Positions 1 through 64,000 of a stretch of DNA of 64,000 nt are shown piece by piece; within the stretch, counting starts at the first letter, position 1, and each line of letters starts with the position of its first letter. The DNA comes from Baekduia alba (GTDB taxonomy: Bacteria; Actinomycetota; Thermoleophilia; Solirubrobacterales; Solirubrobacteraceae): positions 5,332,001-5,396,000 of the forward strand of contig NZ_CP114013.1 of the NCBI RefSeq assembly GCF_028416635.1, in the 5' to 3' direction. The notes below the pieces were generated by a model. It was not told the DNA's origin. It ran no database searches and saw only the letters and a program-made list of their open reading frames with translations. Made by a program: the position numbers and the translations under genes.

Positions 1-166
1 CGTCGAGGTCGACGCTCGGCGGGATCAGGTGCACGCGCGACAGGTAGGCCCGCCGCGCGTGCAGCAGCGACGGCGCGTGCAGGCCGCGCGCCTGGAAGAT
101 CCGCCGCGCGTCGATCGCCTCGCGCAGCGCGACCGGGGTGAGCAACGGCACGGCGACCCCCGCCAT
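1..166 (-). CDS. Partial CDS, N-terminal fragment of unrecognised protein
   Basis: The complement carries an open frame from an ATG at 166 that runs off the left edge (55 codons visible, beginning MAGVAVPLLTPVALREAIDA). Codons are strongly G/C-ending like the neighbours. A GGAG sequence lies about 11 bases upstream of the ATG. The visible part has no recognisable motif; the segment ARRAYLSRVHLIPPSVDLD is Arg/Pro-rich and not a signal peptide. It is divergent from the methyltransferase at 237, with a 70-base gap between the starts. The function cannot be named from this fragment. Confidence 0.5.
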   Translation of the reverse strand, partial: MAGVAVPLLTPVALREAIDARRIFQARGLHAPSLLHARRAYLSRVHLIPPSVDLD

Positions 167-220
167 GCGCCGGACGTCTCCAAGAGAGGGCACCCGGGCA
201 CCGTACAGATCCGATCCGGC

Positions 221-226
221 TATCGT
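221..226 (+). promoter_or_regulatory. TATCGT -10-like box
   Basis: TATCGT lies 10 bases before the ATG at 237, with no Shine-Dalgarno sequence between. It is one of a recurring series of TANNNT boxes close to start codons in this window. Confidence 0.45.
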
Positions 227-236
227 GCTCGCTCGC

Positions 237-959
237 ATGACGCCTGTGACCGACCGCGCCTCTGCGCTCCTGCGCGACCGGCTGTTGACCGCCGCCGACA
301 CCTGGGAGCGCCACCTGATCGTCGCCGACCTGGCGGGCGACACGCGCCAGGTCGTCGACGTGGGAGGCCTGCCCGGCCAGCTGCGCTCGTTCCTGCCCGG
401 CGCCTCGGTCCTGGCCGCCAACGTGGCACAGCCCGCCGACCTGCTGGTCGAGCCCGACGGCCTGCCCTTTCGCGACCGGACCATCGCGACCGTCACGAGC
501 CTCGACGCGCTCGAGCACGTCCCTCCGGCCGCTCGCCCGGGCTTCGTCGCCGAGCTCGTGCGCATCGCGTCGGGCCGGGTGATCCTCTGCTGCCCGTTCG
601 GGACGCCCGAGCACGCGGCATCAGAGGTCGAGGTCCAGCAGTGGTACGCCGACGTGACTGGTGAGGGCCACCCGTGGCTCGTCGAGCACCTGCTCTACGG
701 CCTGCCGACCCAGCCCGAGATCGAGGCGCTGTTCGCGGCGGCCGTCGATCCCGCCGACACGGTGAGCCTCCGCTATCACGGGGACTTCCGCACCACCAAC
801 GCGCAGTTCCGCGAGATCGTGACCGCGCGCCGGCGCCCCACGCCCGGCGCGCTGACGCGCTTCGCCGGCCATCGCGCGCGGCACCGACCCGACACGCAGC
901 TCCACGACGCGCCCTCGCCGTGGACCAACCGCGTGTTCGTCGTCGTCGACCGCGGCTAG
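237..959 (+). CDS. Class I SAM-dependent methyltransferase-like protein
   Basis: A 240-residue protein of the class I (Rossmann) methyltransferase type. A motif I-like segment VVDVGGLPGQ lies near residues 39-48, and the motif IV-like TSLDALEHVP near 88 is typical of Methyltransf_11 proteins acting next to polysaccharide loci. The glycine loop (DVGGLPG) departs from the usual DxGxGxG, so SAM binding is probable rather than certain. I start at the ATG at 237, because upstream in-frame starts would place Arg/Pro-rich, non-conserved sequence at the N terminus and because a TATCGT box sits just before it. The stop overlaps the stop of the convergent gene at 956. The acceptor substrate is unknown; a sugar or lipid-linked glycan is an inference from context. 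Confidence 0.75.
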   Translation: MTPVTDRASALLRDRLLTAADTWERHLIVADLAGDTRQVVDVGGLPGQLRSFLPGASVLAANVAQPADLLVEPDGLPFRDRTIATVTSLDALEHVPPAARPGFVAELVRIASGRVILCCPFGTPEHAASEVEVQQWYADVTGEGHPWLVEHLLYGLPTQPEIEALFAAAVDPADTVSLRYHGDFRTTNAQFREIVTARRRPTPGALTRFAGHRARHRPDTQLHDAPSPWTNRVFVVVDRG

Positions 960-1654
960 GTCGCGGGCGGCTCGTCGTCGACGCTGCGCAGCGCGACCGC
1001 CACGCCGGCGATCGCGGCCGCTACGAGCAGCGCGAGCACGAGGAAGTACAGCGTGTCGGAGAGGCGCGGCGAGCGGAACAGCACCGCGCGGCTGAGGATC
1101 GTCGACAGCTCGGAGCCGTAGGAGCGCGGCGCGCGCTCGAAGATCATGTCGATGTCGACGCTGGCGGGCTTGCCGTCGAGCGTCGCCGTCGAGGTCCGGT
1201 TCGCCGCGTCCCCGTTGCCGTAGAGCGCGACGCGGTTCGGTCCGCCGTTCTTCACGCACACCGCCAGGCCGCTGGTGCCGGCGGCGATCTTGCGGTCCAG
1301 CCCGACGACCTGCGTCGCGTCGGTGGTGATGTCCGGGTAGCCACCAGGCAGCGTGCCGTGCGCCAGGACCGGTCCGCGGATCCCGCGGCGCACGAGCACG
1401 TCGAGCGGCGGCCCGGCCTTGCGGTAGGTCCCGAGCTTGAGCCGGACGCGGTCGAACGCGCCGCCGCGCGGCACGTCCAGCGGCGCCTGGCAGGCGGTCT
1501 GCCCGGCACGCGGCGACACGGCGACGCCGCCGGACTGCACGCCGACCGTGAACGCCTTCGGCGTCTGGCGCAGCGTCACGATCAGCGCGAACGCGAGCAC
1601 GCCCACGACGACGACGGCGGCGAAGCCGCCCAGGGTCCCGAGCCGGCTACGCAT
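956..1654 (-). CDS. Membrane-anchored extracytoplasmic protein, unknown function
   Basis: A 232-residue protein with an N-terminal membrane anchor (about residues 9-29, GFAAVVVVGVLAFALIV), a middle extracytoplasmic part of about 170 residues rich in beta-type sequence, and a C-terminal membrane helix (about 201-222) followed by a short acidic tail. Two cysteines (in TACQAP and AVCVKN) could form a disulfide outside the cell. It overlaps the 3' end of the upstream DUF2142-like gene by 8 bases, so the two are probably co-transcribed and the protein may assist that membrane enzyme. I do not recognise a named family. Its stop codon shares CTAG with the stop of the convergent methyltransferase. 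Confidence 0.7.
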   Translation of the reverse strand: MRSRLGTLGGFAAVVVVGVLAFALIVTLRQTPKAFTVGVQSGGVAVSPRAGQTACQAPLDVPRGGAFDRVRLKLGTYRKAGPPLDVLVRRGIRGPVLAHGTLPGGYPDITTDATQVVGLDRKIAAGTSGLAVCVKNGGPNRVALYGNGDAANRTSTATLDGKPASVDIDMIFERAPRSYGSELSTILSRAVLFRSPRLSDTLYFLVLALLVAAAIAGVAVALRSVDDEPPAT

Positions 1655-3140
1655 AGAACCGCTGCAGGATCAGGCCGAGGGAGAACAGGTTCAGCACGAT
1701 GAACGCGCCGAGCGCGCCGCCGACGAGCTGCCCGCGCAGCCGCTGCGGCGCCCAGGCGATCGTCCGCGCCAGCGCGCAGGCGGCCAGCGGCGCGAGCGGC
1801 AGCACGTAGCGGCCCTGGAAGAAGTTGGACGCGCCGCCCTTGATCTGGCGGTACTCGCTGATGTGCAGCCCGGCCATCAGCGTGAGGACGACGAGCGCCA
1901 GGAACGCGAACACCGCCCAGTCGACGCGGGCGCGGTCCCTCCAGACCCCGGCGACGCCGCCGACGACCGCCACGACGGACACGAAGAGCAGCACGAGGTA
2001 GACCCAGGTCGGGAAGAGGACCTCGAGCCAGCCGAACGCCGCCCACGCGCCCTTGAAGACGATGTCCCACGCCGGCAGCGTCGGGGCCACCGAGCGGAAG
2101 TCGTTCATGAACCCCAGCTTGGGCAGGTAGAACTGCCACACGTAGGACAGGAACTCGCGCAGGTTGAACTCGCCGCTGCTGACGACGCCGACCTGCCCGG
2201 CCGCCGCTTGGTGGTTGAGGCGCGAGACCACGATCCAGATGCCGAGCGTGAAGATCATGCCGACGGCGGCCGCGCCGATCGCGATCGCCCCACGGCGCGG
2301 CGTCAGCCCCTCCGGCCGCGCGCGCCACAGGGCGAGCGCCAGCGCGAGCGCCGCGGCCGGCAGCAACGCGAAGCTGGTGGCCTTGACCACGCACGCCGCG
2401 CCCACCACCGCGAAGAGCGCGAGCACGCCGCCGGTGCTCAGCCCGCGCCGTAGCAGCCGCGTCCCCAGCCACAGCGCGATCGCCCAGGCGGCGTACAGCA
2501 TCGCGTCGGGGCTGACCGAGGACGACACGAACAGCACCATCGGCGCCAGCCCCGTGAAGCCGGCGACCGCCAGCTGCATCAGCCGGTCGCGCCCGAACAG
2601 CTCGCCGGCCAGCAGCCACGCGCCCGCCGCGGTGACGAGGACCCAGAGCACGGACATGATCCGCGTCAGCTCCAGCCGCGTGAAGATGTCGCCGCCCTTG
2701 CCGACGAGGTAGGCCGGCGTCTCGAGCAGGTAGTACAGCGGTGGGTTGCCCGAGGCCGGGTTCGGGCCGCCGGCGTCGGCGCGCTGCGCGTCGGTGAGCT
2801 TGCGCTCGCTCGCGCGCCAGGCGTCGAACGCCGACGTGCTCCAGCTCATCGGCACGGCCTTCTGCGCCGCGGCCTGGTCGGAGTTGGACGCCCCGGAGGC
2901 CTGCGTCTGCTCGGTCGTGAACGGCGGCGCCAACGGCTTGTTGGCGGGCAATTGCCCGGTCTCGCCGAAGTACTGGATGTAGCCGAAGTGCGAGTTCTCG
3001 TCCGGCGCCTGCAGGAACGGCGTGACGAGCGTGAACGCGATGCCAAGGGCGAGGATCGCCGCCAGGAGCCCCAGCAGCGGCCGCGGGACTGTCCGGAGCA
3101 CACGCAAGAAGGCAGAATTGGTACCAGAGGTCGCGGTCAC
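1647..3140 (-). CDS. DUF2142-type polytopic membrane protein
   Basis: A 497-residue protein with about ten hydrophobic helices. After the first helix comes the acidic motif QAPDENSHFGYIQYF (about residues 45-59), characteristic of DUF2142 predicted membrane proteins, which resemble GT-C/PMT-type glycosyltransferases using lipid-phosphate sugars. The acidic pair in the first outer loop would be the catalytic position in that fold. The start is set at the GTG at 3140 (TATSGTNSAFLRV), because a longer frame to 3341 would run through the divergent flippase. It likely glycosylates a lipid- or protein-linked acceptor on the outer face of the membrane; the substrate is unknown. The downstream gene overlaps by 8 bases. 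Confidence 0.8.
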   Translation of the reverse strand: MTATSGTNSAFLRVLRTVPRPLLGLLAAILALGIAFTLVTPFLQAPDENSHFGYIQYFGETGQLPANKPLAPPFTTEQTQASGASNSDQAAAQKAVPMSWSTSAFDAWRASERKLTDAQRADAGGPNPASGNPPLYYLLETPAYLVGKGGDIFTRLELTRIMSVLWVLVTAAGAWLLAGELFGRDRLMQLAVAGFTGLAPMVLFVSSSVSPDAMLYAAWAIALWLGTRLLRRGLSTGGVLALFAVVGAACVVKATSFALLPAAALALALALWRARPEGLTPRRGAIAIGAAAVGMIFTLGIWIVVSRLNHQAAAGQVGVVSSGEFNLREFLSYVWQFYLPKLGFMNDFRSVAPTLPAWDIVFKGAWAAFGWLEVLFPTWVYLVLLFVSVVAVVGGVAGVWRDRARVDWAVFAFLALVVLTLMAGLHISEYRQIKGGASNFFQGRYVLPLAPLAACALARTIAWAPQRLRGQLVGGALGAFIVLNLFSLGLILQRFYA

Positions 3141-3165
3141 GGGGCGGGCCGCCCTGCGCCGTGCG

Positions 3166-3171
3166 TAGCCT
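3166..3171 (+). promoter_or_regulatory. TAGCCT -10-like box for flippase gene
   Basis: TAGCCT ends 9 bases before the ATG at 3181, and no Shine-Dalgarno sequence is present. It lies in the 40-base divergent gap between the DUF2142-type gene and the flippase. Confidence 0.5.
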
Positions 3172-3180
3172 GTCGGCCGA

Positions 3181-4683
3181 ATGGCGCCCGAGCTCGACAC
3201 ACCGGCGGGAGCGGATCGGTCCGACGACGTCGACGTGCTGGACTCGGGCCAGGCCGGCGGCATAGCGATCCGCGGCGGCATGATCCGCACCGGCGGCCAC
3301 GTCGCGGCGCTGGCCATGAGCCTCGCCTCCGCGCCGTTCATGATCCGCCACCTCGGCGAGGTCGACTACGGCTACTACATGACGGTCTCGGCGATCCTGT
3401 TCATCGTCGGCGGGGCGACCGAAGCGGGTCTGACGCAGTTGGGCGTCAAGCGCTACGCGGCCCTGGACTCGGCCGACCGCCCGGAGTTCCTGCGCGTCCT
3501 GGTCGGCCTGCGGCTCGCGCTCACCGTCGTCGGGGTCGCGTTCGCGGCGGCGTTCTCCGCCGTCACGGGTCAGCCCGCGGTCGTCGTGGCGGGCACGGCG
3601 ATCATGGGGCTCGGCCTGCTGCTCAGCCTCACCCAGCAGACCTACGCGGTGTCGCTGAGCTCCCAGCTCAAGCTCGGGTGGGTCGCCGGGCTGGACTTCA
3701 TCGCGTCCTTCAGCCTGGCGGTCGCGACGATCTTCCTGGTGGTCGTCGGCGCGTCGCTGATCCCGTTCTTCTGGGCGGCGGTCTTCTCCGGCGGGACCCT
3801 GCTGACGGTGACGCTGCTCGTCCTGCGCCAGGACGCCGGGCTTCTGCCGCGCTTCGACCTCCCGCAGTGGCGCTCGATCATGCGCGAGATCCTGCCCTAC
3901 GCGCTGGCCGCCGCGGTCGGGCTCATCTACTTCCGCCTGGCGATCGTGATCATGAGCTACATCTCGACCGACCGCGAGACGGGGATCTACTCCGCCGCCC
4001 AGCGGATCGTCGAGGCGGTCGCCGCGCTGCCGTGGCTGGTGACGTCGGCGGGCTTCCCGATCCTGGCCCGCGCGGCACGCGACGACGAGGTCCGGCTGCG
4101 CAGCGCGCTGCAGCGGCTGTTCGAGGTGACGCTGCTCCTCGGCGGTGGCGCGGCGATCATCGGCGTGGCGGGCGCGAAGTTCGCCGTGGCGGTCGTCGCC
4201 GGCCCCGACTTCAAGGACTCGGTGGCGGTCCTGCAGATCCTCGTCTGCTCGCTGCTGATGACCTTCCTCGTGGCGACGTGGTCGTCGGCGCTGCTGTCGA
4301 TCGGCGAGTACCGGCGCATCCTGTGGGCCAACCTCGGGGCGCTGGTGACCACCGGCGTGCTCAGCCTCGCGCTGATCCCGTCGCTGGGCGCGAACGGCGC
4401 CGCGATCGCGACGGTCTCCGCCGAGACCGCGCTGGCGCTCGGCTACCTCGTCGCGCTCGGCCACCACGACCGCCGCCTGGTGCCCGGCTTCGGCGTCGCG
4501 CTGCGGCTGCTGCCCGGCGCGGCGCTGGCGACCGCCTTCGGCCTGCTCGCGTCCCTGCCCTCCGTCGTCGAGTCGCTGGCGTGTGGCGCGATCTACTTCG
4601 GCGGCGCGGTCCTGCTCCGCGCGGTGCCGCCCGAGGTGCTCCACGCGCTGCTGCGGCGCGACCGCGAGCCCCCGACGGGCTAG
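3181..4683 (+). CDS. Wzx-type polysaccharide flippase (MOP superfamily)
   Basis: A 500-residue protein with 12-14 hydrophobic helices and the layout of polysaccharide biosynthesis/oligosaccharide flippase proteins (MATE-like MOP superfamily). It would move lipid-linked oligosaccharide across the cytoplasmic membrane. The HLGEVDYGYYMTVSAILFIV segment (about 57-76) after helix 1 is the typical LGxxxYGxY signature. A soluble N-terminal tail of about 30 residues (DVDVLDSGQAGGIAIRGG) recurs, little changed, in the second flippase at 12289-13731. It is followed by glycosyltransferase genes on the same strand. Its TAG stop is the first three bases of the left end of a long palindromic element. Confidence 0.85.
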   Translation: MAPELDTPAGADRSDDVDVLDSGQAGGIAIRGGMIRTGGHVAALAMSLASAPFMIRHLGEVDYGYYMTVSAILFIVGGATEAGLTQLGVKRYAALDSADRPEFLRVLVGLRLALTVVGVAFAAAFSAVTGQPAVVVAGTAIMGLGLLLSLTQQTYAVSLSSQLKLGWVAGLDFIASFSLAVATIFLVVVGASLIPFFWAAVFSGGTLLTVTLLVLRQDAGLLPRFDLPQWRSIMREILPYALAAAVGLIYFRLAIVIMSYISTDRETGIYSAAQRIVEAVAALPWLVTSAGFPILARAARDDEVRLRSALQRLFEVTLLLGGGAAIIGVAGAKFAVAVVAGPDFKDSVAVLQILVCSLLMTFLVATWSSALLSIGEYRRILWANLGALVTTGVLSLALIPSLGANGAAIATVSAETALALGYLVALGHHDRRLVPGFGVALRLLPGAALATAFGLLASLPSVVESLACGAIYFGGAVLLRAVPPEVLHALLRRDREPPTG

Positions 4684-4848
4684 ATGGTTGATGCGAAATC
4701 GACCGTGGTCGTGATCGTGCTCCGGGCGGATGCTGGGCGCCGCGCGATGGCGCGGCCGATCCTGGTTGGATCGGCAAGCCATCGCGTGGCGATCCAGCAC
4801 CGGCCGGGGCGCGAGCACGGCCGCGGGAATTTCGCATCAACCATCTAG
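4680..4848. repeat. 169-bp palindromic element with 20-bp perfect terminal inverted repeats
   Basis: Positions 4680-4699 (CTAGATGGTTGATGCGAAAT) are the exact reverse complement of 4829-4848. Inside, the arms keep pairing imperfectly: TGCTGG near 4732 against CCAGCA near 4795, 4743-4751 (CGCGATGGC) perfectly against 4778-4786, and a central perfect 7-bp stem 4756-4762/4768-4774 around TGGTT. The whole unit can fold into one long hairpin. Size, ends and placement between a stop codon and the next start resemble a MITE or other non-autonomous palindromic repeat, but no second copy is visible in the window. No protein in it looks real. Confidence 0.75.
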
Positions 4849-4851
4849 GGT
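4846..4851 (+). promoter_or_regulatory. TAGGGT box straddling the palindrome's right end
   Basis: TAGGGT lies 7 bases before the GTG at 4859. Its first three bases belong to the terminal repeat of the palindromic element, so the element may supply part of this promoter. Confidence 0.4.
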
Positions 4852-4858
4852 GGACGCG

Positions 4859-6010
4859 GTGTCACGCCCTTCCGTGGTGCTCCTTCGCGGGCACAACGCC
4901 AACGTCTGGGACCTCCGCCCGCTCGAGGCGCTGCAGGACGAGTTCGACCTGCGCGTCCTGGTCACCGGATCCAACCTGCACGACCTGGCCGGCCTCGGGC
5001 TGCCGCAGGTGGCGGCCGGGACGCCGCGCGACCGGCTGCCGGTGCCCCAGCGCGCCGCCGGGGCGGCCGCCTACGCGCTCGGCGAGCGCTACCGCGACCT
5101 CGAGCAGCACCTGACGGGCGCCGACGTCGTGCACAGCGCCGAGATCCACAGCTGGTTCTCCGCGCAGGCCGCCGGGCTGAAGGACCGCCTCGGGTTCAAG
5201 TTGGTGCTGACGGTGTGGGAGACGCTGCCCTTCCTCGGCACCTACCGCTGGCCGCGTGAGCGCCGCTACCGGACGGCGACGATCCCGCAGGTCGATCGCG
5301 TCCTGGCCGCGACGCGGCGCACGGCCGACACGCTGACGCTGGAGGGCGTCGACCCGGCGCGTGTCGAGGTCTCCGCGCCCGGCATCGCGCTGGAGCGCTT
5401 CGCGGCGCCGGCCGACCATGCGCCCGGAGCGCCCGGCACGCCTCACACCGTGCTGTCCGCCGGGCGCCTGGTCTGGGAGAAGGGCCACCAGGACGTGCTG
5501 CGCGCGGTCGCCGCGCTGCGCCGCGGGATCGTCGGCCCCGGCCGCGCCGACGTGCGGGCGCTGATCCTGGGCGACGGGCCCGAGCGGAGCAAGTTGGAGG
5601 CCTACGCGGCCGAGCTCGGCCTGACCGCCGCGGGCGCCGTCGAGTTCCGCCAGACCGTCCCCTACGACCAGATCCCCGCCGTCTACCACGCGGCGTCGGC
5701 GCTGGTGCTCGGCTCGCTGGTGACCAAGGCGTGGGAGGAGCAGTTCGGGATGGTCCTCGTCGAGGCGATGGCCGCCGGCCTGCCGGTCATCGCGTGCGAC
5801 ACCGGCGCGATCCCCGAGGTCACGTCCGGGCACGCCGCGCTCGTCGCGCCCGGCGACTGGCGCGGCATGGCCGCGGCGCTGCTCGAGGGTCCGCTCGCGT
5901 CGGCGCCGGCCACGCGCGCCGCGCCGCCGACCGAGCTGCTGGAGCGGGTCTCGGCCCGCGCCGCCGCGCGCCGGACCGCCGCGGCCTACCGGACCGTCCT
6001 GGGTTCCTGA
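4859..6010 (+). CDS. Family 4 glycosyltransferase (GT-B)
   Basis: A 383-residue GT-B fold glycosyltransferase. The C-terminal half has AGRLVWEKGHQDVLRAVAAL, ILGDGPERSKLE and the EX7E motif EEQFGMVLVEAMAAG, characteristic of GT4 retaining transferases that bind the nucleotide-sugar donor there. The N-terminal half starts RPSVVLLRGHNANVWDLRPL and would bind the acceptor. Upstream in-frame starts lie inside the palindromic element and give an Arg-rich tail, so the GTG at 4859 (or the GTG at 4850) is preferred. The next gene begins directly after its stop. It probably adds a sugar to the lipid-linked repeat unit in the cytoplasm; donor and linkage are unknown. Confidence 0.85.
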   Translation: MSRPSVVLLRGHNANVWDLRPLEALQDEFDLRVLVTGSNLHDLAGLGLPQVAAGTPRDRLPVPQRAAGAAAYALGERYRDLEQHLTGADVVHSAEIHSWFSAQAAGLKDRLGFKLVLTVWETLPFLGTYRWPRERRYRTATIPQVDRVLAATRRTADTLTLEGVDPARVEVSAPGIALERFAAPADHAPGAPGTPHTVLSAGRLVWEKGHQDVLRAVAALRRGIVGPGRADVRALILGDGPERSKLEAYAAELGLTAAGAVEFRQTVPYDQIPAVYHAASALVLGSLVTKAWEEQFGMVLVEAMAAGLPVIACDTGAIPEVTSGHAALVAPGDWRGMAAALLEGPLASAPATRAAPPTELLERVSARAAARRTAAAYRTVLGS

Positions 6011-7144
6011 GTGAGCGAGCGCATCGCCGTCTCCTACCCCGACGTCAACCTCACCGGTGGCGTCGAGCGCGTCGTGGTCGAGAGCGTCAACCACCTCGTC
6101 CGGCGCGGTCACGACGTGCACCTGCTCGCGGCGTCGGTGGCCGACGGCGTGCTGGTCGACGGCGTGACGGTGCACCGGATCCGGCTGCCGCGCCGGGTCG
6201 ACCCGCTGTTCGCCGCCGGCTTCCGCGAACGCGCGACCACGGCGTTGCGGCGCACCGGGCCCTACCACGCCCACGCGGCGTTCAGCGCGCTGTCGCCGCT
6301 GGGCGGCACGTTCTGGGTGCCGTCGGTCCACGCCGCCAGCTACGAGGCGATCATGCGGTGGCGCACCGGCCGCGGCCGCTGGGTCCAGCGGGTCAACCCG
6401 TACCACCGCGTCCGGCTCGCGCTGGAGAAGCAGTACATGTCGCCCGGCGGCTACGCGCGCCTGATCGCGCAGACCGAGCAGGTCAAGGCCGACGCGGTCC
6501 GGCTGTACGGCACGCCGCCGCAGGACGTCGACGTCGTCGAGCTGGGCGTCGACACGACATCGTTCGCCCCGGCCCGGCGGGCGGCGCTGCGCGCGTCGTC
6601 GCGCGCGACGCTCGGGATCGACCCCGACGCCCGCGTCGTCGCGTTCGTCGCCAACGAGCTGGAGCGCAAGGGCTTCGCGACGCTGGCCGCCGCGCTCGCG
6701 CGGCTCGGCCGCGACGACGTGACGCTCCTGACGATCGGCCGCACCGACGCCGACGCCGTCCGCGCCGAGGCTCGGTCGCACGGGATCGCGGGACGCACGG
6801 TCGTGGCCGGGTCGTCGACCGACATGGCGGTCCCGCTGGCCGCGGCCGACATGATGGCCTTGCCGACGCGCTACGAGCCGTGGGGCCTGGTGATCGTCGA
6901 AGCGCTCGCCACCGGGATCCCGGTCGTCACCACGCGGCTGGCCGGCGCCGCGCAGCAGATCGAGGAGGGCCGCACGGGCGCGCTGATCGACGACCCCGAC
7001 GACGTCGCCGGCTTCGCCCACGCGATCGCGTGGGCGCTGAGCCCCGACGGCCCGGCCGAGGGCGACGCGATCGCCGCGAGCGTCGGCCACCTGCGCTGGG
7101 AGACCGTCCTCGACCGCTTCACCACCATCCTGGTCGGCGCATGA
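6011..7144 (+). CDS. Family 4 glycosyltransferase
   Basis: A 377-residue GT4 protein starting with a GTG immediately after the previous stop. N-terminal LTGGVERVVVESVNHLVRRGHDVHLL is the usual acceptor-domain start (glycine loop GGVER). The donor domain has VAFVANELERKGFATLAAAL and the EX7E motif in YEPWGLVIVEALATG, followed by IPVVTTRLAGA. Its last four bases (ATGA) overlap the start of the GT2 gene, which indicates translational coupling. It is probably a cytoplasmic step in repeat-unit assembly. It belongs to the same operon as the genes from 4859 to 8031. Confidence 0.85.
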   Translation: MSERIAVSYPDVNLTGGVERVVVESVNHLVRRGHDVHLLAASVADGVLVDGVTVHRIRLPRRVDPLFAAGFRERATTALRRTGPYHAHAAFSALSPLGGTFWVPSVHAASYEAIMRWRTGRGRWVQRVNPYHRVRLALEKQYMSPGGYARLIAQTEQVKADAVRLYGTPPQDVDVVELGVDTTSFAPARRAALRASSRATLGIDPDARVVAFVANELERKGFATLAAALARLGRDDVTLLTIGRTDADAVRAEARSHGIAGRTVVAGSSTDMAVPLAAADMMALPTRYEPWGLVIVEALATGIPVVTTRLAGAAQQIEEGRTGALIDDPDDVAGFAHAIAWALSPDGPAEGDAIAASVGHLRWETVLDRFTTILVGA

Positions 7145-8031
7145 CCTGGGCCTTCGTCGTCCTCAACTGGAACGGCCGTGACGACACGCTGCGCTGCCTG
7201 ACCGCGCTGGCGGCCGTCGAGGGCGACCACACCGTCTACGTCGCCGACAACGGCTCGACCGACGGCAGCGTCGCGGCGATCCGCGCCGCGGAGACCTCCG
7301 CGGTGCTCATCGAGAACGGCTCCAACCTCGGCTACAGCGGCGGCAACAACGCCGCCATCGACCGCGCGCTCGCCGACGGCGCCGAGTGGGTCGTCCTGCT
7401 CAACAACGACGCGCAGCCGGAGCGCGACGTGCTGCGCGCCTTCCAGGCGGCGACCGTCGCCCACCCCGACGCCGGCGTCCTGGGCGGCAAGCTCCTGTTC
7501 GAGGACGGACGCGTCCAGTGGGCCGGTCAACGCCTGGGTCTGCGCACCGGCTACTCGGGCCGCCCGAACGGCTACGGGCTGCCCGACGGCCCGGAGTGGT
7601 CGGTCGACGCCCCGGCCGACCGGGCCGTCGGCGCGCTGATGGCCGTCTCGCGCAAGGCGATCGACGCCGTCGGCACGCTCGACCACGACCTCTTCGCCTA
7701 CGTCGAGGACGTCGACTGGTGCCTGCGCATCCGCGAGGCGGGGTTCGCGTGCCGGTTCGTCGCCGGCGCCCGGGCGACGCACGCGCTGGCGGCGTCGACC
7801 GGCGGGCACGCCAGCTCGACGCACGCCCTCTACTACGGGGCGCGCAACACCGTCGTCGTCTGCGAGCGCCACCTGCCTCTCGGGCTGGTCGGCACCGCGG
7901 CGCGGCGGATGGCGATCGCCGCGACCTTCGGCCTGCGCGCCGTGAAGGTCCAGCGCCCGTCGGCCGGCATCGCGGCGGTCCTCACCGGCGTGCGCGACGG
8001 CGTCACGCGGCGACTCGGGCCGCGTGCCTAG
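7141..8031 (+). CDS. Family 2 glycosyltransferase (rhamnosyltransferase-like)
   Basis: A 296-residue GT-A protein. It has FVVLNWNGRDDTLRCLTAL at the N terminus, VADNGSTDGS (nucleotide binding), the DXD-like LLNNDAQPE, and the acceptor-side motif YVEDVDWCLRIREAG. This is the arrangement of GT2 proteins often annotated as rhamnosyltransferases (WbbL-like). The ATG at 7141 overlaps the stop of the preceding GT4 by four bases. The TAG stop at 8029-8031 also begins the TAGACT box of the next gene. Donor specificity cannot be read from sequence; with a GDP-mannose dehydratase locus nearby a deoxyhexose is plausible. Confidence 0.85.
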   Translation: MTWAFVVLNWNGRDDTLRCLTALAAVEGDHTVYVADNGSTDGSVAAIRAAETSAVLIENGSNLGYSGGNNAAIDRALADGAEWVVLLNNDAQPERDVLRAFQAATVAHPDAGVLGGKLLFEDGRVQWAGQRLGLRTGYSGRPNGYGLPDGPEWSVDAPADRAVGALMAVSRKAIDAVGTLDHDLFAYVEDVDWCLRIREAGFACRFVAGARATHALAASTGGHASSTHALYYGARNTVVVCERHLPLGLVGTAARRMAIAATFGLRAVKVQRPSAGIAAVLTGVRDGVTRRLGPRA

Positions 8032-8034
8032 ACT
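8029..8034 (+). promoter_or_regulatory. TAGACT box that reuses a stop codon
   Basis: TAGACT begins with the TAG stop of the GT2 gene and ends exactly 6 bases before the GTG at 8041, the spacing expected for a leaderless transcript starting at the G of GTG. Confidence 0.5.
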
Positions 8035-8040
8035 GCCGCT

Positions 8041-8682
8041 GTGACCCTCGACGTCAAGCCCCCGGGCTACTACGGCGCAGGTCGTGACGACCTCGTCGCG
8101 CTGCTGCCGCGACCGATCGGCCGCGCGCTGGACATCGGCTGCGGCGAGGGCGCCGTCGGCCGCGTCCTGCTGGCCGAGGGCGCGACGTCGGTGCACGGCG
8201 TCGAGATCTTCCCCGACGCCGCCGCGGTCGCCGCGGAGGCCTACGACGACGTCGTCGTCGCTCCGGTCGAGGTCGCGCTGACCGGCGACGACCTGCCCGC
8301 CGAGTTCGACACGATCCTCTGCTACGACGTGCTCGAGCACCTCGCCGACCCGGCGCTGATCCTCGGCCTGCTGCGCCAGCGCGCCGCGCCGGGCGCGCGC
8401 CTACACGTCTCGGTCCCCAACGCCCGCCACCTCGGCCTGGTGCGCGACCTGCTCTTCCGCGGCACGTTCGGCTACACGGAGTTCGGCCATCGGGACGCGA
8501 CGCATCTGCGCTGGTTCACGCGGCGCGACATCGAAGCCGCCGTGACCGACGGCGGCTGGCGCATCACCGCCTCGCGCCCCAACCCGTTCCGCGGCCGCGA
8601 CGCGCCGGTCGACCGCGCGACGCGCGGCCACCTCAGCGAGTTCATCGCGCTGCAGTGGAACGTGCTCGCGACCGCGGGCTGA
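8041..8682 (+). CDS. Class I SAM-dependent methyltransferase
   Basis: A 213-residue methyltransferase with a complete motif I (ALDIGCGEGAVGRVLLAEGA, about residues 30-49), an acidic strand-2 end (VHGVEIFPDA) and a motif IV/post-IV region ILCYDVLEHLADP. The C-terminal GYTEFGHRDATHLRWFTRRD is common in Methyltransf_23 proteins of glycan loci. It starts at a GTG 9 bases after the preceding stop and ends inside the 3' end of the convergent GT4 gene (41-base overlap). It probably O-methylates a sugar or a lipid carrier; the substrate is not determinable. Confidence 0.85.
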   Translation: MTLDVKPPGYYGAGRDDLVALLPRPIGRALDIGCGEGAVGRVLLAEGATSVHGVEIFPDAAAVAAEAYDDVVVAPVEVALTGDDLPAEFDTILCYDVLEHLADPALILGLLRQRAAPGARLHVSVPNARHLGLVRDLLFRGTFGYTEFGHRDATHLRWFTRRDIEAAVTDGGWRITASRPNPFRGRDAPVDRATRGHLSEFIALQWNVLATAG

Positions 8683-9778
8683 CCGCGTCGTAGACCGCCG
8701 CGGTCCGCGCGGCGGTCTGCTCCCACGTGAACGTCGCGGCCTGGGCGCGCGCGGCGGCGGGGTCGATCGCGCCGGAGAGCGCGCGCCCGATCGCGGCCGC
8801 GAACGCCGGCGCGTCGTCCGGATCGACATACAGCGCCTGGTCGGCGCCGATCTCGCGCAGCACCGGCAGGTCGGAGCAGACGACCGGGACGCCGCGCGCC
8901 ATCGCTTCGAGCACCGGCAGGCCGAAGCCCTCGAAGCGCGTCGGCAGCGCGAGCGCGCCGGCGGCCGCATAGAGGTCCTCGAGCAGCTCGCGCGGCACGG
9001 CGCCCAGGACGCGGACGTCGTCGTCCAGCCCGGCGGCGCGCACGCGCGCGGGCAGCGCACCGGCGTCCGTGCCCGGACCCACGTACACCAACAACGGTCG
9101 GTCGTCGCCGGGGAGCGCGCCCCAGACGTCGAGCAGCGCCGGCAGGTTCTTGTGCTGGAAGTCGCCGGCGACGCAGAGCACGATCGGCCGGCCGGCCGCG
9201 CCAACCGCGGCGCGCGCCCGCCCCGCGTCGGCCCCTGCCGACGGCAGCATGCCGAGCGCGAGCGGGATCACCTCGACGCGCTCGGACCGCACGCCGAGCA
9301 GCTCCACCACGTCGGTCGCCGTCGCGTGCGAGTCGGCGATGACGCGGTGCGCGCGCCGCGCGGCCGGCGTCATCAGCGCGTTGGTCCCGACGCGCATCAG
9401 CGGCGGCACGAGCTCGGGCCGGCGCTTGAACAGGACGTCGTGGACGGTGAGGACCCGCGCGAACGGCCCGCCGAGCGCGCCGAAGTTCCCGACGCCGTGC
9501 AGGACGTCGACCCGCGCGCGCCGCCCGGCCCCCGCGATCCCGACCGCCTCGCCGGCGGCCCAGCGCGCGCTCGACCCCGCGGTCACCCACGGCAGCACGA
9601 CGACGCGGTCCAGCAGCTCGCGCCACCACCCGTCGCCCGCGGCGTCGGCGCCGACCAAGCCGACGAGCTCCAGGTCCGGTCGCGCCACGCGCAGCGCCCG
9701 CGCCAGCTCCCGGGCGTAGGCCTCCCGGCCGCCGGTCTGGCCGGGGCGCAGGAACAGCAGGTCCCAGCCGATCCTCAC
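8642..9778 (-). CDS. Family 4 glycosyltransferase
   Basis: A 378-residue GT4 protein beginning VRIGWDLLFLRPGQTGGREAYARELARAL (GTG at 9778), with VLTVHDVLFKRRPELVPP in the acceptor domain and VLCVAGDFQHKNLPALLDVW, ALPTRFEGFGLPVLEAMARG (EX7E) and VPVVCSDLPVLREIG in the donor domain. The layout resembles mannosyltransferase-type GT4 proteins. Its start overlaps the stop of the upstream GT2 gene by four bases (GTGA). It is the last gene of a leftward operon (flippase, small ORF, GT2, DUF2304, GT2, GT4). A longer in-frame start is rejected because it would overlap the coding GT2 gene completely. Confidence 0.85.
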   Translation of the reverse strand: MRIGWDLLFLRPGQTGGREAYARELARALRVARPDLELVGLVGADAAGDGWWRELLDRVVVLPWVTAGSSARWAAGEAVGIAGAGRRARVDVLHGVGNFGALGGPFARVLTVHDVLFKRRPELVPPLMRVGTNALMTPAARRAHRVIADSHATATDVVELLGVRSERVEVIPLALGMLPSAGADAGRARAAVGAAGRPIVLCVAGDFQHKNLPALLDVWGALPGDDRPLLVYVGPGTDAGALPARVRAAGLDDDVRVLGAVPRELLEDLYAAAGALALPTRFEGFGLPVLEAMARGVPVVCSDLPVLREIGADQALYVDPDDAPAFAAAIGRALSGAIDPAAARAQAATFTWEQTAARTAAVYDAVSPRSRARSTAAR

Positions 9779-10800
9779 AGCAGCGCGAGGACGAGCCGCC
9801 AGTAGGAGCCGACGAGCCACTCGGCGCCCGGGATCGCGTGCGCGGTCGCCAGGAACGGCGAGTCCAGCGACGCGGTCAGGCCCGCCGCGAACGTCCGCGC
9901 GTCGACGCGCGCCGTGGCCTGCACCTGCCGTCGCCGGCGGCGCATCGCCGGCAGCTCGCGCAGCCCCGCCCACTGCGCGCGCAGCTTGGCCTTCAGCCAG
10001 CCGTCGCGCGCGGCGACGGGCAGCAGGGCCAGCTCGAAGGCCAGCAGGGCCGGCGCCAACAACACCAACAACCGCGTCGGGTAGTCGCCCGTCAACGTCC
10101 ACCAGCGGTTGCGCTCCAGGTGGAACCACTTGTAGTCGCCCTTGGCGAACTCGTAGTCGTGGTCGACGCGCGCGGCGGGTACGACGCCGCTCTCCCAGCC
10201 CGCGAGCCGCAGCCGCAGGCCGAGGTCCAGGTCCTCGCCGTACATGAAGTAGCGCTCGAAGAAGCCGCCGGTCCGCTCCCACGCCTCGCGGCGGACGACC
10301 AGCGCCGCGCCGGACGCGAACCCGACCGCGCGCGGCGCCGGATCGAGCGTCGCCGTCGCCGTCCCGTGGCCGCCCGCCCAGCCGAAGCCGAGGAAGTGCA
10401 CCAGGTTGCCGGCCGTGTTGACCTCCTGGCCGCCGGGCAGCGCCACGAGCGCCTGCCACGCGCCCCACGTCGGGTGCTCCCCGGCCGCCGCGCGCAGCGC
10501 GTCGAGGCAGCCGGCGGTCGGGACGGCGTCGGGGTTGAGGAACAGCAGCAGGTCGCAGCCGGCCACGGCACGCGCGCCGACCATGGTCCCGCCGGCGAAG
10601 CCGCCGTTGACGCCGGTCTCGATGACGATCGCGTCCGGCAGCACCTCACGGGCCACGCGCGCGCTGTCGTCCGGCGACGCGTTGTCGACGACGACGACCT
10701 GATCGCCCGCGCCCAGCTGCGGCGCCAGCGCCCCGAGCGTGGCCGGCAGGTCGTCCGCGCTGCCGTACGCGACGACGATGACCCCGAGCGTCGGGCTCAC
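9775..10800 (-). CDS. Family 2 glycosyltransferase with C-terminal membrane segment
   Basis: A 341-residue GT2 protein starting at the GTG at 10800 (SPTLGVIVVAYGSADDLPAT). Motifs: VVVVDNASPDDS, the DXD-like LFLNPDAVP, and the acceptor motif FMYGEDLDLGLRLRLAG, as in rhamnosyl/galactofuranosyl-type transferases. After about residue 230 a hydrophobic stretch (RLLVLLAPALLAFELALLPV) suggests membrane attachment. Both ends overlap neighbours by four bases (GTGA), so it is translationally coupled to DUF2304 upstream and GT4 downstream. It probably extends the lipid-linked glycan at the inner membrane face. Confidence 0.85.
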   Translation of the reverse strand: MSPTLGVIVVAYGSADDLPATLGALAPQLGAGDQVVVVDNASPDDSARVAREVLPDAIVIETGVNGGFAGGTMVGARAVAGCDLLLFLNPDAVPTAGCLDALRAAAGEHPTWGAWQALVALPGGQEVNTAGNLVHFLGFGWAGGHGTATATLDPAPRAVGFASGAALVVRREAWERTGGFFERYFMYGEDLDLGLRLRLAGWESGVVPAARVDHDYEFAKGDYKWFHLERNRWWTLTGDYPTRLLVLLAPALLAFELALLPVAARDGWLKAKLRAQWAGLRELPAMRRRRRQVQATARVDARTFAAGLTASLDSPFLATAHAIPGAEWLVGSYWRLVLALL

Positions 10801-11201
10801 CGCGAGGCGGTCAGGTCGGAGCCCGACTGCGCGGGCTCGTCGTCCTCGTCGCTCTCGCCGATCGCGCGGGTCATCCGCCGCTCCAGCAGCGCGACGCGCT
10901 GGGCCAGGATCTTGTTCTGGTCGGTCAGCTTCGAGATGACCAGCGAGAAGTGCAGCATCAGCACGACGACGAAGCCGAGCGCGACCGCGAACAGCGCCGC
11001 CGGCCCGTACTGGACGCCGACCGCCGTCGAGATCCGGTTGAGCAGGTCGCCCCAGACCGAGAGCGCGAGGAGCACCGCGGCGGCGAACAGCCACAGCAGG
11101 GCGTAGCGCTCGAGCAGGCGCTTGCGGCGCACGAGCTCGAAGACGAACAGGAACAGCCCGCCCGAGACGAGCACCGAGATGATCTGGAGGCGCGTCTGCA
11201 C
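10797..11201 (-). CDS. DUF2304 small membrane protein
   Basis: A 134-residue protein with three hydrophobic helices in the first 90 residues (LQIISVLVSGGLFLFVFELV, then ERYALLWLFAAAVLLALSVW, then AALFAVALGFVVVLMLHFSL), a coiled-coil-like SKLTDQNKILAQRVALLERR, and an acidic tail. This matches DUF2304, small membrane proteins that sit directly beside DPM1-type GT2 genes in actinobacterial glycan loci, as here (gene at 11209). The family role is unproven; a scaffold or accessory for the adjacent glycosyltransferases is inferred. Its stop overlaps the next gene's GTG by four bases. Confidence 0.85.
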   Translation of the reverse strand: MQTRLQIISVLVSGGLFLFVFELVRRKRLLERYALLWLFAAAVLLALSVWGDLLNRISTAVGVQYGPAALFAVALGFVVVLMLHFSLVISKLTDQNKILAQRVALLERRMTRAIGESDEDDEPAQSGSDLTASR

Positions 11202-11208
11202 GGTCCGC

Positions 11209-11970
11209 TCAGACGCCGCGCTGCGCGGTCACCGCCGCCGGGTCCCCGACGTCGACCACCGGCCGCGCGCGCAGGAGGCCGACGAAGATCGCCAGCAGCA
11301 CCTTGGTCATGTAGAAGATCGAGCGCGACGCGTTGATCGACGAGACGCCGCCCTGGCGCTCGCGCATCGTGACCGGGATCTCGGCCGACGCGAGCCGGTG
11401 CGCATGGACCATGAGCACCGCCTCGACCTCGGGGTAGTCGTGCGGGTAGTCGTTGGCGAACAGCTCGATCGCGCGGCGGTCGCACATCCGGAAGCCCGAC
11501 GTCGGGTCCGTGACCGTGCGCTTGGTGACGCGCGAGAGGATGAAGCCGAAGATCTTGATGCCCAGACGGCGCGACGCGGACGACTTGTAGCCGTGCTCCT
11601 CGTCGCCGACCAGGAAGCGCGAGCCGGTGACCATGTTGACCTCGCCCTGATGGACGTGGAGGTGGCGCAGCAGGTCGTCGATCTGCGCCGCGTCGTGCTG
11701 GCCGTCGCCGTCGACCTGGACGGCGAAGTCATAGCCACCCTCCTTGGCGTACAGGTAGCCCGCCTGGACGGCCCCGCCGATGCCGAGGTTGAACGGCATC
11801 CGCAGCACGTCGGCGCCCGCAGCCGTCGCATGCCGCGCGGTCGCGTCGGTCGACCCGTCGTCGACCACGACGACGTCCCAGCCCGGCGCGTTGGCGCGCA
11901 GGTCGGCGACGGTCGACGCGATCGCGTCGGCCTCGTTGTACGCCGGGACGATGGCCAGGAGCTTGCTCAT
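11209..11970 (-). CDS. DPM1/polyprenyl-phosphate glycosyltransferase-like GT2
   Basis: A 253-residue GT2 protein of the dolichyl/polyprenyl-phosphate mannose or glucose synthase type: SKLLAIVPAYNEADAIASTV, VVVVDDGSTDAT, FNLGIGGAVQAGYLYA, the DXD-like QVDGDGQHD, TGSRF, and DPTSGFRMCDRRAIELF. Such enzymes load a sugar from a nucleotide donor onto polyprenyl phosphate for use by GT-C enzymes such as DUF2142-type proteins. A C-terminal amphipathic or hydrophobic stretch (SIFYMTKVLLAIFVGLLRA) could bind the membrane. The family-typical start is the ATG at 11970; a GTG at 12021 adds 17 residues (GEQARNLWFARPFVPL) and cannot be excluded. DUF2304 follows. Confidence 0.85.
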   Translation of the reverse strand: MSKLLAIVPAYNEADAIASTVADLRANAPGWDVVVVDDGSTDATARHATAAGADVLRMPFNLGIGGAVQAGYLYAKEGGYDFAVQVDGDGQHDAAQIDDLLRHLHVHQGEVNMVTGSRFLVGDEEHGYKSSASRRLGIKIFGFILSRVTKRTVTDPTSGFRMCDRRAIELFANDYPHDYPEVEAVLMVHAHRLASAEIPVTMRERQGGVSSINASRSIFYMTKVLLAIFVGLLRARPVVDVGDPAAVTAQRGV

Positions 11971-12063
11971 CAGAGGTACGAACGGGCGCGCGAACCAGAG
12001 GTTCCGCGCTTGCTCGCCCACGCACGATAGCTACCACCCCCGCCGCGACGCACAAGCCAGCGT

Positions 12064-12282
12064 TCAGGGGCCGGGACGATCGCGGCGCTTCAGCCACGGC
12101 TGGCAGGTGACGTTGAGCGTGACCACGCGCCTACCGGGCGGCCGGTGGAGGGAGTGGTCGACGAAGACCACCGGGTTGATCTGGTCAGACCACGCGGCGC
12201 TCGGCCGCACGTCGGACCTCGCCGCCGAGGCCGCGCTCTCTTCGACGAAGTGACCCTCTACGCCTCGCGCGGGTCGCTCCAA
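12064..12282 (-). CDS. Possible small ORF of unknown function
   Basis: A 72-codon frame in the 267-base gap between flippase and GT2, in the same direction and starting 6 bases after the flippase stop. The second half (QINPVVFVDHSLHRPPGRRV then VVTLNVTCQPWLKRR) uses G/C-ending codons like real genes, while the first 10 codons do not, so the true start may be internal. There is no recognisable domain. It could be a remnant of a longer gene. It is kept as a low-confidence entry because otherwise this stretch holds nothing visible. Confidence 0.3.
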   Translation of the reverse strand: MERPARGVEGHFVEESAASAARSDVRPSAAWSDQINPVVFVDHSLHRPPGRRVVTLNVTCQPWLKRRDRPGP

Positions 12283-12288
12283 CTCGCC

Positions 12289-13731
12289 CTACCGGATCAG
12301 CGCCCTGAGCCCCGGCGGGATCGCCTTCAGCGCCCACGCCAGCCCCGCGTAGACCAGCAGGCCGATCGCCGTCTTCGGCACGGCCGGCACCGGGACGAGC
12401 GCGCCCGCCGCCAGCGCGCCGGCCAGGGCGAGCACGATCCGGGGCACGCGCGCGGGGCGGATGCCGACCTCGCGGGACAGCGCGATCGCGTAGGCCGCGC
12501 ACAGCGTCGCCTCGCCGATCACGGCGCCCAGCGCGGCGCCGCGCTCCCCGTGGGCGGCGGCCAGCAGCGCGACGGCGACGGCGATCACGACGAAGGCCAG
12601 CAGGTTGCAGAGCAGCAGGACGCGCTGGCGGTGGCGCGCCAGCAGGGCGAAGCCGAGGCCGGAGATCGCGAACGTCAGGCCCAGCGCCGCGCCCTGGATC
12701 CGCAGCGGGGCGATCGACGCGTCGAAGTCCGGGCCCGCGATGACCGCGATGATCGCCGGCGCGCCGAGGATCGCCCCGATCGCCGCGACGCCGCCGAGCA
12801 GGACCGAGCCCTCGATCAGGCCGCTCACCGCGCGGCCGAAGCGCTCGGGCGCCGCCCCCGCGGTCCGGGCAAGGAGCGGGAACGCGCTCGTGCCGAGCAG
12901 CGCCGGCACGGCCGCGACGATCACGATCACTCGGAACGACGCCGAGAACGCGCCGGTCTCGTCGGGCGTCGCGACCAGCTCGCACACGATCAGCGACGTG
13001 TACAGGTACAAGACGCCCGACGCGGTGGCCAGGCCGACGAGCACGGCCTCGCGCAGCAGGCGCGGCCAGGCGTCGCGGTCGACGACCGGGCGCGGCACGG
13101 CGCGGCGGCCGAGGACGATGACGGTCGCGATCACCAGCGCGACGGCGACCGGCACCGGGATCGCCAGGAACCCCAGCAGCCCCGCGCCGGCGGCGACCAA
13201 CGCCACCATCAACGCGGTCGTCAGCGCCTGGCGCGCGACGTCCAGCGCCGTCACGGTCCCGATCCGCAGCGCGGTCTGCAGGGGGACCGTCGCGGTCTGC
13301 TGGCCGGCGAGCAGGACGCCCGCGCCGGCGGCCAGCGCGGCGCCCGCGACCATCGTCGCGTCGTAGCCGAGCAGCGCCGCCGCGGCGGCCGCCACGCCGA
13401 CGCCCGCGAGGGCCAGCGCGACGCGCAGCCCGAGCAGCGCCTCCAGCCCGCGGACGCGCGCGGCCCCGTCCGGCGCCTGCGCGTACTCGCGCAGCGCGAG
13501 CGTCCCGAGCCCGAGGTCGCCGATCGCGGCCACGATCGCCACGAGCGCCGTGACCGACTGGTAGCGCCCGTAGTCGACGACGCCCAGATGTCGTGTCACC
13601 GCGACGACCCCGGCCAGCGACAGCAGCGTCCCGAGCGCGAACCCGACCACCCGCACGGCGCCCCCGCGCACGACGAGCGCCCCGGCCTCGGGCGTGTCGA
13701 GCACGTCCACGTTCTCGGCGGGCGCCGTCAT
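12289..13731 (-). CDS. Wzx-type polysaccharide flippase (second copy)
   Basis: A 480-residue polytopic protein (12-14 helices) of the MOP/Wzx type, with the helix-1/2 signature RHLGVVDYGRYQSVTALVAI. It is a paralogue of the flippase at 3181: both share the cytoplasmic N-terminal segment VDVLDxxxAGxxxxRGGxxR before helix 1 and a GPDFxxS motif in the C-terminal half. It would flip a lipid-linked oligosaccharide. It is the first gene of the leftward operon down to 8642 and is divergent from gmd at 13790; a TAGGCT box lies 8 bases before its ATG. Two flippases in one locus suggest two glycans or two repeat-unit classes. Confidence 0.85.
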   Translation of the reverse strand: MTAPAENVDVLDTPEAGALVVRGGAVRVVGFALGTLLSLAGVVAVTRHLGVVDYGRYQSVTALVAIVAAIGDLGLGTLALREYAQAPDGAARVRGLEALLGLRVALALAGVGVAAAAAALLGYDATMVAGAALAAGAGVLLAGQQTATVPLQTALRIGTVTALDVARQALTTALMVALVAAGAGLLGFLAIPVPVAVALVIATVIVLGRRAVPRPVVDRDAWPRLLREAVLVGLATASGVLYLYTSLIVCELVATPDETGAFSASFRVIVIVAAVPALLGTSAFPLLARTAGAAPERFGRAVSGLIEGSVLLGGVAAIGAILGAPAIIAVIAGPDFDASIAPLRIQGAALGLTFAISGLGFALLARHRQRVLLLCNLLAFVVIAVAVALLAAAHGERGAALGAVIGEATLCAAYAIALSREVGIRPARVPRIVLALAGALAAGALVPVPAVPKTAIGLLVYAGLAWALKAIPPGLRALIR

Positions 13732-13739
13732 CGCGGGTG

Positions 13740-13745
13740 AGCCTA
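13740..13745 (-). promoter_or_regulatory. TAGGCT box for flippase 2
   Basis: On the complement TAGGCT ends 8 bases before the ATG at 13731. It faces away from the matching TAGGCT box of gmd at 13775 in the same 58-base gap. Confidence 0.5.
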
Positions 13746-13774
13746 CGACCCGACGCCGCTGTCAGGAGCCTCGC

Positions 13775-14758
<984 letters not shown>

Positions 14759-14776
14759 GCGCGCGGGTGGCGCCGG

Positions 14777-15754
14777 CTAGGGCGTCTCGCCGGCGCGCAG
14801 CTCGGCGAGATCGGTCGCCACCATCTCCGCGATGGTCGCGCCGAACCCGTGCTCGGGCTTCCAGCCGAGCACGGTGCGGGCGCGCGTCGGGTCGCCGATC
14901 GGCGGCGTGCCCTCCGGCGGGCGGACGAGCTCCGGGTCCACGCGGACCCGGCCCTCGGACGAGATCCCGGCGGCGGCGAACGCCGCCTCGACGAGGCCGC
15001 CGACCGTGTGGCCGACGCCCGACGCGAAGACGTAGTCGGCGGCCTGCTCGGCCTGGAGCGCGAGCCAGGCGCCGCGCATCACGTCCTCGGCGTGGGACCA
15101 GTCGCGCACGGCGGCGAGGTCGCCGAGCACGAGCTCGTCCTGGAGGCCGAGCGCGATCGCCGCGGCGCCGCGCGTCACCTTGCGCGGCAGGAAGTGCGAC
15201 GGCCGGCGGGGCGACTCGTGGTTGTAGAGGATGCCCGAGACCGCGTAGAGGTCGAAGCGCTCGCGCAGCGCGCCGACGAGCTGGTGGGCGGCGAGCTTGG
15301 CGACCCCGTAGGGCGAGCGCGGCCGCTTCGGCGAGGACTCGCGCTGGGGCGACTCGCCGGCGTCGCCGAAGATCTCGCTCGACGTGGCGACGAAGATCCG
15401 CGTCTTCGGGTCGACGTGCCGCGCGGCGCTGAGGAGCGTCCCGGTCGCGCCGGCGATCTGGGCCATCGGCTGCGCGGGGTCGTCCCAGGAGGTCGGCACG
15501 AACGTCGGCGCGGCCAGGTGGTAGATCTCGTGGGGCCGCGACGCGCTGACCGCGTCGCGCAGCGTGTCGGGCGCGTCGAGGTCGCCGTGCAGCAGCGAGA
15601 TGCGGTCGCGGACGCCGCTCAGACGGGGCAGCGGCCGATCGTCCGGATCCCGGACCACCCCGGTGACGTCGTAGCCCTTGGCGACCAGCAGCTCGACCAG
15701 ATATGAGCCGTCCTGGCCGGACACGCCGGTGACGAGCGCCCGGCGAGCGCTCAT
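14777..15754 (-). CDS. GDP-mannose 4,6-dehydratase-like SDR (paralogue)
   Basis: A 325-residue extended SDR clearly related to the gmd product: ALVTGVSGQDGSYLVELLVA at the N terminus, SSEIFGDAGESPQ, YGVAK catalytic pair, LYNHESPRRPSHFLPRKVT and LGDLAAVRDWSHAEDV. It could be a second dehydratase or the GDP-4-keto-6-deoxy-mannose reductase (Rmd) giving GDP-D-rhamnose. The GMD-type signatures favour a dehydratase, and sequence alone cannot decide. The start is the ATG at 15754; a GTG four codons upstream is possible. It is convergent with gmd with an 18-base gap. Confidence 0.85.
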   Translation of the reverse strand: MSARRALVTGVSGQDGSYLVELLVAKGYDVTGVVRDPDDRPLPRLSGVRDRISLLHGDLDAPDTLRDAVSASRPHEIYHLAAPTFVPTSWDDPAQPMAQIAGATGTLLSAARHVDPKTRIFVATSSEIFGDAGESPQRESSPKRPRSPYGVAKLAAHQLVGALRERFDLYAVSGILYNHESPRRPSHFLPRKVTRGAAAIALGLQDELVLGDLAAVRDWSHAEDVMRGAWLALQAEQAADYVFASGVGHTVGGLVEAAFAAAGISSEGRVRVDPELVRPPEGTPPIGDPTRARTVLGWKPEHGFGATIAEMVATDLAELRAGETP

Positions 15755-15909
15755 GAGGTGTGCCACACTGATTCGGACCGCCGCACCTGTCGGGCAGCCT
15801 ATGTCAAGCCGACCGGCGCCCGGGTTACGGTCAGGACGCCCCAGGGAACTGGACGGATGTCCTAGGCAAGGACGGAACCTTGTCAGCGTAGGACCGTTGT
15901 AGCCATCGC

Positions 15910-16773
15910 ATGCCCTTCTCGACTCCCGCACCCATCGACGACGCACGCGGCACGAGCTCCGCGACCGCGGTCGACGACGCCGCCGTGCCGCCACCGACCG
16001 TCAACGTCCTCGGCGTGCCGCTCGCGCTCACCGACTACGAGCGCACGATGGACTGGATGGACGCGACGATCGCGCAGCGCGGCAAGGGCTACGTCTGCGT
16101 CGCGGCGACCCACACGGTCGTCGCCACCCAGGACGACCCGGATCTGCGCGCCGCCGTCACGGGCGCTTCGCTGGTGGTCCCGGACGGCCAGCCGGTCGTC
16201 TGGGCGATGAACGCCCTGGGCCACGACCTGACGCACCGCGTCTACGGGCCCGACCTGATGGCCAAGTTCTGCGAGCGCAGCGCCGGCACCGGCGCGCGGA
16301 TGTTCCTCTACGGCGGCCGCAACCAGGGCGCGCTCGTCCAGCTGGCGCTGAACCTGCGCACGCGCTTCGCCGGCCTGCAGATCGTCGGCGGCTACGCGCC
16401 GCCCTTCCGGCCGCTGAGCGACGAGGAGGTCGACGCCGTCGTGGCCGAGATCAACCACGCCAGGCCGGACGTGGTGTGGGTCGGGATCGGCGTGCCGAAG
16501 CAGGAGAAGTTCATGGCGTCGCTGCGCGAGCGCCTCGACGCGCCCGTGCTGGTGGGCGTCGGCGCCGCGTTCGACTTCCACGCGGGCCTGATCCCGCAGG
16601 CTCCGGCCTGGATGCAGTCGGCCGGCCTGGAATGGCTCTTCCGCCTGTCGAAGGAGCCGCGCCGCCTGTGGAAGCGCTACCTCACGTACAACCCGCGCTT
16701 CGTGCTCGGGTTCGCGCGCCAGTACGCGCGCCATCGCCGCGCGCTCAAGCGTGCCGGCGAGACGTCCCGCTAG
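15910..16773 (+). CDS. WecG/TagA/CpsF family glycosyltransferase
   Basis: A 287-residue GT26 protein. After a variable 35-residue N terminus come NVLGVPLALTDYERTMDWM, the conserved Thr-His motif in VAATHTVVATQDDPDLRAAV, VVPDGQPVVWAMNALG, RVYGPDLM, GGYAPPF, PDVVWVGIGVPKQEKFM and GVGAAFDFHAGLIPQAPAWM, followed by the GLEWLFRLSKEPRRLWKRYL signature. Family members add N-acetylmannosamine(-uronate) to polyprenyl-PP-GlcNAc or are general glycosyltransferases. Here it is followed by a nucleotide-sugar dehydrogenase, so a ManNAcA-type step is possible. It is peripheral at the membrane through the C-terminal amphipathic helix. Its TAG stop opens the TAGCCT box of the next gene. Confidence 0.92.
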   Translation: MPFSTPAPIDDARGTSSATAVDDAAVPPPTVNVLGVPLALTDYERTMDWMDATIAQRGKGYVCVAATHTVVATQDDPDLRAAVTGASLVVPDGQPVVWAMNALGHDLTHRVYGPDLMAKFCERSAGTGARMFLYGGRNQGALVQLALNLRTRFAGLQIVGGYAPPFRPLSDEEVDAVVAEINHARPDVVWVGIGVPKQEKFMASLRERLDAPVLVGVGAAFDFHAGLIPQAPAWMQSAGLEWLFRLSKEPRRLWKRYLTYNPRFVLGFARQYARHRRALKRAGETSR

Positions 16774-16776
16774 CCT
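16771..16776 (+). promoter_or_regulatory. TAGCCT box that reuses a stop codon
   Basis: TAGCCT begins with the WecG-type gene's TAG stop and ends 10 bases before the ATG at 16787. Confidence 0.45.
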
Positions 16777-16786
16777 CCGGGCCAAC

Positions 16787-18094
16787 ATGAGCGCTGCCTT
16801 CAGCAGCGGGACCTCGCCCTCTGGGCGAGCGTCGCGCGACGTCGCCGTCATCGGGCTGGGCCGTGTGGGCCTGCCCCTCGCCCTCGCGTTCGCCGACGCC
16901 GGATTGGACGTCATCGGCGTCGACAACGACCCGGCGCGGACCGACGCGCTGCGCGCCGGCCGCATGCCGTTCGACGAGCCGGGCGCGCAGGCGGTCCTGG
17001 ACCGCGTCCGCGCGGCCGACCGGCTGACGCTCGGCGAGCGCGCCGAGGACGCCGCGCCCGCGACGCACATCGTTCTGACGCTCGGCACGCCGGCGATGTC
17101 GCACATCGAGATCGACCTGCGCCAGATCCGCGCCGTGCTCGACGACCTGCTGCCCCACCTGCGGCCCGGCCACGCGATCCACCTGCGCTCGACGATCGCG
17201 CCGGACACGACGGAGTTCGTCGCCGGCTACCTGGCCAAGCACCGTGGCTTCGTCATCGGTGAGGACGTCTTCGTCGCGCACGTGCCGGAGCGCATCGCGT
17301 CGGCCCGGTTCTTCGAGGAGATCTCCACGCTGCCGTGCATCGTCGGCGGCGTCGGCGCCCGGTCCGGCGAGGTCGCAGCGGAGCTGTTCGAGCGCCTCGG
17401 CGCGCCGATCGTCCAGACCACGCCGGTCCAGGCCGAGCTGGCCAAGATCTGGACCAACATCCTGCGGTACGCGAACTTCGCGCTCCCCAACCTGATGATG
17501 ATGGACTGCGAGCAGTACGGCGCGAACGTCTTCGAGGTGGTGGACCTGATCAACCGCGACTACCCGCGCGGCGGCATGAAGCTCCCCGGCTTCACCGCGG
17601 GGACGTGCCTGCGCAAGGACTTCGCGTTCTCCGAGGAGCGCTCCAACGCGCCGGGAATGCTGCTGGCGGTGTCGCGGGTCAACGAGAGCGTGCCGCTGTT
17701 CCTGGTCCAGGGGCTCAAGCGCCGGCTGGGGTCGCTGGACGGCCGCAAGATCGCGGTGCTCGGCCTGGCGTTCAAGAGCGACACCGACGACGAGCGCGAC
17801 TCGCTGTCGCACAAGCTCGTCCGGCTGCTCGAGCGCGAGCTCGCCGACGTCGCGATCCACGACCCGCACGTCCCGACGCCGACGTCGTCGCTGCAGGACG
17901 CGGTGCTCGACGCCGACGCCGTGGTCGTCGCGACCAACCACCACGAGTTCTGCACGCCGGAGGCGCTGCGGGCGATCGTGGAGGGCGCCCGGCACGAGGC
18001 GCTGGTCGTCGACCCGTGGAACTGCTGGGGCGCGGCGCAGGTGTTCGCGCACGCGGACGAGGTCGCGCTGCTCGCGGGCCTCACGTCGCGCTAG
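16787..18094 (+). CDS. UDP-sugar dehydrogenase (WecC/UDP-glucose dehydrogenase type)
   Basis: A 435-residue four-electron NAD-dependent dehydrogenase of the UDP-glucose/GDP-mannose/UDP-ManNAc family. It has DVAVIGLGRVGLPLALAFAD (Rossmann loop), VLTLGTPAM, HLRSTIAPDTTE, the substrate-binding block ELAKIWTNILRYANFALPN, and the catalytic cysteine in FTAGTCLRKDFAF. The C-terminal domain has AVLGLAFKSDTDDERDS and a terminal VVDPWNCWG. It would make a UDP-uronic acid. The TCLRKD form and tandem WecG-type neighbour favour UDP-ManNAc over UDP-glucose, but this is inference. I chose the ATG at 16787 because the upstream start overlaps the preceding gene. Confidence 0.88.
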   Translation: MSAAFSSGTSPSGRASRDVAVIGLGRVGLPLALAFADAGLDVIGVDNDPARTDALRAGRMPFDEPGAQAVLDRVRAADRLTLGERAEDAAPATHIVLTLGTPAMSHIEIDLRQIRAVLDDLLPHLRPGHAIHLRSTIAPDTTEFVAGYLAKHRGFVIGEDVFVAHVPERIASARFFEEISTLPCIVGGVGARSGEVAAELFERLGAPIVQTTPVQAELAKIWTNILRYANFALPNLMMMDCEQYGANVFEVVDLINRDYPRGGMKLPGFTAGTCLRKDFAFSEERSNAPGMLLAVSRVNESVPLFLVQGLKRRLGSLDGRKIAVLGLAFKSDTDDERDSLSHKLVRLLERELADVAIHDPHVPTPTSSLQDAVLDADAVVVATNHHEFCTPEALRAIVEGARHEALVVDPWNCWGAAQVFAHADEVALLAGLTSR

Positions 18095-18097
18095 CGT
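18092..18097 (+). promoter_or_regulatory. TAGCGT box that reuses a stop codon
   Basis: TAGCGT begins with the TAG stop of the dehydrogenase gene and ends 10 bases before the ATG at 18108. Confidence 0.45.
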
Positions 18098-18107
18098 GCC
18101 GGATCGC

Positions 18108-19076
18108 ATGAATCGCGTACTCGTCACCGGCGGCGCCGGCACCATCGGCGCGGCGGTCGTCCGCCGCCTCCTGAGCGACCCGCGCTTCGAGGTACGCGTC
18201 AGCGACCAGCGCGAGGCGCCGCAGTGGATGCGCGAGGGCTGCGAGATCCACCAGGGCGACCTGCGCGTGCTGGACGAGGCGCGGAAGGCCACGCAGGGCT
18301 GCACGCACGTCATCCACCTCGCCGCGATCGTCGGCGGGATCGGCAACTTCCACAAGCTGCCCCACACGCTGACCGAGGTGAACAACGCCCTGTACAACGG
18401 CGTCGTGCGCGCGGCGCTCGACCACGACGTGGAGCGGTTCGTGTACGTGTCGTCCTCGATGGTCTTCGAGCGCGCGACCGAGTACCCGACGACCGAGGCG
18501 CACATCCTCGACACGCCGATCCCGGCCAGCGCCTACGGCTTCTCCAAGCTGACCGGCGAGGTGTACGTGAAGGCCGCGCACGAGGAGCACGGGTTCCCCT
18601 ACACCATCTGCCGTCCGTTCAACGCCTACGGGCCGGGCGAGATGCCCGAGGACGAGCCGGGGATCGCGCACATGGTCCCCGACGTCATCAAGAAGTGCCT
18701 GGCCCTGCCCGAGGGCGCGCCGCTGCCGATCTTCGGCGACGGGACGCAGACGCGGACGCTGACGCACATCGACGACATCGCGGACGGGATCGTGGTGTCG
18801 ATGGCGTCCGAGGCCGGGCTGCACGAGGACTTCAACATCTCCGCCGGCGACGAGATGACCGTGGCCGAGATCGCCCAGGTCATCTGGGAGGAGTGCGGCC
18901 GGGACCCGGAGGCGTTCGCCCTGGAGCACCTGCCGACCTACCCGGTCGACGTGGTGCGGCGCTGGCCGTCCGTGGAGAAGGCGGACCGGTTGTTGGGGTG
19001 GAAGGCCCAGATCGGCGTCCGCGAGGGCGTTCGTCAGACGGCTGACTGGCTGCGCGGGGTCCTCGCCGCCTCCTGA
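18108..19076 (+). CDS. NAD-dependent epimerase/dehydratase (extended SDR)
   Basis: A 322-residue extended SDR: VLVTGGAGTIGAAVVRRLLS (NAD-binding GxxGxxG), GDLRVLDEARKATQGCTHVI, HLAAIVGGIGNFHKLP, catalytic VSSSMVFE and YGFSKLTGEVY, RPFNAYGPGE, and GDGTQTRTLTHIDDIADGI. The VGGIGNFHKLPHTLTEVNN stretch recalls GDP-mannose 3,5-epimerase or GDP-fucose-synthase-like branches rather than plain GalE, but the product cannot be fixed. I prefer the ATG at 18108 over a GTG at 18096, which would lie within the TAGCGT box. It probably supplies a modified nucleotide sugar to the surrounding transferases. Confidence 0.85.
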   Translation: MNRVLVTGGAGTIGAAVVRRLLSDPRFEVRVSDQREAPQWMREGCEIHQGDLRVLDEARKATQGCTHVIHLAAIVGGIGNFHKLPHTLTEVNNALYNGVVRAALDHDVERFVYVSSSMVFERATEYPTTEAHILDTPIPASAYGFSKLTGEVYVKAAHEEHGFPYTICRPFNAYGPGEMPEDEPGIAHMVPDVIKKCLALPEGAPLPIFGDGTQTRTLTHIDDIADGIVVSMASEAGLHEDFNISAGDEMTVAEIAQVIWEECGRDPEAFALEHLPTYPVDVVRRWPSVEKADRLLGWKAQIGVREGVRQTADWLRGVLAAS

Positions 19077-19115
19077 AGTCGTTTGTGAGGCTGTGGGCCG
19101 GGTAGCGCAACGGAC

Positions 19116-19379
19116 ATGGCTTCTCTCACCATCCGTCGTCGCAAGACCAAGTCCCAGCGCGCGGCGAGCGCCGCCGGCAAGGCCGGCTCCGCCGCCTGGA
19201 CGTTCGTGAAGGCCCGCGTCGCGTGGGTCGCGGGCAAGAAGGCCGCGAAGGTCGCCGTGCCCGCCGCCGCCGTCGGCACCGCCGCCGTCGTCGCCAAGAA
19301 GCGCTCCGGCCACAGCGACGCGCCGCCGGAGCCGACCGCCGTCAACGGGACGCCGAAGGCTCCCGCCGGCGTCGCCTGA
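19116..19379 (+). CDS. Small basic Ala/Lys-rich protein
   Basis: An 87-residue protein. The N terminus is strongly basic (SLTIRRRKTKSQRAASAAGK), then comes an Ala/Val-rich amphipathic middle (KAAKVAVPAAAVGTAAVVAK) and a Pro/Ala tail. It is not a clear membrane helix and not a recognised domain; composition is a little like Lys/Ala-rich nucleoid or envelope-associated peptides. Codon use matches neighbours, so it is likely real. It stands alone between an epimerase gene and a hairpin at 19389-19413. No function is assigned. Confidence 0.65.
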   Translation: MASLTIRRRKTKSQRAASAAGKAGSAAWTFVKARVAWVAGKKAAKVAVPAAAVGTAAVVAKKRSGHSDAPPEPTAVNGTPKAPAGVA

Positions 19380-19388
19380 GCGACCGGC

Positions 19389-19413
19389 CTGGCCCGCGCG
19401 CGTGGCGGGCCAG
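19389..19413. terminator. Hairpin between convergent genes
   Basis: Perfect 9-bp stem CTGGCCCGC/GCGGGCCAG around a 7-base loop, placed 9 bases after the stop of the small basic protein and 14 bases from the stop of the convergent secreted protein gene. There is no T-run. It is a likely bidirectional transcription end. Confidence 0.55.
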
Positions 19414-19427
19414 ACCGAGTCTGGTGC

Positions 19428-20273
19428 TCAGGACGGCCGCGTCGGCCAGGGCAGCGCCGCCGTGACCAGCGGCGTGCCGTCCGTGTCGGCCGCGGCCAGC
19501 GACAGCGCGGTGTGGCCATCGATGTCCAGGTCGAAGCGGTCGCCGAACTTCTGCCCGCCGCTGCGCGAGCGGGCCGGGCCGAACGGGACCGGCGTCGCGC
19601 AGGCCGTGCCGTCGCACTTGGCGATCGTCGTCGCCGCGCCAGGCGCGGCGGTGCCGGTCCAGACCACGTCGACGTAGGCATTGCTCGGCGATGTCGCCGG
19701 CACGTCGAAGCTCAGCCGCTTGGCGCGGTCGTCCTGCGCCGGGAACGCGACGCCGAACGTCTTGCCGGCGCCCGCGCCGCGCCAGGCGTTGCCCTTCAGC
19801 AGCAGCTCGCCGTCGGTGCGGAAGAACAGGACCGGACGCGTCCGGGTCCGCTGGACCGCCAGCTCGATCGCGTCGACGCCGGGCGGCGGCTGGCGCAGCG
19901 TGATGGTCCGGTGGACCGTCTGCGTCTCGCCCGCGCCCAGGCGAACCGAGAACAGCGCGTCGGCCTTGCAGTCAGGGAGGACGCCGCTGCCGCTCATGCA
20001 GCGCCCGGCGCGCACGTAGCGCGTCAGGGGCGCGTCGGTCAGGTTGCGCAGCCGCACGGTGGCGGCCACGCTCAGCCGGCCGTTGACGCGCTTGGTGGCC
20101 GCCTGGAGCGTCAGCACGCGCACCTCGCCGCGGTCGTAGGTGACGACGCGGCTGTGCGGGCGGCCGTTGGGCGGCGGGTTGGGCGTGGCGGCCTGGGCCG
20201 CGACGGGCAGGGCCGCCGCGGCGGCGGCGACGAGGGCGAGGGGAGCGAGGGGAGTGAGGGAGTGGATCCGCAT
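19428..20273 (-). CDS. Secreted protein of unknown function
   Basis: A 281-residue protein with a clear Sec signal peptide (hydrophobic LAPLALVAAAAAALPVAAQA, cleavage after AQA near residue 30) and a beta-rich mature part. Cysteines occur in pairs (RCMSGSGVLPDC and KCDGTACA), so disulfides are likely. FSVRLGAGETQTVHRTITLR and similar blocks look like immunoglobulin-type strands. The start is the ATG at 20273, which puts basic residues directly before the hydrophobic core; an ATG six codons upstream is less suitable. It is not part of an obvious operon and matches no family I recognise. Confidence 0.7.
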   Translation of the reverse strand: MRIHSLTPLAPLALVAAAAAALPVAAQAATPNPPPNGRPHSRVVTYDRGEVRVLTLQAATKRVNGRLSVAATVRLRNLTDAPLTRYVRAGRCMSGSGVLPDCKADALFSVRLGAGETQTVHRTITLRQPPPGVDAIELAVQRTRTRPVLFFRTDGELLLKGNAWRGAGAGKTFGVAFPAQDDRAKRLSFDVPATSPSNAYVDVVWTGTAAPGAATTIAKCDGTACATPVPFGPARSRSGGQKFGDRFDLDIDGHTALSLAAADTDGTPLVTAALPWPTRPS

Positions 20274-20306
20274 GGCACTTACCCAACGCACCCGCGTCGC
20301 CGAGGG

Positions 20307-21248
20307 TTACGGCGTCGCGTCCAGCGTCGCGCGCATGCCTTCGCGCAACCCGATCTCCGCGACGAACCCGAGCTCGTCCCGGGCGCGCGACACGTCCAGG
20401 CAGGACCGCTCGATCTCGCCCAGCCGCGCCTCGGCGAACACCGGCTCGAAGCCGCGCGCGACCGCGTCGGGGTCCAGCTCCTTCATGACCTCGACGATGT
20501 CGAGCACGGTGGTCTCCCGCCCGGTCCCGACGTTGATCTCGCCGGTCACCGACGACTGCCCGGCCGCGAGCTGGGCGCGCACGACGTCGCCGACGTACAC
20601 GTAGTCGCGCGTCTGCTCGCCGTTGCCGTAGATCGTCGGGGCCTCGCCCGCGCGCAGCTTGCCGCAGAAGATCGCGATCACGCCGGCCTCGCCGAGCGGG
20701 TCCTGACGCGGGCCGAACACGTTGCCGAGCCGCAGCGTCACGTTGGACTGGCCGTACAGGCGCCCGAACCAGCCGAGGTAGCGCTCGGCGCAGAACTTCG
20801 ACTGTCCGTAGGCGGCCATAGGCAGCGGGGTCGTGCCCTCCGGCGACGGGATCACGTCGGCGTCGCCGTAGATCGCGCCGCCGGTCGACGTGTTCACCAC
20901 GCGCCCCACGCCCGCGACCCGCGCGGCCTCCAGGACGTTGACCGTCCCGACGACGTTGACCGACGCGTCGAACGCCGGGTCCTCGATCGACCTGCGGACG
21001 TCGATCTGCGCCGCGAGGTGCCAGATGACGTCGGGCGCGACGTCGCCGACGAGTTCGGTCAGCGTCTTGGCGTCGGTGATGTCGACCTCGTGCAGCCGCG
21101 CGCCGCGGTCGAACGCCCCGGCCTCGAGGTTGCTCCGCCGCCCCGTGACGAGGGTGTCGACCACGTCGACCTCCGCCCCCTGGTCCAGGAGCGCGTCGAC
21201 GAGGTTGGATCCGATGAAGCCGGCGCCGCCGGTGACGAGTGCACGCAT
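20307..21248 (-). CDS. UDP-glucose 4-epimerase-like NAD-dependent epimerase
   Basis: A 313-residue extended [37 protein letters not shown], a DITDAKTLTELV block, HLAAQIDVRRSIEDPAFDAS, VNTSTGGAIYGDADVIP, catalytic YGQSK (Tyr-x3-Lys), LRLGNVFGPRQDPLGEAGVI and TRDYVYVGDVVRAQ. This set is typical of bacterial GalE-like epimerases acting on UDP-glucose/UDP-GlcNAc, with the shorter actinobacterial/archaeal form. It likely makes UDP-galactose-type donors for the locus. ATG at 21248; TAGCCT ten bases upstream. A longer in-frame start would run into the upstream GT4 gene. Confidence 0.88.
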   Translation of the reverse strand: MRALVTGGAGFIGSNLVDALLDQGAEVDVVDTLVTGRRSNLEAGAFDRGARLHEVDITDAKTLTELVGDVAPDVIWHLAAQIDVRRSIEDPAFDASVNVVGTVNVLEAARVAGVGRVVNTSTGGAIYGDADVIPSPEGTTPLPMAAYGQSKFCAERYLGWFGRLYGQSNVTLRLGNVFGPRQDPLGEAGVIAIFCGKLRAGEAPTIYGNGEQTRDYVYVGDVVRAQLAAGQSSVTGEINVGTGRETTVLDIVEVMKELDPDAVARGFEPVFAEARLGEIERSCLDVSRARDELGFVAEIGLREGMRATLDATP

Positions 21249-21258
21249 GAAGCGCCGC

Positions 21259-21264
21259 AGGCTA
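21259..21264 (-). promoter_or_regulatory. TAGCCT box for epimerase gene
   Basis: On the complement TAGCCT ends 10 bases before the ATG at 21248. Confidence 0.45.
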
Positions 21265-21336
21265 CCCATCGCGCCGGCCTCCCTGCGGACCTCCCAGGCC
21301 CGCGCAGGCGTGGGCCAGCGCGGGCTGGCCCGGGCG

Positions 21337-22482
21337 CTAGGCGGACGGCGGGCCGGCGGCGACGGCGTCGTACAGCGCCGCGAGGCGCGGGGCGACGACA
21401 TCGGGCGCGGCGCGGCGGCGGGCGGCCACGAGCGCGCGGGCGCCGGCGGAGGGGTCGCCCGAGGCGGCGAGGACGGCGGAGGCCAGCGCCGTGACGTCCT
21501 CGGGCGCGACGAGCGTCGCGTCGCCCTCCAGCTCGGCCAGCGCGCCGACGCGCGTCGCGACGACGGGCAGGCCCGCGGCCATGGCCTCCAGCGCGGCGAG
21601 GCCGAACGTCTCCTGCGCGCGCGAGGGGACGAGGGCGACGGTCGCCTCCGCGCGCAGCCGGGCCAGCGCGTCCTCGTCGACGCGGCCGGCGAAGGCGACG
21701 TCGGCGCCGAGCGCGGCGGCCTGCGCGCGCAGCTCGCCCGCCAGCGGCCCGTCGCCGCAGATCGTCAGCGGCAGGGCTGCCGCCGCGCAGGCGGCGATCG
21801 CGAGGTCGACGCCCTTCTCGCGCGCCAGCCGCGACGTAACGATCGCGCGCGGTGGCCGCGGCGCCGCGGGCGGCTGCGCCGCGAACCGCCGGACGACGTG
21901 GCCCAGCACCGTCGCCTCGCCGACCCGCGCGGGCGCGCCCAACGCGACGAGCCGCTCCCGCGCCGCCACGCTCGGCACGACGATCGCGTCGGCCTGCTCC
22001 ACCATTCGCCGCTGATGGGCGGCGAGCGCCGCCGCGTAGGTCGCCGCCTCGACGCGCGAGCCGCGGCAGTTCAGCCGCACGCCCGGCAGCGTCGCGCGCC
22101 CATGGCACCGCACGCAGTCCTCGCCGCGCGGGTTGACGCACGTGCCGACCGCGCAGACCAACCGGTAGTTGTGCAGGTGCAGCACGGTTCGCGCACCCGC
22201 CGCCCGCGCCGCGGCCAGCGCGCGCCATCCGAGCGTCGGGTGCAGGTTGTGCGCGTGCACGATCCGCGCGCCGCCGCGCGCCACCGCGTCGCCGACCTCC
22301 TCCGGCGCCAGGCCGCCGCGCAGCAGGCCCAGCGCGGCGCGCGCCCGGCCGACCGCGGCGCTGTCGCGCTCCAGCACCTCGACATCCTCGCCCAACCGCT
22401 CCCGCACGAGCCAGGCGAGGTCCTCCACGACCCGCTCCTCACCCCCGGAGACGCGGTAGCGGTTGTGCAGGAACAGGATCAC
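21337..22482 (-). CDS. Family 4 glycosyltransferase with Cys cluster
   Basis: A 381-residue GT4 protein: FLHNRYRVSGGEERVVEDLA (acceptor domain), VHAHNLHPTLGW, then a five-cysteine cluster CAVGTCVNPRGEDCVRCHGR plus NCRG about 13 residues on. The donor domain has IVTSRLAREKGVDLAI, ICGDGPLAGELRAQA and EX7E in SRAQETFGLAALEAMAAG. The cysteine cluster occurs in a subgroup of bacterial GT4 enzymes and may bind a metal or be structural. It starts with GTG at 22482, eight bases after a TAGGGT box. It is divergent from the two-domain GT2 gene. Substrate unknown. Confidence 0.85.
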   Translation of the reverse strand: MILFLHNRYRVSGGEERVVEDLAWLVRERLGEDVEVLERDSAAVGRARAALGLLRGGLAPEEVGDAVARGGARIVHAHNLHPTLGWRALAAARAAGARTVLHLHNYRLVCAVGTCVNPRGEDCVRCHGRATLPGVRLNCRGSRVEAATYAAALAAHQRRMVEQADAIVVPSVAARERLVALGAPARVGEATVLGHVVRRFAAQPPAAPRPPRAIVTSRLAREKGVDLAIAACAAAALPLTICGDGPLAGELRAQAAALGADVAFAGRVDEDALARLRAEATVALVPSRAQETFGLAALEAMAAGLPVVATRVGALAELEGDATLVAPEDVTALASAVLAASGDPSAGARALVAARRRAAPDVVAPRLAALYDAVAAGPPSA

Positions 22483-22490
22483 TGGCGGCG

Positions 22491-22496
22491 ACCCTA
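22491..22496 (-). promoter_or_regulatory. TAGGGT box for GT4 gene
   Basis: On the complement TAGGGT ends 8 bases before the GTG at 22482, in the divergent gap with the GT2 fusion gene. Confidence 0.45.
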
Positions 22497-22531
22497 GTGG
22501 GTCTGGACGGGCCCACTCGTGGGTCGATCAC

Positions 22532-22537
22532 TAACGT
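22532..22537 (+). promoter_or_regulatory. TAACGT box for GT2 fusion gene
   Basis: TAACGT ends 11 bases before the GTG at 22549 and supports that start over a GTG at 22519. Confidence 0.4.
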
Positions 22538-22548
22538 CCCATCCGTCC

Positions 22549-24228
22549 GTGCCCGCGCCCGTCGCCGTCATCCTGCCCACCGCCGGGCGTCCCGCGTACC
22601 TCGATGTCGCGCTGGCGTCGATCGTGCCGCAGGCCGAGGCGCTCGGGGCCGATGTGCTGGTGGTCGACGACGGGCCGACGCCGGCGACGCGCGAGGCGGC
22701 GCTGCGCCACGGCGCCCGGTACGTCGCGCACGACCGCGGCCGCGGGCTCAACGCCGCGCGCAACACCGGCGCGGACAGCACGGACGCGCCGCTGCTCGTC
22801 TACGTCGACGACGACGTCGAGGTCCGCCCCGGCTGGCTCGCCGCGCTCGTGGTCGCCGACGCGACGCTGCCGCACGACGTCGGCGTCCTCACCGGCCCGA
22901 TCCACGCGCGCTTCGAGGACCACCACCCGCGCTTCTGCGGGCGCGAGGACCCGCCGATCACGCACCTCGACCTCGGCACCGCCGACCGCGACGCGCCGCA
23001 CGCCTGGGGCGCGAACATGGCGGTGCGGCGCGCGGCGCTGCGGCAGGTCGGGCCGTTCGACGAGACCCGCGAGCTCTACGGCGACGAGCAGGAGTGGCAG
23101 GCGCGCCTGAAGCGGTCCGGCGGGCGCATCCGCTACATCGCCGGCGCCGCGCTGGACCACCGCCGGGCCGGCGACGACGCCCGCCTCTTCGACCTCGCCC
23201 GCGCCGCCTACCGCCGCGGCCGCGCCTCGCGCCGGTTCGACATCTCCAAGAACACCGCGCCGTCGACCGAGCACGAGCTCCGCGTCCTCGCCGGCTGCCT
23301 CGCCCACGGCCCGCGCTTCCGCTGCGCCAACGGCCCGATCCTCACCGCCCATTCGCTCGGCCGCCTGCGCTCGCTGCTCGCCGAGCGCCTCGCGCCGCCC
23401 CCGCCGCCACCCGCGACCCCGGGCGTCGACGACTTCCTCAGCGGCCGCTCCGGCTACGTCGCCGGCCAGCGCGGCCGCGTCCTGCGCGCCCACGACGCGC
23501 TGCACGACGTCCTCCAGCTCCCGGCCCGCGCGCGCCGCCTGCGGACCGCCGCGCGGCGGGGCCCGCGCCGCCGGGTGCTCGTCGTCGGCCTCGAGCGCCT
23601 CGACGTCCCCAACCTGATGGCGTCGACCCGCGCCGAGCTGCTGCGCTCCCGCCACGACGTCACGGTCGACACCGCGCCGGCCACGCCCGGCCGCGGCAAG
23701 TTCGAGAACCTCGACGCGCTCCTCGCCCACCACGACGTCGGCGCCTTCGACTGGATCGTCGTCACCGACGACGACGTCGCGTTCCCGCGCGCCTTCCTCG
23801 ACACGTTCATCGCCTGCGCCGAGGCCGGCGACCTCAGCCTCGCCCAGCCCGCCCACCGCCGCCACTCGCACGCCGCGTGGGACGTGACCCGCCGCCGCGC
23901 CGGCAGCGACTGGCGCGAGACCAACTTCGTGGAGATCGGCCCGGTCACCGCGTTCGACCGCCGCGCCGCCGCCGCGCTCCTGCCGTTCCCCGAGCACCTC
24001 AAGATGGGCTGGGGCCTGGACGCGCACTGGTCGGCGGTCGCGCGCGACCACGGCTGGCGGATCGGCGTCGTCGACGCCACGCCGATCGGCCACACGATCC
24101 GCCCCGCCGCCGAGGGCTACCCGCGCGAGACCGCCGCCGCCGAGGCGCGCCGCTTCCTCGACGGCCGCCCGTACGTCACGCGCGACGCCGTCCGGACCCT
24201 CGAAGCGCACAGGATCGGTGAGCGGTGA
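22549..24228 (+). CDS. GT2 glycosyltransferase fused to DUF707-like domain
   Basis: A 559-residue two-domain protein. Residues 1-290 are GT2: VAVILPTAGRPAYLDVALAS, VLVVDDGPTPATREAA, GLNAARNTGADSTDAPLLVY, DXD in YVDDDVEV, WGANMAVRRAALRQVGPFDE. A Pro-rich linker (APPPPPPATP, about 282-291) leads to a second domain with RRVLVVGLERLDVPNLMAST, WIVVTDDDVAFPRAFLDTFI, LSLAQPAHRRHSHAAW, NFVEIGPVTAFDRRA and MGWGLDAHWSAVARDHGWRI followed by VVDATPIGHT. The last set resembles DUF707 (SQPA, FVEV, GWGLD, VVD, H), itself a putative glycosyltransferase. So the protein may carry two sugar-transfer sites. It overlaps the next gene by four bases. Confidence 0.8.
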   Translation: MPAPVAVILPTAGRPAYLDVALASIVPQAEALGADVLVVDDGPTPATREAALRHGARYVAHDRGRGLNAARNTGADSTDAPLLVYVDDDVEVRPGWLAALVVADATLPHDVGVLTGPIHARFEDHHPRFCGREDPPITHLDLGTADRDAPHAWGANMAVRRAALRQVGPFDETRELYGDEQEWQARLKRSGGRIRYIAGAALDHRRAGDDARLFDLARAAYRRGRASRRFDISKNTAPSTEHELRVLAGCLAHGPRFRCANGPILTAHSLGRLRSLLAERLAPPPPPPATPGVDDFLSGRSGYVAGQRGRVLRAHDALHDVLQLPARARRLRTAARRGPRRRVLVVGLERLDVPNLMASTRAELLRSRHDVTVDTAPATPGRGKFENLDALLAHHDVGAFDWIVVTDDDVAFPRAFLDTFIACAEAGDLSLAQPAHRRHSHAAWDVTRRRAGSDWRETNFVEIGPVTAFDRRAAAALLPFPEHLKMGWGLDAHWSAVARDHGWRIGVVDATPIGHTIRPAAEGYPRETAAAEARRFLDGRPYVTRDAVRTLEAHRIGER

Positions 24229-25385
24229 AGGTCCTGGTGGTGGCCGAGTTCTACCCCCGCGTCGCCGAGCCGGCGCTCGGGATCTGGGCCCACCGCCAGG
24301 CGCTCGCCGCGCGCGACCACGGCGCCGAGGTCCGCGTCGTCGTCCTGCACCGTCCGATCGCGCCGGCCGCGCGCATGCGCGACCGCGCCGCCTGGCGCGC
24401 CGCGCTCGCGCAGCCCGCCCGCGTCGAGCTCGACGGCCTCGACGTCCGCTACCTCAAGTTCGTCTCGCCACCGCGCGGCCGCAGCTACCCGCACTGGGGC
24501 GCGTTCGCGGCGCCCGGCCTCGCGCTCGAGCTCCGCAGGATCCGCCGCACGTTCCCCTACGACCTGGTCCACGCCCACTACGCCGTCCCGTCGGCCGACG
24601 CCGTCCTCCGGACGCGCGACCGCACGCCGCTCGTCATCTCCGAGCACGGCGGCGACGTCTTCCACACCGCCCGCCTGCCGGCCGGCAACGCCCGCGTCCG
24701 CCACGCGTTCTCGGCCGCGCGCCTCGTGCTTGCCAACTCGTTCGGGATCGAGCGCGCCTGCCGCGAGCTCGGCGCGCGCCGGACCAAGGTGGTGCACCTG
24801 GGCACCGACCTCATCCCGATGGAGCGCAGGCCGCCCGCCCGCCCGACGCTCGTCACCGTCGGCCAGCTCATCGCCCGCAAGCGCCAGGCCGATGTCCTGC
24901 GCGCGATGTGGATCCTGCGCGAGCGCCGCCCCGACCTGCGCTACCGGCTGATCGGCGACGGCCCGGAGCGCGACAGCCTCGCGCTGCTCGCCCGCCAGCT
25001 CGACCTCCAGGACCGCGTCGAGTTCACCGGCCCGCTCCCGCACGACGAGGCGCTCAAGCGCGGCCGCGACGCCTCGGTCTTCGTCATGCCCTCGACCGAC
25101 GAGGCGTTCGGCGTCGCCTACGTCGAGGCGATGGCCGCCGGCCTGCCCGCGATCGGGTCGCGCGGCGAGCCCGGCCCAGAGGACATCGCGCGGCTCGGCC
25201 ACGGCATGCGGCTCGTCCCGCCCGGCGACCCCGAGGCGCTGGCGGGCGCGATCGACACGCTGCTCGACGGCGACTGGGGCGCGCGCATCGGCGCGGCCGC
25301 GCAGGCGACCGTCGCCGCCCACTTCACCTGGGACGCCTGCGGCGCGGCGACCGTCCGCGCCTACGAGGAGGCCCTCGCGGGATGA
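24225..25385 (+). CDS. Family 4 glycosyltransferase
   Basis: A 386-residue GT4 protein starting at a GTG that overlaps the GT2 fusion's stop (GTGA). N-terminal KVLVVAEFYPRVAEPALGIW and DLVHAHYAVPSADAVL form the acceptor domain; VTVGQLIARKRQADVLRAMW, LIGDGPERDSLALLARQLDL, PSTDEAFGVAYVEAMAAG (EX7E) and PAIGSRGEPGPEDIA form the donor domain. The AxGIWAHRQA motif near the N terminus resembles teichuronic acid TuaC-type transferases. It is coupled to a further GT4 gene downstream (ATGA overlap). Substrate unknown. Confidence 0.85.
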   Translation: MKVLVVAEFYPRVAEPALGIWAHRQALAARDHGAEVRVVVLHRPIAPAARMRDRAAWRAALAQPARVELDGLDVRYLKFVSPPRGRSYPHWGAFAAPGLALELRRIRRTFPYDLVHAHYAVPSADAVLRTRDRTPLVISEHGGDVFHTARLPAGNARVRHAFSAARLVLANSFGIERACRELGARRTKVVHLGTDLIPMERRPPARPTLVTVGQLIARKRQADVLRAMWILRERRPDLRYRLIGDGPERDSLALLARQLDLQDRVEFTGPLPHDEALKRGRDASVFVMPSTDEAFGVAYVEAMAAGLPAIGSRGEPGPEDIARLGHGMRLVPPGDPEALAGAIDTLLDGDWGARIGAAAQATVAAHFTWDACGAATVRAYEEALAG

Positions 25386-26431
25386 CGGCCGACCCACGGC
25401 CGGTCCTGCTCGTCACGAACCTCGTCGCGCCCGACCGGGCCGGCGCGTTCCAAGCCCTTCATGAACAGCAAGGCCTCCACCTTGCCCTGTTCGGCGGTCG
25501 CTCGCATCACGCCACGGGTCCGGTCGAGCACCTCGCGATCCCGCACGACCACATCGCCGAGCGCGAGGCCTACACCTTGGCCGCGTCGGGCCGCTACCGC
25601 GCGGTGATCGCCGGGACCGCGGGCCGCACCGCGCTGCCGGCCGCGTACCTCGGCGCGCGGCGGTCCAGGACGCCGTTCCTGCTGTGGACCGCCCTCTGGG
25701 CGCACCCGCGCACGCCCGCGTTCACCGTGGCCGGCGCGCCCCTGCTCCGGTTCCTGTACAAGAACGCCGACGCCGTCATCACCTACGGGTCGCACGTCAG
25801 CGCGTTCGTCGCCCAGCGCGGCGCCGGCAACGTGCACATCGCGCCCCAGGCGGTCGACGCCACCTTCTGGACCGCGCCCGCCGGCGACCCCCAGCGACCG
25901 GCCGGCGCGGAGTTCGTCGCGCTCAACGTCGGCCGCGCCGCGCGCTACAAGGGTCTGCCGGAGCTCGAGCGCGCCTGGCGCGAGACCGGCTTCTCGGCGC
26001 CCGCCGAGCAGCTGACCCTGGTGGGTGACGGCACCCCGATCGGGGCACGACCACCGGACCAGCTGCGCAACTTCTACGCCGGCGCCGACGTCCTCGTGAT
26101 GTCGGCCATCGCCACCCGGGACTTCCTCGAGCCGTGGGGCCTGGTCGCCAACGAAGCCATGCACCAACGACTGCCCGTCATCGCCACCACCGCCGTCGGC
26201 GCCGCCGCCGGCGAGCTCGTGCGCCACGAGCGCAACGGCCTCGTCGTCGCCGCCGGGGACGCGGCCGCGCTCGCCGCGGCGCTGCGCCGCCTGCGCGCCG
26301 ACCGGCCGCTCCTGGAGCGCCTCGGCACCCAGGCGCGCGACGACGCCGCCGCCTTCACGTTCGCCGCGTGGGCCGCCGGCGTGTCCGAAGCCCTGGTGAG
26401 CGTCGGCGCGGCCCAAGGAAGGGATCGCTAA
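25382..26431 (+). CDS. Family 4-like glycosyltransferase
   Basis: A 349-residue GT-B protein. The N-terminal domain starts RPVLLVTNLVAPDRAGAFQA and contains FLYKNADAVITYGSHVSAFV. The donor domain has VALNVGRAARYKGLPELERA, TLVGDGTPIG and DFLEPWGLVANEAMHQRLPV, where the EPWGLVxNEAM block replaces the canonical EX7E with E-P-W-G-L-V-A-N-E (still E to E over seven residues). Its ATG overlaps the previous stop by four bases. It is the last enzyme of a three-gene glycosyltransferase operon from 22549. The acceptor is unknown. Confidence 0.8.
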   Translation: MTADPRPVLLVTNLVAPDRAGAFQALHEQQGLHLALFGGRSHHATGPVEHLAIPHDHIAEREAYTLAASGRYRAVIAGTAGRTALPAAYLGARRSRTPFLLWTALWAHPRTPAFTVAGAPLLRFLYKNADAVITYGSHVSAFVAQRGAGNVHIAPQAVDATFWTAPAGDPQRPAGAEFVALNVGRAARYKGLPELERAWRETGFSAPAEQLTLVGDGTPIGARPPDQLRNFYAGADVLVMSAIATRDFLEPWGLVANEAMHQRLPVIATTAVGAAAGELVRHERNGLVVAAGDAAALAAALRRLRADRPLLERLGTQARDDAAAFTFAAWAAGVSEALVSVGAAQGRDR

Positions 26432-26492
26432 CGTGTCCACCCAGCAGGGACTCCAGCATCAGCACCGCCACCACGGAGGCCCGCGTCGCGCC

Positions 26493-27113
26493 ATGCGCCT
26501 CCGTCTCCGGATCGCAACAGCCCTCGCCCTCCTCCTCGCGCTCTGCGTCGCGCTGCCGACCGCTGCGTCCGCGAACACGCGCAAGGACATCTTCCACGAC
26601 TGCACCGACGGGCAGATCGACGGCAGCTACTCGCAGAAGGCCTACGCCGACGCGCTCGCGCACCTCCCGGCCGACGTCGACGAGTACACCGACTGCCGCA
26701 GCCAGATCCAGCGCAAGCAGCTCGGCGGTGACGGCGGCGGCACTGGCGGCGGCGCCAACGGCGGCGCGGGCGGCGGCACCGGCGGCGGCACGACCGGCGG
26801 CACCGGCGGCGGGACCGCCGGCAGCGCCGGCAACGGCGACACCGCCACGGCCGCGCCGGCCGGCACCGATCCGCTCGCCAGCGCGACCGACGCCGAGAAG
26901 GCCGCCTTCCAGAAGGCCGTCGCCGCGGGCGACTCGCCGATCAAGCTCGACGGCCGCCCGATCTACCCGGGCGAGCTCGGCGGGCAGAAGTCCAGCGGCG
27001 TCAGCGATCTGCCCGCGCCCCTGCTCGCCGTCCTGGCCCTCTTGATCCTCGCCGGCATCGGGGCCGCCGGCTTCGGGACACGACGCCTTGTCCTCAGTCG
27101 CCGCACCGCCTGA
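26493..27113 (+). CDS. Secreted Gly-rich protein with C-terminal membrane anchor
   Basis: A 206-residue protein: signal peptide (RIATALALLLALCVALPTAA, cleaved near ASA), a compact domain NTRKDIFHDCTDGQIDGSYS through DALAHLPADVDEYTDCRS with two cysteines, a low-complexity Gly/Thr stretch (about 88-118), a second short conserved part (IKLDGRPIYPGELGG), then a single hydrophobic helix near the C terminus and the basic tail TRRLVLSRRTA. No LPXTG is present, so this is a type I-like membrane anchor rather than a clear sortase substrate. A GTG at 26433 would add a His-rich 20 residues; the ATG at 26493 fits the signal peptide better. It precedes and overlaps the O-antigen-ligase gene by 26 bases. 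Confidence 0.7.
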   Translation: MRLRLRIATALALLLALCVALPTAASANTRKDIFHDCTDGQIDGSYSQKAYADALAHLPADVDEYTDCRSQIQRKQLGGDGGGTGGGANGGAGGGTGGGTTGGTGGGTAGSAGNGDTATAAPAGTDPLASATDAEKAAFQKAVAAGDSPIKLDGRPIYPGELGGQKSSGVSDLPAPLLAVLALLILAGIGAAGFGTRRLVLSRRTA

Positions 27114-29289
27114 CGCACGCATCCTAGGCGGGACCCGGCGCCGCCGCGCGTCGCGCCGGCCCGCGGGCGAGACGCTGTTCGGCGTCGCGCTCGCCGTCGC
27201 CCTGACCGCCGTGGGCCTCCGCGCCGGCGGCGGCCTCGCGCTGGGCCCGACGACGAAGGTCGAGATGGCGCTCGACGTCGTCGGCGCGGTCTTCGCCGCG
27301 CTCGCCGTGCTGGCGGTCAGCGACCGTCGCTGGTGGGGCGGGTTCACCATCGCCTGCTTCGCGGCGCTCGCCGCGCTGACCGCGCTGTCGATCACCTGGG
27401 CGATCCAGCCGGCCGACGCGTGGCTGGAGGCCAACCGCACCTTCGCCTACATGATGATCTTCGGCGCGGCCGTCGCCGGCGCGCGGACGGTCGGCGCGTG
27501 GTGGAGCGCGATGCTCGGCGCGCTGTGCGCCGCGGCGGCGGCCATCTGCGTCTGGGCGATCCTGACCAAGGTCTTCCCGGGCGCGCTGCACTCTTCTGGG
27601 ACCTACGCGCGCCTGCGCGAGCCCTACGGCTACTGGAACGCCGTCGGCCTGACCGCCGCCCTCGGCGTCCCGCCGACGCTGTGGCTCGGCGCGCGCCGCT
27701 CAGGCCACGCCGCCGTCAACGCGCTCGCCTACCCCATCATGGGGATCCTGCTGCTGACCGTGCTGCTGGCGTACTCGCGCGGCTCGCTGCTGGCGGTGGC
27801 GATCGGCGTCGCCTTCTGGTTCGTGGTCGTGCCGCTGCGGCTGCGCGGCGTCGCGGTGCTGGCGACCGGCGCGCTCGGCGCGCTGGCGGTCGCCGGCTGG
27901 GTCTTCTCCCAGGACACGCTGACCAAGGACGGCATCTCGCTCGGGCAGCGCGCGACGTCCGGGCACGAGCTCGGCATCGCGGTCGCCGTGATGGCCGTCG
28001 CGCTGCTCGCCCTGGGCCTCGCCTTCGGCTTCGCGGCCGCCCAGCGCGCGCCCTCGGAGCCGGCGCGCAAGCGCGCGGGCGCGACCATCCTGGTGGCGCT
28101 GGCGCTCGTCCCGGTCGCGCTGGTCGTCGCGCTGGCGATGTCCTCCAAGGGCCTGGGCGGGACGATCTCCAGCGGCTGGAAGTCGCTGACCGACCCCACC
28201 GACAAGACCACCGTCCTCAACGACCCGAGCCGGCTGACCTCGGTCGGCAGCGTGCGCGCGCGCTACTGGGACGAGTCGATCAAGATCTACAAGGCCCACG
28301 CCGTCAAGGGCGTCGGCGCCGGCGGCTACGCGACCGCGCGGCTGCGCTACCGGACCGACCGGCTCGACGTGAAGCACTCGCACGGCTACGCGGTGCAGAC
28401 CGCGGCCGACCTCGGCACGCTCGGACTGCTCGCCAGCGGCGCGCTGCTGCTCGCGTGGCTGATCGCGACCGCGCGGACGCTCGGCTGGCGGATCCCGGTG
28501 CCGGCGTTCGCGCGCGGCGCGCTGCAGCGTCCGCCGCCGGAGGCCGGGGCGCGCGGCGTGGCCCCGCCGGTGACCTTCGGCCCCGAGCACGTCGCGATGG
28601 CGACGCTCGCCACCACGGTGCTGATCTTCGGCGTGCACTCGTTCATCGACTGGACCTGGTTCGTGCCCGGCACCGCCGTGGTCGCGCTGGTCGCCGCGGG
28701 CTGGGTGGCCGGTCGCGGGCCGCTCGAGGAGCCGGCCGCCGACCCGCGGATGCTTCGCGCGCGGATCGCGCAGGGCGCGCGGTCGCCGGTGCGCGTCGCC
28801 GTGGCGGTGGGCGCCATCGCCCTCGGCGGGCTCGCCGCCTGGACGGCGTGGCTGCCGCTCGGCTCCGTCCACGCGCAGAACGAGGCGCTGACGCTCGCGG
28901 CCAAGGACTACAACAAGGCGCTCGCGGCGACGCACACCGCCGAGGACCGCAACCCGCTGTCGATCGACCCGCTGCTCACGCGCGCGCTCGTCGAGAGCAC
29001 CGCGCAGCACCGCGACCAGGCCCGCGACGCGCTCGTGGAGGCCGTTCGCCTGCAGCCCAACAACCCGTCGACGTGGGAGTACCTGTCCGGGTTCGCGCTG
29101 GAGCAGGAGAACGACCCGCAGCTCGCGCTGCGCCTGCTCGGCCCCGCGCTCTACCTCGATCCGCAGTCGCCGACCGGCAAGGCCGACTACCTCAAGGCCC
29201 TGCGGCTCATCACGCTCCAGGCCACGGCGAAGGCCGAGCGCGAGGCCAAGGCCAAGGCCAAGGCCAAGAAGCGCAAGAAGTCGCGCTAG
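27088..29289 (+). CDS. O-antigen ligase/polymerase (Wzy_C)-type membrane protein with TPR-like tail
   Basis: A 733-residue polytopic protein. About ten helices precede a large extracytoplasmic loop: REPYGYWNAVGLTAALGVPP and AYSRGSLLAVAIGV are the signatures of the O-antigen ligase/Wzy_C family, and VKGVGAGGYATARLRYRTDR with VKHSHGYAVQTAADLGTLGL (His-Ser-His) forms the catalytic loop. After a last helix the C-terminal 130 residues (ALAATHTAEDRNPLSIDPLL, ALVEAVRLQPNNPSTWEYLS, LGPALYLDPQSP) read as TPR-like helices, ending in a Lys-rich tail. It would polymerise flipped repeat units or ligate glycan to an acceptor outside the membrane. It starts with TTG at 27088 inside the previous gene. Confidence 0.85.
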   Translation: MSSVAAPPDARILGGTRRRRASRRPAGETLFGVALAVALTAVGLRAGGGLALGPTTKVEMALDVVGAVFAALAVLAVSDRRWWGGFTIACFAALAALTALSITWAIQPADAWLEANRTFAYMMIFGAAVAGARTVGAWWSAMLGALCAAAAAICVWAILTKVFPGALHSSGTYARLREPYGYWNAVGLTAALGVPPTLWLGARRSGHAAVNALAYPIMGILLLTVLLAYSRGSLLAVAIGVAFWFVVVPLRLRGVAVLATGALGALAVAGWVFSQDTLTKDGISLGQRATSGHELGIAVAVMAVALLALGLAFGFAAAQRAPSEPARKRAGATILVALALVPVALVVALAMSSKGLGGTISSGWKSLTDPTDKTTVLNDPSRLTSVGSVRARYWDESIKIYKAHAVKGVGAGGYATARLRYRTDRLDVKHSHGYAVQTAADLGTLGLLASGALLLAWLIATARTLGWRIPVPAFARGALQRPPPEAGARGVAPPVTFGPEHVAMATLATTVLIFGVHSFIDWTWFVPGTAVVALVAAGWVAGRGPLEEPAADPRMLRARIAQGARSPVRVAVAVGAIALGGLAAWTAWLPLGSVHAQNEALTLAAKDYNKALAATHTAEDRNPLSIDPLLTRALVESTAQHRDQARDALVEAVRLQPNNPSTWEYLSGFALEQENDPQLALRLLGPALYLDPQSPTGKADYLKALRLITLQATAKAEREAKAKAKAKKRKKSR

Positions 29290-29300
29290 GACGGCTCGGG

Positions 29301-30389
29301 ATGAGGCTGCTCGCCGTCTGCCAGGTCGACCGACCCGGAGGTCCGGAGATCGGGCTGCTGCGTCTGCTGCGCCGCCTGGAGCGGCGCGGGTGGGACATCG
29401 CGCTCACGTCTCCGGGGCGCACGCCGGCGCCTGAGCTGGAGGCGACCGGCTGGCCGTGGGAGCCGCTGGAGCTCGGCGGGCTGGAGCACGGGGCCGGCGC
29501 GCGCGCCGTCGCGTCCTGGCCGCGGGCGCGCAAGCTGTCGCGCGACGCCGACGTGACGTACCTCAACGGGACGGTCGCCGGGCGGCTGCTCCCGGCGCTG
29601 CGCGGCAAGACCACCGTGTTGCACGTGCACGACATCGTCGACCGCGTGCCGCGCCATTGGCACGGGGCCGACCTCGTGCTGGCGGACTCCAAGGCCGTCG
29701 GGGCCCGGCTCGATCCGCTCGACGTCTACGTGATCGGCTGCCCGGTCGATCTGGATCCGGAGCCGCGGGAGGCGCCGTGGCCGGCGCGCGCGAGCGCGGG
29801 TGGCGCCGCGGCGCCCGTGGTCGGGTTCGTCGGGCGGCTGGTGCCGCGCAAGGGCGCGCTGGAGCTCGTGAAGGCGGCGCCGGCGATCCGGGCCGCGCGG
29901 CCCGACGTGCGCGTCGTGATCGTCGGCGACGACCCCTACGAGGACGAGGACAGCGCGTACGCGACCGCCGTCCGGGCCTCCTCGAAGGTCGACCACGTCG
30001 GCCGCGTCGCCGAGGCGGCGGGGATCCTGGGCCAGCTCGACGTGCTCGTGCTGCCCTCGACGCAGGAGCCGTTCGGGACGGTCGTGGCCGAGGCCATGGC
30101 CGCCGGGACGCCGGTCGTCGCGACGCGCGTCGACGGGCTGCCGGAGCTGGTCGACGACGGCGTGACCGGCAAGCTCGTCGAGCCGGGCGACACGGCGGCC
30201 CTGGCCGTCGCGGTCCTCGAGGTGCTGGAGCACCGCGAGGCGATGGGCGCCGCTGCGCGGGCGGCGGCGCAGCGCTTCGGCGCCGACGCCTACGCGGACC
30301 GCATCGAGGACCTCCTCCTGCAGCGCCTGCCGGGCACGCAGTCCTCCGAAGAGCGCCGCCGCGGCCTCCACGACGGCGCGGCGACCTAG
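29301..30389 (+). CDS. Family 4 glycosyltransferase
   Basis: A 362-residue GT4 protein: RLLAVCQVDRPGGPEIGLLR in the N-terminal domain, TVLHVHDIVDRVPRHW and LVLADSKAVGARLD at the domain boundary, then VVGFVGRLVPRKGALELVKA, VVIVGDDPYEDEDSAYATAV and the EX7E motif in STQEPFGTVVAEAMAAGTPV. ATG at 29301, 11 bases after the stop of the O-antigen ligase-type gene, in the same operon. A hairpin immediately follows the stop. Acceptor and donor are unknown. Confidence 0.85.
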   Translation: MRLLAVCQVDRPGGPEIGLLRLLRRLERRGWDIALTSPGRTPAPELEATGWPWEPLELGGLEHGAGARAVASWPRARKLSRDADVTYLNGTVAGRLLPALRGKTTVLHVHDIVDRVPRHWHGADLVLADSKAVGARLDPLDVYVIGCPVDLDPEPREAPWPARASAGGAAAPVVGFVGRLVPRKGALELVKAAPAIRAARPDVRVVIVGDDPYEDEDSAYATAVRASSKVDHVGRVAEAAGILGQLDVLVLPSTQEPFGTVVAEAMAAGTPVVATRVDGLPELVDDGVTGKLVEPGDTAALAVAVLEVLEHREAMGAAARAAAQRFGADAYADRIEDLLLQRLPGTQSSEERRRGLHDGAAT

Positions 30390-30403
30390 CGTCACGACGC
30401 TAG
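30386..30403. terminator. Hairpin CTAGCGT-CACG-ACGCTAG between convergent genes
   Basis: A perfect 7-bp inverted repeat (30386-30392 with 30397-30403) that includes the stop codon of the GT4 gene and lies 4 bases from the stop of the tetR-type gene. It is likely a bidirectional transcription end; because its half-site CTAGCGT recurs in the tetR promoter region, an operator role is also possible. Confidence 0.45.
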
Positions 30404-30407
30404 CCGG

Positions 30408-30980
30408 TCAGGCCAGCGCCGCCTCCAGCTCGCGCGCCACGGTGGCGCCGGCGATGCGCAGCGGTGCGGCGTCGCGCCAGGACTGGGACAGGACGAAGGC
30501 GCCCTCCAGAGCGGCGATGAACGTGATCGCGATCTCGCGCGCGCGGGCGTCGGGCAGGCCCGCCGCGGCGAACCGCGGCGCGAGGCCGTCGATCCAGGAG
30601 GTGAACACCTCGGCCGTCGCCTGGCGCAGCGGCTCGGAGGTGTTGGCCACCTCCAGCGCGACGGTCGCGATCGGGCAGCCAGCGGTCCAGTTGCTCTCGA
30701 CGAGGTTGTCCGCGGCGCCGTCGAAGAACATCCGGACGCCGGTGACGACGTCGGGTGCCGCGTCGAAGATCAAGGGCCCCAACTTGCCGTACTCGGCGCC
30801 GCCGTAGCGGATGACCTCCTCGCCGAGCTGCTCCTTGCCGCCGGGAAAGTGGTGGTAGAGCGAGCCGAAGGGCGCCTGCGCGACGGCCACGATCTCCTTG
30901 ACGCCGGTCCCGGCGTAGCCCTTGTGGCGCACGAGCTCGGCGCCGGCCTCGACGATGCGCTGACGAGTGGGGGTCGACAT
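30408..30980 (-). CDS. TetR/AcrR family transcriptional regulator
   Basis: A 190-residue TetR-type repressor. The N-terminal helix-turn-helix is TRQRIVEAGAELVRHKGYAG then GVKEIVAVAQAPFGSLYHHF (about residues 6-46), with the standard LYHHFPGGKEQL ending. The C-terminal ligand domain contains CPIATVALEVANTSEPLRQA, the hallmark of the LmrA/YxaF-like subgroup. It is divergent from the SnoaL-like gene at 31042; a palindrome in the gap (30996-31011) is a candidate operator. It probably represses itself and the divergent gene and responds to a small hydrophobic ligand. A TATCAT box lies 8 bases before its ATG. Confidence 0.9.
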   Translation of the reverse strand: MSTPTRQRIVEAGAELVRHKGYAGTGVKEIVAVAQAPFGSLYHHFPGGKEQLGEEVIRYGGAEYGKLGPLIFDAAPDVVTGVRMFFDGAADNLVESNWTAGCPIATVALEVANTSEPLRQATAEVFTSWIDGLAPRFAAAGLPDARAREIAITFIAALEGAFVLSQSWRDAAPLRIAGATVARELEAALA

Positions 30981-30988
30981 CGGGCCCG

Positions 30989-30994
30989 ATGATA
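30989..30994 (-). promoter_or_regulatory. TATCAT box for tetR-type gene
   Basis: On the complement TATCAT ends 8 bases before the ATG at 30980; it adjoins the candidate operator. Confidence 0.45.
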
Positions 30995-30995
30995 G

Positions 30996-31011
30996 CTAGC
31001 GTCCTCGTTAG
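30996..31011. promoter_or_regulatory. Candidate TetR operator palindrome
   Basis: CTAGCG-TCCT-CGTTAG is a 16-bp inverted repeat with one mismatch, located in the 61-base gap between the divergent tetR-type and SnoaL-like genes and next to the repressor's own -10-like box. Position and symmetry are those expected for a TetR-family operator. Confidence 0.4.
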
Positions 31012-31041
31012 AGCGATCTACCTAATCGGAGCCGCGAACCC

Positions 31042-31512
31042 ATGAAACGCCCTCTCCTCCTCCTCACCTTCGCCACCCTCGCCCGGCCGCTGTACGCCGC
31101 GGCGGTGCGCGCCATGCTGCGCCGCAACGTCACCGCGCTGATGGCCGGCAACCCCGGGCCGCTCGTGGCGATGTACGCCGACGACGCCACGCTCGAGTTC
31201 CCCGGCGAGCACTCGTGGGGGCCGGTCTACCGCGGCCGCGCGGAGATCGAGGGCTTCCTGAACCGGTTCCTCGCCGCCGGCCTGCGCGGCGAGATCACCG
31301 ACGTCTTCGTCGCCGGACCGCCGTGGGCGACGCGGATCGCGGTGCTCTTCGACGACTGGGCCCGCGACGCGGCCGGGACCAAGGTGTATGAGAACCGCTC
31401 GGTGATCGTGCTCACCACCCGGCTCGGCAGGGTCGTCCGCGAGCGCGTCTACGAGGACACCCAGAAGGTCGCCGCGTTCGACGAGCACCTGCTGGCCGTC
31501 GCCGCCTACTAG
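31042..31512 (+). CDS. SnoaL-like/NTF2-fold protein
   Basis: A 156-residue protein with the cone-shaped NTF2/SnoaL pattern: LMAGNPGPLVAMYADDATLE, FPGEHSWGPVYRGRAEIEGF and FLNRFLAAGLRGEITDVFVA, followed by strands ENRSVIVLTTRLGRVVRERV and a final YEDTQKVAAFDEHL. A short hydrophobic N terminus precedes the domain. Such proteins are small isomerases, hydrolases or binding proteins; none can be assigned. It is divergent from, and probably controlled by, the TetR regulator. A large nested hairpin starts just after its TAG stop. Confidence 0.8.
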   Translation: MKRPLLLLTFATLARPLYAAAVRAMLRRNVTALMAGNPGPLVAMYADDATLEFPGEHSWGPVYRGRAEIEGFLNRFLAAGLRGEITDVFVAGPPWATRIAVLFDDWARDAAGTKVYENRSVIVLTTRLGRVVRERVYEDTQKVAAFDEHLLAVAAY

Positions 31513-31565
31513 CGCGTCAACGGTGTTCCGGTGTCCGCAGAGGACACCTAGGCACCGTTGACGCG
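31513..31565. terminator. Nested perfect inverted repeat after SnoaL-like gene
   Basis: Outer arms 31513-31525 and 31553-31565 (CGCGTCAACGGTG and its exact complement, 13 bp) enclose inner arms 31530-31536/31542-31548 (GGTGTCC/GGACACC, 7 bp) with a 5-base loop. It begins at the stop codon's edge and has no T-run. It may be a strong terminator or a cruciform-forming repeat; its stability is higher than needed for a simple terminator. Confidence 0.6.
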
Positions 31566-31842
31566 GTTGGTGGCCCGGGCCGCGAGCCGGGCAGCGAGGA
31601 GGGGTTGGCGGCGCCATCGGCGCCGACCGCGACGAGCGGGGCGCGTGAGACGAGCCCGCCCCGATCCCGGGCTCGCGCCCGGCGCGCCCCGTGACGTCCC
31701 GCCGGCGCACGAGGTCGGCTGCCCGGCGTAGCGGGGCGTGAGCGCCGGCGGCCACGCTGGCGCGCGCCGCGGCCGAGGGCGATCGCGCTGCCGGCGCCGA
31801 GCGGGACGCGCGGAGCGGGTAGCATGTTCGGTCACCCTAACT
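31566..31842. other. Non-coding gap, nothing convincing seen
   Basis: This GC-rich stretch of 277 bases between the nested hairpin and the peroxidase start has open frames on both strands, but all are Arg/Pro/Ala-rich with poor codon bias. A TAGCAT box at 31820-31825 and TAACT just before the ATG are the only promoter-like elements; their spacing to the ATG (17 and 1 bases) is atypical. Confidence 0.5.
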
Positions 31843-33066
31843 ATGGCTCTCACTCGACGTGCACTCATCACCTCCGGCAGCGCGGCAGCGGCGGTCGCGG
31901 CTGCGGCCGGCGTCGGCTTCGCCGCGGGGCAGGAGGGTGATGGGGATGGCAGCCCGACCGGCGCCACGCACATCGTCCCGTTCCACGGAGAGCATCAGGC
32001 CGGCATCGCCACGCCGGCGCAGGATCGCCTGCATTTCGCGGCGTTCGACGTCGAGCCCGGCGTCAAGGGCAGCGACGTCCGCGACCTGATGAAGCAGTGG
32101 ACCGAGGCGGCCGCGACGATGGCCGGCGGGCAGCCGATCGGCGCCGGGCCGGCAGGCGCGCAGCTCGCGCCCCCGGACGACACCGGCGAGGCGATGGACC
32201 TCACGCCCGCCAACCTGACGGTCACGTTCGGCTTCGGCCCGGCGCTGTTCGACGAGCGCTTCGGCCTGGAGCGCCATCGGCCCGCGGCCCTGACGCCGCT
32301 GCCCGACCTCCCCGGCGACGAGCTCGACCAGGACCGCAGCGGCGGCGACCTCTGCGTCCAGGCCTGCGCCAACGATCCGCAGGTCGCGTTCCACGCCGTG
32401 CGCAACCTCGCGCGGCTCGGCCGCGGCCTCGTCACCGTGCGCTGGTCCCAGCTCGGCTTCGGGCGCACGTCGACCACCTCGCGCGCGCAGGCGACGCCGC
32501 GCAACCTGATGGGCTTCAAGGACGGCACCGCGAACATCAAGCTCGAGGACACCGCCGACATGGCCCAGCACGTCTGGGTCGGCGGCAAGCCCGGCGAGCC
32601 CGACTGGCTGACCGGCGGCTCCTACCTCGTCGCGCGCCGGATCCGGATGCTGATCGAGGTCTGGGACCGCGCGTCGCTCAAGGACCAGGAGCAGACGATC
32701 GGCCGCACGAAGGTCCTCGGCGCGCCGCTCGGCGGCACCGACGAGTTCCAGACGCTGAAGCCGGCGACGCTCCCGACCGACAGCCACGTCCGCCTCGCCC
32801 ACCCCGACACGAACCAGGGCGTCAAGATCCTGCGCCGCGGCTACTCCTTCACCGACGGCCTGGAGCGCCTCGGCCAGCTCGACGCCGGCCTGTTCTTCCT
32901 CGCCTTCATGCGCGAGCCGTCCGCGTTCGTCGCGCTCCAGAACCACCTCGGCGCCAACGACGCGCTCAACGAGTACATCAAGCACGTCGGCTCCGGCCTC
33001 TGGGCGGTCCCTCCTGGGGTCCGGCCGGGCGGCTACGTGGGTGACGCACTGCTGAGCAGGGTGTAG
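31843..33066 (+). CDS. Tat-exported Dyp-type heme peroxidase (EfeB-like)
   Basis: A 407-residue protein with a twin-arginine signal (LTRRALITSGSAAAAVAAAA) and the Dyp-type peroxidase fold. The GxxDG motif is present in NLMGFKDGTANIK (about residues 222-234), and the heme-ligand region DSHVRLAHPDT (His near 315) and FFLAFMREPSAFVALQNHL are as in EfeB deferrochelatase/peroxidases. It would act outside the membrane on dyes, phenols or heme. No EfeO/EfeU genes are nearby, so an iron-uptake role is not supported by context. ATG at 31843; the upstream in-frame extension is Arg-rich non-coding sequence. Confidence 0.92.
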   Translation: MALTRRALITSGSAAAAVAAAAGVGFAAGQEGDGDGSPTGATHIVPFHGEHQAGIATPAQDRLHFAAFDVEPGVKGSDVRDLMKQWTEAAATMAGGQPIGAGPAGAQLAPPDDTGEAMDLTPANLTVTFGFGPALFDERFGLERHRPAALTPLPDLPGDELDQDRSGGDLCVQACANDPQVAFHAVRNLARLGRGLVTVRWSQLGFGRTSTTSRAQATPRNLMGFKDGTANIKLEDTADMAQHVWVGGKPGEPDWLTGGSYLVARRIRMLIEVWDRASLKDQEQTIGRTKVLGAPLGGTDEFQTLKPATLPTDSHVRLAHPDTNQGVKILRRGYSFTDGLERLGQLDAGLFFLAFMREPSAFVALQNHLGANDALNEYIKHVGSGLWAVPPGVRPGGYVGDALLSRV

Positions 33067-33069
33067 CTT
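33064..33069 (+). promoter_or_regulatory. TAGCTT box that reuses a stop codon
   Basis: TAGCTT begins with the peroxidase gene's TAG stop and ends 10 bases before the ATG at 33080. Confidence 0.45.
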
Positions 33070-33079
33070 CGGTCGGGCG

Positions 33080-33433
33080 ATGCTCTTCGAGCAGCCGCCC
33101 AGCCCGCCGCCGCCCGGACCCCCGCCGCTCGCCTTCCGCAGTGCGACGCTCGATCGCGCGGCCCACACCGTCGACGTCGAGCTGATGGCGTCCGCCCAGA
33201 TCAGCGCGAGCGTCGTCGTCGCCCGGCACGGCGTCCGGCTCGGCCACGGCTCGGGCGCGATGGACCGCGGCGGCACCGTGATCTCGGTGAAGATCGGACC
33301 CAAGGGCATCAAGCCGCTGCGCAAGGGCCTGCACGTCGACGTCCTGATCTACTGGGGCGCCGGCTCCCCGCTGCGCGCCCACCCCGCGCTGAAGCTCGCG
33401 CCGCCCGACCCCGACGGCCCGCTGGCGAGCTAA
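33080..33433 (+). CDS. Small protein of unknown function
   Basis: A 117-residue protein with a Pro-rich N terminus (FEQPPSPPPPGPPPLAF), then beta-rich sequence (HTVDVELMASAQISASVVVA, GTVISVKIGPKGIKPLRKGL, HVDVLIYWGAG) resembling a single immunoglobulin-like sandwich. No signal peptide or cysteine is present. Codon use matches neighbours. It follows the Dyp peroxidase by 13 bases and converges on the sugar transferase gene with a 12-base gap. No family recognised. Confidence 0.6.
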   Translation: MLFEQPPSPPPPGPPPLAFRSATLDRAAHTVDVELMASAQISASVVVARHGVRLGHGSGAMDRGGTVISVKIGPKGIKPLRKGLHVDVLIYWGAGSPLRAHPALKLAPPDPDGPLAS

Positions 33434-33445
33434 TCGCTCAGGGCG

Positions 33446-34957
33446 CTAGAACGCGCCGCGGCGCGAGAACACCGCGGGGACCGTCTTGACCAGGATCGTC
33501 AGATCCAGGAAGACCGACCAGCGCTCCAGGTACAGGAAGTCCAGGCGCACCAGGTCGTCGAAGTCCAGGTCCGAGCGCCCCGAGACCTGCCACAGCCCCG
33601 TGATGCCCGGCAGCACGAGGTAGCGCTTCTTGTGCCACTCCTCGAGCCGGTCGAAGTCGCGCTGCGGCAGCGGGCGCGGCCCGACCAGCGACATGTCCCC
33701 GCGCAGCACGTTGAACAGCTGCGGCAGCTCGTCCAGCGAGATCGGCCGGATCATCCGGCCCACCTTCGTCACGCGCGGGTCGTGGCGCATCTTGAACAGC
33801 GCGCCCGACGCCTCGTTCTGGGTCTCGAGCTCGGCCTGGCGCCGGTCGGCGTCGTGGTACATCGTCCGGAACTTCAGGCACGCGAACGGCACGCCGCCGA
33901 TCCCGGGCCGCCACGACTTGTAGAAGACAGGCCCGCGCGAGGTGAACCGCACGGCCGCGGCGGCGACGATCAGCACCGGGCTGAGCACGAGCAGCAGCGC
34001 CGTGGCAACCGTCACGTCGAACGTGCGCTTGAGCGCGAAGTCGATGCCGTCGAAGACCGGCGGCTTGAGCTCGAACAGCGGCACCGACTGGCCGGGCACG
34101 AACTCGGCGCGGTGGATCAGGATCTCCATCGTCGACGGCGCGATCCGCACCACGACCCCGCGCTGGTGGCAGGTGTCGACGAGCTCGACCGCCTTCTGCT
34201 GCGGGAACGCCGGGTCGGCGATGATGACCTCGTCGACGCGCTGGGCGCCGACGATGTCGCCGATCTCGTCCAGCGTCCCGAGCGACCGCAGGCCGTTGTC
34301 GGGCCGCGGCGTCAGCGAGATGAACCCGACGACGGAGACCGGCGAATGCCCGCCCGAGGCCGACAGCGCGTGCGCGACCGCCTCGATCTGCTCGCCGGTC
34401 CCGACCAGGATCGCCCGCCGCTGGTAGCCCGCGGTGCGCAGCAGCCAGCCCGTCACCTGCTCGTAGGCGTAGCGCGCGGTCGAGACGTAGGCGACGCCGA
34501 AGAACAGCGTGCCGTAGAAGATGTAGTAGCTGGAGAAGTCCTCGCCGTTGACGACGGCGAAGATCAGCGCCACGAGCGTCGTCTGGAACAGCGACGCGAC
34601 GATCCGCGTCAGCCCGGGGCGCTGCGCGCGCTCGGCGTACAGCCCCGAGCGCGCGAACAGCAGCGACGCGACCAGGAACGCGAACGGCACGTAGTCCTTG
34701 GCCTGCTCCCACGAGACGCTCGGGTCCCAGGCGTCGCGCGCAGCGGCCTTGAGGCACAGCGCGGTGAAGATCGCGCCGACGATCGCTGCGAGGTCCAGCG
34801 CGAGCAGCGAGATGACCCGCGCGCCCCGCCTGACCGTCGACCAGCGCAGCAGGAAGCTGAGGAACGGCGGCCGCTTGGCGCGCATGTCCCGCTCGGGCAT
34901 GGGGAGATCCAGCGGCTCCAGCTCGACCCTCCCGTGCGCGGGGCTGACATCTGGCAT
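33446..34957 (-). CDS. Polyprenyl-phosphate sugar phosphotransferase (WbaP/WcaJ type)
   Basis: A 503-residue exopolysaccharide glycosylphosphotransferase. It has four to five N-terminal helices (from about residue 40), a CoA-binding-like middle domain (RRAILVGTGEQIEAVAHALS), then the catalytic bacterial sugar transferase domain: KRTFDVTVATALLLVLSPVL, GPVFYKSWRPGIGGVPFACL, KFRTMYHDADRRQAELE, LDELPQLFNVLRGDMSLVGP and RPLPQRD. It would transfer a hexose-1-phosphate to undecaprenyl phosphate, starting the glycan. A GAGGAA sequence 6 bases before the ATG at 34957 supports that start; an ATG at 35005 adds 16 residues and lacks a ribosome-binding site. It lies downstream of the UDP-glucuronate decarboxylase gene. 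Confidence 0.92.
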   Translation of the reverse strand: MPDVSPAHGRVELEPLDLPMPERDMRAKRPPFLSFLLRWSTVRRGARVISLLALDLAAIVGAIFTALCLKAAARDAWDPSVSWEQAKDYVPFAFLVASLLFARSGLYAERAQRPGLTRIVASLFQTTLVALIFAVVNGEDFSSYYIFYGTLFFGVAYVSTARYAYEQVTGWLLRTAGYQRRAILVGTGEQIEAVAHALSASGGHSPVSVVGFISLTPRPDNGLRSLGTLDEIGDIVGAQRVDEVIIADPAFPQQKAVELVDTCHQRGVVVRIAPSTMEILIHRAEFVPGQSVPLFELKPPVFDGIDFALKRTFDVTVATALLLVLSPVLIVAAAAVRFTSRGPVFYKSWRPGIGGVPFACLKFRTMYHDADRRQAELETQNEASGALFKMRHDPRVTKVGRMIRPISLDELPQLFNVLRGDMSLVGPRPLPQRDFDRLEEWHKKRYLVLPGITGLWQVSGRSDLDFDDLVRLDFLYLERWSVFLDLTILVKTVPAVFSRRGAF

Positions 34958-35056
34958 CTCGCGTTCCTCAACGGGCGAGGGTGGCAGATGTCTCGGGTTC
35001 GTCATGCGAGATGCGTTTCAGCGCCGCGGGCCAGGAGGCCCGCCAGCCCCTAGACG

Positions 35057-36004
<948 letters not shown>

Positions 36005-36011
36005 GGGCCAG

Positions 36012-36017
36012 AGCGTA
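36012..36017 (-). promoter_or_regulatory. TACGCT box for UDP-glucuronate decarboxylase gene
   Basis: On the complement TACGCT ends 7 bases before the ATG at 36004, near leaderless spacing. Confidence 0.45.
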
Positions 36018-36039
36018 GCCAGATCGCGGTGCGTCCGAC

Positions 36040-37722
36040 CTAGCCGCCCGTCCGGGTGATGCGCTGTTCGGTCGAGGGGTTCGGGATCGGGAACGGCTGC
36101 GGCAGCGACTCCACGTAGTGCTCGAACGCGTCGATGTCGGTGCCCAGCGACGTCACGCCCGTGCCCTGCTCGAAGACCGTGAAGCCGTCGCCGCCGGTGG
36201 CCAGGAAGCTGTTGGCCGCCACGGAGTAGGACGCCGCGGGGTCCAGCGCGGTGCCGTCGGCGAGCGTGAGCGCCGTGACGCGGTCTCCGTCGGCCCGCGA
36301 GCGGTCGTAGGTCTCCTTGATGCCGGAGATCTGGAGGACCTTGTCGCCGGCGGCCTGGAACTGCTGCTCGAGGATCGCCTTGATCTGCGCGCCGGTGAGG
36401 GTCATCTTCACGAGGCCGTTGTCGAACGGCTGGACCGCGAACAGGTCGCCGAACGTCAGCTGGCCCGCCTTGAGGTCGGCGCGGATCCCGCCCGGGTTCA
36501 TCAGCGCGAGCTGCGAGCCGGCCTCGTGGGCCTGGGCGTCGGCGATCAGGTCGCCGAGGGCGCTCTCGCCGGCGGCGTTCTGCGTCCGCGTCGCCTCGGC
36601 GGCCGACGTGCCGACCTGACGCGACGAGACGGGCGCGATGCGGTCCTTGAACGTCTGGACGAGCGTGGCGAGGTCGCTCTGCGGCGTCACGTCCTTGTCG
36701 TAGGTCGTGACGACGTCGGCCTTGGACGCGGTGACGTCGCGCGTCCTGCGGTTCACGGTCAGCGTGACCTTGTCGAACGCGGTGCCGTACTTGTAGGCCT
36801 GGACGACCAGCGCGTTGTTGACCTTGGTGTTCAGGAAGCTGTGCGTGTGGCCGGCGACGACGAGGTCGACGTCCGGGTCCATCTGCGCGGTCTCGTCGAG
36901 GATCTCGCCGGCGACGGGCTTGCCCGGATCCTGGAAGCCGCCCGCGTGGGCGAGCACGACGATCGTGTGGACGCCGAGCCGGTGCAGGACCCTGACCTGC
37001 TTGTTGACGGCGTCGCTGATGTCGCCGAACGTGAACGGCGCGACCGCGTCGGGGACGACGATGCCCGGCGTCTCGGTCGTGGTGACGCCGATGATGCCGA
37101 CCGGGATGCCCTCGCGGCGGACGATCGTGAACGGCGGCAGGACGTAGCGGCCGGAGTCCGCATAGGTGACGTTGGCCGAGACGTAGGGGTAGTCGGCACC
37201 CGGGAAGTTCGGGTCGGAGGTGTCGACGCCGTCCTTGAACTGCTTGCCGTCGTCGCGGTGGCCGCCCTTGATCAGGCGCAGCATCTCGGTCCCGCCCTCG
37301 TCGAACTCGTGGTTGCCGAGCGTGCCGGCGTCGAGGTGCATGAGGTTGGTCGCCTCGATCGTCGGCTCGTCGTGGAACCAGGACGAGATCAGCGGCGAGG
37401 CGCCGACCGTGTCGCCCGCGTGGACGGCGATCGTCCCCTTCGGGTTGGCGGCCTTGGCCTGCGCGAGGTAGGTGCCGAGGTAGGAGACGCCGCCGGCGGC
37501 CGCGCCGGAGACGAGCGTCGGCTCGAGGTTGCCGTGGAGGTCGTTGATGCCGAGGACCTGGAGGTCGACGGTCTTCGGCGGCTTCGGCGGGTGGTGGCCG
37601 TGCCCGTGGTGGCCGTGGTGGCCATGGCCGTGGGGACCGCCGTTGGCGTCGGCGACCGCGGGCGCGGCGGCGAGGACGAGAGCGGCGGCGAGGGCGAGCA
37701 GGATCCGGGGCACGCGCCACAC
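36040..37722 (-). CDS. Secreted 5'-nucleotidase/metallophosphatase
   Basis: A 560-residue protein of the UshA/NtE family. A signal peptide ([19 protein letters not shown]) is followed by a His/Gly stretch (about 28-43) that could bind Zn, Ni or Cu. The calcineurin-like domain has [47 protein letters not shown] and [10 protein letters not shown] (dimetal ligands Asp, His, Asn, His). The C-terminal nucleotidase domain has [40 protein letters not shown] and [20 protein letters not shown]. It would dephosphorylate extracellular nucleotides for phosphate and nucleoside salvage. GTG start at 37722. It is not in an evident operon. Confidence 0.93.
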
Positions 37723-37783
37723 ATTCCCTTGTTGGCGCGCCTGCGCGTGACCAACGGGTGAAGATGTCCGGATTCGGACGCGC

Positions 37784-38935
37784 TTACGCTGCGAAGTCGA
37801 CGTGCACGTGGCGCCCGCGCTCCAGCAGCACGACGCGGCCGGCCTCGCGCAGCGCGAAGAGCGCGGCGCGCTCGGCGGGCGAGAGCTCGGCGTCGCGCGG
37901 CGGCTGGTGGCGCGCCGCGACGTAGCGCCGCTCCAGCGCGAGCGCCTCGGCGTCCAGCGGCGGCGGCGCGATCGAGGCGTCGGCGGACGGCGTCAGGCCG
38001 CGTTCCAGCGCGACGAGGCGGACCAGCGCGTCGTTGGTCGCCCCGTGGCGCTGGGCGTCGGGGTCGAGGACCGTCGCCTCGCCGAGCAGCTCGTCGTCGC
38101 CGAGGCGGCGCAGCTCGACGGTCGCGTTGCGCGCGAGCGCCGGCAGCGGCTCCTCGCAGCGCAGCTGGTGGAAGCGGCCGCCGAGCCAGCCGACGCGCGC
38201 GACCGCCTCGGCGGCGCCGTGGACGACGAGGACGCGCGCGCCGTGCTCCAGGCGCGCGTCGACGGCGACGTCGAGGACCGGGCCGCGCGGCGCGGCGGGC
38301 TCCTCCTCGGCGGGCGCGACGGCGGGCGCCGGCGGCACCGTCCCTTCCACCCACGCGCCCTCCTCGCGCTTCCAGATCGGCGCCTCGGCCTTGATCCGGT
38401 CGATGATCTCCCGCGCGCCGGCGAAGGCCTCGGGCCGGTGCGGCGCGCTGGCGGCGACCAGCACCGACGCCTCGCCCAGCGGCACGCGGCCGTAGCGGTG
38501 GTCGGCGGCTGCGGCGCACAGGCCGTGGCGCGCGACCGCCTCGGCGACGATCGCGTCGATCTTCGCCGCGGCCATCTCGGCGTAGGCCTCGTAGTCCAGG
38601 AACTCCACGTCGCGCGTGGTCCCGCTGAAGGTGACGACCGCGCCGGCGCGGGGATCGGCGACCCGCGCCGCGACCGCGTCGAGCGACAGCGGCCCGTCGA
38701 GCACCGCGCCGCCGCTGACGGGCGGGACGACCGCCAGCTCGTCGCCGGCGTTCAACACCATGTCGACATCGGCGTACTCGCGGTTGACGGCCAGCACGAG
38801 CGACACGCCCGGGGCGAGGTGCTGGACCTGGGCCAGCGCGTCGGCCACGCGGGCGCCGTCGGGGAGGTCGAGCTCCAGCTCGTCCCGACCCGCGCGCTCC
38901 CGCAACCCCGCGAACAGCCTGACGCTGACCTTCAC
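37784..38935 (-). CDS. MoaD-MoaE fusion with SelB-like C-terminal region
   Basis: A 383-residue fusion. Residues 1-76 are MoaD (VSVRLFAGLRERAGRDELEL) and end in the thiocarboxylate-type Gly-Gly in PPVSGG. Residues about 80-200 are MoaE, with GAVVTFSGTTRDVEFLDYEA, YGRVPLGEASVLVAASAPHR and the catalytic Lys region IKAEAPIWKREEG. MoaD and MoaE form molybdopterin synthase, which inserts the dithiolene sulfurs. After an acidic Pro-rich linker, residues about 218-300 (ARVLVVHGAAEAVARVGWLG, RFHQLRCEEPLPALARNATV, GEATVLDPDAQRHG) resemble the post-G-domain beta barrel of SelB, and 345-383 (LSPAERAALFALREAGRVVL) a winged helix. If MoaD is not cleaved, the Gly-Gly is internal, which is odd for a sulfur carrier. 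Confidence 0.85.
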   Translation of the reverse strand: MKVSVRLFAGLRERAGRDELELDLPDGARVADALAQVQHLAPGVSLVLAVNREYADVDMVLNAGDELAVVPPVSGGAVLDGPLSLDAVAARVADPRAGAVVTFSGTTRDVEFLDYEAYAEMAAAKIDAIVAEAVARHGLCAAAADHRYGRVPLGEASVLVAASAPHRPEAFAGAREIIDRIKAEAPIWKREEGAWVEGTVPPAPAVAPAEEEPAAPRGPVLDVAVDARLEHGARVLVVHGAAEAVARVGWLGGRFHQLRCEEPLPALARNATVELRRLGDDELLGEATVLDPDAQRHGATNDALVRLVALERGLTPSADASIAPPPLDAEALALERRYVAARHQPPRDAELSPAERAALFALREAGRVVLLERGRHVHVDFAA

Positions 38936-38957
38936 GCCCGGAACAGTAGGGAGCCGC

Positions 38958-39092
38958 GTGCGCGATCGGCGGCCGGCCGGCCGCCCGCGGCGTAAGGGTG
39001 TTCGCCCGACGGTCCGGGTCTACGTCCCCTTCGGCGCGTCCTGGCTGCGCTACTTCCTGCGCCGCCGCGCCGAGGCGCAGGGCACCGGCTGA
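38958..39092 (+). pseudogene. Remnant of a proline dehydrogenase C terminus
   Basis: A 44-codon frame beginning GTG at 38958 whose last part, VRVYVPFGASWLRYFLRRRA then EAQ, closely resembles the C-terminal end of bacterial proline dehydrogenases (consensus VRVYVPFG-W--Y--RR-AE). The catalytic barrel is absent: upstream sequence is the divergent moaDE-like gene. So it looks like the tail of a decayed or rearranged gene rather than a functional enzyme. A short basic ORF unrelated to PRODH is the alternative. Confidence 0.5.
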
Positions 39093-39094
39093 CC

Positions 39095-39109
39095 GCCCGA
39101 CCGTCGGGC
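39095..39109. terminator. Small hairpin after PRODH remnant
   Basis: GCCCGA-CCG-TCGGGC, a perfect 6-bp stem 3 bases after the remnant's stop and 40 bases before the mutase start. No T-run. It may be the old gene's terminator. Confidence 0.35.
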
Positions 39110-39136
39110 ACGCACCCAATCGGGCTATCGCGTCCC

Positions 39137-39142
39137 TAATCT
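39137..39142 (+). promoter_or_regulatory. TAATCT box for mutase gene
   Basis: TAATCT ends 7 bases before the ATG at 39150, the spacing of a nearly leaderless transcript. Confidence 0.5.
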
Positions 39143-39149
39143 TCAGGCC

Positions 39150-40769
39150 ATGGCGACGACTCCTGCAGAGGAGCGCTTGACGGTCGCGCCCATCGTGGGC
39201 CCCGACGACCCCCGGCGCTTCACCGACTCCGGCATCGAGATCAAGCAGCTCTACACCGCTGACGACCTCCCCGACAAGCTGGAGCTCGGCGAGCCGGGCG
39301 AGTTCCCCTACATCCGCGGCCCGCACCGCGAGATGTACCGCAAGCAGTTCTGGACGATGCGCCAGTACGCGGGCTACGCGAGCGCCAAGGAGTCCAACGA
39401 GCGCTACCGCTACCTGCTCAGTAAGGGCGGCACCGGGCTGTCGATGGCCTTCGACCTCCCGACGCAGCTCGGCCTGGACTCCGACAACCCGCGCTGCCTC
39501 GGCGAGGTCGGCCGCACCGGCGTCGCGATCGACACGATCGACGACATGCGCACGGCCTTCGACGGCATCCCGCTGGACCAGGTCTCGACGTCGATGACGA
39601 TCAACGCGCCCGCCGCGTGCCTGATGCTGCTCTACGAGCTGGTCGGCGAGGAGCAGGGCGTCCCGTCCCAGCAGCTGCGCGGCACCACGCAGAACGACGT
39701 GCTCAAGGAGTACATCGCGCGCGGCAACTACATCTACCCGCCCGTGCCGACGATGCGGCTCACGACCGACCTGTTCGCCTACTGCAAGGAGAACATCCCG
39801 AAGTGGAACACGGTGTCCATCTCGGGCTACCACTTCCGCGAGAAGGGCTGCTCCGCCGTCCAGGAGGTCGCGTTCACGCTGTCGAGCGGCATCGCCTACG
39901 TGCAGGCCGCGGTCGACGCGGGCCTGGCGGTCGACGACTTCGCCCCGCGCCTGGCGTTCTTCTTCAACGGCCACAACAACGTCTTCCAGGAGGTCGCGAA
40001 GTTCCGCGCCGCCCGGCGGATGTGGGCGCACATCATGCGCGACCGCTTCGGGGCCAAGAACCCCAAGTCGATGATGCTCCGCTTCCACACGCAGACCGGC
40101 GGCGTGACGCTGACCGCCCAGCAGCCGGAGAACAACATCGCGCGCGTCGCGCTGCAGGGCTTCGCGGCCGTGGCCGGCGGGACGCAGTCGCTGCACACCA
40201 ACGGCTACGACGAGGCGCTGGCGCTCCCGACCGAGCGCGCGGCCAAGATCGCGGTCCGCACGCAGCAGATCATCGCCCACGAGTCGGGCGCCACCGACAC
40301 CGTCGACCCGTTCGCCGGGTCCTACTTCGTCGAGGCGCTGACCGAGGAGATCGAGTCGCGCGCCCAGGAGCTGATCGCCAAGGTCGACGAGCTCGGCGGC
40401 TCGGTCAACGCGATCGAGTTCATCACCGGCGAGATCGACGAGTCGGCGTGGGGCTACCAGGAGCGCTACCGCCTCGGCCAGGACATCGTCGTCGGCGTCA
40501 ACAAGTACGAAGAGGACGAGATCGAGGTCCCGGACCTCCTGCGCGTCGACCCGGAGTCCGAGAACCAGCAGGTCGGACGCCTCAAGGCGTTCAAGGAGAA
40601 CCGCGACCAGGCGGTCGTCGACGCCCGCCTCGAGGAGCTGCGCGGCGCCGCCCGCGGCACCGACAACCTGCTGCCCGCCATCAAGGACGCGCTGCGCGAC
40701 CGCGCGTCGCTCGGCGAGGTCTGCGGCGCGATGCAGGACGTCTTCGGCAAGTACCAGCCCACGTTCTGA
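39150..40769 (+). CDS. Methylmalonyl-CoA mutase large subunit (catalytic domain only)
   Basis: A 539-residue acyl-CoA mutase barrel domain. [20 protein letters not shown] carries the Tyr that in methylmalonyl-CoA mutase contacts the substrate carboxylate, and [20 protein letters not shown] the matching Arg; isobutyryl-CoA mutases have Phe and Gln there, so methylmalonyl-CoA is the likely substrate. [60 protein letters not shown] and [20 protein letters not shown] are family blocks. The cobalamin-binding domain (DxHxxG) is absent, so a separate B12 subunit must be encoded elsewhere. It interconverts methylmalonyl-CoA and succinyl-CoA. The DUF2269 gene's ATG overlaps its stop (TGATG). Confidence 0.92.
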
Positions 40770-41248
40770 TGACGATCCCCATGCCGCTCGCGCTCACGTT
40801 CTACGGCGTCGTCCTGTCCGTCCACATCATGGCGGTCGTGGTCGCGTTCGGCGCCCTCTTCGCCTACCCGGTGGTGCTGCCGTGGGCGCGCTCCGCCCAC
40901 CCCGAGGCGCTGCCGATCCTGCACGCCGCGACGTCCCGCCTGCTCAAGGTCGTGGTGCAGCCGGCGATGGTGCTCGTGCTGCTCTGCGGCATCTACCTGG
41001 CCAGCGACGCCGACGTCTGGTCGGAGTCGTGGGTCAGCGTCCCGCTGGTCATCCTGCTCGTCGTCGGTGGGATCCTCGGCGCGTTCAGCGCGCCGAAGGA
41101 GCGCGAGCTGGCGCAGCTGGTGGCCGGCGGTGACGAGCCGAGCGCCGCGTACGACGACCTGGCCCGCCGCGTCGTGATCGCGGCGTACGCCAACTGCGCG
41201 CTCGTCCTGATCGCGATCTTCTTCATGACGGCCAGGCCGGGGGCCTAG
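40769..41248 (+). CDS. DUF2269-type small membrane protein
   Basis: A 159-residue protein with four hydrophobic helices: ALTFYGVVLSVHIMAVVVAF, VVVQPAMVLVLLCGIYLA, VSVPLVILLVVGGILGAF and VIAAYANCALVLIAIFFMTA. The first helix has the conserved His (SVHIMAVVVAFG) seen in DUF2269 predicted integral membrane proteins, which may bind heme. Its ATG overlaps the mutase stop by one base (TGATG), so translation is coupled. A link to methylmalonyl-CoA metabolism is only positional. Confidence 0.75.
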   Translation: MTIPMPLALTFYGVVLSVHIMAVVVAFGALFAYPVVLPWARSAHPEALPILHAATSRLLKVVVQPAMVLVLLCGIYLASDADVWSESWVSVPLVILLVVGGILGAFSAPKERELAQLVAGGDEPSAAYDDLARRVVIAAYANCALVLIAIFFMTARPGA

Positions 41249-41281
41249 CGCCCCGGTCCAAGCGGTCAGCGACCCAGAGCG

Positions 41282-42277
41282 TCAGGGCGAGACGTCGTAG
41301 AAGCCGAGCATGCCCTGCTCCATGTGGCTCATGACGTGGCAGTGGTAGAGCCAGCGGCCCGGCGCGTCCTCGCGGTAGCGGACCCGGATGCCCTGCGAGG
41401 GCGAGAGGTCCGGCGCGTCGGAGAAGGCGCCGGCGGCGTCCTTCCAGCGGTGGCCGTGGATGTGGAAGGTGTGGAGCTCGTTGCCGAGCGTCAGGACGTT
41501 CCACGCGACGTCCTGGCCGACGCGCGCCGCCGGCGACGGCGTGTTGCCCGCGTAGGCGCGCCCGTTGATCGCGCTGAACGCCTTGCGCGCCTTGATGTCG
41601 GTGGGCATGTACATGTGGAAGTAGATCGTGTGCTCGACGTCGGGCACCGGCTCTTCGCGCGGCCGGACGACGATCGCGCCGAACAGCCCCAGGTTGGTGG
41701 ACATCATCTCCATCGGACCGTGGTCGTGGTACGGCCACACGCCGATCGCGTCGTCGCGCACGTCCCACTCGTAGGTCCACGTCTGCCCGACCCCGACCGC
41801 GCCCGACGGCCGCGTCGAGCGCCCCATGTATGTCCCGTCGTGGTCGGGCGTGTAGCCGACCCCGTGCGGATGCATGGTGTGGGGCATGTTGTACTTCTTG
41901 TCCTCGTTGCGGAAGTGGACCCGCAGCGTGTCGCCGGGGTAGCCGCGCAGGACCGGGCCCGGGATGCCGACGTTGTCGCCGACGCCGACCGGTGGGAGCG
42001 GCTGCTCCCAGTTCGGCGTGCAGGCCACGTAGGCCAGCGCGTCGTAGGTGATGTTCTTGACCTTCTTGTCCTTCCACGCGTCGAGGCCGGTCGGGACGAT
42101 CTTCCAGCGCACGTTGCGCGCCGCCACCCAGTACTCGCGGACGGTCGGGCCGGCGCCGGGCGCCTGCGCGGCGTGGGCCTGGGCCTGGCCGGCGGCGCGC
42201 GTCACGCCGCCGCCCGCCGCGATCGCCACCGACCCCGTGCCCAGCCGGCACAGCAGGTCGCGGCGCGAGAGGCTCAC
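41282..42277 (-). CDS. Two-domain multicopper oxidase (small laccase type)
   Basis: A 331-residue protein with a Tat-type signal (SLSRRDLLCRLGTGSVAIAA) and all four copper motifs: HTMHPHGVGY and WPYHDHGPMEMM in domain 1, HTFHIHGHRW and HCHVMSHMEQGM in domain 2. The type 1 Cys-His-Met set is only in domain 2, so it is a type B two-domain oxidase, probably active as a trimer with trinuclear sites between subunits. It would oxidise phenolics, metal ions or a cupredoxin and reduce O2. It starts at a GTG overlapping the cupredoxin gene by four bases, so it is the third gene of a copper-protein operon. Confidence 0.9.
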   Translation of the reverse strand: MSLSRRDLLCRLGTGSVAIAAGGGVTRAAGQAQAHAAQAPGAGPTVREYWVAARNVRWKIVPTGLDAWKDKKVKNITYDALAYVACTPNWEQPLPPVGVGDNVGIPGPVLRGYPGDTLRVHFRNEDKKYNMPHTMHPHGVGYTPDHDGTYMGRSTRPSGAVGVGQTWTYEWDVRDDAIGVWPYHDHGPMEMMSTNLGLFGAIVVRPREEPVPDVEHTIYFHMYMPTDIKARKAFSAINGRAYAGNTPSPAARVGQDVAWNVLTLGNELHTFHIHGHRWKDAAGAFSDAPDLSPSQGIRVRYREDAPGRWLYHCHVMSHMEQGMLGFYDVSP

Positions 42278-42678
42278 TTCGGCACCCTCTTGACGACCAA
42301 CGTCATCGTCATGTCCTCCTCGTGCTGGGTGCAGTACAGCTTGTAGGTGCCGGCCTTCTTGAAGGTCTGCGAGAACTGGCCGGCGGCCTGCGTCGGCGAG
42401 TTGAACTCGGTCGGACCCGAGTCGACATAGACGTCGTGCAGCGCCAGCCCGGTGGCGTGCCAGACCCACTTGACCTTGTCGCCGACGTGGATCGTCAGCT
42501 TGGTCGGGTCGTAGAAGTCGGACTCCACGCCGACCTCGCGCGTCTTGCCCGCGGCCTGGTGGTGCGGCTTCTTCTTGGTGTGCGCGGGCGCCGCCGGCGA
42601 GATCGCCGGCAGCGCCACCGCCGCGCCGACCGCCATCACGGCGGCGAGCGCGGCGCCCCTGCGAGCACGGTGCGTCAT
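42274..42678 (-). CDS. Secreted plastocyanin-like cupredoxin
   Basis: A 134-residue protein with an N-terminal signal (GAALAAVMAVGAAVALPAIS), a Lys/His-rich linker and one cupredoxin domain: FYDPTKLTIHVGDKVKWVWH, ALHDVYVDSG, and the type 1 copper loop in YKLYCTQHEEDM (Cys, His, Met) with the upstream His of HDV. It probably carries electrons to or from the multicopper oxidase next to it. ATG at 42678 overlaps the stop of the two-domain cupredoxin gene; the stop overlaps the oxidase GTG. Confidence 0.85.
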   Translation of the reverse strand: MTHRARRGAALAAVMAVGAAVALPAISPAAPAHTKKKPHHQAAGKTREVGVESDFYDPTKLTIHVGDKVKWVWHATGLALHDVYVDSGPTEFNSPTQAAGQFSQTFKKAGTYKLYCTQHEEDMTMTLVVKRVPK

Positions 42679-43763
42679 GACGTGGCGGTGATCTTCCCGA
42701 CCATGAACGGGTGGATGGCGCAGAAGTACGAGTAGGTGCCGGCCTTGCTGAACGACACGGTGAACTTCTGCGGGAACGGCGTCGCCGAGCTGCCGTCCAG
42801 GACACCGGAGTTCAGGAACCCGTCGCCGTGGTTGGTCCCGTCGTAGCTGACGGCGGTCCCAGGCGCCTCGCTCGGGTACGCCCACTTCGGCGAGAACGCG
42901 AACGTCGGCGGGTTGCCGGCGCCCAGCGGCGCGAGCAGCTCCTTCTCGGCGGTCTTGCCGGCGGCCTTGACGTTCTTGGCGAACGTGAACGTGTGGTCCT
43001 CGGTCGTGCCCGGGGTCATCGTCAGCGTGACCGGCGTGTTGACCTTCGTCTTCAGCGTGCCGGGCGAGAAACGGAAGAGGATCGGGCCCGATGTCGAGTC
43101 CGGGCCGGCCACGACCGTGTTGGCCGCCTTGGTCTTCTGCTTGTCGAGCTTCTTGAGCGTCGTCAGCGCGCTGTCGAGCTGGGTCTTGACGCGCGCGGCG
43201 TCGGACTTGGCGCTCGGCACCGACTTGCTCTTGGCGACGACGGTCACCTTCCCCTTCATGCCCGGGTGCAGCTGGCAGAAGTAGGTGTAAGTGCCCGCCT
43301 TCGGGAACGTGACCACGTACGGCTTGGGCTTGGCCGACAGCGGGAGGCCGGACCCGAACTCGGTCGCGCCCGTGTAGGCCTCGCCGCTGCGGGTGCCCAG
43401 GGCGATGACCGACGGCAGCACCGGCGTGCCCTGGCCGTTGAACCAGAACGGCGCGCCCGCGGCATCGTTGACGCCGGTCGCCGGCTTGGTCGCGTCCGGC
43501 ACGGCTAGCGGCGACGGGGCCGAGCCCTTCTTCGGGATGTTGATGAGGTGGAAGCCGGCGATCTTCCAAGAGACGGAGTCGCCCGTGTGGATCGTCACCG
43601 CCTTCGGGAAGAACGAGTTGATGTCGCCGTCCTTGGGGACGCCGGCCGGGGCCTTCTTGATGGGCGGACCCGCGAAGACGGACTTGGTGGCCGCGGAGGC
43701 AGCGCCTGGAACGGCGAGGCTGCAGAGCGCGGCCGCGAACGCGACCTTGGAGCTGCGGTGCAC
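42675..43763 (-). CDS. Secreted protein with two cupredoxin domains
   Basis: A 362-residue protein: signal peptide (FAAALCSLAVPGAASA), cupredoxin domain A (about 45-175, with IAGFHLINIP and the copper loop YFCQLHPGMKGKV), a helical Lys-rich spacer (about 185-210, LDSALTTLKKLDKQKTK), and domain B (about 215-362, with TEDHTFTF and the copper loop YFCAIHPFMVGKI). Each domain keeps the Cys-x2-His-x2-Met type 1 ligand set. It would be an exported multi-centre electron carrier. It is first in the operon with a single-domain cupredoxin and the multicopper oxidase. Start is the GTG at 43763. Confidence 0.85.
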   Translation of the reverse strand: MHRSSKVAFAAALCSLAVPGAASAATKSVFAGPPIKKAPAGVPKDGDINSFFPKAVTIHTGDSVSWKIAGFHLINIPKKGSAPSPLAVPDATKPATGVNDAAGAPFWFNGQGTPVLPSVIALGTRSGEAYTGATEFGSGLPLSAKPKPYVVTFPKAGTYTYFCQLHPGMKGKVTVVAKSKSVPSAKSDAARVKTQLDSALTTLKKLDKQKTKAANTVVAGPDSTSGPILFRFSPGTLKTKVNTPVTLTMTPGTTEDHTFTFAKNVKAAGKTAEKELLAPLGAGNPPTFAFSPKWAYPSEAPGTAVSYDGTNHGDGFLNSGVLDGSSATPFPQKFTVSFSKAGTYSYFCAIHPFMVGKITATS

Positions 43764-43888
43764 GACGACTCCCGATGTGGTGGTGGCAGGGCTGTGTGGA
43801 CCGGACGTTCAGCTCCCGCGCTGAGTGCCGCGCGATCAACGTATCCGGGGTGTGAAGCCTGCGTGAAGGGGGTTGTCCGTACATCAGG

Positions 43889-43906
43889 GGGTTGCCCAGG
43901 CAACCC
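43889..43906. promoter_or_regulatory. Palindrome GGGTTGCC-CA-GGCAACCC
   Basis: A perfect 8-bp inverted repeat with 2-base spacer in the 238-base gap between the copper operon (reading left) and the SRPBCC-like gene (reading right). The short spacer favours a dimeric regulator site over a hairpin. The rest of this gap shows only GTGAAG direct repeats near 43852 and 43863. Confidence 0.4.
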
Positions 43907-44001
43907 TGGACGTTCGGGTAGCCGCACCCGGCGCGGGCGAACGCTTGCAGCGCGTTCGGGGGTGCAGGGATCGCCGTCGCGCGAGGCGAACTCCAGTCCC
44001 G

Positions 44002-44760
44002 ATGTCCGAGCCCCGAGCACAGCGCACCCTCGTCAAGAGCCCGCCCGAGCTGTGGGCCGAGATCAGCGACGTCAGCACCCTGGCGCGCCACCTCGGCGAG
44101 TTCGGCGAGATCCGCATCACCCGGCTGGAGGCCGAGACCACCGTCGTCTGGGAGGGCGACCGCGCACGCGGCACGGTGGAGCTCGAAGCCTCTGGGTGGG
44201 GCACGAAGGTGACGATCACGGCCGCAGCGATCGTGGAGGAGGCCAAGCCATCGGCGGACGAGACGCCGGCGGCGGAGGCGGAGCCCGTGGTCGAGGCGGA
44301 GCCCGTGGCGGAGGCGGAGCCCGTGGTCGAGGCGGAGCCCGTGGTCGAGGCGGAGGCCGAGGTCGTCGCGGAGGCCGAGGTCGTCGCGGAGGCCGAGGAG
44401 CCGGCCGTCGGGGAGACGCCGGTCGCCGAGGCCCCGCCGCGCCGGCGCGGGCTCTTCGCGCGGCTGTTCGGGCGCAGGGTCGAGCCGGATGCGCCCACCG
44501 TCGAGGAGCCGGAGCCGGAGCGCGAGTTGCCCGTCGCCGAGGTCGTCGAGCCCGAGGTCGTCGAGCCCGAGGTCGTCGAGCCCGAGGTCGTCGAGCCCGA
44601 GATCGTCGAACCCGAGCCCGAGCCCGTCGAGGAGCCCGTCCTCGACGGCGAGATCGTCGCGACGGCGCCGGCGTTCGACGACGAGCGGGTCGAGGCGGTG
44701 CTGGTCGGGATCCTCGACGACCTCGGCTCCGCGCACCACCGCCCGTTCAGCCGCGGCTGA
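44002..44760 (+). CDS. SRPBCC-like protein with long acidic repeat tail
   Basis: A 252-residue protein. Residues 1-75 resemble a trimmed SRPBCC/polyketide-cyclase-like domain (RTLVKSPPELWAEISDVSTL, HLGEFGEIRITRLEAETTVV, WEGDRARGTVELEASGWGTK). Then come acidic Ala/Val/Glu repeats (92-133), a basic island PPRRRGLFARLFGRR (about 146-160), a second repeat VEPEV (180-204), and a conserved-looking C terminus FDDERVEAVLVGILDDLGSA. The charge pattern suggests an intrinsically disordered scaffold that could bind a basic partner; the basic island may touch membrane or nucleic acid. ATG at 44002; a longer in-frame start has atypical composition. Convergent overlap of 14 bases with the FAD monooxygenase. 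Confidence 0.65.
   Translation: MSEPRAQRTLVKSPPELWAEISDVSTLARHLGEFGEIRITRLEAETTVVWEGDRARGTVELEASGWGTKVTITAAAIVEEAKPSADETPAAEAEPVVEAEPVAEAEPVVEAEPVVEAEAEVVAEAEVVAEAEEPAVGETPVAEAPPRRRGLFARLFGRRVEPDAPTVEEPEPERELPVAEVVEPEVVEPEVVEPEVVEPEIVEPEPEPVEEPVLDGEIVATAPAFDDERVEAVLVGILDDLGSAHHRPFSRG
44275..44400 (+). repeat. 18-bp tandem repeat inside coding region
   Basis: Seven units of an 18-bp repeat (four of GAGGCGGAGCCCGTGGTC with one variant, then units of GAGGCCGAGGTCGTCGCG) encode EAEPVV/EAEVVA hexapeptides of the acidic tail. Confidence 0.8.
44539..44613 (+). repeat. 15-bp tandem repeat inside coding region
   Basis: Five units of GAGGTCGTCGAGCCC (the last with two changes) encode EVVEP pentapeptides. 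Four copies are identical, which suggests recent expansion. Confidence 0.85.
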
Positions 44761-46294
44761 CGGGCACCTTCAGCGGCGCGCCGAACCAGCCGGAGAGCGC
44801 GGCGCGCAGCGTGCCCGCGGCCGCCTCGGCGGGCTCGTCGAGAGCCGCGGCCCACGCGACGTGGCCGTCTGGACGGATCAGGAGCGCGTCGGCCGGCCGC
44901 TGATCGGTCTCTGCGGCGCAGACGTCGACGCGCGGCGCCCAGCCGTCGGCGACCTCGCGGAGGTCCGCGCGGTCGGCGAGGTCCAGGAGGACGGGCCGCG
45001 CGCCGTGCATCAGGTCCGCCACGCTGGTCGCGCCCTCGTCGGTGCGCAGGCCGAGGTCGGGCGCGAAGCTGCCGGTCAGCGCGTGGTGGTCGGGGCCGGG
45101 CGGCGGGTAGCGGATGTCGGTGCCGCCGATCAGCGCGCCGATCCGGCGCAGCGGCTGCTCATCGGCGAACAGCTCCTGGAAGAGCTCGCGCAGGGCCTGC
45201 GCGGCCGGGTCCTCTCCACGTCGCAGCGCCACCTGGGCGCGGGTGTGCAGCAGCGTCCGCTCGCCGGCGCGGTGGCGTTCGTCGTGGTAGGTGTCCACCA
45301 GCCCGGGCGGGGCCCAGCCCTCGACGTCGGCCGCCAGCTTCCAGGCGAGGTTGACCGCGTCGAGCATGCCGGCGTTGAGGGCCACGCCGGTGGCGGGGAA
45401 CAGGTGGGCGGCATCGCCCGCCACCAGGATCCGCCCCGCGCGGTACCGCTCGGCGTGCCGGGCGTGGAAGGTGAAGCGCGACAGCCGCCGCGCCTCCCCG
45501 AGCGGGAGCTCCACGCCGAGCACGCGGCGGATGCTGTCCTGGAGCTCGTCCAACGTCATCGGCTCGTCGTCGTCGTACTCGGTCAGCTCGTCCTCGGTGG
45601 TGAAGACCATCACCGCCTCGGGGTCGGGCGACCCGAGCGCGAACACGCCGCGGTCGGTGCGCGTGAAGCCCGCGGGGATCGTGCCCACCCCGGGGACGTC
45701 GAGGCCGCCGCCGTCGAGCAGCGTCACCGCATCGGGGAGCGCGACCTGGCCGAGCCGGTTGACCTCCGGATAGGTGGTGCCGGGGAACGCGATGCCGGCC
45801 AGGTCGCGGACCCGGCTGTGCGGGCCGTCGCAGCCGACGAGGTAGCGGGCGGTCACCCGGTACGGCCCGTCCGGACCGCGCACGTCCGCGGTCACCGTGT
45901 CGTCGTCCTGGCGCACGCCGACCACCTCGTGCCCGCGGCGGACGTCGGCGCCGAGCTCGCCGGCGCGCTCGCCGAGCAGGCGCTCGAGCAGCGGTTGCGG
46001 GAGCACCATCGCCCGCAGCGGGGGATCGGCCAGGTGGGTGAAGTCCACGTGCACGCCGCCGAACGGGAAGCGCGGCGCCGGATGGGGATCGGTGCTGGCC
46101 TCCTCCAAGCGCCCCAGCAGGCCGCGGTAGCGCAGCAGCTCCAGGATCTGCCCACCGAGGCCGCCGGCCTTCGGGATCTCCCGCGGCTCCGGCTGGCGCT
46201 CCAGCACCAGCGCCCGCACGCCGGCCAGGCGCAGCTCACCGGCCAGCATCAGCCCGGTCGGGCCGGCCCCCACGACGATCACATCGACCTCCAT
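44747..46294 (-). CDS. FAD-dependent aromatic-ring monooxygenase
   Basis: A 515-residue flavoprotein hydroxylase of the rifampicin/pentachlorophenol monooxygenase type. It has EVDVIVVGAGPTGLMLAGEL (dinucleotide fold), YLVGCDGPHSRVRDLAGI (the DG motif), and GRILVAGDAAHLFPATGVAL then NAGMLDAVNLAWKLAADVEG (GD motif and FAD ribityl site). The C-terminal ~110 residues form the thioredoxin-like domain typical of this group (LLIRPDGHVAWAA). It would hydroxylate an aromatic compound with NAD(P)H and O2; the substrate is unknown. The ATG at 46294 gives the usual N terminus; one at 46312 is possible. Divergent from pccB-like gene across a palindromic promoter region. Confidence 0.88.
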   Translation of the reverse strand: MEVDVIVVGAGPTGLMLAGELRLAGVRALVLERQPEPREIPKAGGLGGQILELLRYRGLLGRLEEASTDPHPAPRFPFGGVHVDFTHLADPPLRAMVLPQPLLERLLGERAGELGADVRRGHEVVGVRQDDDTVTADVRGPDGPYRVTARYLVGCDGPHSRVRDLAGIAFPGTTYPEVNRLGQVALPDAVTLLDGGGLDVPGVGTIPAGFTRTDRGVFALGSPDPEAVMVFTTEDELTEYDDDEPMTLDELQDSIRRVLGVELPLGEARRLSRFTFHARHAERYRAGRILVAGDAAHLFPATGVALNAGMLDAVNLAWKLAADVEGWAPPGLVDTYHDERHRAGERTLLHTRAQVALRRGEDPAAQALRELFQELFADEQPLRRIGALIGGTDIRYPPPGPDHHALTGSFAPDLGLRTDEGATSVADLMHGARPVLLDLADRADLREVADGWAPRVDVCAAETDQRPADALLIRPDGHVAWAAALDEPAEAAAGTLRAALSGWFGAPLKVPVSRG

Positions 46295-46353
46295 CACCGA
46301 CAACCCCTGCATTTCGCGACTTCCCATCTCGTAGCTCCGACGTTCGGCCGGCG

Positions 46354-46384
46354 ATTATGGGGCACACCCCGGGGCTTGTTTCAA
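46354..46384 (-). promoter_or_regulatory. Candidate promoter for FAD monooxygenase
   Basis: On the complement: TTGAAA (46379-46384), 19-base spacer, CATAAT (46354-46359). The -35 element lies within the palindrome GGGGCTTG-TTT-CAAGCCCC shared with the opposite promoter. The spacer is slightly long. Confidence 0.45.
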
Positions 46385-46389
46385 GCCCC
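46371..46389. promoter_or_regulatory. Operator-like palindrome GGGGCTTG-TTT-CAAGCCCC
   Basis: A perfect 8-bp inverted repeat with a 3-base spacer that covers both divergent -35 elements between the FAD monooxygenase and the carboxylase beta subunit. This placement suits a regulator that controls both genes. Confidence 0.5.
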
Positions 46390-46404
46390 CCTGTGCGCTA
46401 TAAA
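46376..46404 (+). promoter_or_regulatory. Sigma70-type promoter upstream of carboxylase beta gene
   Basis: TTGTTT (46376-46381), an exact 17-base spacer, and TATAAA (46399-46404) form an unusually AT-rich, near-consensus promoter in this GC-rich window. A start site near 46411 would give a leader of about 100 bases. Confidence 0.55.
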
Positions 46405-46495
46405 GTGGAAGAGGGGAGGAGTCGGTAGTGCTCCTTTCCGGCTGGGCATCGACCGCTCCGCCGGAGGCGCGGAGCGCCCGGCGGCGCTCGCGAAC

Positions 46496-46501
46496 TAGAG
46501 T
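46496..46501 (+). promoter_or_regulatory. TAGAGT box close to carboxylase beta start
   Basis: TAGAGT ends 12 bases before the ATG at 46514 and may be a second, proximal promoter. Confidence 0.35.
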
Positions 46502-46513
46502 TCGGCGCCGCCC

Positions 46514-48085
<1,572 letters not shown>

Positions 48086-48127
48086 GCCGTACAACGGCAG
48101 ACGGTTGCGCGACGCTACCCACCGCGG

Positions 48128-48133
48128 TAGCGT
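48128..48133 (+). promoter_or_regulatory. TAGCGT box, leaderless spacing
   Basis: TAGCGT ends exactly 6 bases before the ATG at 48140. Confidence 0.5.
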
Positions 48134-48139
48134 CGCCCC

Positions 48140-49357
48140 ATGCCGGACACCACCGACGTCGTCATCGCCGGCGGCAGCGTCGCCGGCTGCGCCCTGGCCG
48201 TGCTGCTCGGCCGCCAGGGCGTCCGGGTCACGGTGCTCGAGAAGAGCCCGAAGCCCGAGCACTACAAGGTCGTCTGCACGCACTTCATCCAGGCGGGCGC
48301 GACGCCCGTCCTGCGCCGGCTCGGGATCGCCGAGACGATGGAGCGCGCCGGCGCGGTGCGCAACGGCCTGGAGGTCTTCACCCCGGGCGGCGGCTGGTAC
48401 GTCATGCCCGACGACGAGCACGGCTACAGCCTGCGGCGCGAGAAGCTCGACCCGATGCTGCGCGAGCTCGCCGCACGCACGCCCGACGTGCAGGTGCGCC
48501 AGGGCGTGACGGTCACCGACCTCGTGCGCGACGACGCCGGCCGGCCCGCCGGGCTGCGCGGGCGCACCGCGGCGGGCGACGCCGTCGCGGTCGACGCGCG
48601 CGTCATCGTCGGCGCCGACGGCCGCGGCTCGACGATCGCCGCGCTCGCCGGCGTCCCCGGCCGCGTGCTGCCGCACAACCGCTTCGGCTACATGGCCTAC
48701 TACGCCGACCTGGAGCTGGAGGCCGGCGGCACGCGCGCGCCGATGTGGCTCGTGGGCCGCGACGTCTTCTACTGCTTCCCCAACGACGACGGGCTCACGG
48801 TCGCCGCGGTGTTCCTGCACAAGGACCGGCTCCCGGAGTTCAAGCGCGACAAGGAGGCGGCGTTCGTGGCCGCGTTCGACGGTCTGGACCGCGGGCCGGA
48901 CCTGCGCTCCGCCACGCGCGTCTCGCCGCTGATCGGCAAGCTCGACGTGCCCAACGTCCGGCGCCCCGCGGCGCGCCCGGGCGTCGCGTTCGTCGGCGAC
49001 GCCGCCCAGGCGTCTGACCCCGTCTGGGGCGTCGGCGTCGGCTTCGCGCTGCAGTCCGCCGAGTGGCTGGCCGACGAGCTCGCCGGCGCGTTCTGCGCCG
49101 GCGTCGACCCGGATCCGGCGCTGGAGCGCTACCGCCGGACCCACCGCCGCCGGCTGGCGCTCCATCACCTGCAGATGGCGGACTTCGCCACCGGCCGGGA
49201 GCTCAACCCGCTGGAGCGCACGATGCACCGCGCCGCGGCGCGCGACCCCCGGACGGCCAAGGTGATGGCCAAGGTCGCCGCGCGCAGCGAGCCGCTGGAG
49301 CGGGCCCTGCGCCCGCGCGACGTCGCCCGCGCCGCCGTGGTGGCGATGGCCCGATGA
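48140..49357 (+). CDS. FAD-dependent oxidoreductase (monooxygenase/geranylgeranyl-reductase-like)
   Basis: A 405-residue flavoprotein: TDVVIAGGSVAGCALAVLLG (FAD fold), a KVVCTHFIQAGATPVLRRLG substrate-side segment, RVIVGADGRGSTIAALAGVP (DG motif), and GVAFVGDAAQASDPVWGVGV then GFALQSAEWLADEL (GD motif). The pattern lies between class A hydroxylases and geranylgeranyl reductases; tryptophan-halogenase-type Lys/WxWxIP is not seen. It is translationally coupled (ATGA) to an alpha/beta hydrolase, so the two may act in sequence on one compound. Substrate unknown. Confidence 0.82.
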   Translation: MPDTTDVVIAGGSVAGCALAVLLGRQGVRVTVLEKSPKPEHYKVVCTHFIQAGATPVLRRLGIAETMERAGAVRNGLEVFTPGGGWYVMPDDEHGYSLRREKLDPMLRELAARTPDVQVRQGVTVTDLVRDDAGRPAGLRGRTAAGDAVAVDARVIVGADGRGSTIAALAGVPGRVLPHNRFGYMAYYADLELEAGGTRAPMWLVGRDVFYCFPNDDGLTVAAVFLHKDRLPEFKRDKEAAFVAAFDGLDRGPDLRSATRVSPLIGKLDVPNVRRPAARPGVAFVGDAAQASDPVWGVGVGFALQSAEWLADELAGAFCAGVDPDPALERYRRTHRRRLALHHLQMADFATGRELNPLERTMHRAAARDPRTAKVMAKVAARSEPLERALRPRDVARAAVVAMAR

Positions 49358-50217
49358 GCGGCCTCGCGGCCGGAACCGGCGCCCCCACGCGCACGGGCGA
49401 GGTCGTGGTCGGCGGCGTCCGCTCGCCGATCATCGAGGCCGGACCGGCCACCGCGACCGAGGCGATCGTCTTCGTCCACGGCAACCCCGGCGTCGCGGAG
49501 GACTGGCTGGCGCTGCTCGCCCCGGCCGGCGCGTTCGCCCGCGCGGTCGCGATCACGATGCCCGGCTACGGCGCCGCCGACAAGCCGCGCGACCTGCCCT
49601 ACACCGTGCCCGGCTACGCGCGGCACCTCGCCGGCGCGCTGGCGCAGTTGAACATCGACAAGGTCCACCTCGTCCTGCACGACTTCGGCGGTCCGTGGGG
49701 CCTGCAGTGGGCGGCCGACCACCCGGAGGCGCACGCCTCCACCACGCTGATCAACACCGGCGTGATCCTGCGCGAGGGCTGGCACGCGCTGGCCAAGGTC
49801 TGGCGCACGCCGGTGCTCGGCGAGCTGTTCTTCCTGACCTCGACGCGCGGCGGCATGCGCCAGTTCATGAAGCGCACCAACCCGAGGTCGTTCCCGGCGC
49901 CCTACGGCGACCACCTCTTCGACCTCTACCAGGACAAGGGCACGCGGCGCGCGGTGCTGCAGCTGTACCGCAACACGCCGATCGCGCCGCACGTCGCCGC
50001 GATCGCACCGCGGCTGCGCGAGCACCAGCGGCCGACGCTGGTCGTGTGGGGCGCCAAGGACCCGTACCTGAAGGTCCGCCTGGCCGAGCGCCAGCGCGAG
50101 GTCTTCCGCGACGCGCGCGTGACGCTGCTGCCGGAGTCCGGGCACTGGCCGCTGGCCGACGATCCGGACGGCGTGACGGCGGCCGTGCTGCCGTTCCTGC
50201 GCGAGCAGGCCGCGTAG
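49354..50217 (+). CDS. Alpha/beta hydrolase (haloalkane dehalogenase/epoxide hydrolase-like)
   Basis: A 287-residue alpha/beta hydrolase. FVHGNPGVAEDWLAL is the oxyanion-hole HGNP motif. The nucleophile elbow is VLHDFGGPWGLQWA, where Asp replaces Ser, as in haloalkane dehalogenases and epoxide hydrolases. VVWGAKDPYLK and LLPESGHWPLADDPD supply the acid and base (His in SGHW). The HDF in place of HDW removes one halide-stabilising Trp of known dehalogenases, so an epoxide hydrolase-like or other activity is as likely. It overlaps the flavoprotein gene by four bases. Confidence 0.85.
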   Translation: MSGLAAGTGAPTRTGEVVVGGVRSPIIEAGPATATEAIVFVHGNPGVAEDWLALLAPAGAFARAVAITMPGYGAADKPRDLPYTVPGYARHLAGALAQLNIDKVHLVLHDFGGPWGLQWAADHPEAHASTTLINTGVILREGWHALAKVWRTPVLGELFFLTSTRGGMRQFMKRTNPRSFPAPYGDHLFDLYQDKGTRRAVLQLYRNTPIAPHVAAIAPRLREHQRPTLVVWGAKDPYLKVRLAERQREVFRDARVTLLPESGHWPLADDPDGVTAAVLPFLREQAA

Positions 50218-50248
50218 CCCGCCGCCGCGCTGGACATGCTTGTCGCCC

Positions 50249-50438
50249 GTGGGCGACCTGCAGATCGTCATCGCCGCGCTGTTCGCCTCGGCCGCCGGGC
50301 TGAACGCGCTCGCCAACGGGCTGAACGTCCCGATCCCGCCTCCCGCCGTTGTTGTAGGCCTCGACGTTCTTCGCGGACCTGCGCGTGCTGCGCGTCGAGC
50401 GCGAGATCGACCTGGAGGAGTCGCGCCTCGAGGTGTAG
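50249..50438 (+). pseudogene. Gutted Na+/H+ antiporter (CPA1-type) remnant
   Basis: From GTG 50249 the frame reads GDLQIVIAALFASAAGLNAL then ANGLNVPIPPPAVVVGL, very like the first helix and the VPYPIPLVVGGL segment of CPA1-type antiporters. It then shifts frame: in another frame the next 30 codons read FADLRVLRVEREIDLEESR followed by LEV and TAG (50436-50438), which matches the C-terminal RxERxLDLEExRLE tail of the same family. The roughly 450 residues between are missing. So a large internal deletion and a frame shift have destroyed the gene. Confidence 0.6.
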
Positions 50439-50441
50439 GCG

Positions 50442-50447
50442 TAGGCT
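50442..50447 (+). promoter_or_regulatory. TAGGCT box for NIPSNAP-like gene
   Basis: TAGGCT ends 7 bases before the ATG at 50455, directly after the antiporter remnant. Confidence 0.5.
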
Positions 50448-50454
50448 GCCGCGG

Positions 50455-50751
50455 ATGCTCGTCCAGGTGCGCACGTACACGATCAAGCCCGGCGCGATGG
50501 AGGAGTTCGTCGCGCTGTGGCGCGACCACATCGTCCCGGCGCGTCGCGCGCACGGCTTCGCGGTGCTCGGCGCCTGGAACGACCCCGAGGACGGCACGTT
50601 CGTCTGGGCCGTCGGCCACGCGGCGCCGGACGGGTGGGGGCCGGCGGAGCAGGCCTACTACGACAGCCCCGAGCGCCAGGGCCTCCCGCGCAACCCGGCC
50701 GACCTGATGGCCGGCGCGCACACGAAGGTCCTGCACCCCGTCGCGTACTGA
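50455..50751 (+). CDS. NIPSNAP-family small protein
   Basis: A 98-residue ferredoxin-like-fold protein: VQVRTYTIKPGAMEEFVALW, HIVPARRAHGFAVLGAWNDP, EDGTFVWAVGHAAPDGWGPA, EQAYYDSPERQGLPRNPADL. The RTYTIKPG start and the W-DPED-TFVW block are typical of bacterial NIPSNAP domain proteins, small dimeric proteins of unclear function. It stands alone between the antiporter remnant and phoD. The ATG at 50455 is supported by the TAGGCT box. Confidence 0.8.
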   Translation: MLVQVRTYTIKPGAMEEFVALWRDHIVPARRAHGFAVLGAWNDPEDGTFVWAVGHAAPDGWGPAEQAYYDSPERQGLPRNPADLMAGAHTKVLHPVAY

Positions 50752-50789
50752 GGCGAGCAGAACTTCACACGCGCCCCATCATCCGGATG

Positions 50790-50795
50790 TAGGTT
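50790..50795 (+). promoter_or_regulatory. TAGGTT box, leaderless spacing, for phoD-like gene
   Basis: TAGGTT ends exactly 6 bases before the ATG at 50802. Confidence 0.5.
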
Positions 50796-50801
50796 CGCGC
50801 C

Positions 50802-52421
50802 ATGCAGACCCGCCGTCAGTTCGTCATGCGCGCCGGTGGCGCCGCCGCCACCGTCCTGGTCCCGACGTCGCTCGCCACGTCGCTGGCCGCGGCCAAGCCG
50901 TTCGCGGGCGGCCGCTTCCCCGACGGCGTGGTCGCCGGGGACCCGACGCCCAAGGGCGTGAGCCTGTGGACGCGCTTCGACCCGAGCGGCAGCGGCGGCA
51001 CGGGGACGATCGAGCTCGAGGTCGCCAGCGACAAGTCCTTCCGCCACGTCGTCGCGCGCAAGTCCATCAAGACGGGCTCGGCGTCCAACCACGCGGTCAA
51101 GGCGCGCGTGGGCGGCCTCAAGGCGCACGAGGAGTACTTCTACCGCTTCGCGTCCAAGGGCGCCGACAGCGCGGTCGGCCGCTTCCGGACGGCGCTGCCC
51201 GCCGACTCCAACGAGACGGTCAAGTTCGCGTTCTTCTCCTGCCAGGACTACACGCACGGCTACTACAACGCGCTCGACGCGATGGCCGATGGCGACTACG
51301 ACTTCGTCGTCTGCCTCGGCGACTACATCTACGCCGAGGCCTATCACTCGGTCAAGGGCGGGACGGGCGTGCGCGACGACAAGATCGGCCGCGAGAACCC
51401 GACCAACCCGGACATCGTCCGCGAGGCCGTCACGCTCGCCGACTACCGGGCCAAGTACCAGCTCTACCGCACCGACCCGCTGCTGCGAGCGGTCCACAGC
51501 AAGTTCCCCATGGTGATGCTGTGGGACGACCACGAGGTCCAGGACAACTACGCGGGCAAGCCGGCCGACGGCGGCCTGCCCGCCGGCAAGCACTTCAGCC
51601 AGGCGCGCAAGAAGGCGGCGCGCCAGGCGTTCTTCGAGTCGATGCCGGCGTTCCCAGGTGGGACCAGGTTGTACCGGAAGCTCTCGTTCGGCAAGAACGT
51701 CGACCTGTTCATCATGGACCAGCGCACCTACCGCGACAACCAGCCGTGCGACGACGCGGTCGTCGCGCCGTGCGCGGACTACGACCAGCCGCGCGACTTC
51801 CTCGGCCGCCCGCAGATGAACTGGGTCAAGGGCGGGCTCAGCGCGTCGAAGGCCAAGTGGAAGGTCATGGCCAACGAGGTCACGATCATGCCGACGCGCG
51901 TGCTCGGCGGCGCGAACTACACGTATGACAACTGGGAGGGCTACCCGCAGGAGCGCGAGGAGCTGCTCACCCACATCCGCGACAACAAGATCGACGACGT
52001 GGTGTTCGTCACCGGCGACATCCACACGTTCATCGCCGGCGACGTCCGGACGGGCGACGGCGCGACCGGCGACACCGTGGCCACCGAGCTGGTCGGCGGC
52101 TCGATCACCTCCCAGTCGCTGGGCGAGACCGACCTGGACGCCGGCGGCGGGACCAAGATCAAGGGCAACGACAAGAACCCCGAGACGTCGCCCGCCCTGA
52201 TCGACGCGCTGCGCGGCATCAACCCGCAGGTCGACAACGCCGACTTCGACCACCACGGCTTCGGCGCCGTGACCGCGTCGCCGAGCGGCTTCACCTGCGA
52301 GCTGGTCCGCATGGACACCATCAAGAAGAAGTCCACCAAGAAGCTGCCGTCGAAGGACTGGACCTACCACGTGGCCCCGGGCTCGCCGTCGATCAAGGGC
52401 CAGCACGGCCCCGCGCAGTGA
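50802..52421 (+). CDS. phoD: Tat-exported PhoD-type alkaline phosphatase/phosphodiesterase
   Basis: A 539-residue protein with a Tat signal (QTRRQFVMRAGGAAATVLVP) and the PhoD layout: an N-terminal Ig-like domain (GVVAGDPTPKGVSLWTRFDP), then the metallophosphatase domain with FFSCQDYTHGYYNAL, DFVVCLGDYIYAEAYHS, MVMLWDDHEVQDNYAG and VFVTGDIHTFIAGDVR (Fe/Ca ligands Asp, Cys, Asp, Asn, His). The Cys in FSCQD is the PhoD-specific iron ligand. It would hydrolyse phosphodiesters such as teichoic acids or DNA outside the cell. It is monocistronic by appearance. Confidence 0.93.
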   Translation: MQTRRQFVMRAGGAAATVLVPTSLATSLAAAKPFAGGRFPDGVVAGDPTPKGVSLWTRFDPSGSGGTGTIELEVASDKSFRHVVARKSIKTGSASNHAVKARVGGLKAHEEYFYRFASKGADSAVGRFRTALPADSNETVKFAFFSCQDYTHGYYNALDAMADGDYDFVVCLGDYIYAEAYHSVKGGTGVRDDKIGRENPTNPDIVREAVTLADYRAKYQLYRTDPLLRAVHSKFPMVMLWDDHEVQDNYAGKPADGGLPAGKHFSQARKKAARQAFFESMPAFPGGTRLYRKLSFGKNVDLFIMDQRTYRDNQPCDDAVVAPCADYDQPRDFLGRPQMNWVKGGLSASKAKWKVMANEVTIMPTRVLGGANYTYDNWEGYPQEREELLTHIRDNKIDDVVFVTGDIHTFIAGDVRTGDGATGDTVATELVGGSITSQSLGETDLDAGGGTKIKGNDKNPETSPALIDALRGINPQVDNADFDHHGFGAVTASPSGFTCELVRMDTIKKKSTKKLPSKDWTYHVAPGSPSIKGQHGPAQ

Positions 52422-52487
52422 CTCGCGCAGAGCGCTCGCATCGCGGGCGCGAGCTCGCCGGGGGCTCCCTCGCGCGGCTGCGGTCGA

Positions 52488-53435
52488 CTAGAGGCTGACG
52501 CTCTGCGCGTCGACGCGTCCCGCGCGCCAGGCCTCGACCGCCGCGGCGGCGATGGCGAGGTCCTGGATCGCCAGGCCGGTGGAGTCGAAGAGCGTCACGG
52601 CCTCCGGGCCCGGACGGCCCGGCGCCTCGCCGGCCAGGACCGCGCCGAGGTCGGTGACGCGATCACGGGTGACCAGGCCCTCCTCGACCGCCCCGGTCAG
52701 CTCGCCGCCGTGCGACGCCTGCGCCCACTCGTCGCAGAACAGCGCGCACGACGCGACCGCGCCGATCGTCGCCTCCGCCTTGCCCGGGCCGTCGGCCCCG
52801 AGCATGTTGAAGTGCTGGCCGGGGTGGAGGTCGCCGGCGTCGACGACGATGTCGGCGCCCGGCGTCACGCAGCAGACGACCGCGGCGTCCAGCGCCTCCT
52901 CGCGCGTGCCGGCCTTCCACCCCAACTCGCTCGCCAGCGCCTCGGCGGCCTCCGGGCGCGGGTCGAAGCAGACGCCGGGGCCGTAGCCGTCGGCGGCCAG
53001 GCAGCGGGCGGCCCAGGCGCCGTGCAGGCCGCAGCCGACGATGCCGACGCTCGCGGCGTCCTCGCGCGCCAGCGCCCGCGCCGCGACCGGCGCGACGGCG
53101 CCCGTGCGCAGCGCGGTCACCGACCGCGCGTCGAGCATCGCGATCGGCTCGCTCGTCGTCGCGTCGGAGACGAGCAGGACGCCCATCACCGTCGGCAGGT
53201 CGCGCGCCGGGTTGCCGGGGAACGAGGAGATCCACTTCAGGATCGCCAGCCCGTCGCCGAGCGCCGGCATCGCGCGGAAGTCGCCGTGCGGCGGGTCCTC
53301 GAGGTAGACCTTGGCCGGCATCAGCCACTCGCCGCGCCGGTGGCGCAGGAACGCCTCGCGCGTGCGGTCGATCGCCGCCCGCGGCGAGACCGCGGCGAGC
53401 ACGGCGTCATGGTCCAGGACGGCGACTTGCGGCAT
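52488..53435 (-). CDS. Ornithine cyclodeaminase/mu-crystallin family protein
   Basis: A 315-residue NAD(P)-binding protein: the N-terminal dimer domain has AAIDRTREAFLRHRRGEWLM and GDGLAILKWISSFPGNPARD, the latter with the Lys-Trp-x-Ser motif of the family; TVMGVLLVSDATTSEPIAML is the conserved substrate-side strand pair. ALRTGAVAPVAARALA precedes the Rossmann fold VGIVGCGLHGAWAARCLA. FDSTGLAIQDLAIAAAAVEA closes the protein. Family members are ornithine cyclodeaminases, alanine dehydrogenases or imine reductases; the substrate cannot be chosen. It is divergent from the FCD protein gene with overlapping -10-like boxes. Confidence 0.88.
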   Translation of the reverse strand: MPQVAVLDHDAVLAAVSPRAAIDRTREAFLRHRRGEWLMPAKVYLEDPPHGDFRAMPALGDGLAILKWISSFPGNPARDLPTVMGVLLVSDATTSEPIAMLDARSVTALRTGAVAPVAARALAREDAASVGIVGCGLHGAWAARCLAADGYGPGVCFDPRPEAAEALASELGWKAGTREEALDAAVVCCVTPGADIVVDAGDLHPGQHFNMLGADGPGKAEATIGAVASCALFCDEWAQASHGGELTGAVEEGLVTRDRVTDLGAVLAGEAPGRPGPEAVTLFDSTGLAIQDLAIAAAAVEAWRAGRVDAQSVSL

Positions 53436-53443
53436 GCGAGGGA

Positions 53444-53449
53444 AGACTA
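53444..53449 (-). promoter_or_regulatory. TAGTCT box for ornithine-cyclodeaminase-like gene
   Basis: On the complement TAGTCT ends 8 bases before the ATG at 53435; it shares two bases with the opposite-strand box at 53448. Confidence 0.5.
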
Positions 53450-53453
53450 GTGT
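53448..53453 (+). promoter_or_regulatory. TAGTGT box for FCD-domain gene
   Basis: TAGTGT ends 11 bases before the ATG at 53465. With the TAGTCT box on the other strand it forms AGACTAGTGT, so the divergent promoters overlap and probably exclude each other. Confidence 0.5.
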
Positions 53454-53464
53454 TGCGCCGAGCG

Positions 53465-53932
53465 ATGACCTCCGAGCCGCTGCCCTTCGACCTCAAGCTC
53501 GCCCGCGAGGCGTTCGCGACCACCGGCGGCCTGCATGCCGCCGCCACCCGCCGTGCCGCCGGCCAGCTCTCCGCGCCGGACTACGACCAGCTCCGCGCGC
53601 ACGACGCCGCCTACGTCACCGCGCTCGCCGAGGGCCGGGTCCAGGACGCGATCCTCGCCGACGACGCGTTCCACCGGGTCTTCCTCGACGTGGCCGACGA
53701 CCCCGACCTGAAGGTCTCGGTCGACCTGATGCTCCCGCGCCTGCGGCGCATGGACCTCTGGCTGTTCACGCGCAAGTCCTTCGACCCCGGCCAGAACACG
53801 CACCCGGAGACGATCGCCGCGCTCGAGGCCGGCGACGTCGACACCGCCGTCCGGCTGGTCGAGGAGTCCTACGCCCACGCCGGCGAGGCGCTGGCGGCCG
53901 CCGTGGAGCGCGGGGCCGGCGCGTCCGACTAG
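53465..53932 (+). CDS. Stand-alone FCD (FadR C-terminal) domain protein
   Basis: A 155-residue protein that matches only the ligand domain of GntR/FadR regulators: RAHDAAYVTALAEGRVQDAI, ADDAFHRVFLDVADDPDLKV (Asp and His metal ligands), PRLRRMDLWLFTRKS, and THPETIAALEAGDVDTAVRL (His) with VEESYAHAGEAL. The N-terminal winged helix (about 70 residues) is missing, and upstream sequence does not encode one. It could sense a carboxylate ligand without binding DNA, or be a relic of a regulator. It is divergent from the ornithine-cyclodeaminase-like gene and directly precedes a carboxylase epsilon-like gene. Confidence 0.75.
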   Translation: MTSEPLPFDLKLAREAFATTGGLHAAATRRAAGQLSAPDYDQLRAHDAAYVTALAEGRVQDAILADDAFHRVFLDVADDPDLKVSVDLMLPRLRRMDLWLFTRKSFDPGQNTHPETIAALEAGDVDTAVRLVEESYAHAGEALAAAVERGAGASD

Positions 53933-53935
53933 AGT
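53930..53935 (+). promoter_or_regulatory. TAGAGT box that reuses a stop codon
   Basis: TAGAGT starts with the TAG stop of the FCD gene and ends 8 bases before the ATG at 53944 (5 before a GTG at 53941). Confidence 0.45.
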
Positions 53936-53943
53936 TCGCCGTG

Positions 53944-54171
53944 ATGCCGAACCGCCGCCCCCAGTTGGAGATCGTCGCGCCGTCGGCCTCCCCGGAGGAG
54001 GCCGCGGCCGTGGTCGCCGCGCTCGAGCAGTTCCTGCGCGACCACGCCCCGGTGATCGTCGCCGAGCCGCCCCGCGCGAACCCCTGGCAGCGCGCCGCGC
54101 TGCTGGAGGGCACGGGCCGCGAGCCCGACGGGCCGTCCCCCTGGGGCGACCCGGTTCCCTGGGGCGCCTGA
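53944..54171 (+). CDS. Acyl-CoA carboxylase epsilon-like subunit
   Basis: A 75-residue protein resembling the small epsilon subunits of actinobacterial acyl-CoA carboxylases: a strand LEIVAPSASPEEAAAVVAAL (family pattern V-G-PsPEElAAL), a helix, then PRANPWQRAALLEGTGR with the conserved Trp and basic residues, and a Trp-rich tail SPWGDPVPWG. In that family it bridges alpha and beta subunits. The partner beta subunit would be the one at 46514. An ATG is chosen; GTG at 53941 is a possible start one codon earlier. Assignment is by short motifs, so moderate. Confidence 0.65.
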   Translation: MPNRRPQLEIVAPSASPEEAAAVVAALEQFLRDHAPVIVAEPPRANPWQRAALLEGTGREPDGPSPWGDPVPWGA

Positions 54172-54199
54172 GCGTCTGCGCGCCAACTCGGCGCGCAAC

Positions 54200-54225
54200 G
54201 GTCGAATCCTCCGTCCCGGACCGTC
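54200..54225 (+). promoter_or_regulatory. Candidate ECF-type promoter for the DGPF-ECF42 operon
   Basis: GGTCGAA (54200-54206), a 15-base spacer and CGTC (54222-54225) lie 53 bases before the first DGPF gene. Reported ECF42 targets, as I recall them, have a TGTCGA-like -35 and a CG-rich -10, so this could be an autoregulated promoter. Confidence 0.35.
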
Positions 54226-54267
54226 GACCATGCGAACGGCCGGAACCGCCGGCCGACGCGATATCAC

Positions 54268-54272
54268 GGAGG
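54268..54272 (+). promoter_or_regulatory. Canonical ribosome-binding site GGAGG
   Basis: GGAGG ends 6 bases before the ATG at 54279. It stands out because most first genes in this window lack a Shine-Dalgarno sequence. Confidence 0.7.
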
Positions 54273-54278
54273 CACGCC

Positions 54279-54620
54279 ATGCAGTACATGTTGCTCATCT
54301 ACGTCCCGTCCGACGGCAGCGAGCGCGCGGAGCCCAGCGCGTGGTTCGAGTACTCGCAGGCGCTGCAGGAGGCCGGCGTCATGGTCGCCGGCGACGGGCT
54401 GCAGCCCGGGGACACCGCGTCGACCGTCCGGGTGCGCGACGGCGAGACGCTCGTCACCGACGGCCCGTTCGCCGAGACCAAGGAGCTGCTCGGCGGCTAC
54501 TACGTGGTCGAGGTCGACGACCTCGACGCCGCGCTGGCGTGGGCCGCGAAGATGCCGAACATCGCGTTCGGGTCGGTCGAGGTGCGCCCGGTGATGGTGT
54601 ACGACACCGCCCAGGCCTGA
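54279..54620 (+). CDS. DGPF/YCII-related protein 1
   Basis: A 113-residue dimeric alpha-beta barrel protein of the YCII-related (DGPF) family: QYMLLIYVPSDGSERAEPSA, ALQEAGVMVAGDGLQPGDTA, TVRVRDGETLVTDGPFAETK (the DGPF motif), ELLGGYYVVEVDDLDAALAW and GSVEVRPVM. Such genes accompany ECF42 sigma factors in actinobacteria. Here two paralogues precede one. The activity is unproven; a signal-related or small-molecule role is proposed in the literature on ECF42. First gene of a three-gene operon with a good GGAGG site. Confidence 0.92.
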   Translation: MQYMLLIYVPSDGSERAEPSAWFEYSQALQEAGVMVAGDGLQPGDTASTVRVRDGETLVTDGPFAETKELLGGYYVVEVDDLDAALAWAAKMPNIAFGSVEVRPVMVYDTAQA

Positions 54621-54639
54621 CGCACAGGTCCGACCGGCC

Positions 54640-54972
54640 ATGAAGTTCCTCTTCCTCCTCTACGTGCCGCCGGCGATCCGCGACGACATGGACGCCCGGG
54701 CTGGGCTCGAGGCGTGGTTCGCCTATGGCCGGTCGCTGACCGACGCGGGCGTGCACCTGGGCAACAACGCCCTGGAGGGCACGGAGACCGCGACCACCGT
54801 CCGCGTGCGCGACGGCGAGACGCTGATCACCGACGGCCCGTTCGCCGAGACCAAGGAGATGCTCGGCGGCTACTACCTCGTGGACCTCCCCAGCCGCGAG
54901 GAAGCGATCGCCTGGGCGGCGCGTGTCCCCAACGCACCGTATGGATCGATCGAGGTGCGCCCGGTCCTGTGA
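54640..54972 (+). CDS. DGPF/YCII-related protein 2
   Basis: A 110-residue paralogue of the preceding protein: KFLFLLYVPPAIRDDMDARA, SLTDAGVHLGNNALEGTETA, TVRVRDGETLITDGPFAETK, EMLGGYYLVDLPSREEAIAW and YGSIEVRPVL. It starts 19 bases after gene 1 and overlaps the ECF42 GTG by four bases. The two copies share the DGPF block almost exactly and differ in the first 40 residues, so they arose by tandem duplication and may form a heterodimer. Confidence 0.92.
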   Translation: MKFLFLLYVPPAIRDDMDARAGLEAWFAYGRSLTDAGVHLGNNALEGTETATTVRVRDGETLITDGPFAETKEMLGGYYLVDLPSREEAIAWAARVPNAPYGSIEVRPVL

Positions 54973-56225
54973 CCGACGAGGCCATCAGCCGGGCCTTCCG
55001 CGAGGAGGGCCCGGCGATCCTCGCCACGCTGATCCGGCAGGTCGGCGACTTCACCTTGGCCGAGGACGCGCTGCAGGACGCGTTCGCTGCCGCGGTCGCG
55101 ACGTGGCCGCGTGACGGCGTCCCCGACCGCCCCGGCGCGTGGATCACGACGACCGCGCGGCGCCGCGCGATCGACCGGCTGCGGCGTGAGCGCGGGCTGG
55201 CCGACCGGATCGAACGGCTCGCCGCCCTGGCCGCGCGCGACACCGACCAAGGCAAGGACATCGAGTTGGTCGACGAGGACCGCGACGACCCCGGAGCGCA
55301 GTTCGCCGACGACCGGCTGCGCCTGATCTTCACCTGCTGCCATCCGGCGCTCGCGCTGGAGGCCCGCGTCGCGCTGACCGTCAAGCTCCTCGGCGGCCTG
55401 ACGACCGCCGAGGTCGCGCGCGCGTTCCTGGTCTCCGAGCCCACGATGTACCAGCGGCTCACGCGCGCCAAGCGCAAGATCGCCGCCGCCCGGATCCCGT
55501 ACCGCGTCCCGCCGCCCGACCTGCTGCCCGAGCGCCTCGGCGGCGTGCTGGCCGTCATCTACCTGGTGTTCAACGAGGGCTATGCCGCCGCGTCGGGCGA
55601 CCGCCTGGTCCGCGGCGAGCTGTGCGGCGAGGCGATCCGGCTCGGCCGCCTGCTCGTCAACCTGATGCCCGGCGACCCCGAGGTCCTCGGGCTCCTGGCG
55701 CTGATGCTCCTGCAGGACGCCCGTCGCGACGCGCGCGTCGACGCCCGCGGGGACTACGTCGCGCTCGACCGCCAGGACCGCGAGCGCTGGGACCGCGGCC
55801 GGATCGCCGAGGGCAGCCACGCGCTGGACCTGGCGATGGCGCTGCGCAGGCCGGGGACCTACCAGCTGCAGGCCGCCATCGCCGCCCTGCACGCCACCGC
55901 GCCCAGCGCCGACGCCACCGACTGGGTCGAGATCGCCACGCTCTACGCCGAGCTGGACCGCCACGCGCCCTCGCCCGTGATCCGGATCAACCGCGCGGCC
56001 GCGCTGGCCTTCGCCGGCGCGCCCGAGGCCGGCCTGGAGCTGGTCCGCCCGCTGCTGGACGACACGCGCCTGGCCGGCTACGCGCCCCTGCACGCCGCGC
56101 ACGCCGAGCTGCTGCGCCGGACCGGCGCCGCCGACGGCGCCGCGGCCGCCTACGACCGCGCGATCGCGGCCACCGGCAACGCGGTCGAGCGCGCCGAGCT
56201 CCAGCGCCGCCGCGCAGCCCTGTAG
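54969..56225 (+). CDS. ECF42-group RNA polymerase sigma factor with C-terminal extension
   Basis: A 418-residue sigma factor, twice the usual ECF length. Region 2: GPAILATLIRQVGDFTLAED, ALQDAFAAAVATWPRDGVPD, RPGAWITTTARRRAIDRLRR. Region 4: RLIFTCCHPALALEARVALT, VKLLGGLTTAEVARAFLVSE, PTMYQRLTRAKRKIAAARIP. The extension (about 190-418) has the YLVFNEGYAAASGDRLVRGE block (DUF6596) and TPR-like helices; it is needed for activity in characterised ECF42 members. No anti-sigma factor is nearby, consistent with control through the extension and the coupled DGPF proteins. GTG start overlaps the DGPF2 stop. Confidence 0.93.
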   Translation: MTDEAISRAFREEGPAILATLIRQVGDFTLAEDALQDAFAAAVATWPRDGVPDRPGAWITTTARRRAIDRLRRERGLADRIERLAALAARDTDQGKDIELVDEDRDDPGAQFADDRLRLIFTCCHPALALEARVALTVKLLGGLTTAEVARAFLVSEPTMYQRLTRAKRKIAAARIPYRVPPPDLLPERLGGVLAVIYLVFNEGYAAASGDRLVRGELCGEAIRLGRLLVNLMPGDPEVLGLLALMLLQDARRDARVDARGDYVALDRQDRERWDRGRIAEGSHALDLAMALRRPGTYQLQAAIAALHATAPSADATDWVEIATLYAELDRHAPSPVIRINRAAALAFAGAPEAGLELVRPLLDDTRLAGYAPLHAAHAELLRRTGAADGAAAAYDRAIAATGNAVERAELQRRRAAL

Positions 56226-56234
56226 CTCCGGCGC

Positions 56235-56259
56235 TTTCCGCACCAAAAACGTGCGGAAA
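56235..56259. terminator. Inverted repeat TTTCCGCAC-CAAAAAC-GTGCGGAAA
   Basis: A perfect 9-bp stem with a 7-base A-rich loop starting 10 bases after the ECF42 stop and 66 bases before the sulfite reductase ATG. It has A on the 3' side rather than T. It may end the ECF42 transcript or serve as an operator for the sulfate operon. Confidence 0.5.
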
Positions 56260-56311
56260 ACCGCTTGCCCACGCGGCAAACACAAAAGGTGGATTCGCGA
56301 TCGGGATTTGC

Positions 56312-56317
56312 TAGCTT
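56312..56317 (+). promoter_or_regulatory. TAGCTT box for sulfate-assimilation operon
   Basis: TAGCTT ends 7 bases before the ATG at 56325, without a Shine-Dalgarno sequence. Confidence 0.5.
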
Positions 56318-56324
56318 GCCGTGC

Positions 56325-58157
56325 ATGGAGCCCACCACCGTTGGCCGCAAGGGGACCCTCGCGAACCCCGAGGTCTACGAGAACGTCCCCGGTCACATCA
56401 TCCCGGCCATCTCCCGGGAGTTCGACGACTTCGACAACGAGGCCGAGAAGTTCCTCGCCGGCGACACGCCCGAGAACGAGTTCATCGGCTTCCGCCTCAA
56501 GCAGGGCGTCTACGGCCAGCGCCAGCCCGACGTGCAGATGATCCGGGTCAAGCTGCCGTTCGGCGGCATCACGCCCGACCAGATCGACGCGTTCGCCAGC
56601 GTCATCGAGAAGTACGCGCCGCTGAACAAGGGCCACATCACGACGCGGCAGAACATCCAGATCCACCACGTGCCGCTGCGCGACGCCGCGAAGCTGATCC
56701 GCGAGCTGTCCGACGCGAACCTCTCCAGCCGCGAGGGCTGCGGGAACACGGTACGCAACGTGACCGGCGACCCGTGGGCCGGGATCCTGGAGGGCGAGGT
56801 CTTCGACCCGACGCCCTACGTCGGCGCCTACGTCCGCTACTTCGTGCGCCACCCCACGACCCAGCTGATGCCGCGCAAGGTCAAGACGGCCTTCGAGGGC
56901 ACGCCGGGCGAGGACCGCTCGATCACGGGCATCCACGACATCGCCTTCATCTCGAAGGTCAACGACGAGGGCGTCCGCGGCTTCGAGGTCCGGGTCGGCG
57001 GCGGCACGTCGATCATGCCGCGCATCGCGCCGACGCTGTACGACTTCGTCGAGGCCGACAACGGCGACTACCTCAAGGTGGCCGAGGCCGTCTTCCGCAT
57101 CTTCGACGCCCAGGACTGGCTGCGCGTCAACCGCGCCCGCGCCCGCCTGAAGGTCTTCGTCGACAAGTTCGGCATCGACGAGCTGCGCAAGCAGGTCGAC
57201 GAGCAGCTCGAGGGCGACTGGGTCGACGAGCGCGACTTCTCCGTCGCCGCGCGCCGCTTCGACATCGACGAGGAGGAGGGCGCCCCCGCGGCGGGTGGGC
57301 GGGACGCAGTCTTCGGCGAGCCGACCGACGCCGACCGCGAGGCCTTCGACCGCTTCCGCGAGTCCAACGTCGTGGCCCAGAAGCAGGCCGGCTTCAACGC
57401 GGTCGAGATCAAGGTCTACCGCGGCGACCTCACCCCGGACCAGCTGCGCGCGCTCGGCCAGATCATGCGCGACTTCTCCGGCGGCTGGGCGCGCACGACC
57501 GTCGGCCAGAACCTCGTCCTGCGCTGGGTGCGCGACGAGCAGGTCTACGACGTGTGGCAGGCGCTCAACGCGATCGAGCTCGGCGAGGCCGGCGCGCAGG
57601 AGATCACCGACAACGTCTCGTGCCCCGGCACGGACTCCTGCAAGCTGGGCATCACGAGCTCGATGGGCCTCAACGCGGCGATCAACCAGAAGCTGCTCGA
57701 GATGGACATCACCGATCCGCAGTCGCGCCGGATCCACATCAAGAACTCCGGCTGCCCCAACGGCTGCTCGCAGCACCACATCGCCGACATGGGGTTCTAC
57801 GGCGCGTCGATCAAGGTCGGCGAGCACACGATCCCGGCGTACGTCGCCCACATCGGGGGCCAGTACGAGGGCGGCGAGGTCGGCTACGGCGCGCGCCTGA
57901 AGGTGCGCCTGCCCGCCAAGCGCGTCCCGGCGGCCGTCGAGCGCTGGATCCGCATGTACGAGAACGAGCGCACCGACGCGACCGAGACGTTCAAGGCCTA
58001 CGCCGACCGCGTCGGCACGGTGCGCTTCGAGGAGGAGGTCAAGGGCGACCTCGCCATGCCGGTCGAGTTCGGGCTGCAGACCATGTCCACGTTCATCGAC
58101 TGGGATCGCGACCAGCCGTTCGTCGTCCAGCGGGGCGAAGGCGAATGCGCGGTCTGA
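56325..58157 (+). CDS. Ferredoxin-type assimilatory sulfite/nitrite reductase
   Basis: A 610-residue siroheme reductase with the doubled NIR_SIR ferredoxin-like/catalytic layout. FIGFRLKQGVYGQRQPDVQM and NKGHITTRQNIQIHHV are substrate and siroheme contacts in the first half, and SSREGCGNTVRNVTGDPWAG follows. The second half has the Fe4S4-siroheme ligands Cys-x5-Cys in NVSCPGTDSCKLGITSS (about 433) and Cys-x3-Cys in KNSGCPNGCSQHHIADMGFY (about 477). Because cysH, cysD and cysN follow, it most likely reduces sulfite to sulfide, not nitrite. ATG at 56325; the next gene overlaps by 13 bases. Confidence 0.93.
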   Translation: MEPTTVGRKGTLANPEVYENVPGHIIPAISREFDDFDNEAEKFLAGDTPENEFIGFRLKQGVYGQRQPDVQMIRVKLPFGGITPDQIDAFASVIEKYAPLNKGHITTRQNIQIHHVPLRDAAKLIRELSDANLSSREGCGNTVRNVTGDPWAGILEGEVFDPTPYVGAYVRYFVRHPTTQLMPRKVKTAFEGTPGEDRSITGIHDIAFISKVNDEGVRGFEVRVGGGTSIMPRIAPTLYDFVEADNGDYLKVAEAVFRIFDAQDWLRVNRARARLKVFVDKFGIDELRKQVDEQLEGDWVDERDFSVAARRFDIDEEEGAPAAGGRDAVFGEPTDADREAFDRFRESNVVAQKQAGFNAVEIKVYRGDLTPDQLRALGQIMRDFSGGWARTTVGQNLVLRWVRDEQVYDVWQALNAIELGEAGAQEITDNVSCPGTDSCKLGITSSMGLNAAINQKLLEMDITDPQSRRIHIKNSGCPNGCSQHHIADMGFYGASIKVGEHTIPAYVAHIGGQYEGGEVGYGARLKVRLPAKRVPAAVERWIRMYENERTDATETFKAYADRVGTVRFEEEVKGDLAMPVEFGLQTMSTFIDWDRDQPFVVQRGEGECAV

Positions 58158-58765
58158 GCGACCAGCTCACCGAGACGCTCGAGGCGGCTTCCCAGCACGA
58201 GAAGCTCGTCTTCCTCTGCTCCTTCCAGAAGGAGGAGTCGGTCATCCTCGACGAGCTGCTGCGCATCGCGGGTGGGTGGGACCGAATTCGGGTCGTCACG
58301 ATCGACACCGGCGTCCTCTTCCCCGAGACGCTGGCGACCTGGAAGCGCTTCGAAGACCACTACGGCGTGCGCGTCGAGGTCGAGGACGCCGCGAACGCGG
58401 CCGACCCGTGGACCGGGCCCGAGCACTGCTGCACGCCGCTGAAGGTCGCGGCGCTGGAGCGGTCGCTGGCGGGCACCGACGCGTGGGTCACCGGCGTGCG
58501 CCGCGAGCAGGCCGAGACGCGCGCCGGTGCCGAGCTGATCGAGGACGACGCCAAGCGCCCCGGGGTCAAGAAGTACAACCCGCTCGCGTTCTGGACCGAG
58601 AAGGACGTGTGGGCGCGAATCTTCGACCGCGGCCTGCCCTACCACCCGCTCCACGACCAGGGCTACGCGTCGATCGGCTGCGCCCCATGCACCCAGCCGG
58701 GCGACGGCCGCGCCGGTCGCTGGGCGGGGACCGACAAGACCGAGTGCGGCATCCACGTCGTCTGA
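58145..58765 (+). CDS. cysH: APS/PAPS reductase (CysH, Fe-S type)
   Basis: A 206-residue thioredoxin-dependent reductase. The P-loop-like LCSFQKEESVILDELLR replaces SGGKDS, as usual in CysH. Cys-Cys in EHCCTPLKV and Cys-x2-Cys in GCAPCTQPGDGRAGRWAGTD bind a Fe4S4 cluster; ECGIH near the C terminus holds the nucleophilic Cys. The cluster motif indicates an adenylyl-sulfate (APS) reductase, consistent with CysN lacking a CysC kinase domain. It makes sulfite for the upstream reductase. It overlaps that gene by 13 bases and cysD starts 16 bases after its stop. Confidence 0.93.
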   Translation: MRGLSDQLTETLEAASQHEKLVFLCSFQKEESVILDELLRIAGGWDRIRVVTIDTGVLFPETLATWKRFEDHYGVRVEVEDAANAADPWTGPEHCCTPLKVAALERSLAGTDAWVTGVRREQAETRAGAELIEDDAKRPGVKKYNPLAFWTEKDVWARIFDRGLPYHPLHDQGYASIGCAPCTQPGDGRAGRWAGTDKTECGIHVV

Positions 58766-58781
58766 GGATCTGAGCCCCCGC

Positions 58782-59699
58782 ATGAGCCCGAGCCCCCACA
58801 CCCTCACCCACCTGCAGGCGCTGGAGGCCGAGGCCATCCACGTGATGCGCGAGGTCGCCGCCGAGCGCGAGAAGCCCGTGCTGCTGTTCAGCGGCGGCAA
58901 GGACTCGATCGTGCTGGCGCGCCTGGCCGAGAAGGCGTTCCGGCCCGGGAAGTTCCCCTTCCCGCTCATGCACATCGACACGGGGCACAACTTCGACGAG
59001 GTCATCGCGTTCCGCGACAACCTGGTCGAGCGCCTCGGCGAGCGCCTGATCGTCGCCTCCGTGCAGGAGTCGATCGACCAGGGCCGCGTGGTCGAGGAGA
59101 CGGGGCCGCGGGCGTCGCGCAACCGATTGCAGACGACGACGTTGTTGGATGCCTTGGCCGAGCACGGCTTCGACGCGGCGTTCGGCGGCGCGCGCCGCGA
59201 CGAGGAGCGCGCGCGGGCCAAGGAGCGCATCCTGAGCTTCCGCGACGACTTCGGCGGCTGGGACCCGAAGGCGCAGCGGCCCGAGCTGTGGAACATCTAC
59301 AACACGCGCGTGCGGCGCGGCGAGAACGTCCGCGCGTTCCCGCTGAGCAACTGGACCGAGCTGGACGTGTGGCAGTACATCCAGGACGAGGAGATCGAGG
59401 TCCCCTCGATCTACCTGGCGCACGAGCGGTCGGTGTTCCGGCGCGACGGCATGCTGTACGCCGACTCCGAGCACATCGAGCGCGACGCGCGCGACGGCGA
59501 CCCGTTCGTGACCTCGGTGCGCTACCGCACGGTGGGCGACATCTCCTGCACCGGCGCCGTGGCGTCGGAGGCCGCGACGCTGGCGTCGGTCGTCGCCGAG
59601 ATCGCGGCGACCAACGTGACCGAGCGCGGCGAGACCCGCGCCGACGACCGGGTGTCGGAGTCGGCGATGGAAGACCGCAAGGTCGCCGGCTACTTCTAG
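58782..59699 (+). CDS. cysD: Sulfate adenylyltransferase subunit 2
   Basis: A 305-residue ATP sulfurylase catalytic subunit: HLQALEAEAIHVMREVAAER, the PP-loop LLFSGGKDSIVLARLAEKAF, HIDTGHNFDEVIAFRDNLVE, AFGGARRDEERARAKERILS, and NWTELDVWQYIQDEEIEVPS. The length is the family norm. It forms APS from sulfate and ATP in complex with CysN, 21 bases downstream. The C-terminal RVSESAMEDRKVAGYF is the usual CysD ending. Confidence 0.97.
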   Translation: MSPSPHTLTHLQALEAEAIHVMREVAAEREKPVLLFSGGKDSIVLARLAEKAFRPGKFPFPLMHIDTGHNFDEVIAFRDNLVERLGERLIVASVQESIDQGRVVEETGPRASRNRLQTTTLLDALAEHGFDAAFGGARRDEERARAKERILSFRDDFGGWDPKAQRPELWNIYNTRVRRGENVRAFPLSNWTELDVWQYIQDEEIEVPSIYLAHERSVFRRDGMLYADSEHIERDARDGDPFVTSVRYRTVGDISCTGAVASEAATLASVVAEIAATNVTERGETRADDRVSESAMEDRKVAGYF

Positions 59700-59720
59700 G
59701 CCTTAAGGCCGACTTCTTCT

Positions 59721-60950
59721 ATGACTACTCTCCTCCGCCTCGCCACCGCGGGCTCCGTCGACGACGGCAAGTCGACGCTCATCGGGCGCCTGCTGCACGA
59801 CTCCAAGGCGATCCTCGCCGACCAGTACGCCGACCTCAACGGGCGCGACGGCGAGCTCGACCTGTCGCGGTTGACCGACGGCCTGCGCGCCGAGCGCGAG
59901 CAGGGCATCACGATCGACGTCGCCTACCGCTACTTCGCGACGCCGGCCCGCGACTTCATCCTGGCCGACACGCCCGGCCACGTGCAGTACACGCGCAACA
60001 TGGTCACGGGCGCGTCGACCGCCGACGTGGCGATCGTCCTGGTCGACGCGCGCCACGGCGTGGTCGAGCAGACCAAGCGCCATGCGTTCATCGCGTCGCT
60101 GCTCGGGATCCCGCACCTGGTGGTCGCGGTCAACAAGATGGATCTGGTCGAGTACAGCGAGGAGCGCTTCGACGAGATCGTGCGCGACTTCTGCGCGTTC
60201 CGCAGGCAGCTGTCCTCGCGCGACATCGCGTTCATCCCGATCAGCGCGCTGGTCGGCGACAACGTGGTCGACCGCTCGGAGAACACCTCGTGGTACGCGG
60301 GCAAGCCGTTGTTGGAGCACTTGGAAGGGATCGACCCGGCCGACGACCGCAACCTGGAGGACCTGCGCTTCCCGGTCCAGCTGGTGATCCGCTCGGAGGG
60401 CAACGACTACCGCGGCTACGCGGGGCAGGTCGCGTCGGGCGTGGTCCGGCCGGGCGACCGCGTGACGGTGCTGCCGTCGGGCGTGTCGTCGGAGGTCGCC
60501 GCCGTCGAGACGCTGGACGGTCCGCTGAAGGAGGCGTTCCCGCCGCAGTCGGTGACGGTGCGGCTCGTTGATGACGTCGACGTGTCGCGCGGCGACGTCC
60601 TGGTCGCCGCCAACGGGGGGGCGGGCGGGGACCGGGTCGTGCGCGAGTTCGACGCCGACGTGTGCTGGTTCTCGGACCGACCGCTGCGCCCGGGCGCGCG
60701 GTACCTGTTGAAGCACTTGACGCACACGGCCGAGGCGGTCGTGGACGCGATCCACGACGTCGTCGACGTCCACACGCTCGAGCGCGGCCCGGCCCCGAGC
60801 GAGTTGGGGCTCAACGACATCGGCCGCATCCGGCTGCGCACGCGCCGGCCGCTGCTGGCCGACCCGTACGCGCGCAACCGCGTCACCGGCGCGTTCATCC
60901 TGATCGACGAGTCCGACAACGACACCGTCGCCGGCGGGATGATCGCCTGA
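59721..60950 (+). CDS. cysN: Sulfate adenylyltransferase subunit 1 (GTPase)
   Basis: A 409-residue EF-Tu-like GTPase driving ATP sulfurylase: G1 in GSVDDGKSTLIGRLLHDSK, REQGITIDVAYRYFATPARD (switch), G3 DTPGHVQYTRNMVTGAST, G4 NKMDLV, then two beta barrels (FPVQLVIRSEGNDYRGYAGQ; RYLLKHLTHTAEAVVDAIHD). The APS kinase domain found in CysNC fusions is absent. Its stop TGA overlaps the proposed CTG start of the HAD gene. CysD and CysN together energise sulfate. Confidence 0.97.
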   Translation: MTTLLRLATAGSVDDGKSTLIGRLLHDSKAILADQYADLNGRDGELDLSRLTDGLRAEREQGITIDVAYRYFATPARDFILADTPGHVQYTRNMVTGASTADVAIVLVDARHGVVEQTKRHAFIASLLGIPHLVVAVNKMDLVEYSEERFDEIVRDFCAFRRQLSSRDIAFIPISALVGDNVVDRSENTSWYAGKPLLEHLEGIDPADDRNLEDLRFPVQLVIRSEGNDYRGYAGQVASGVVRPGDRVTVLPSGVSSEVAAVETLDGPLKEAFPPQSVTVRLVDDVDVSRGDVLVAANGGAGGDRVVREFDADVCWFSDRPLRPGARYLLKHLTHTAEAVVDAIHDVVDVHTLERGPAPSELGLNDIGRIRLRTRRPLLADPYARNRVTGAFILIDESDNDTVAGGMIA

Positions 60951-61588
60951 GCGACGCGGCCGGCCGCCTCCTGGCGCTCGATCTCGACGGGACCGTCGCG
61001 GACTGGGACGCCGCGTTCGACGCGTGGGCGTCGATCACGCTGGGCGAGGAGCACGACCGCGCGTGGCTGGCAGCGGCCAACGACGGCGGGATCACGCCGC
61101 GGCCCGCGTTCCTGGGCGCGGTACGCGAGCGCTTCGCGCTCGACGCGCCGGTCGAGACGTTGTTGGAGGACTACCTCCGGCTGACGTGGGCGCACATGCC
61201 GCGGCTGGCGCCCGCCGTCGTGGCGCGCCTGGAGGCGCTGCGCGCCGGCGGCTGGAAGCTCGCGGTCGTGACCAACGGCGAGGCGACCGCGCAGGCCTCG
61301 ACGGTCGAGAAGATCGGGCTGACACCGCTCCTCGACGCCTGCGTCGTCTCGGGCGCCGTCGGCCTCCGCAAGCCCGACCCGCGCATCGTCGAGCTGGCCG
61401 CCGCGGAGTGCGGCGTGAGCCTGGACGGCGCCTGGCTGATCGGCGACGGCGAGGCCGACATCGGCGCGGCCGCCGCGGCCGGCATCACCTCGGTCTGGCT
61501 CTCAGCGGGCCGCGAATGGGCGAGCGCCGCGGTGACGCCCGACCACACCGCGCCATCGCTGCTCGACGCGCTCGCGCTGGTCGCCTAG
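60947..61588 (+). CDS. HAD-family hydrolase, probable CTG start
   Basis: A 213-residue HAD-superfamily protein. Motif I LLALDLDGTVADWDAAF (nucleophile Asp in DLDGT), motif II LAVVTNGEATAQAS, motif III Lys in GLRKPDPRIVELAA, motif IV LIGDGEADIGAAAAAGI; the cap resembles beta-phosphoglucomutase/phosphatase types. No ATG, GTG or TTG lies in frame between well inside cysN and motif I, but a CTG at 60947 overlaps the cysN stop as CTGA, mirroring the ATGA/GTGA overlaps of this genome. So a CTG start is likely. Its coupling to cysN suggests a phosphatase in sulfate assimilation, for example acting on adenosine phosphates, which is inference. Confidence 0.8.
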   Translation: MSDAAGRLLALDLDGTVADWDAAFDAWASITLGEEHDRAWLAAANDGGITPRPAFLGAVRERFALDAPVETLLEDYLRLTWAHMPRLAPAVVARLEALRAGGWKLAVVTNGEATAQASTVEKIGLTPLLDACVVSGAVGLRKPDPRIVELAAAECGVSLDGAWLIGDGEADIGAAAAAGITSVWLSAGREWASAAVTPDHTAPSLLDALALVA

Positions 61589-61599
61589 CGGCGCGCAGC

Positions 61600-61805
61600 G
61601 CCGTCAGCGCCTCGTCGTAGAGCGCGGGCAGGCTGGCGAGCAGGCGCTCTGCGGCCGCGGGCACCGGTGGGCCGTGCACCGCGAAGCCGCCGTGCGTGAG
61701 GCTGCCGACCGCGTAGGCGGCCACGAGCCGGTCGCCGAGCGCCTCGCCCGCACGCGCCACCGCCGTCCGCAGGACGGCCCAACCGCGTTCGTCGTCGCCC
61801 ATCAC
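61600..61805 (-). pseudogene. Truncated nucleotidyltransferase-like remnant
   Basis: From GTG 61805 (overlapping the upstream stop as GTGA) or ATG 61802 the frame reads MGDDERGWAVLRTAVARAGE then ALGDRLVAAYAVGSLTHGGF, like the start of nucleotidyltransferase-fold proteins (GSLAHGGFxxxxSDVD). The catalytic DxD that must follow is missing; instead AVHGPPVPAAAERLLASLPA and LYDEALTAL, like a C-terminal helix, comes directly. Beyond about 61600 the frame becomes antisense to the HAD gene. This looks like a gene with its middle deleted. The frame's formal stop is at 61485. Confidence 0.5.
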
Positions 61806-63157
61806 CCCGGGACGGTAAACGCGTAGGACCCGACGAGGCGACCCGCGAACGGGCCCGAGCCGGACGAGTAGCCCACGCGCAGCGTGTGGGCGCCGGGGCA
61901 GTACGTCTCGCCGTCACGGCTCCCGAGCCCGCGCCGGACGGTGAACGTCACCGCCTCGCCGCGCGCGACGTTCCGCGTCGTCGCCTGGCCGCCGGCGGGC
62001 GACGGCCGATCGCAGCGCGAGCCCGCGAGGCCGGTCAGGGTCAAGGTGTAGTGATGGTCGGCGCGCATGATCGCCACCGGCGCGCGGAAGCGGACGGTGA
62101 ACCGGGCCGACGCGACCGTCCCGCGGCGCGTCACGGTCAGCGGGGCGCGGACGTCGGCCTTGTTGGTGGTGGTGGTCGAGGGCCGCGTCACGCCCGGCAG
62201 CGGCCCACCGGTCCGGCCGTGGCCGGCCACGCGCAGCGTCGTGCCGCCGGCGAACGTCGCGTCGACGCCGTCCCGGATCCGGGGCACGCCGATCGTCATC
62301 GCCGGCCGCGGCCCCGTGGCAAGCACGTCGCGCATCGCTCGGCGCAGCGCGGTGGGCCCCGTCACCCCCGCCTTGTGCAGCCGGCGCAGCTCGGCCGCCA
62401 TCCGCGCCTGGTTGCCCCGCTCCCGGCGATCACGAGCCTCGTACGGCGCCGGGTCGCTGCGCAGCACGAAGAGGTAGGCGCCGCCGCCGGCGCCGTCGAT
62501 CGCCGTCGTCGGCCCGCGGCGCCCGTCCGCGTCCACGTAGGTCGCGCTCCGCGCCGACGGGCCGAGCAACCCATAGCGGATGGTCCGCACCGCGGTCACC
62601 GGGCACGCCGACGCGCCGCACTGGTGGGGGTCGCCCATCCCGCCCGTGACCTGCACCGTCCGCAGTCCGCGCAGGACCGGGTAGCCGTTGCGCGCGACGA
62701 AGCCGCACAGGCTGTTCTGGCCCGGCACCGCGGCGATCGGGCGCAGGACCTCGCCCTGCATCCGCCCGAAGCGCCCGCGCACGACCTGGCCGACCTGCAC
62801 GCACGAGCCGCCGCGCGTGGAGCCGAAGATGCGCAGCGCCCACGGCGGTCCGCCGAGCGGGTCGGGCACGCGCAGCGCCAGGATGCGCGCCTGGCCCTGC
62901 GCGACGCCCGCGCCCGCGTCCGGCGAGGGCTTGGGCAGGTACTTGGTGTCGTCGGCCGGCGGCCCGACCTTCCAGACGTGCGTCGCGGCGACCGCTCCGC
63001 CCCCGGCGACCAGCAGCGCCGCGGCGGCCGCGAGCAGGCCGCCGCGCCGCGGCACGTGCCGCCAGGGCCGCGACCGCGGGCGCACCGGCGCCGTCGCGTG
63101 CGCGACGACCGCCCCGCGCAACTGCACCTCCAACCGATCGAACGCGTCGCCGCTCAC
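61802..63157 (-). CDS. Membrane protein coupled to ECF sigma factor, unknown function
   Basis: A 451-residue protein. Residues 1-45 are cytoplasmic (SGDAFDRLEVQLRGAVVAHA), then one helix (GGLLAAAAALLVAGGGAVAA, about 46-66), then a large extracytoplasmic part with four to six cysteines (GGSCVQVGQVV, NSLCGFVARNG, HQCGASACP, SRCDRPS, ETYCPG). The layout is like a membrane anti-sigma factor, but the cytoplasmic part lacks a ZAS motif (HxxxCxxC). Its GTG overlaps the ECF gene stop by four bases, so the pair is translationally coupled. It may respond to envelope signals and restrain the sigma factor; alternatively it is a target gene. Confidence 0.7.
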   Translation of the reverse strand: MSGDAFDRLEVQLRGAVVAHATAPVRPRSRPWRHVPRRGGLLAAAAALLVAGGGAVAATHVWKVGPPADDTKYLPKPSPDAGAGVAQGQARILALRVPDPLGGPPWALRIFGSTRGGSCVQVGQVVRGRFGRMQGEVLRPIAAVPGQNSLCGFVARNGYPVLRGLRTVQVTGGMGDPHQCGASACPVTAVRTIRYGLLGPSARSATYVDADGRRGPTTAIDGAGGGAYLFVLRSDPAPYEARDRRERGNQARMAAELRRLHKAGVTGPTALRRAMRDVLATGPRPAMTIGVPRIRDGVDATFAGGTTLRVAGHGRTGGPLPGVTRPSTTTTNKADVRAPLTVTRRGTVASARFTVRFRAPVAIMRADHHYTLTLTGLAGSRCDRPSPAGGQATTRNVARGEAVTFTVRRGLGSRDGETYCPGAHTLRVGYSSGSGPFAGRLVGSYAFTVPG

Positions 63158-63702
63158 GCCTCGCCCTCCTCCTCGATCCGCGCCCGCAGCGCCGCGAGCC
63201 CCCGCGACACCCGCTGGCGCACGACCTGCTCCGAGCACGCCAGCTCCGCGGCGATCTCGCCGTACCCGCGCTCCTCGACCACGCGGCCGACGACCGCGCG
63301 GCGCGTCGGCTCCGGCAGCTCGGCCAGCCACGCGTCCAACCGCTCGGCGCCCGCGTCGGCCCGGACCTCGACCGCCAGCAGGTCCGCGTCCTCCAGCTCC
63401 AGCGGCTCGAGCCGCAGCCGCAGCCGCGCCGCGTCCTCGACGCGCCCGCGCCGAACCGACTCGCGCCACTTGTTGCGGGCGATCCCGTACAGCCACGCCA
63501 CCGGATCGCCCTCGCCGCGCCATGACGCCGCGCCGACGACCGCCGCCGCGAACGTCTCCGCCGTCAGGTCGAACGCGAGCTCCGGCTCGGCCACGCGCCG
63601 GCGCAGGTAGGCCACGACCTCGTCGAGGTGGCGCCGGTAGAAGACCGCGAACGCCTCGTCGTCGCCCGCGGCCGCCCGGCGCAGGAGCGCGGAGTCGTCC
63701 AT
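63154..63702 (-). CDS. ECF-type RNA polymerase sigma factor
   Basis: A 182-residue sigma factor. Region 2: DDEAFAVFYRRHLDEVVAYL, RRRVAEPELAFDLTAETFAA and AWLYGIARNKWRESVRRGRV. Region 4: LPEPTRRAVVGRVVEERGYG, EIAAELACSEQVVRQRVSRG, LAALRARIEEE. The ATG at 63702 and GTG at 63705 are adjacent; the ATG is chosen. The coupled membrane protein follows. No clear anti-sigma signature is present in the partner, so the control mode is open. Confidence 0.9.
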   Translation of the reverse strand: MDDSALLRRAAAGDDEAFAVFYRRHLDEVVAYLRRRVAEPELAFDLTAETFAAAVVGAASWRGEGDPVAWLYGIARNKWRESVRRGRVEDAARLRLRLEPLELEDADLLAVEVRADAGAERLDAWLAELPEPTRRAVVGRVVEERGYGEIAAELACSEQVVRQRVSRGLAALRARIEEEGEA

Positions 63703-63752
63703 CACCCGTCATGTTGCGCGAGCGCCGGCGGTTGTGACGACGAGGAGTGGAC

Positions 63753-63780
63753 GGCGGGAGCGCTCTGACCCGCTCCCGCC
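63753..63780. terminator. Hairpin GGCGGGAGCG-CTCTGACC-CGCTCCCGCC
   Basis: A perfect 10-bp GC stem with an 8-base loop upstream of the ECF gene and 161 bases before the biotin carboxylase ATG. The remaining gap has no convincing gene; a 50-codon complement frame has poor codon bias. Confidence 0.45.
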
Positions 63781-63924
63781 GCCCGTGGCCTAGGTGGTGT
63801 CCCTCAGGCCATCTCGCGCCTCGCGGCGCAAGTCGTGACCCGGAAAGCGTTCGCGCCGAGCCTTCCCGGTCGTCCACTCCAACACACGCGATGCGTCGGC
63901 GGATCGCCACGACCCGCGATCAAA

Positions 63925-63930
63925 TAGCCT
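63925..63930 (+). promoter_or_regulatory. TAGCCT box for biotin carboxylase gene
   Basis: TAGCCT ends 10 bases before the ATG at 63941 within an AT-richer CAAATAGCCT. Confidence 0.45.
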
Positions 63931-63940
63931 TGCGCGCCGC

Positions 63941-64000
63941 ATGTTCTCCAAGGTCCTGGTTGCCAACCGGGGCGAGATCGCCATCCGCGTCATGCGCACG
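63941..64000 (+). CDS. Biotin carboxylase/acyl-CoA carboxylase alpha subunit (5' fragment)
   Basis: The last 60 bases encode MFSKVLVANRGEIAIRVMRT, the near-invariant N terminus of biotin carboxylase proteins (AccC, PccA/AccA alpha subunits, pyruvate carboxylase). The gene continues past the right edge. With the beta subunit at 46514 and the epsilon-like protein at 53944 it could complete a propionyl/acetyl-CoA carboxylase. Whether it carries a BCCP domain is not visible here. Confidence 0.85.
   Translation, partial: MFSKVLVANRGEIAIRVMRT

What the first reader, a model, noticed from the sequence alone, without database searches (positions are those of the whole stretch)
37784..38935. MoaD-MoaE fused to a SelB-like beta barrel and winged helix
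One polypeptide contains the sulfur carrier MoaD, the MoaE catalytic subunit and a C-terminal region resembling post-GTPase domains of the selenocysteine elongation factor SelB. MoaD's Gly-Gly is internal unless cleaved. A link between molybdopterin synthesis and a SelB-like RNA/ribosome-binding module is unexpected; formate dehydrogenases use both cofactors. I know of MoaD-MoaE fusions in actinobacteria but not of this third part.
Basis: partly seen in the sequence, partly recalled or inferred. Interest (0 to 1): 0.75.

Follow-up and report, generated by a model that had tools for sequence, protein, structure and literature searches.

The report
Molybdopterin synthase with SelB-derived tail
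A bacterium's only recognisable molybdopterin synthase gene carries a tail derived from the selenocysteine elongation factor SelB, apparently left when a neighbouring selB gene was truncated and fused to it, and the tail is still kept by selection.

Summary
ORF 37784-38935(-) encodes MoaD, MoaE, a linker, a SelB-type domain III barrel and one winged helix. Similarity is to SelB rather than to any EF-Tu barrel: Pfam Beta-barrel_SelB is just above its cut-off, a profile finds E. coli SelB and no EF-Tu, and the predicted fold's top two hits are bacterial SelBs.

The origin is largely explained. A recurring layout in the same order is moaX-selA-selB near methylmalonyl-CoA mutase. In this genus (four genomes readable at this locus) selA and the front of selB are absent from that place. 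The back of selB is fused in frame to moaX in three genomes and free-standing in the fourth. A complete Sec set (selA, selB, selD, tRNA-Sec, formate dehydrogenase with in-frame TGA) lies elsewhere in the window's genome.

The tail lacks the GTPase domain, domain II and the last winged helix, and two segments kept in 32 of 32 SelBs examined, so it is unlikely to do SelB's job. Yet it is under purifying selection, while the linker is not detectably so. The gene holds the genome's only MoaE match.

Best reading: a working MPT synthase, cleaved after Gly76, whose SelB remnant was kept as a non-translational accessory domain; partner unknown.

The parts
37784..38935 (-). whole fusion gene, 383 aa plus stop: MoaD-MoaE-linker-SelB III-winged helix
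   Evidence: same gene in G138 and G144
38708..38935 (-). MoaD (ThiS family), residues 1-76, ending in Gly75-Gly76 (codons 38708-38713)
   Evidence: Pfam ThiS 5-76; Gly75 and Gly76 invariant in 28 MoaX rows
38342..38707 (-). MoaE, residues 77-198
   Evidence: Pfam MoaE 81-184; R108, H166, R167 and K182 invariant and K189 nearly so in 28 rows; the only MoaE match in the genome
38288..38341 (-). Ala/Pro-rich linker, residues 199-216, no detectable constraint
38048..38287 (-). SelB domain III beta barrel, residues 217-296
   Evidence: Pfam PF25461; AF2 model of the tail, mean pLDDT 89.6, Foldseek top hits SelB
37952..38047 (-). helix and variable spacer, residues 297-328
37787..37951 (-). winged helix, residues 329-383, aligned to the penultimate winged helix of SelB; the last one is absent
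39150..40769 (+). methylmalonyl-CoA mutase gene (TIGR00641, PF01642), divergent neighbour that marks the locus in relatives
   Evidence: families; found in the held stretch of 29 of 42 moaX-bearing loci taken by place and 33 of 80 named loci

Best explanation
The gene is a MoaX-type molybdopterin synthase that gained a tail when the neighbouring gene selB was truncated. Shown: many relatives carry moaX-selA-selB, mostly near the same mutase gene; in the four genomes of this genus readable at the locus, selA and the SelB GTPase and domain II are absent there; a SelB domain III plus one winged helix is joined in frame to moaX in three of them; a full Sec set sits elsewhere in the window's genome; the tail is under purifying selection. 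Inferred: the order of events; that the protein is cleaved after Gly76, giving MoaD with a free Gly-Gly end and a MoaE-SelB-tail subunit, which together make molybdopterin for this genome's Mo/W enzymes, including the formate dehydrogenase with the in-frame TGA. Inferred, least certain: the tail no longer takes part in decoding and is kept as a folded accessory domain of MoaE, for stability, assembly or docking of a partner protein.
For: Layout: moaX, selA, selB in this order on one strand in 17 of 60 loci taken by place (L046-L050, L053, L055, L082-L084, L086-L088, L097, L106, L109, L110; 42 of the 60 hold moaX; loci were chosen for their matches, so this is not a rate) and in 8 of 80 named loci (L126, L133, L145, L146, L152, L162, L170, L171), five of which are the same loci as five of the 17 (recounted). 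The mutase gene lies in the held stretch of 14 of the 17 and 8 of the 8. The fusion tails and the free G005 fragment form a clade (98/86) beside the operon SelB of G152 (96/77), apart from the genome's own SelB clade. Selection: GY94 omega 0.143 for residues 217-383 (2dlnL 81.4 against omega 1), 0.04 for MoaD and MoaE, 1.1 for the linker, 0.075 for true SelB 256-430 of the same genomes; 0 of 1000 neutral simulations reach the observed identity of the tail in each of three pairs, while the linker fits neutrality. Fold: tail pLDDT 89.6, Foldseek top two are bacterial SelB. One MoaE match in the genome; one Prok-JAB/JAMM match. Segments HHGT[RA] and [DGQ]T[LI][GA]G: in 32 of 32 SelBs, 0 of 5 moaX-linked derivatives (patterns drawn from the same alignment).
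Against: The accessory role itself has no direct evidence, and no partner is known. NG86, which ignores codon bias, gives dN/dS 0.47-0.65 for the tail. Raw codon-position differences in the tail are only mildly skewed to position 3 (20/18/31 for G000-G138) against 14/13/48 for MoaD plus MoaE, and GC3 is 98.8% in the tail, so omega values are model-dependent. Only three genomes carry the complete fusion. The G005 fragment and the G103 form match the SelB barrel family below its cut-off (19.7 and 24.5 bits, cut-off 27), and both have long branches (2.42 and 1.47), so their places in the tree are unsure.
Confidence: 0.6

Rival explanations
1. The tail still serves the selenium machinery: it binds RNA (tRNA-Sec, the formate dehydrogenase mRNA) or the ribosome and couples cofactor supply to selenoprotein synthesis.
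For: Operon-like link moaX-selA-selB in relatives; formate dehydrogenase with in-frame TGA close to the Sec genes; domain III and one winged helix retained under selection.
Against: No GTPase domain, domain II or last winged helix; HHGT[RA] and [DGQ]T[LI][GA]G lost in all five moaX-linked derivatives. Net charge of the fused tails (barrel -3 to -4, winged helix -3 to +1) is not basic, but neither is that of the 32 SelBs over the same columns, so charge does not decide.
Confidence: 0.15
2. The tail is a passenger: a selB remnant that happens to be in frame, harmless, and fused recently, so that decay has not yet shown.
For: It is a truncated and motif-poor SelB; its omega is about 3.6 times that of MoaE and 1.9 times that of true SelB 256-430; the linker drifts.
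Against: Identity of the tail exceeds every neutral simulation in all three pairs (0 of 1000 each); omega 0.143 with omega 1 strongly rejected; no stop or frameshift in three genomes. Constraint only against misfolding of MoaE cannot be excluded as the cause.
Confidence: 0.22
3. Artefact: two separate genes joined by a sequencing or assembly error, or a generic EF-Tu-like barrel misread as SelB.
For: The barrel alone scores about as well against eIF2-gamma and EF-Tu as against archaeal SelB in VIA-align (Z about 10 each).
Against: Same fusion in three separate assemblies; the sequence profile finds E. coli SelB at 2.5e-7 and no EF-Tu chain up to E 1; among the 50 rows shown only the two bacterial SelBs match both domains.
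Confidence: 0.03

Closest known systems
MoaX, fused MoaD-MoaE molybdopterin synthase of Mycobacterium tuberculosis (PMC4326299, abstract read) and Deinococcus DR2607 (PMC8832034, passages read)
   Same: MoaD-GlyGly-MoaE in one chain; conserved Gly-Gly at the junction; conserved MoaE residues
   Different: No further domain is mentioned in what I read of those; here a SelB domain III and a winged helix follow MoaE
Bacterial SelB (selenocysteine-specific elongation factor), PDB 5lzb chain z (E. coli, species recalled) and 4zu9
   Same: Domain III barrel and one winged helix by sequence profile and predicted fold
   Different: No GTPase domain, domain II or last winged helix; two segments found in 32 of 32 SelBs lost
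aSelBL, archaeal SelB duplicate with disrupted G domain and unknown function (PMC4342817, passages read)
   Same: A SelB-derived protein whose GTPase part is disrupted but which persists
   Different: Archaeal, keeps the G domain in damaged form, no fusion to a cofactor synthase mentioned in the passages

Membership tests
MoaX (fused MPT synthase) | ThiS/MoaD domain followed by MoaE domain in one frame | tested here: met
   Pfam ThiS 5-76 and MoaE 81-184, both over cut-off
MoaX (fused MPT synthase) | Gly-Gly at the MoaD end | tested here: met
   Gly75-Gly76, invariant in 28 rows
MoaX (fused MPT synthase) | Conserved MoaE residues (His-Arg pair, two Lys; catalytic roles recalled) | tested here: met
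   H166, R167, K182 invariant, K189 nearly invariant in 28 rows
MoaX (fused MPT synthase) | Cleavage after Gly-Gly is needed for activity | not testable with these tools
   One Prok-JAB gene exists in the genome; no protein data
SelB elongation factor | GTPase domain (GTP_EFTU) | tested here: not met
   No match in the fusion up to E 1; own SelB matches at 7.6e-31
SelB elongation factor | Domain III beta barrel | tested here: met
   PF25461 28 bits, cut-off 27; 31.3 bits for the tail alone
SelB elongation factor | Last winged helix (Pfam SelB-wing_3) | tested here: not met
   No match in the fusion up to E 1; present in own SelB at 450-493 and in G152 SelB at 433-477
SelB elongation factor | Segments HHGT[RA] and [DGQ]T[LI][GA]G in domain III (defined here from 32 SelBs of the order) | tested here: not met
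   32 of 32 SelBs, 0 of 5 moaX-linked derivatives
SelB elongation factor | Binding of Sec-tRNA and SECIS RNA | not testable with these tools
   needs a binding assay

The most novel reading that the evidence does not exclude
SelB's domain III has been recruited into molybdopterin synthase as a permanent subunit domain. Three different rearrangements next to moaX in one family (fusion with domain III plus winged helix; free domain III plus C-terminal part in G005; a GTPase-altered I-II-III form overlapping moaX in G103) have domain III in common. This suggests that domain III itself acts on or with MoaE, perhaps to hand molybdopterin to, or match its supply with, the Sec-formate dehydrogenase.
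Probability: 0.25. Interest if true: 0.7.

Novelty: new variant of a known kind. Interest (0 to 1): 0.5.

Why it matters
It points to an apparent operon of two unrelated pathways (molybdopterin and selenocysteine) collapsing into one gene, and to a translation-factor domain surviving under selection outside its old protein. If the tail has a role in MoaE, it would be a new kind of regulatory or assembly domain on molybdopterin synthase and a physical link between the two systems that a Sec-formate dehydrogenase needs.

Tried and rejected
Generic EF-Tu barrel: rejected on sequence. Profile A3 against PDB chains gives four matches up to E 1: E. coli SelB 2.5e-7, initiation factor 2 gamma 0.15, an unrelated endopeptidase-related protein 0.17, SelB 4zu9 0.26; no EF-Tu. 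On fold alone the barrel does not discriminate.

Descent of the tail from the genome's present selB: rejected by the tree; identity to it is 39%.

One mixed alignment of MoaX and SelB rows (A2) was misaligned, SelB rows lying on MoaX, and was not used for modelling. The full-length model (A4) has pLDDT 72.5, pTM 0.48 and low confidence in the tail because no SelB rows were in it; I draw nothing from it on domain packing.

An Rfam search of the short selB locus L002 found nothing; the tRNA-Sec gene lies outside that locus. I first took the ORF between moaX and the SelB fragment in G005 for an SMP-30-like gene; the family scans do not bear that out (no match), and I withdraw the name.

Literature searches for a MoaD/MoaE-SelB link or fusion. 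One search listed one paper, a Moco history (PMC9370521, listing only); one search listed none; in the listings I saw no report of this fusion. PMC5322559 (passages) has no occurrence of 'moa'.

Rows dropped: SelB matches of 250 residues or fewer after the match start (L081, cut by a contig end; the fused loci entered separately). Before the tree, eight more (L133, L145, L170, L171, L053 as duplicates of kept rows; L114 as a distant GTPase, L097 and L098 as frame-broken or garbled). The same eight were left out of the 32; L098 shows both segments by eye, L097 neither.

Full report
What is there. Window 37784-38935, minus strand, is a 383-codon ORF from GTG. Pfam finds ThiS/MoaD at 5-76, MoaE at 81-184 and the SelB beta-barrel family PF25461 at 222-295, the last just over its cut-off and at 31.3 bits when the tail is scanned alone. 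In the same genome the only other match of the protein is a SelB gene, 39% identical over residues 217-378. The window lies in a 5.86 Mb single-contig genome. The closest named relatives of its moaX are Solirubrobacterales, among them Conexibacter and Solirubrobacter; I did not name the species.

The third part is SelB, not merely EF-Tu-like. A profile of the tail with six operon SelB C-terminal parts finds E. coli SelB among PDB sequences at 2.5e-7, initiation factor 2 gamma at 0.15, an unrelated protein at 0.17 and a second SelB (4zu9) at 0.26; no EF-Tu chain appears up to E 1. AlphaFold2 on the tail with that alignment gives mean pLDDT 89.6: six strands, then helices and a winged helix. Foldseek ranks the E. 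coli (7.3e-7) and the other bacterial SelB 4zu9 (5.3e-6) first, then domain III of eIF2-gamma; rows named EF-Tu come from about 1.1e-2. In VIA-align the two SelBs have Z 12.6 with 156-161 aligned residues over both domains. Their rmsd of 19-20 means the two domains are placed differently or the arrangement is uncertain. The other rows shown cover the barrel only, Z about 10, and there EF-Tu, eIF2-gamma and archaeal SelB do not differ.

What is missing. The fusion has no match to a GTPase domain, to domain II or to the last winged helix (Pfam SelB-wing_3), which own SelB and the G152 SelB have. The alignment shows that the tail stops after the penultimate winged helix. Two segments of domain III, HHGT[RA] and [DGQ]T[LI][GA]G, are in 32 of 32 SelBs examined but in 0 of 5 moaX-linked derivatives: three fusions, the G005 fragment and the G103 form. 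The patterns were drawn from that same alignment. Domain IV, made of winged helices, recognises the SECIS element in SelB (PMC8124441, passage read); that the last winged helix is the main contact is recalled.

Where it came from. In many genomes of the order, moaX, selA and selB follow each other on one strand: 17 of 60 loci fetched by place (42 of the 60 hold moaX) and 8 of 80 named loci, with the mutase gene in the held stretch of 14 of 17 and 8 of 8 (recounted). Five of the eight are the same loci as five of the 17. The loci taken by place were picked for their matches, so these are examples, not frequencies. Of the 80 named loci, 68 show no selA or selB match in the stretch held, two end inside selA (L130, L136), and two have one sel gene farther off (L167, L196); many stretches are short. 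Within the genus, G138 and G144 have the same fusion, 86% and 78% identical. G005 has moaX, then an ORF without a Pfam or NCBIfam match, then a free SelB C-terminal fragment without a GTPase domain; the fragment matches the SelB barrel family at 19.7 bits, below the cut-off of 27. Among 232 genomes of the order, 3 of 232 give a full-length match. A fourth of the genus, G153, has the first 188 residues at one contig edge and 28 residues near the tail end at another contig edge, consistent with a fourth fusion but not proof. G150 and G154, drafts of 81% and 65% completeness, gave no match at that threshold and none to the tail. In G103, another genus, moaX overlaps a SelB-like gene with a weak GTPase match (33 bits against 108 for own SelB), a barrel match below cut-off (24.5 bits) and no winged helices.

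The tree of SelB C-terminal parts (37 rows, 245 columns) groups the three fusions and the G005 fragment (98/86), next to the operon SelB of G152 (96/77), and away from the genome's own SelB, which groups with those of G138, G144, G005 and G042 (100/99). Caveats: midpoint root, long branches of G005 (2.42), G023 and G103, and the three fusions together only 92/43. The simplest history is loss of selA and of the front half of the old operon selB, with in-frame joining of its back half to moaX, while a second Sec locus does the decoding. That locus, at C1:896000-912000, holds selA, selB and selD, all over NCBIfam cut-offs, tRNA-Sec (73.9 bits, cut-off 47) and a formate dehydrogenase frame with one in-frame TGA, over cut-off as formate dehydrogenase-N alpha subunit when the TGA is read as Sec.

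Is the tail kept? In the three fusions a codon model (GY94, F3x4, star tree) gives omega 0.04 for MoaD and MoaE, 1.1 for the linker (16 codons), 0.143 for residues 217-383 (2dlnL 81.4 against omega 1), and 0.075 for true SelB 256-430 of the same genomes. The simpler NG86 method gives 0.47-0.65 for the tail and 0.17-0.25 for MoaD and MoaE; it ignores codon bias, and GC3 is about 98%. Differences by codon position are 20/18/31 in the tail for G000-G138, 34/35/54 and 29/37/60 for the other pairs, so only mildly skewed. A simulation with the observed number and spectrum of base changes placed at random gives lower protein identity than observed in 1000 of 1000 runs for the whole tail in each of three pairs. 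The linker fits neutrality in all three (202, 853 and 867 of 1000 runs at or above the observed identity). The barrel alone in G000-G138 is reached by 3 of 1000. So the tail is constrained, less than MoaE and less than real SelB.

How it most likely works. The gene holds the only MoaE match of the genome (four ThiS-family matches, one of them this gene), and conserved MoaE residues and the Gly-Gly are intact, so it should be the working MPT synthase. By analogy with M. tuberculosis MoaX, which must be cleaved between Gly82 and Ser83 (PMC4326299, abstract), and Deinococcus, where a JAMM protease makes the cut (PMC8832034, passages), it is likely cut after Gly76. The genome has one Prok-JAB match, about 1.8 kb from another ThiS-family gene. 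Cleavage would leave the SelB tail on MoaE. That the tail is a non-translational accessory domain is inference from what it lacks and from its being kept.

Comparison. As MoaX it is a member with an added part; as SelB it is not a member. A parallel of a SelB-derived protein with a disrupted GTPase domain is archaeal aSelBL (PMC4342817, passages). Searches of the paper library listed no report of this fusion, within open-licence papers only.

Noticed in passing
L046-L050, L053, L055, L082-L084, L086-L088, L097, L106, L109, L110; L126, L133, L145, L146, L152, L162, L170, L171: A recurring moaX-selA-selB gene order, mostly near a methylmalonyl-CoA mutase gene, across two families of the order: molybdopterin synthesis and selenocysteine decoding in one apparent operon.
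   Followed up: partly
L045 9042-10109 (+), genome G103: SelB-like gene overlapping the stop of moaX, with an altered GTPase domain (DLPGSV and TRCD where own SelB has DVPGHE and TKAD; 33 bits to GTP_EFTU), weak domain II and III matches, no winged helices.
   Followed up: partly
L044 9644-11316 (+), genome G005: Between moaX and a free SelB C-terminal fragment lies an ORF (9644-10609) that starts right after the moaX stop and has no Pfam match up to 1e-5 or NCBIfam match up to 1e-10; the three genes are tightly spaced.
   Followed up: partly
window 38606-38614 (MoaE, residues 108-110): MoaE is about six residues shorter after Arg108 than the mycobacterial MoaE structures; the short form is shared by the rows of this order, while five rows from other groups (L175, L179, L182, L191, L195) have the longer one.
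   Followed up: no
L051/L052 (G063) and L085 (G227): In two genomes of genus g15 the mutase-linked locus keeps selA and selB without moaX, with about 2.7 kb between the two sel genes; in G063 moaX sits on another contig.
   Followed up: no
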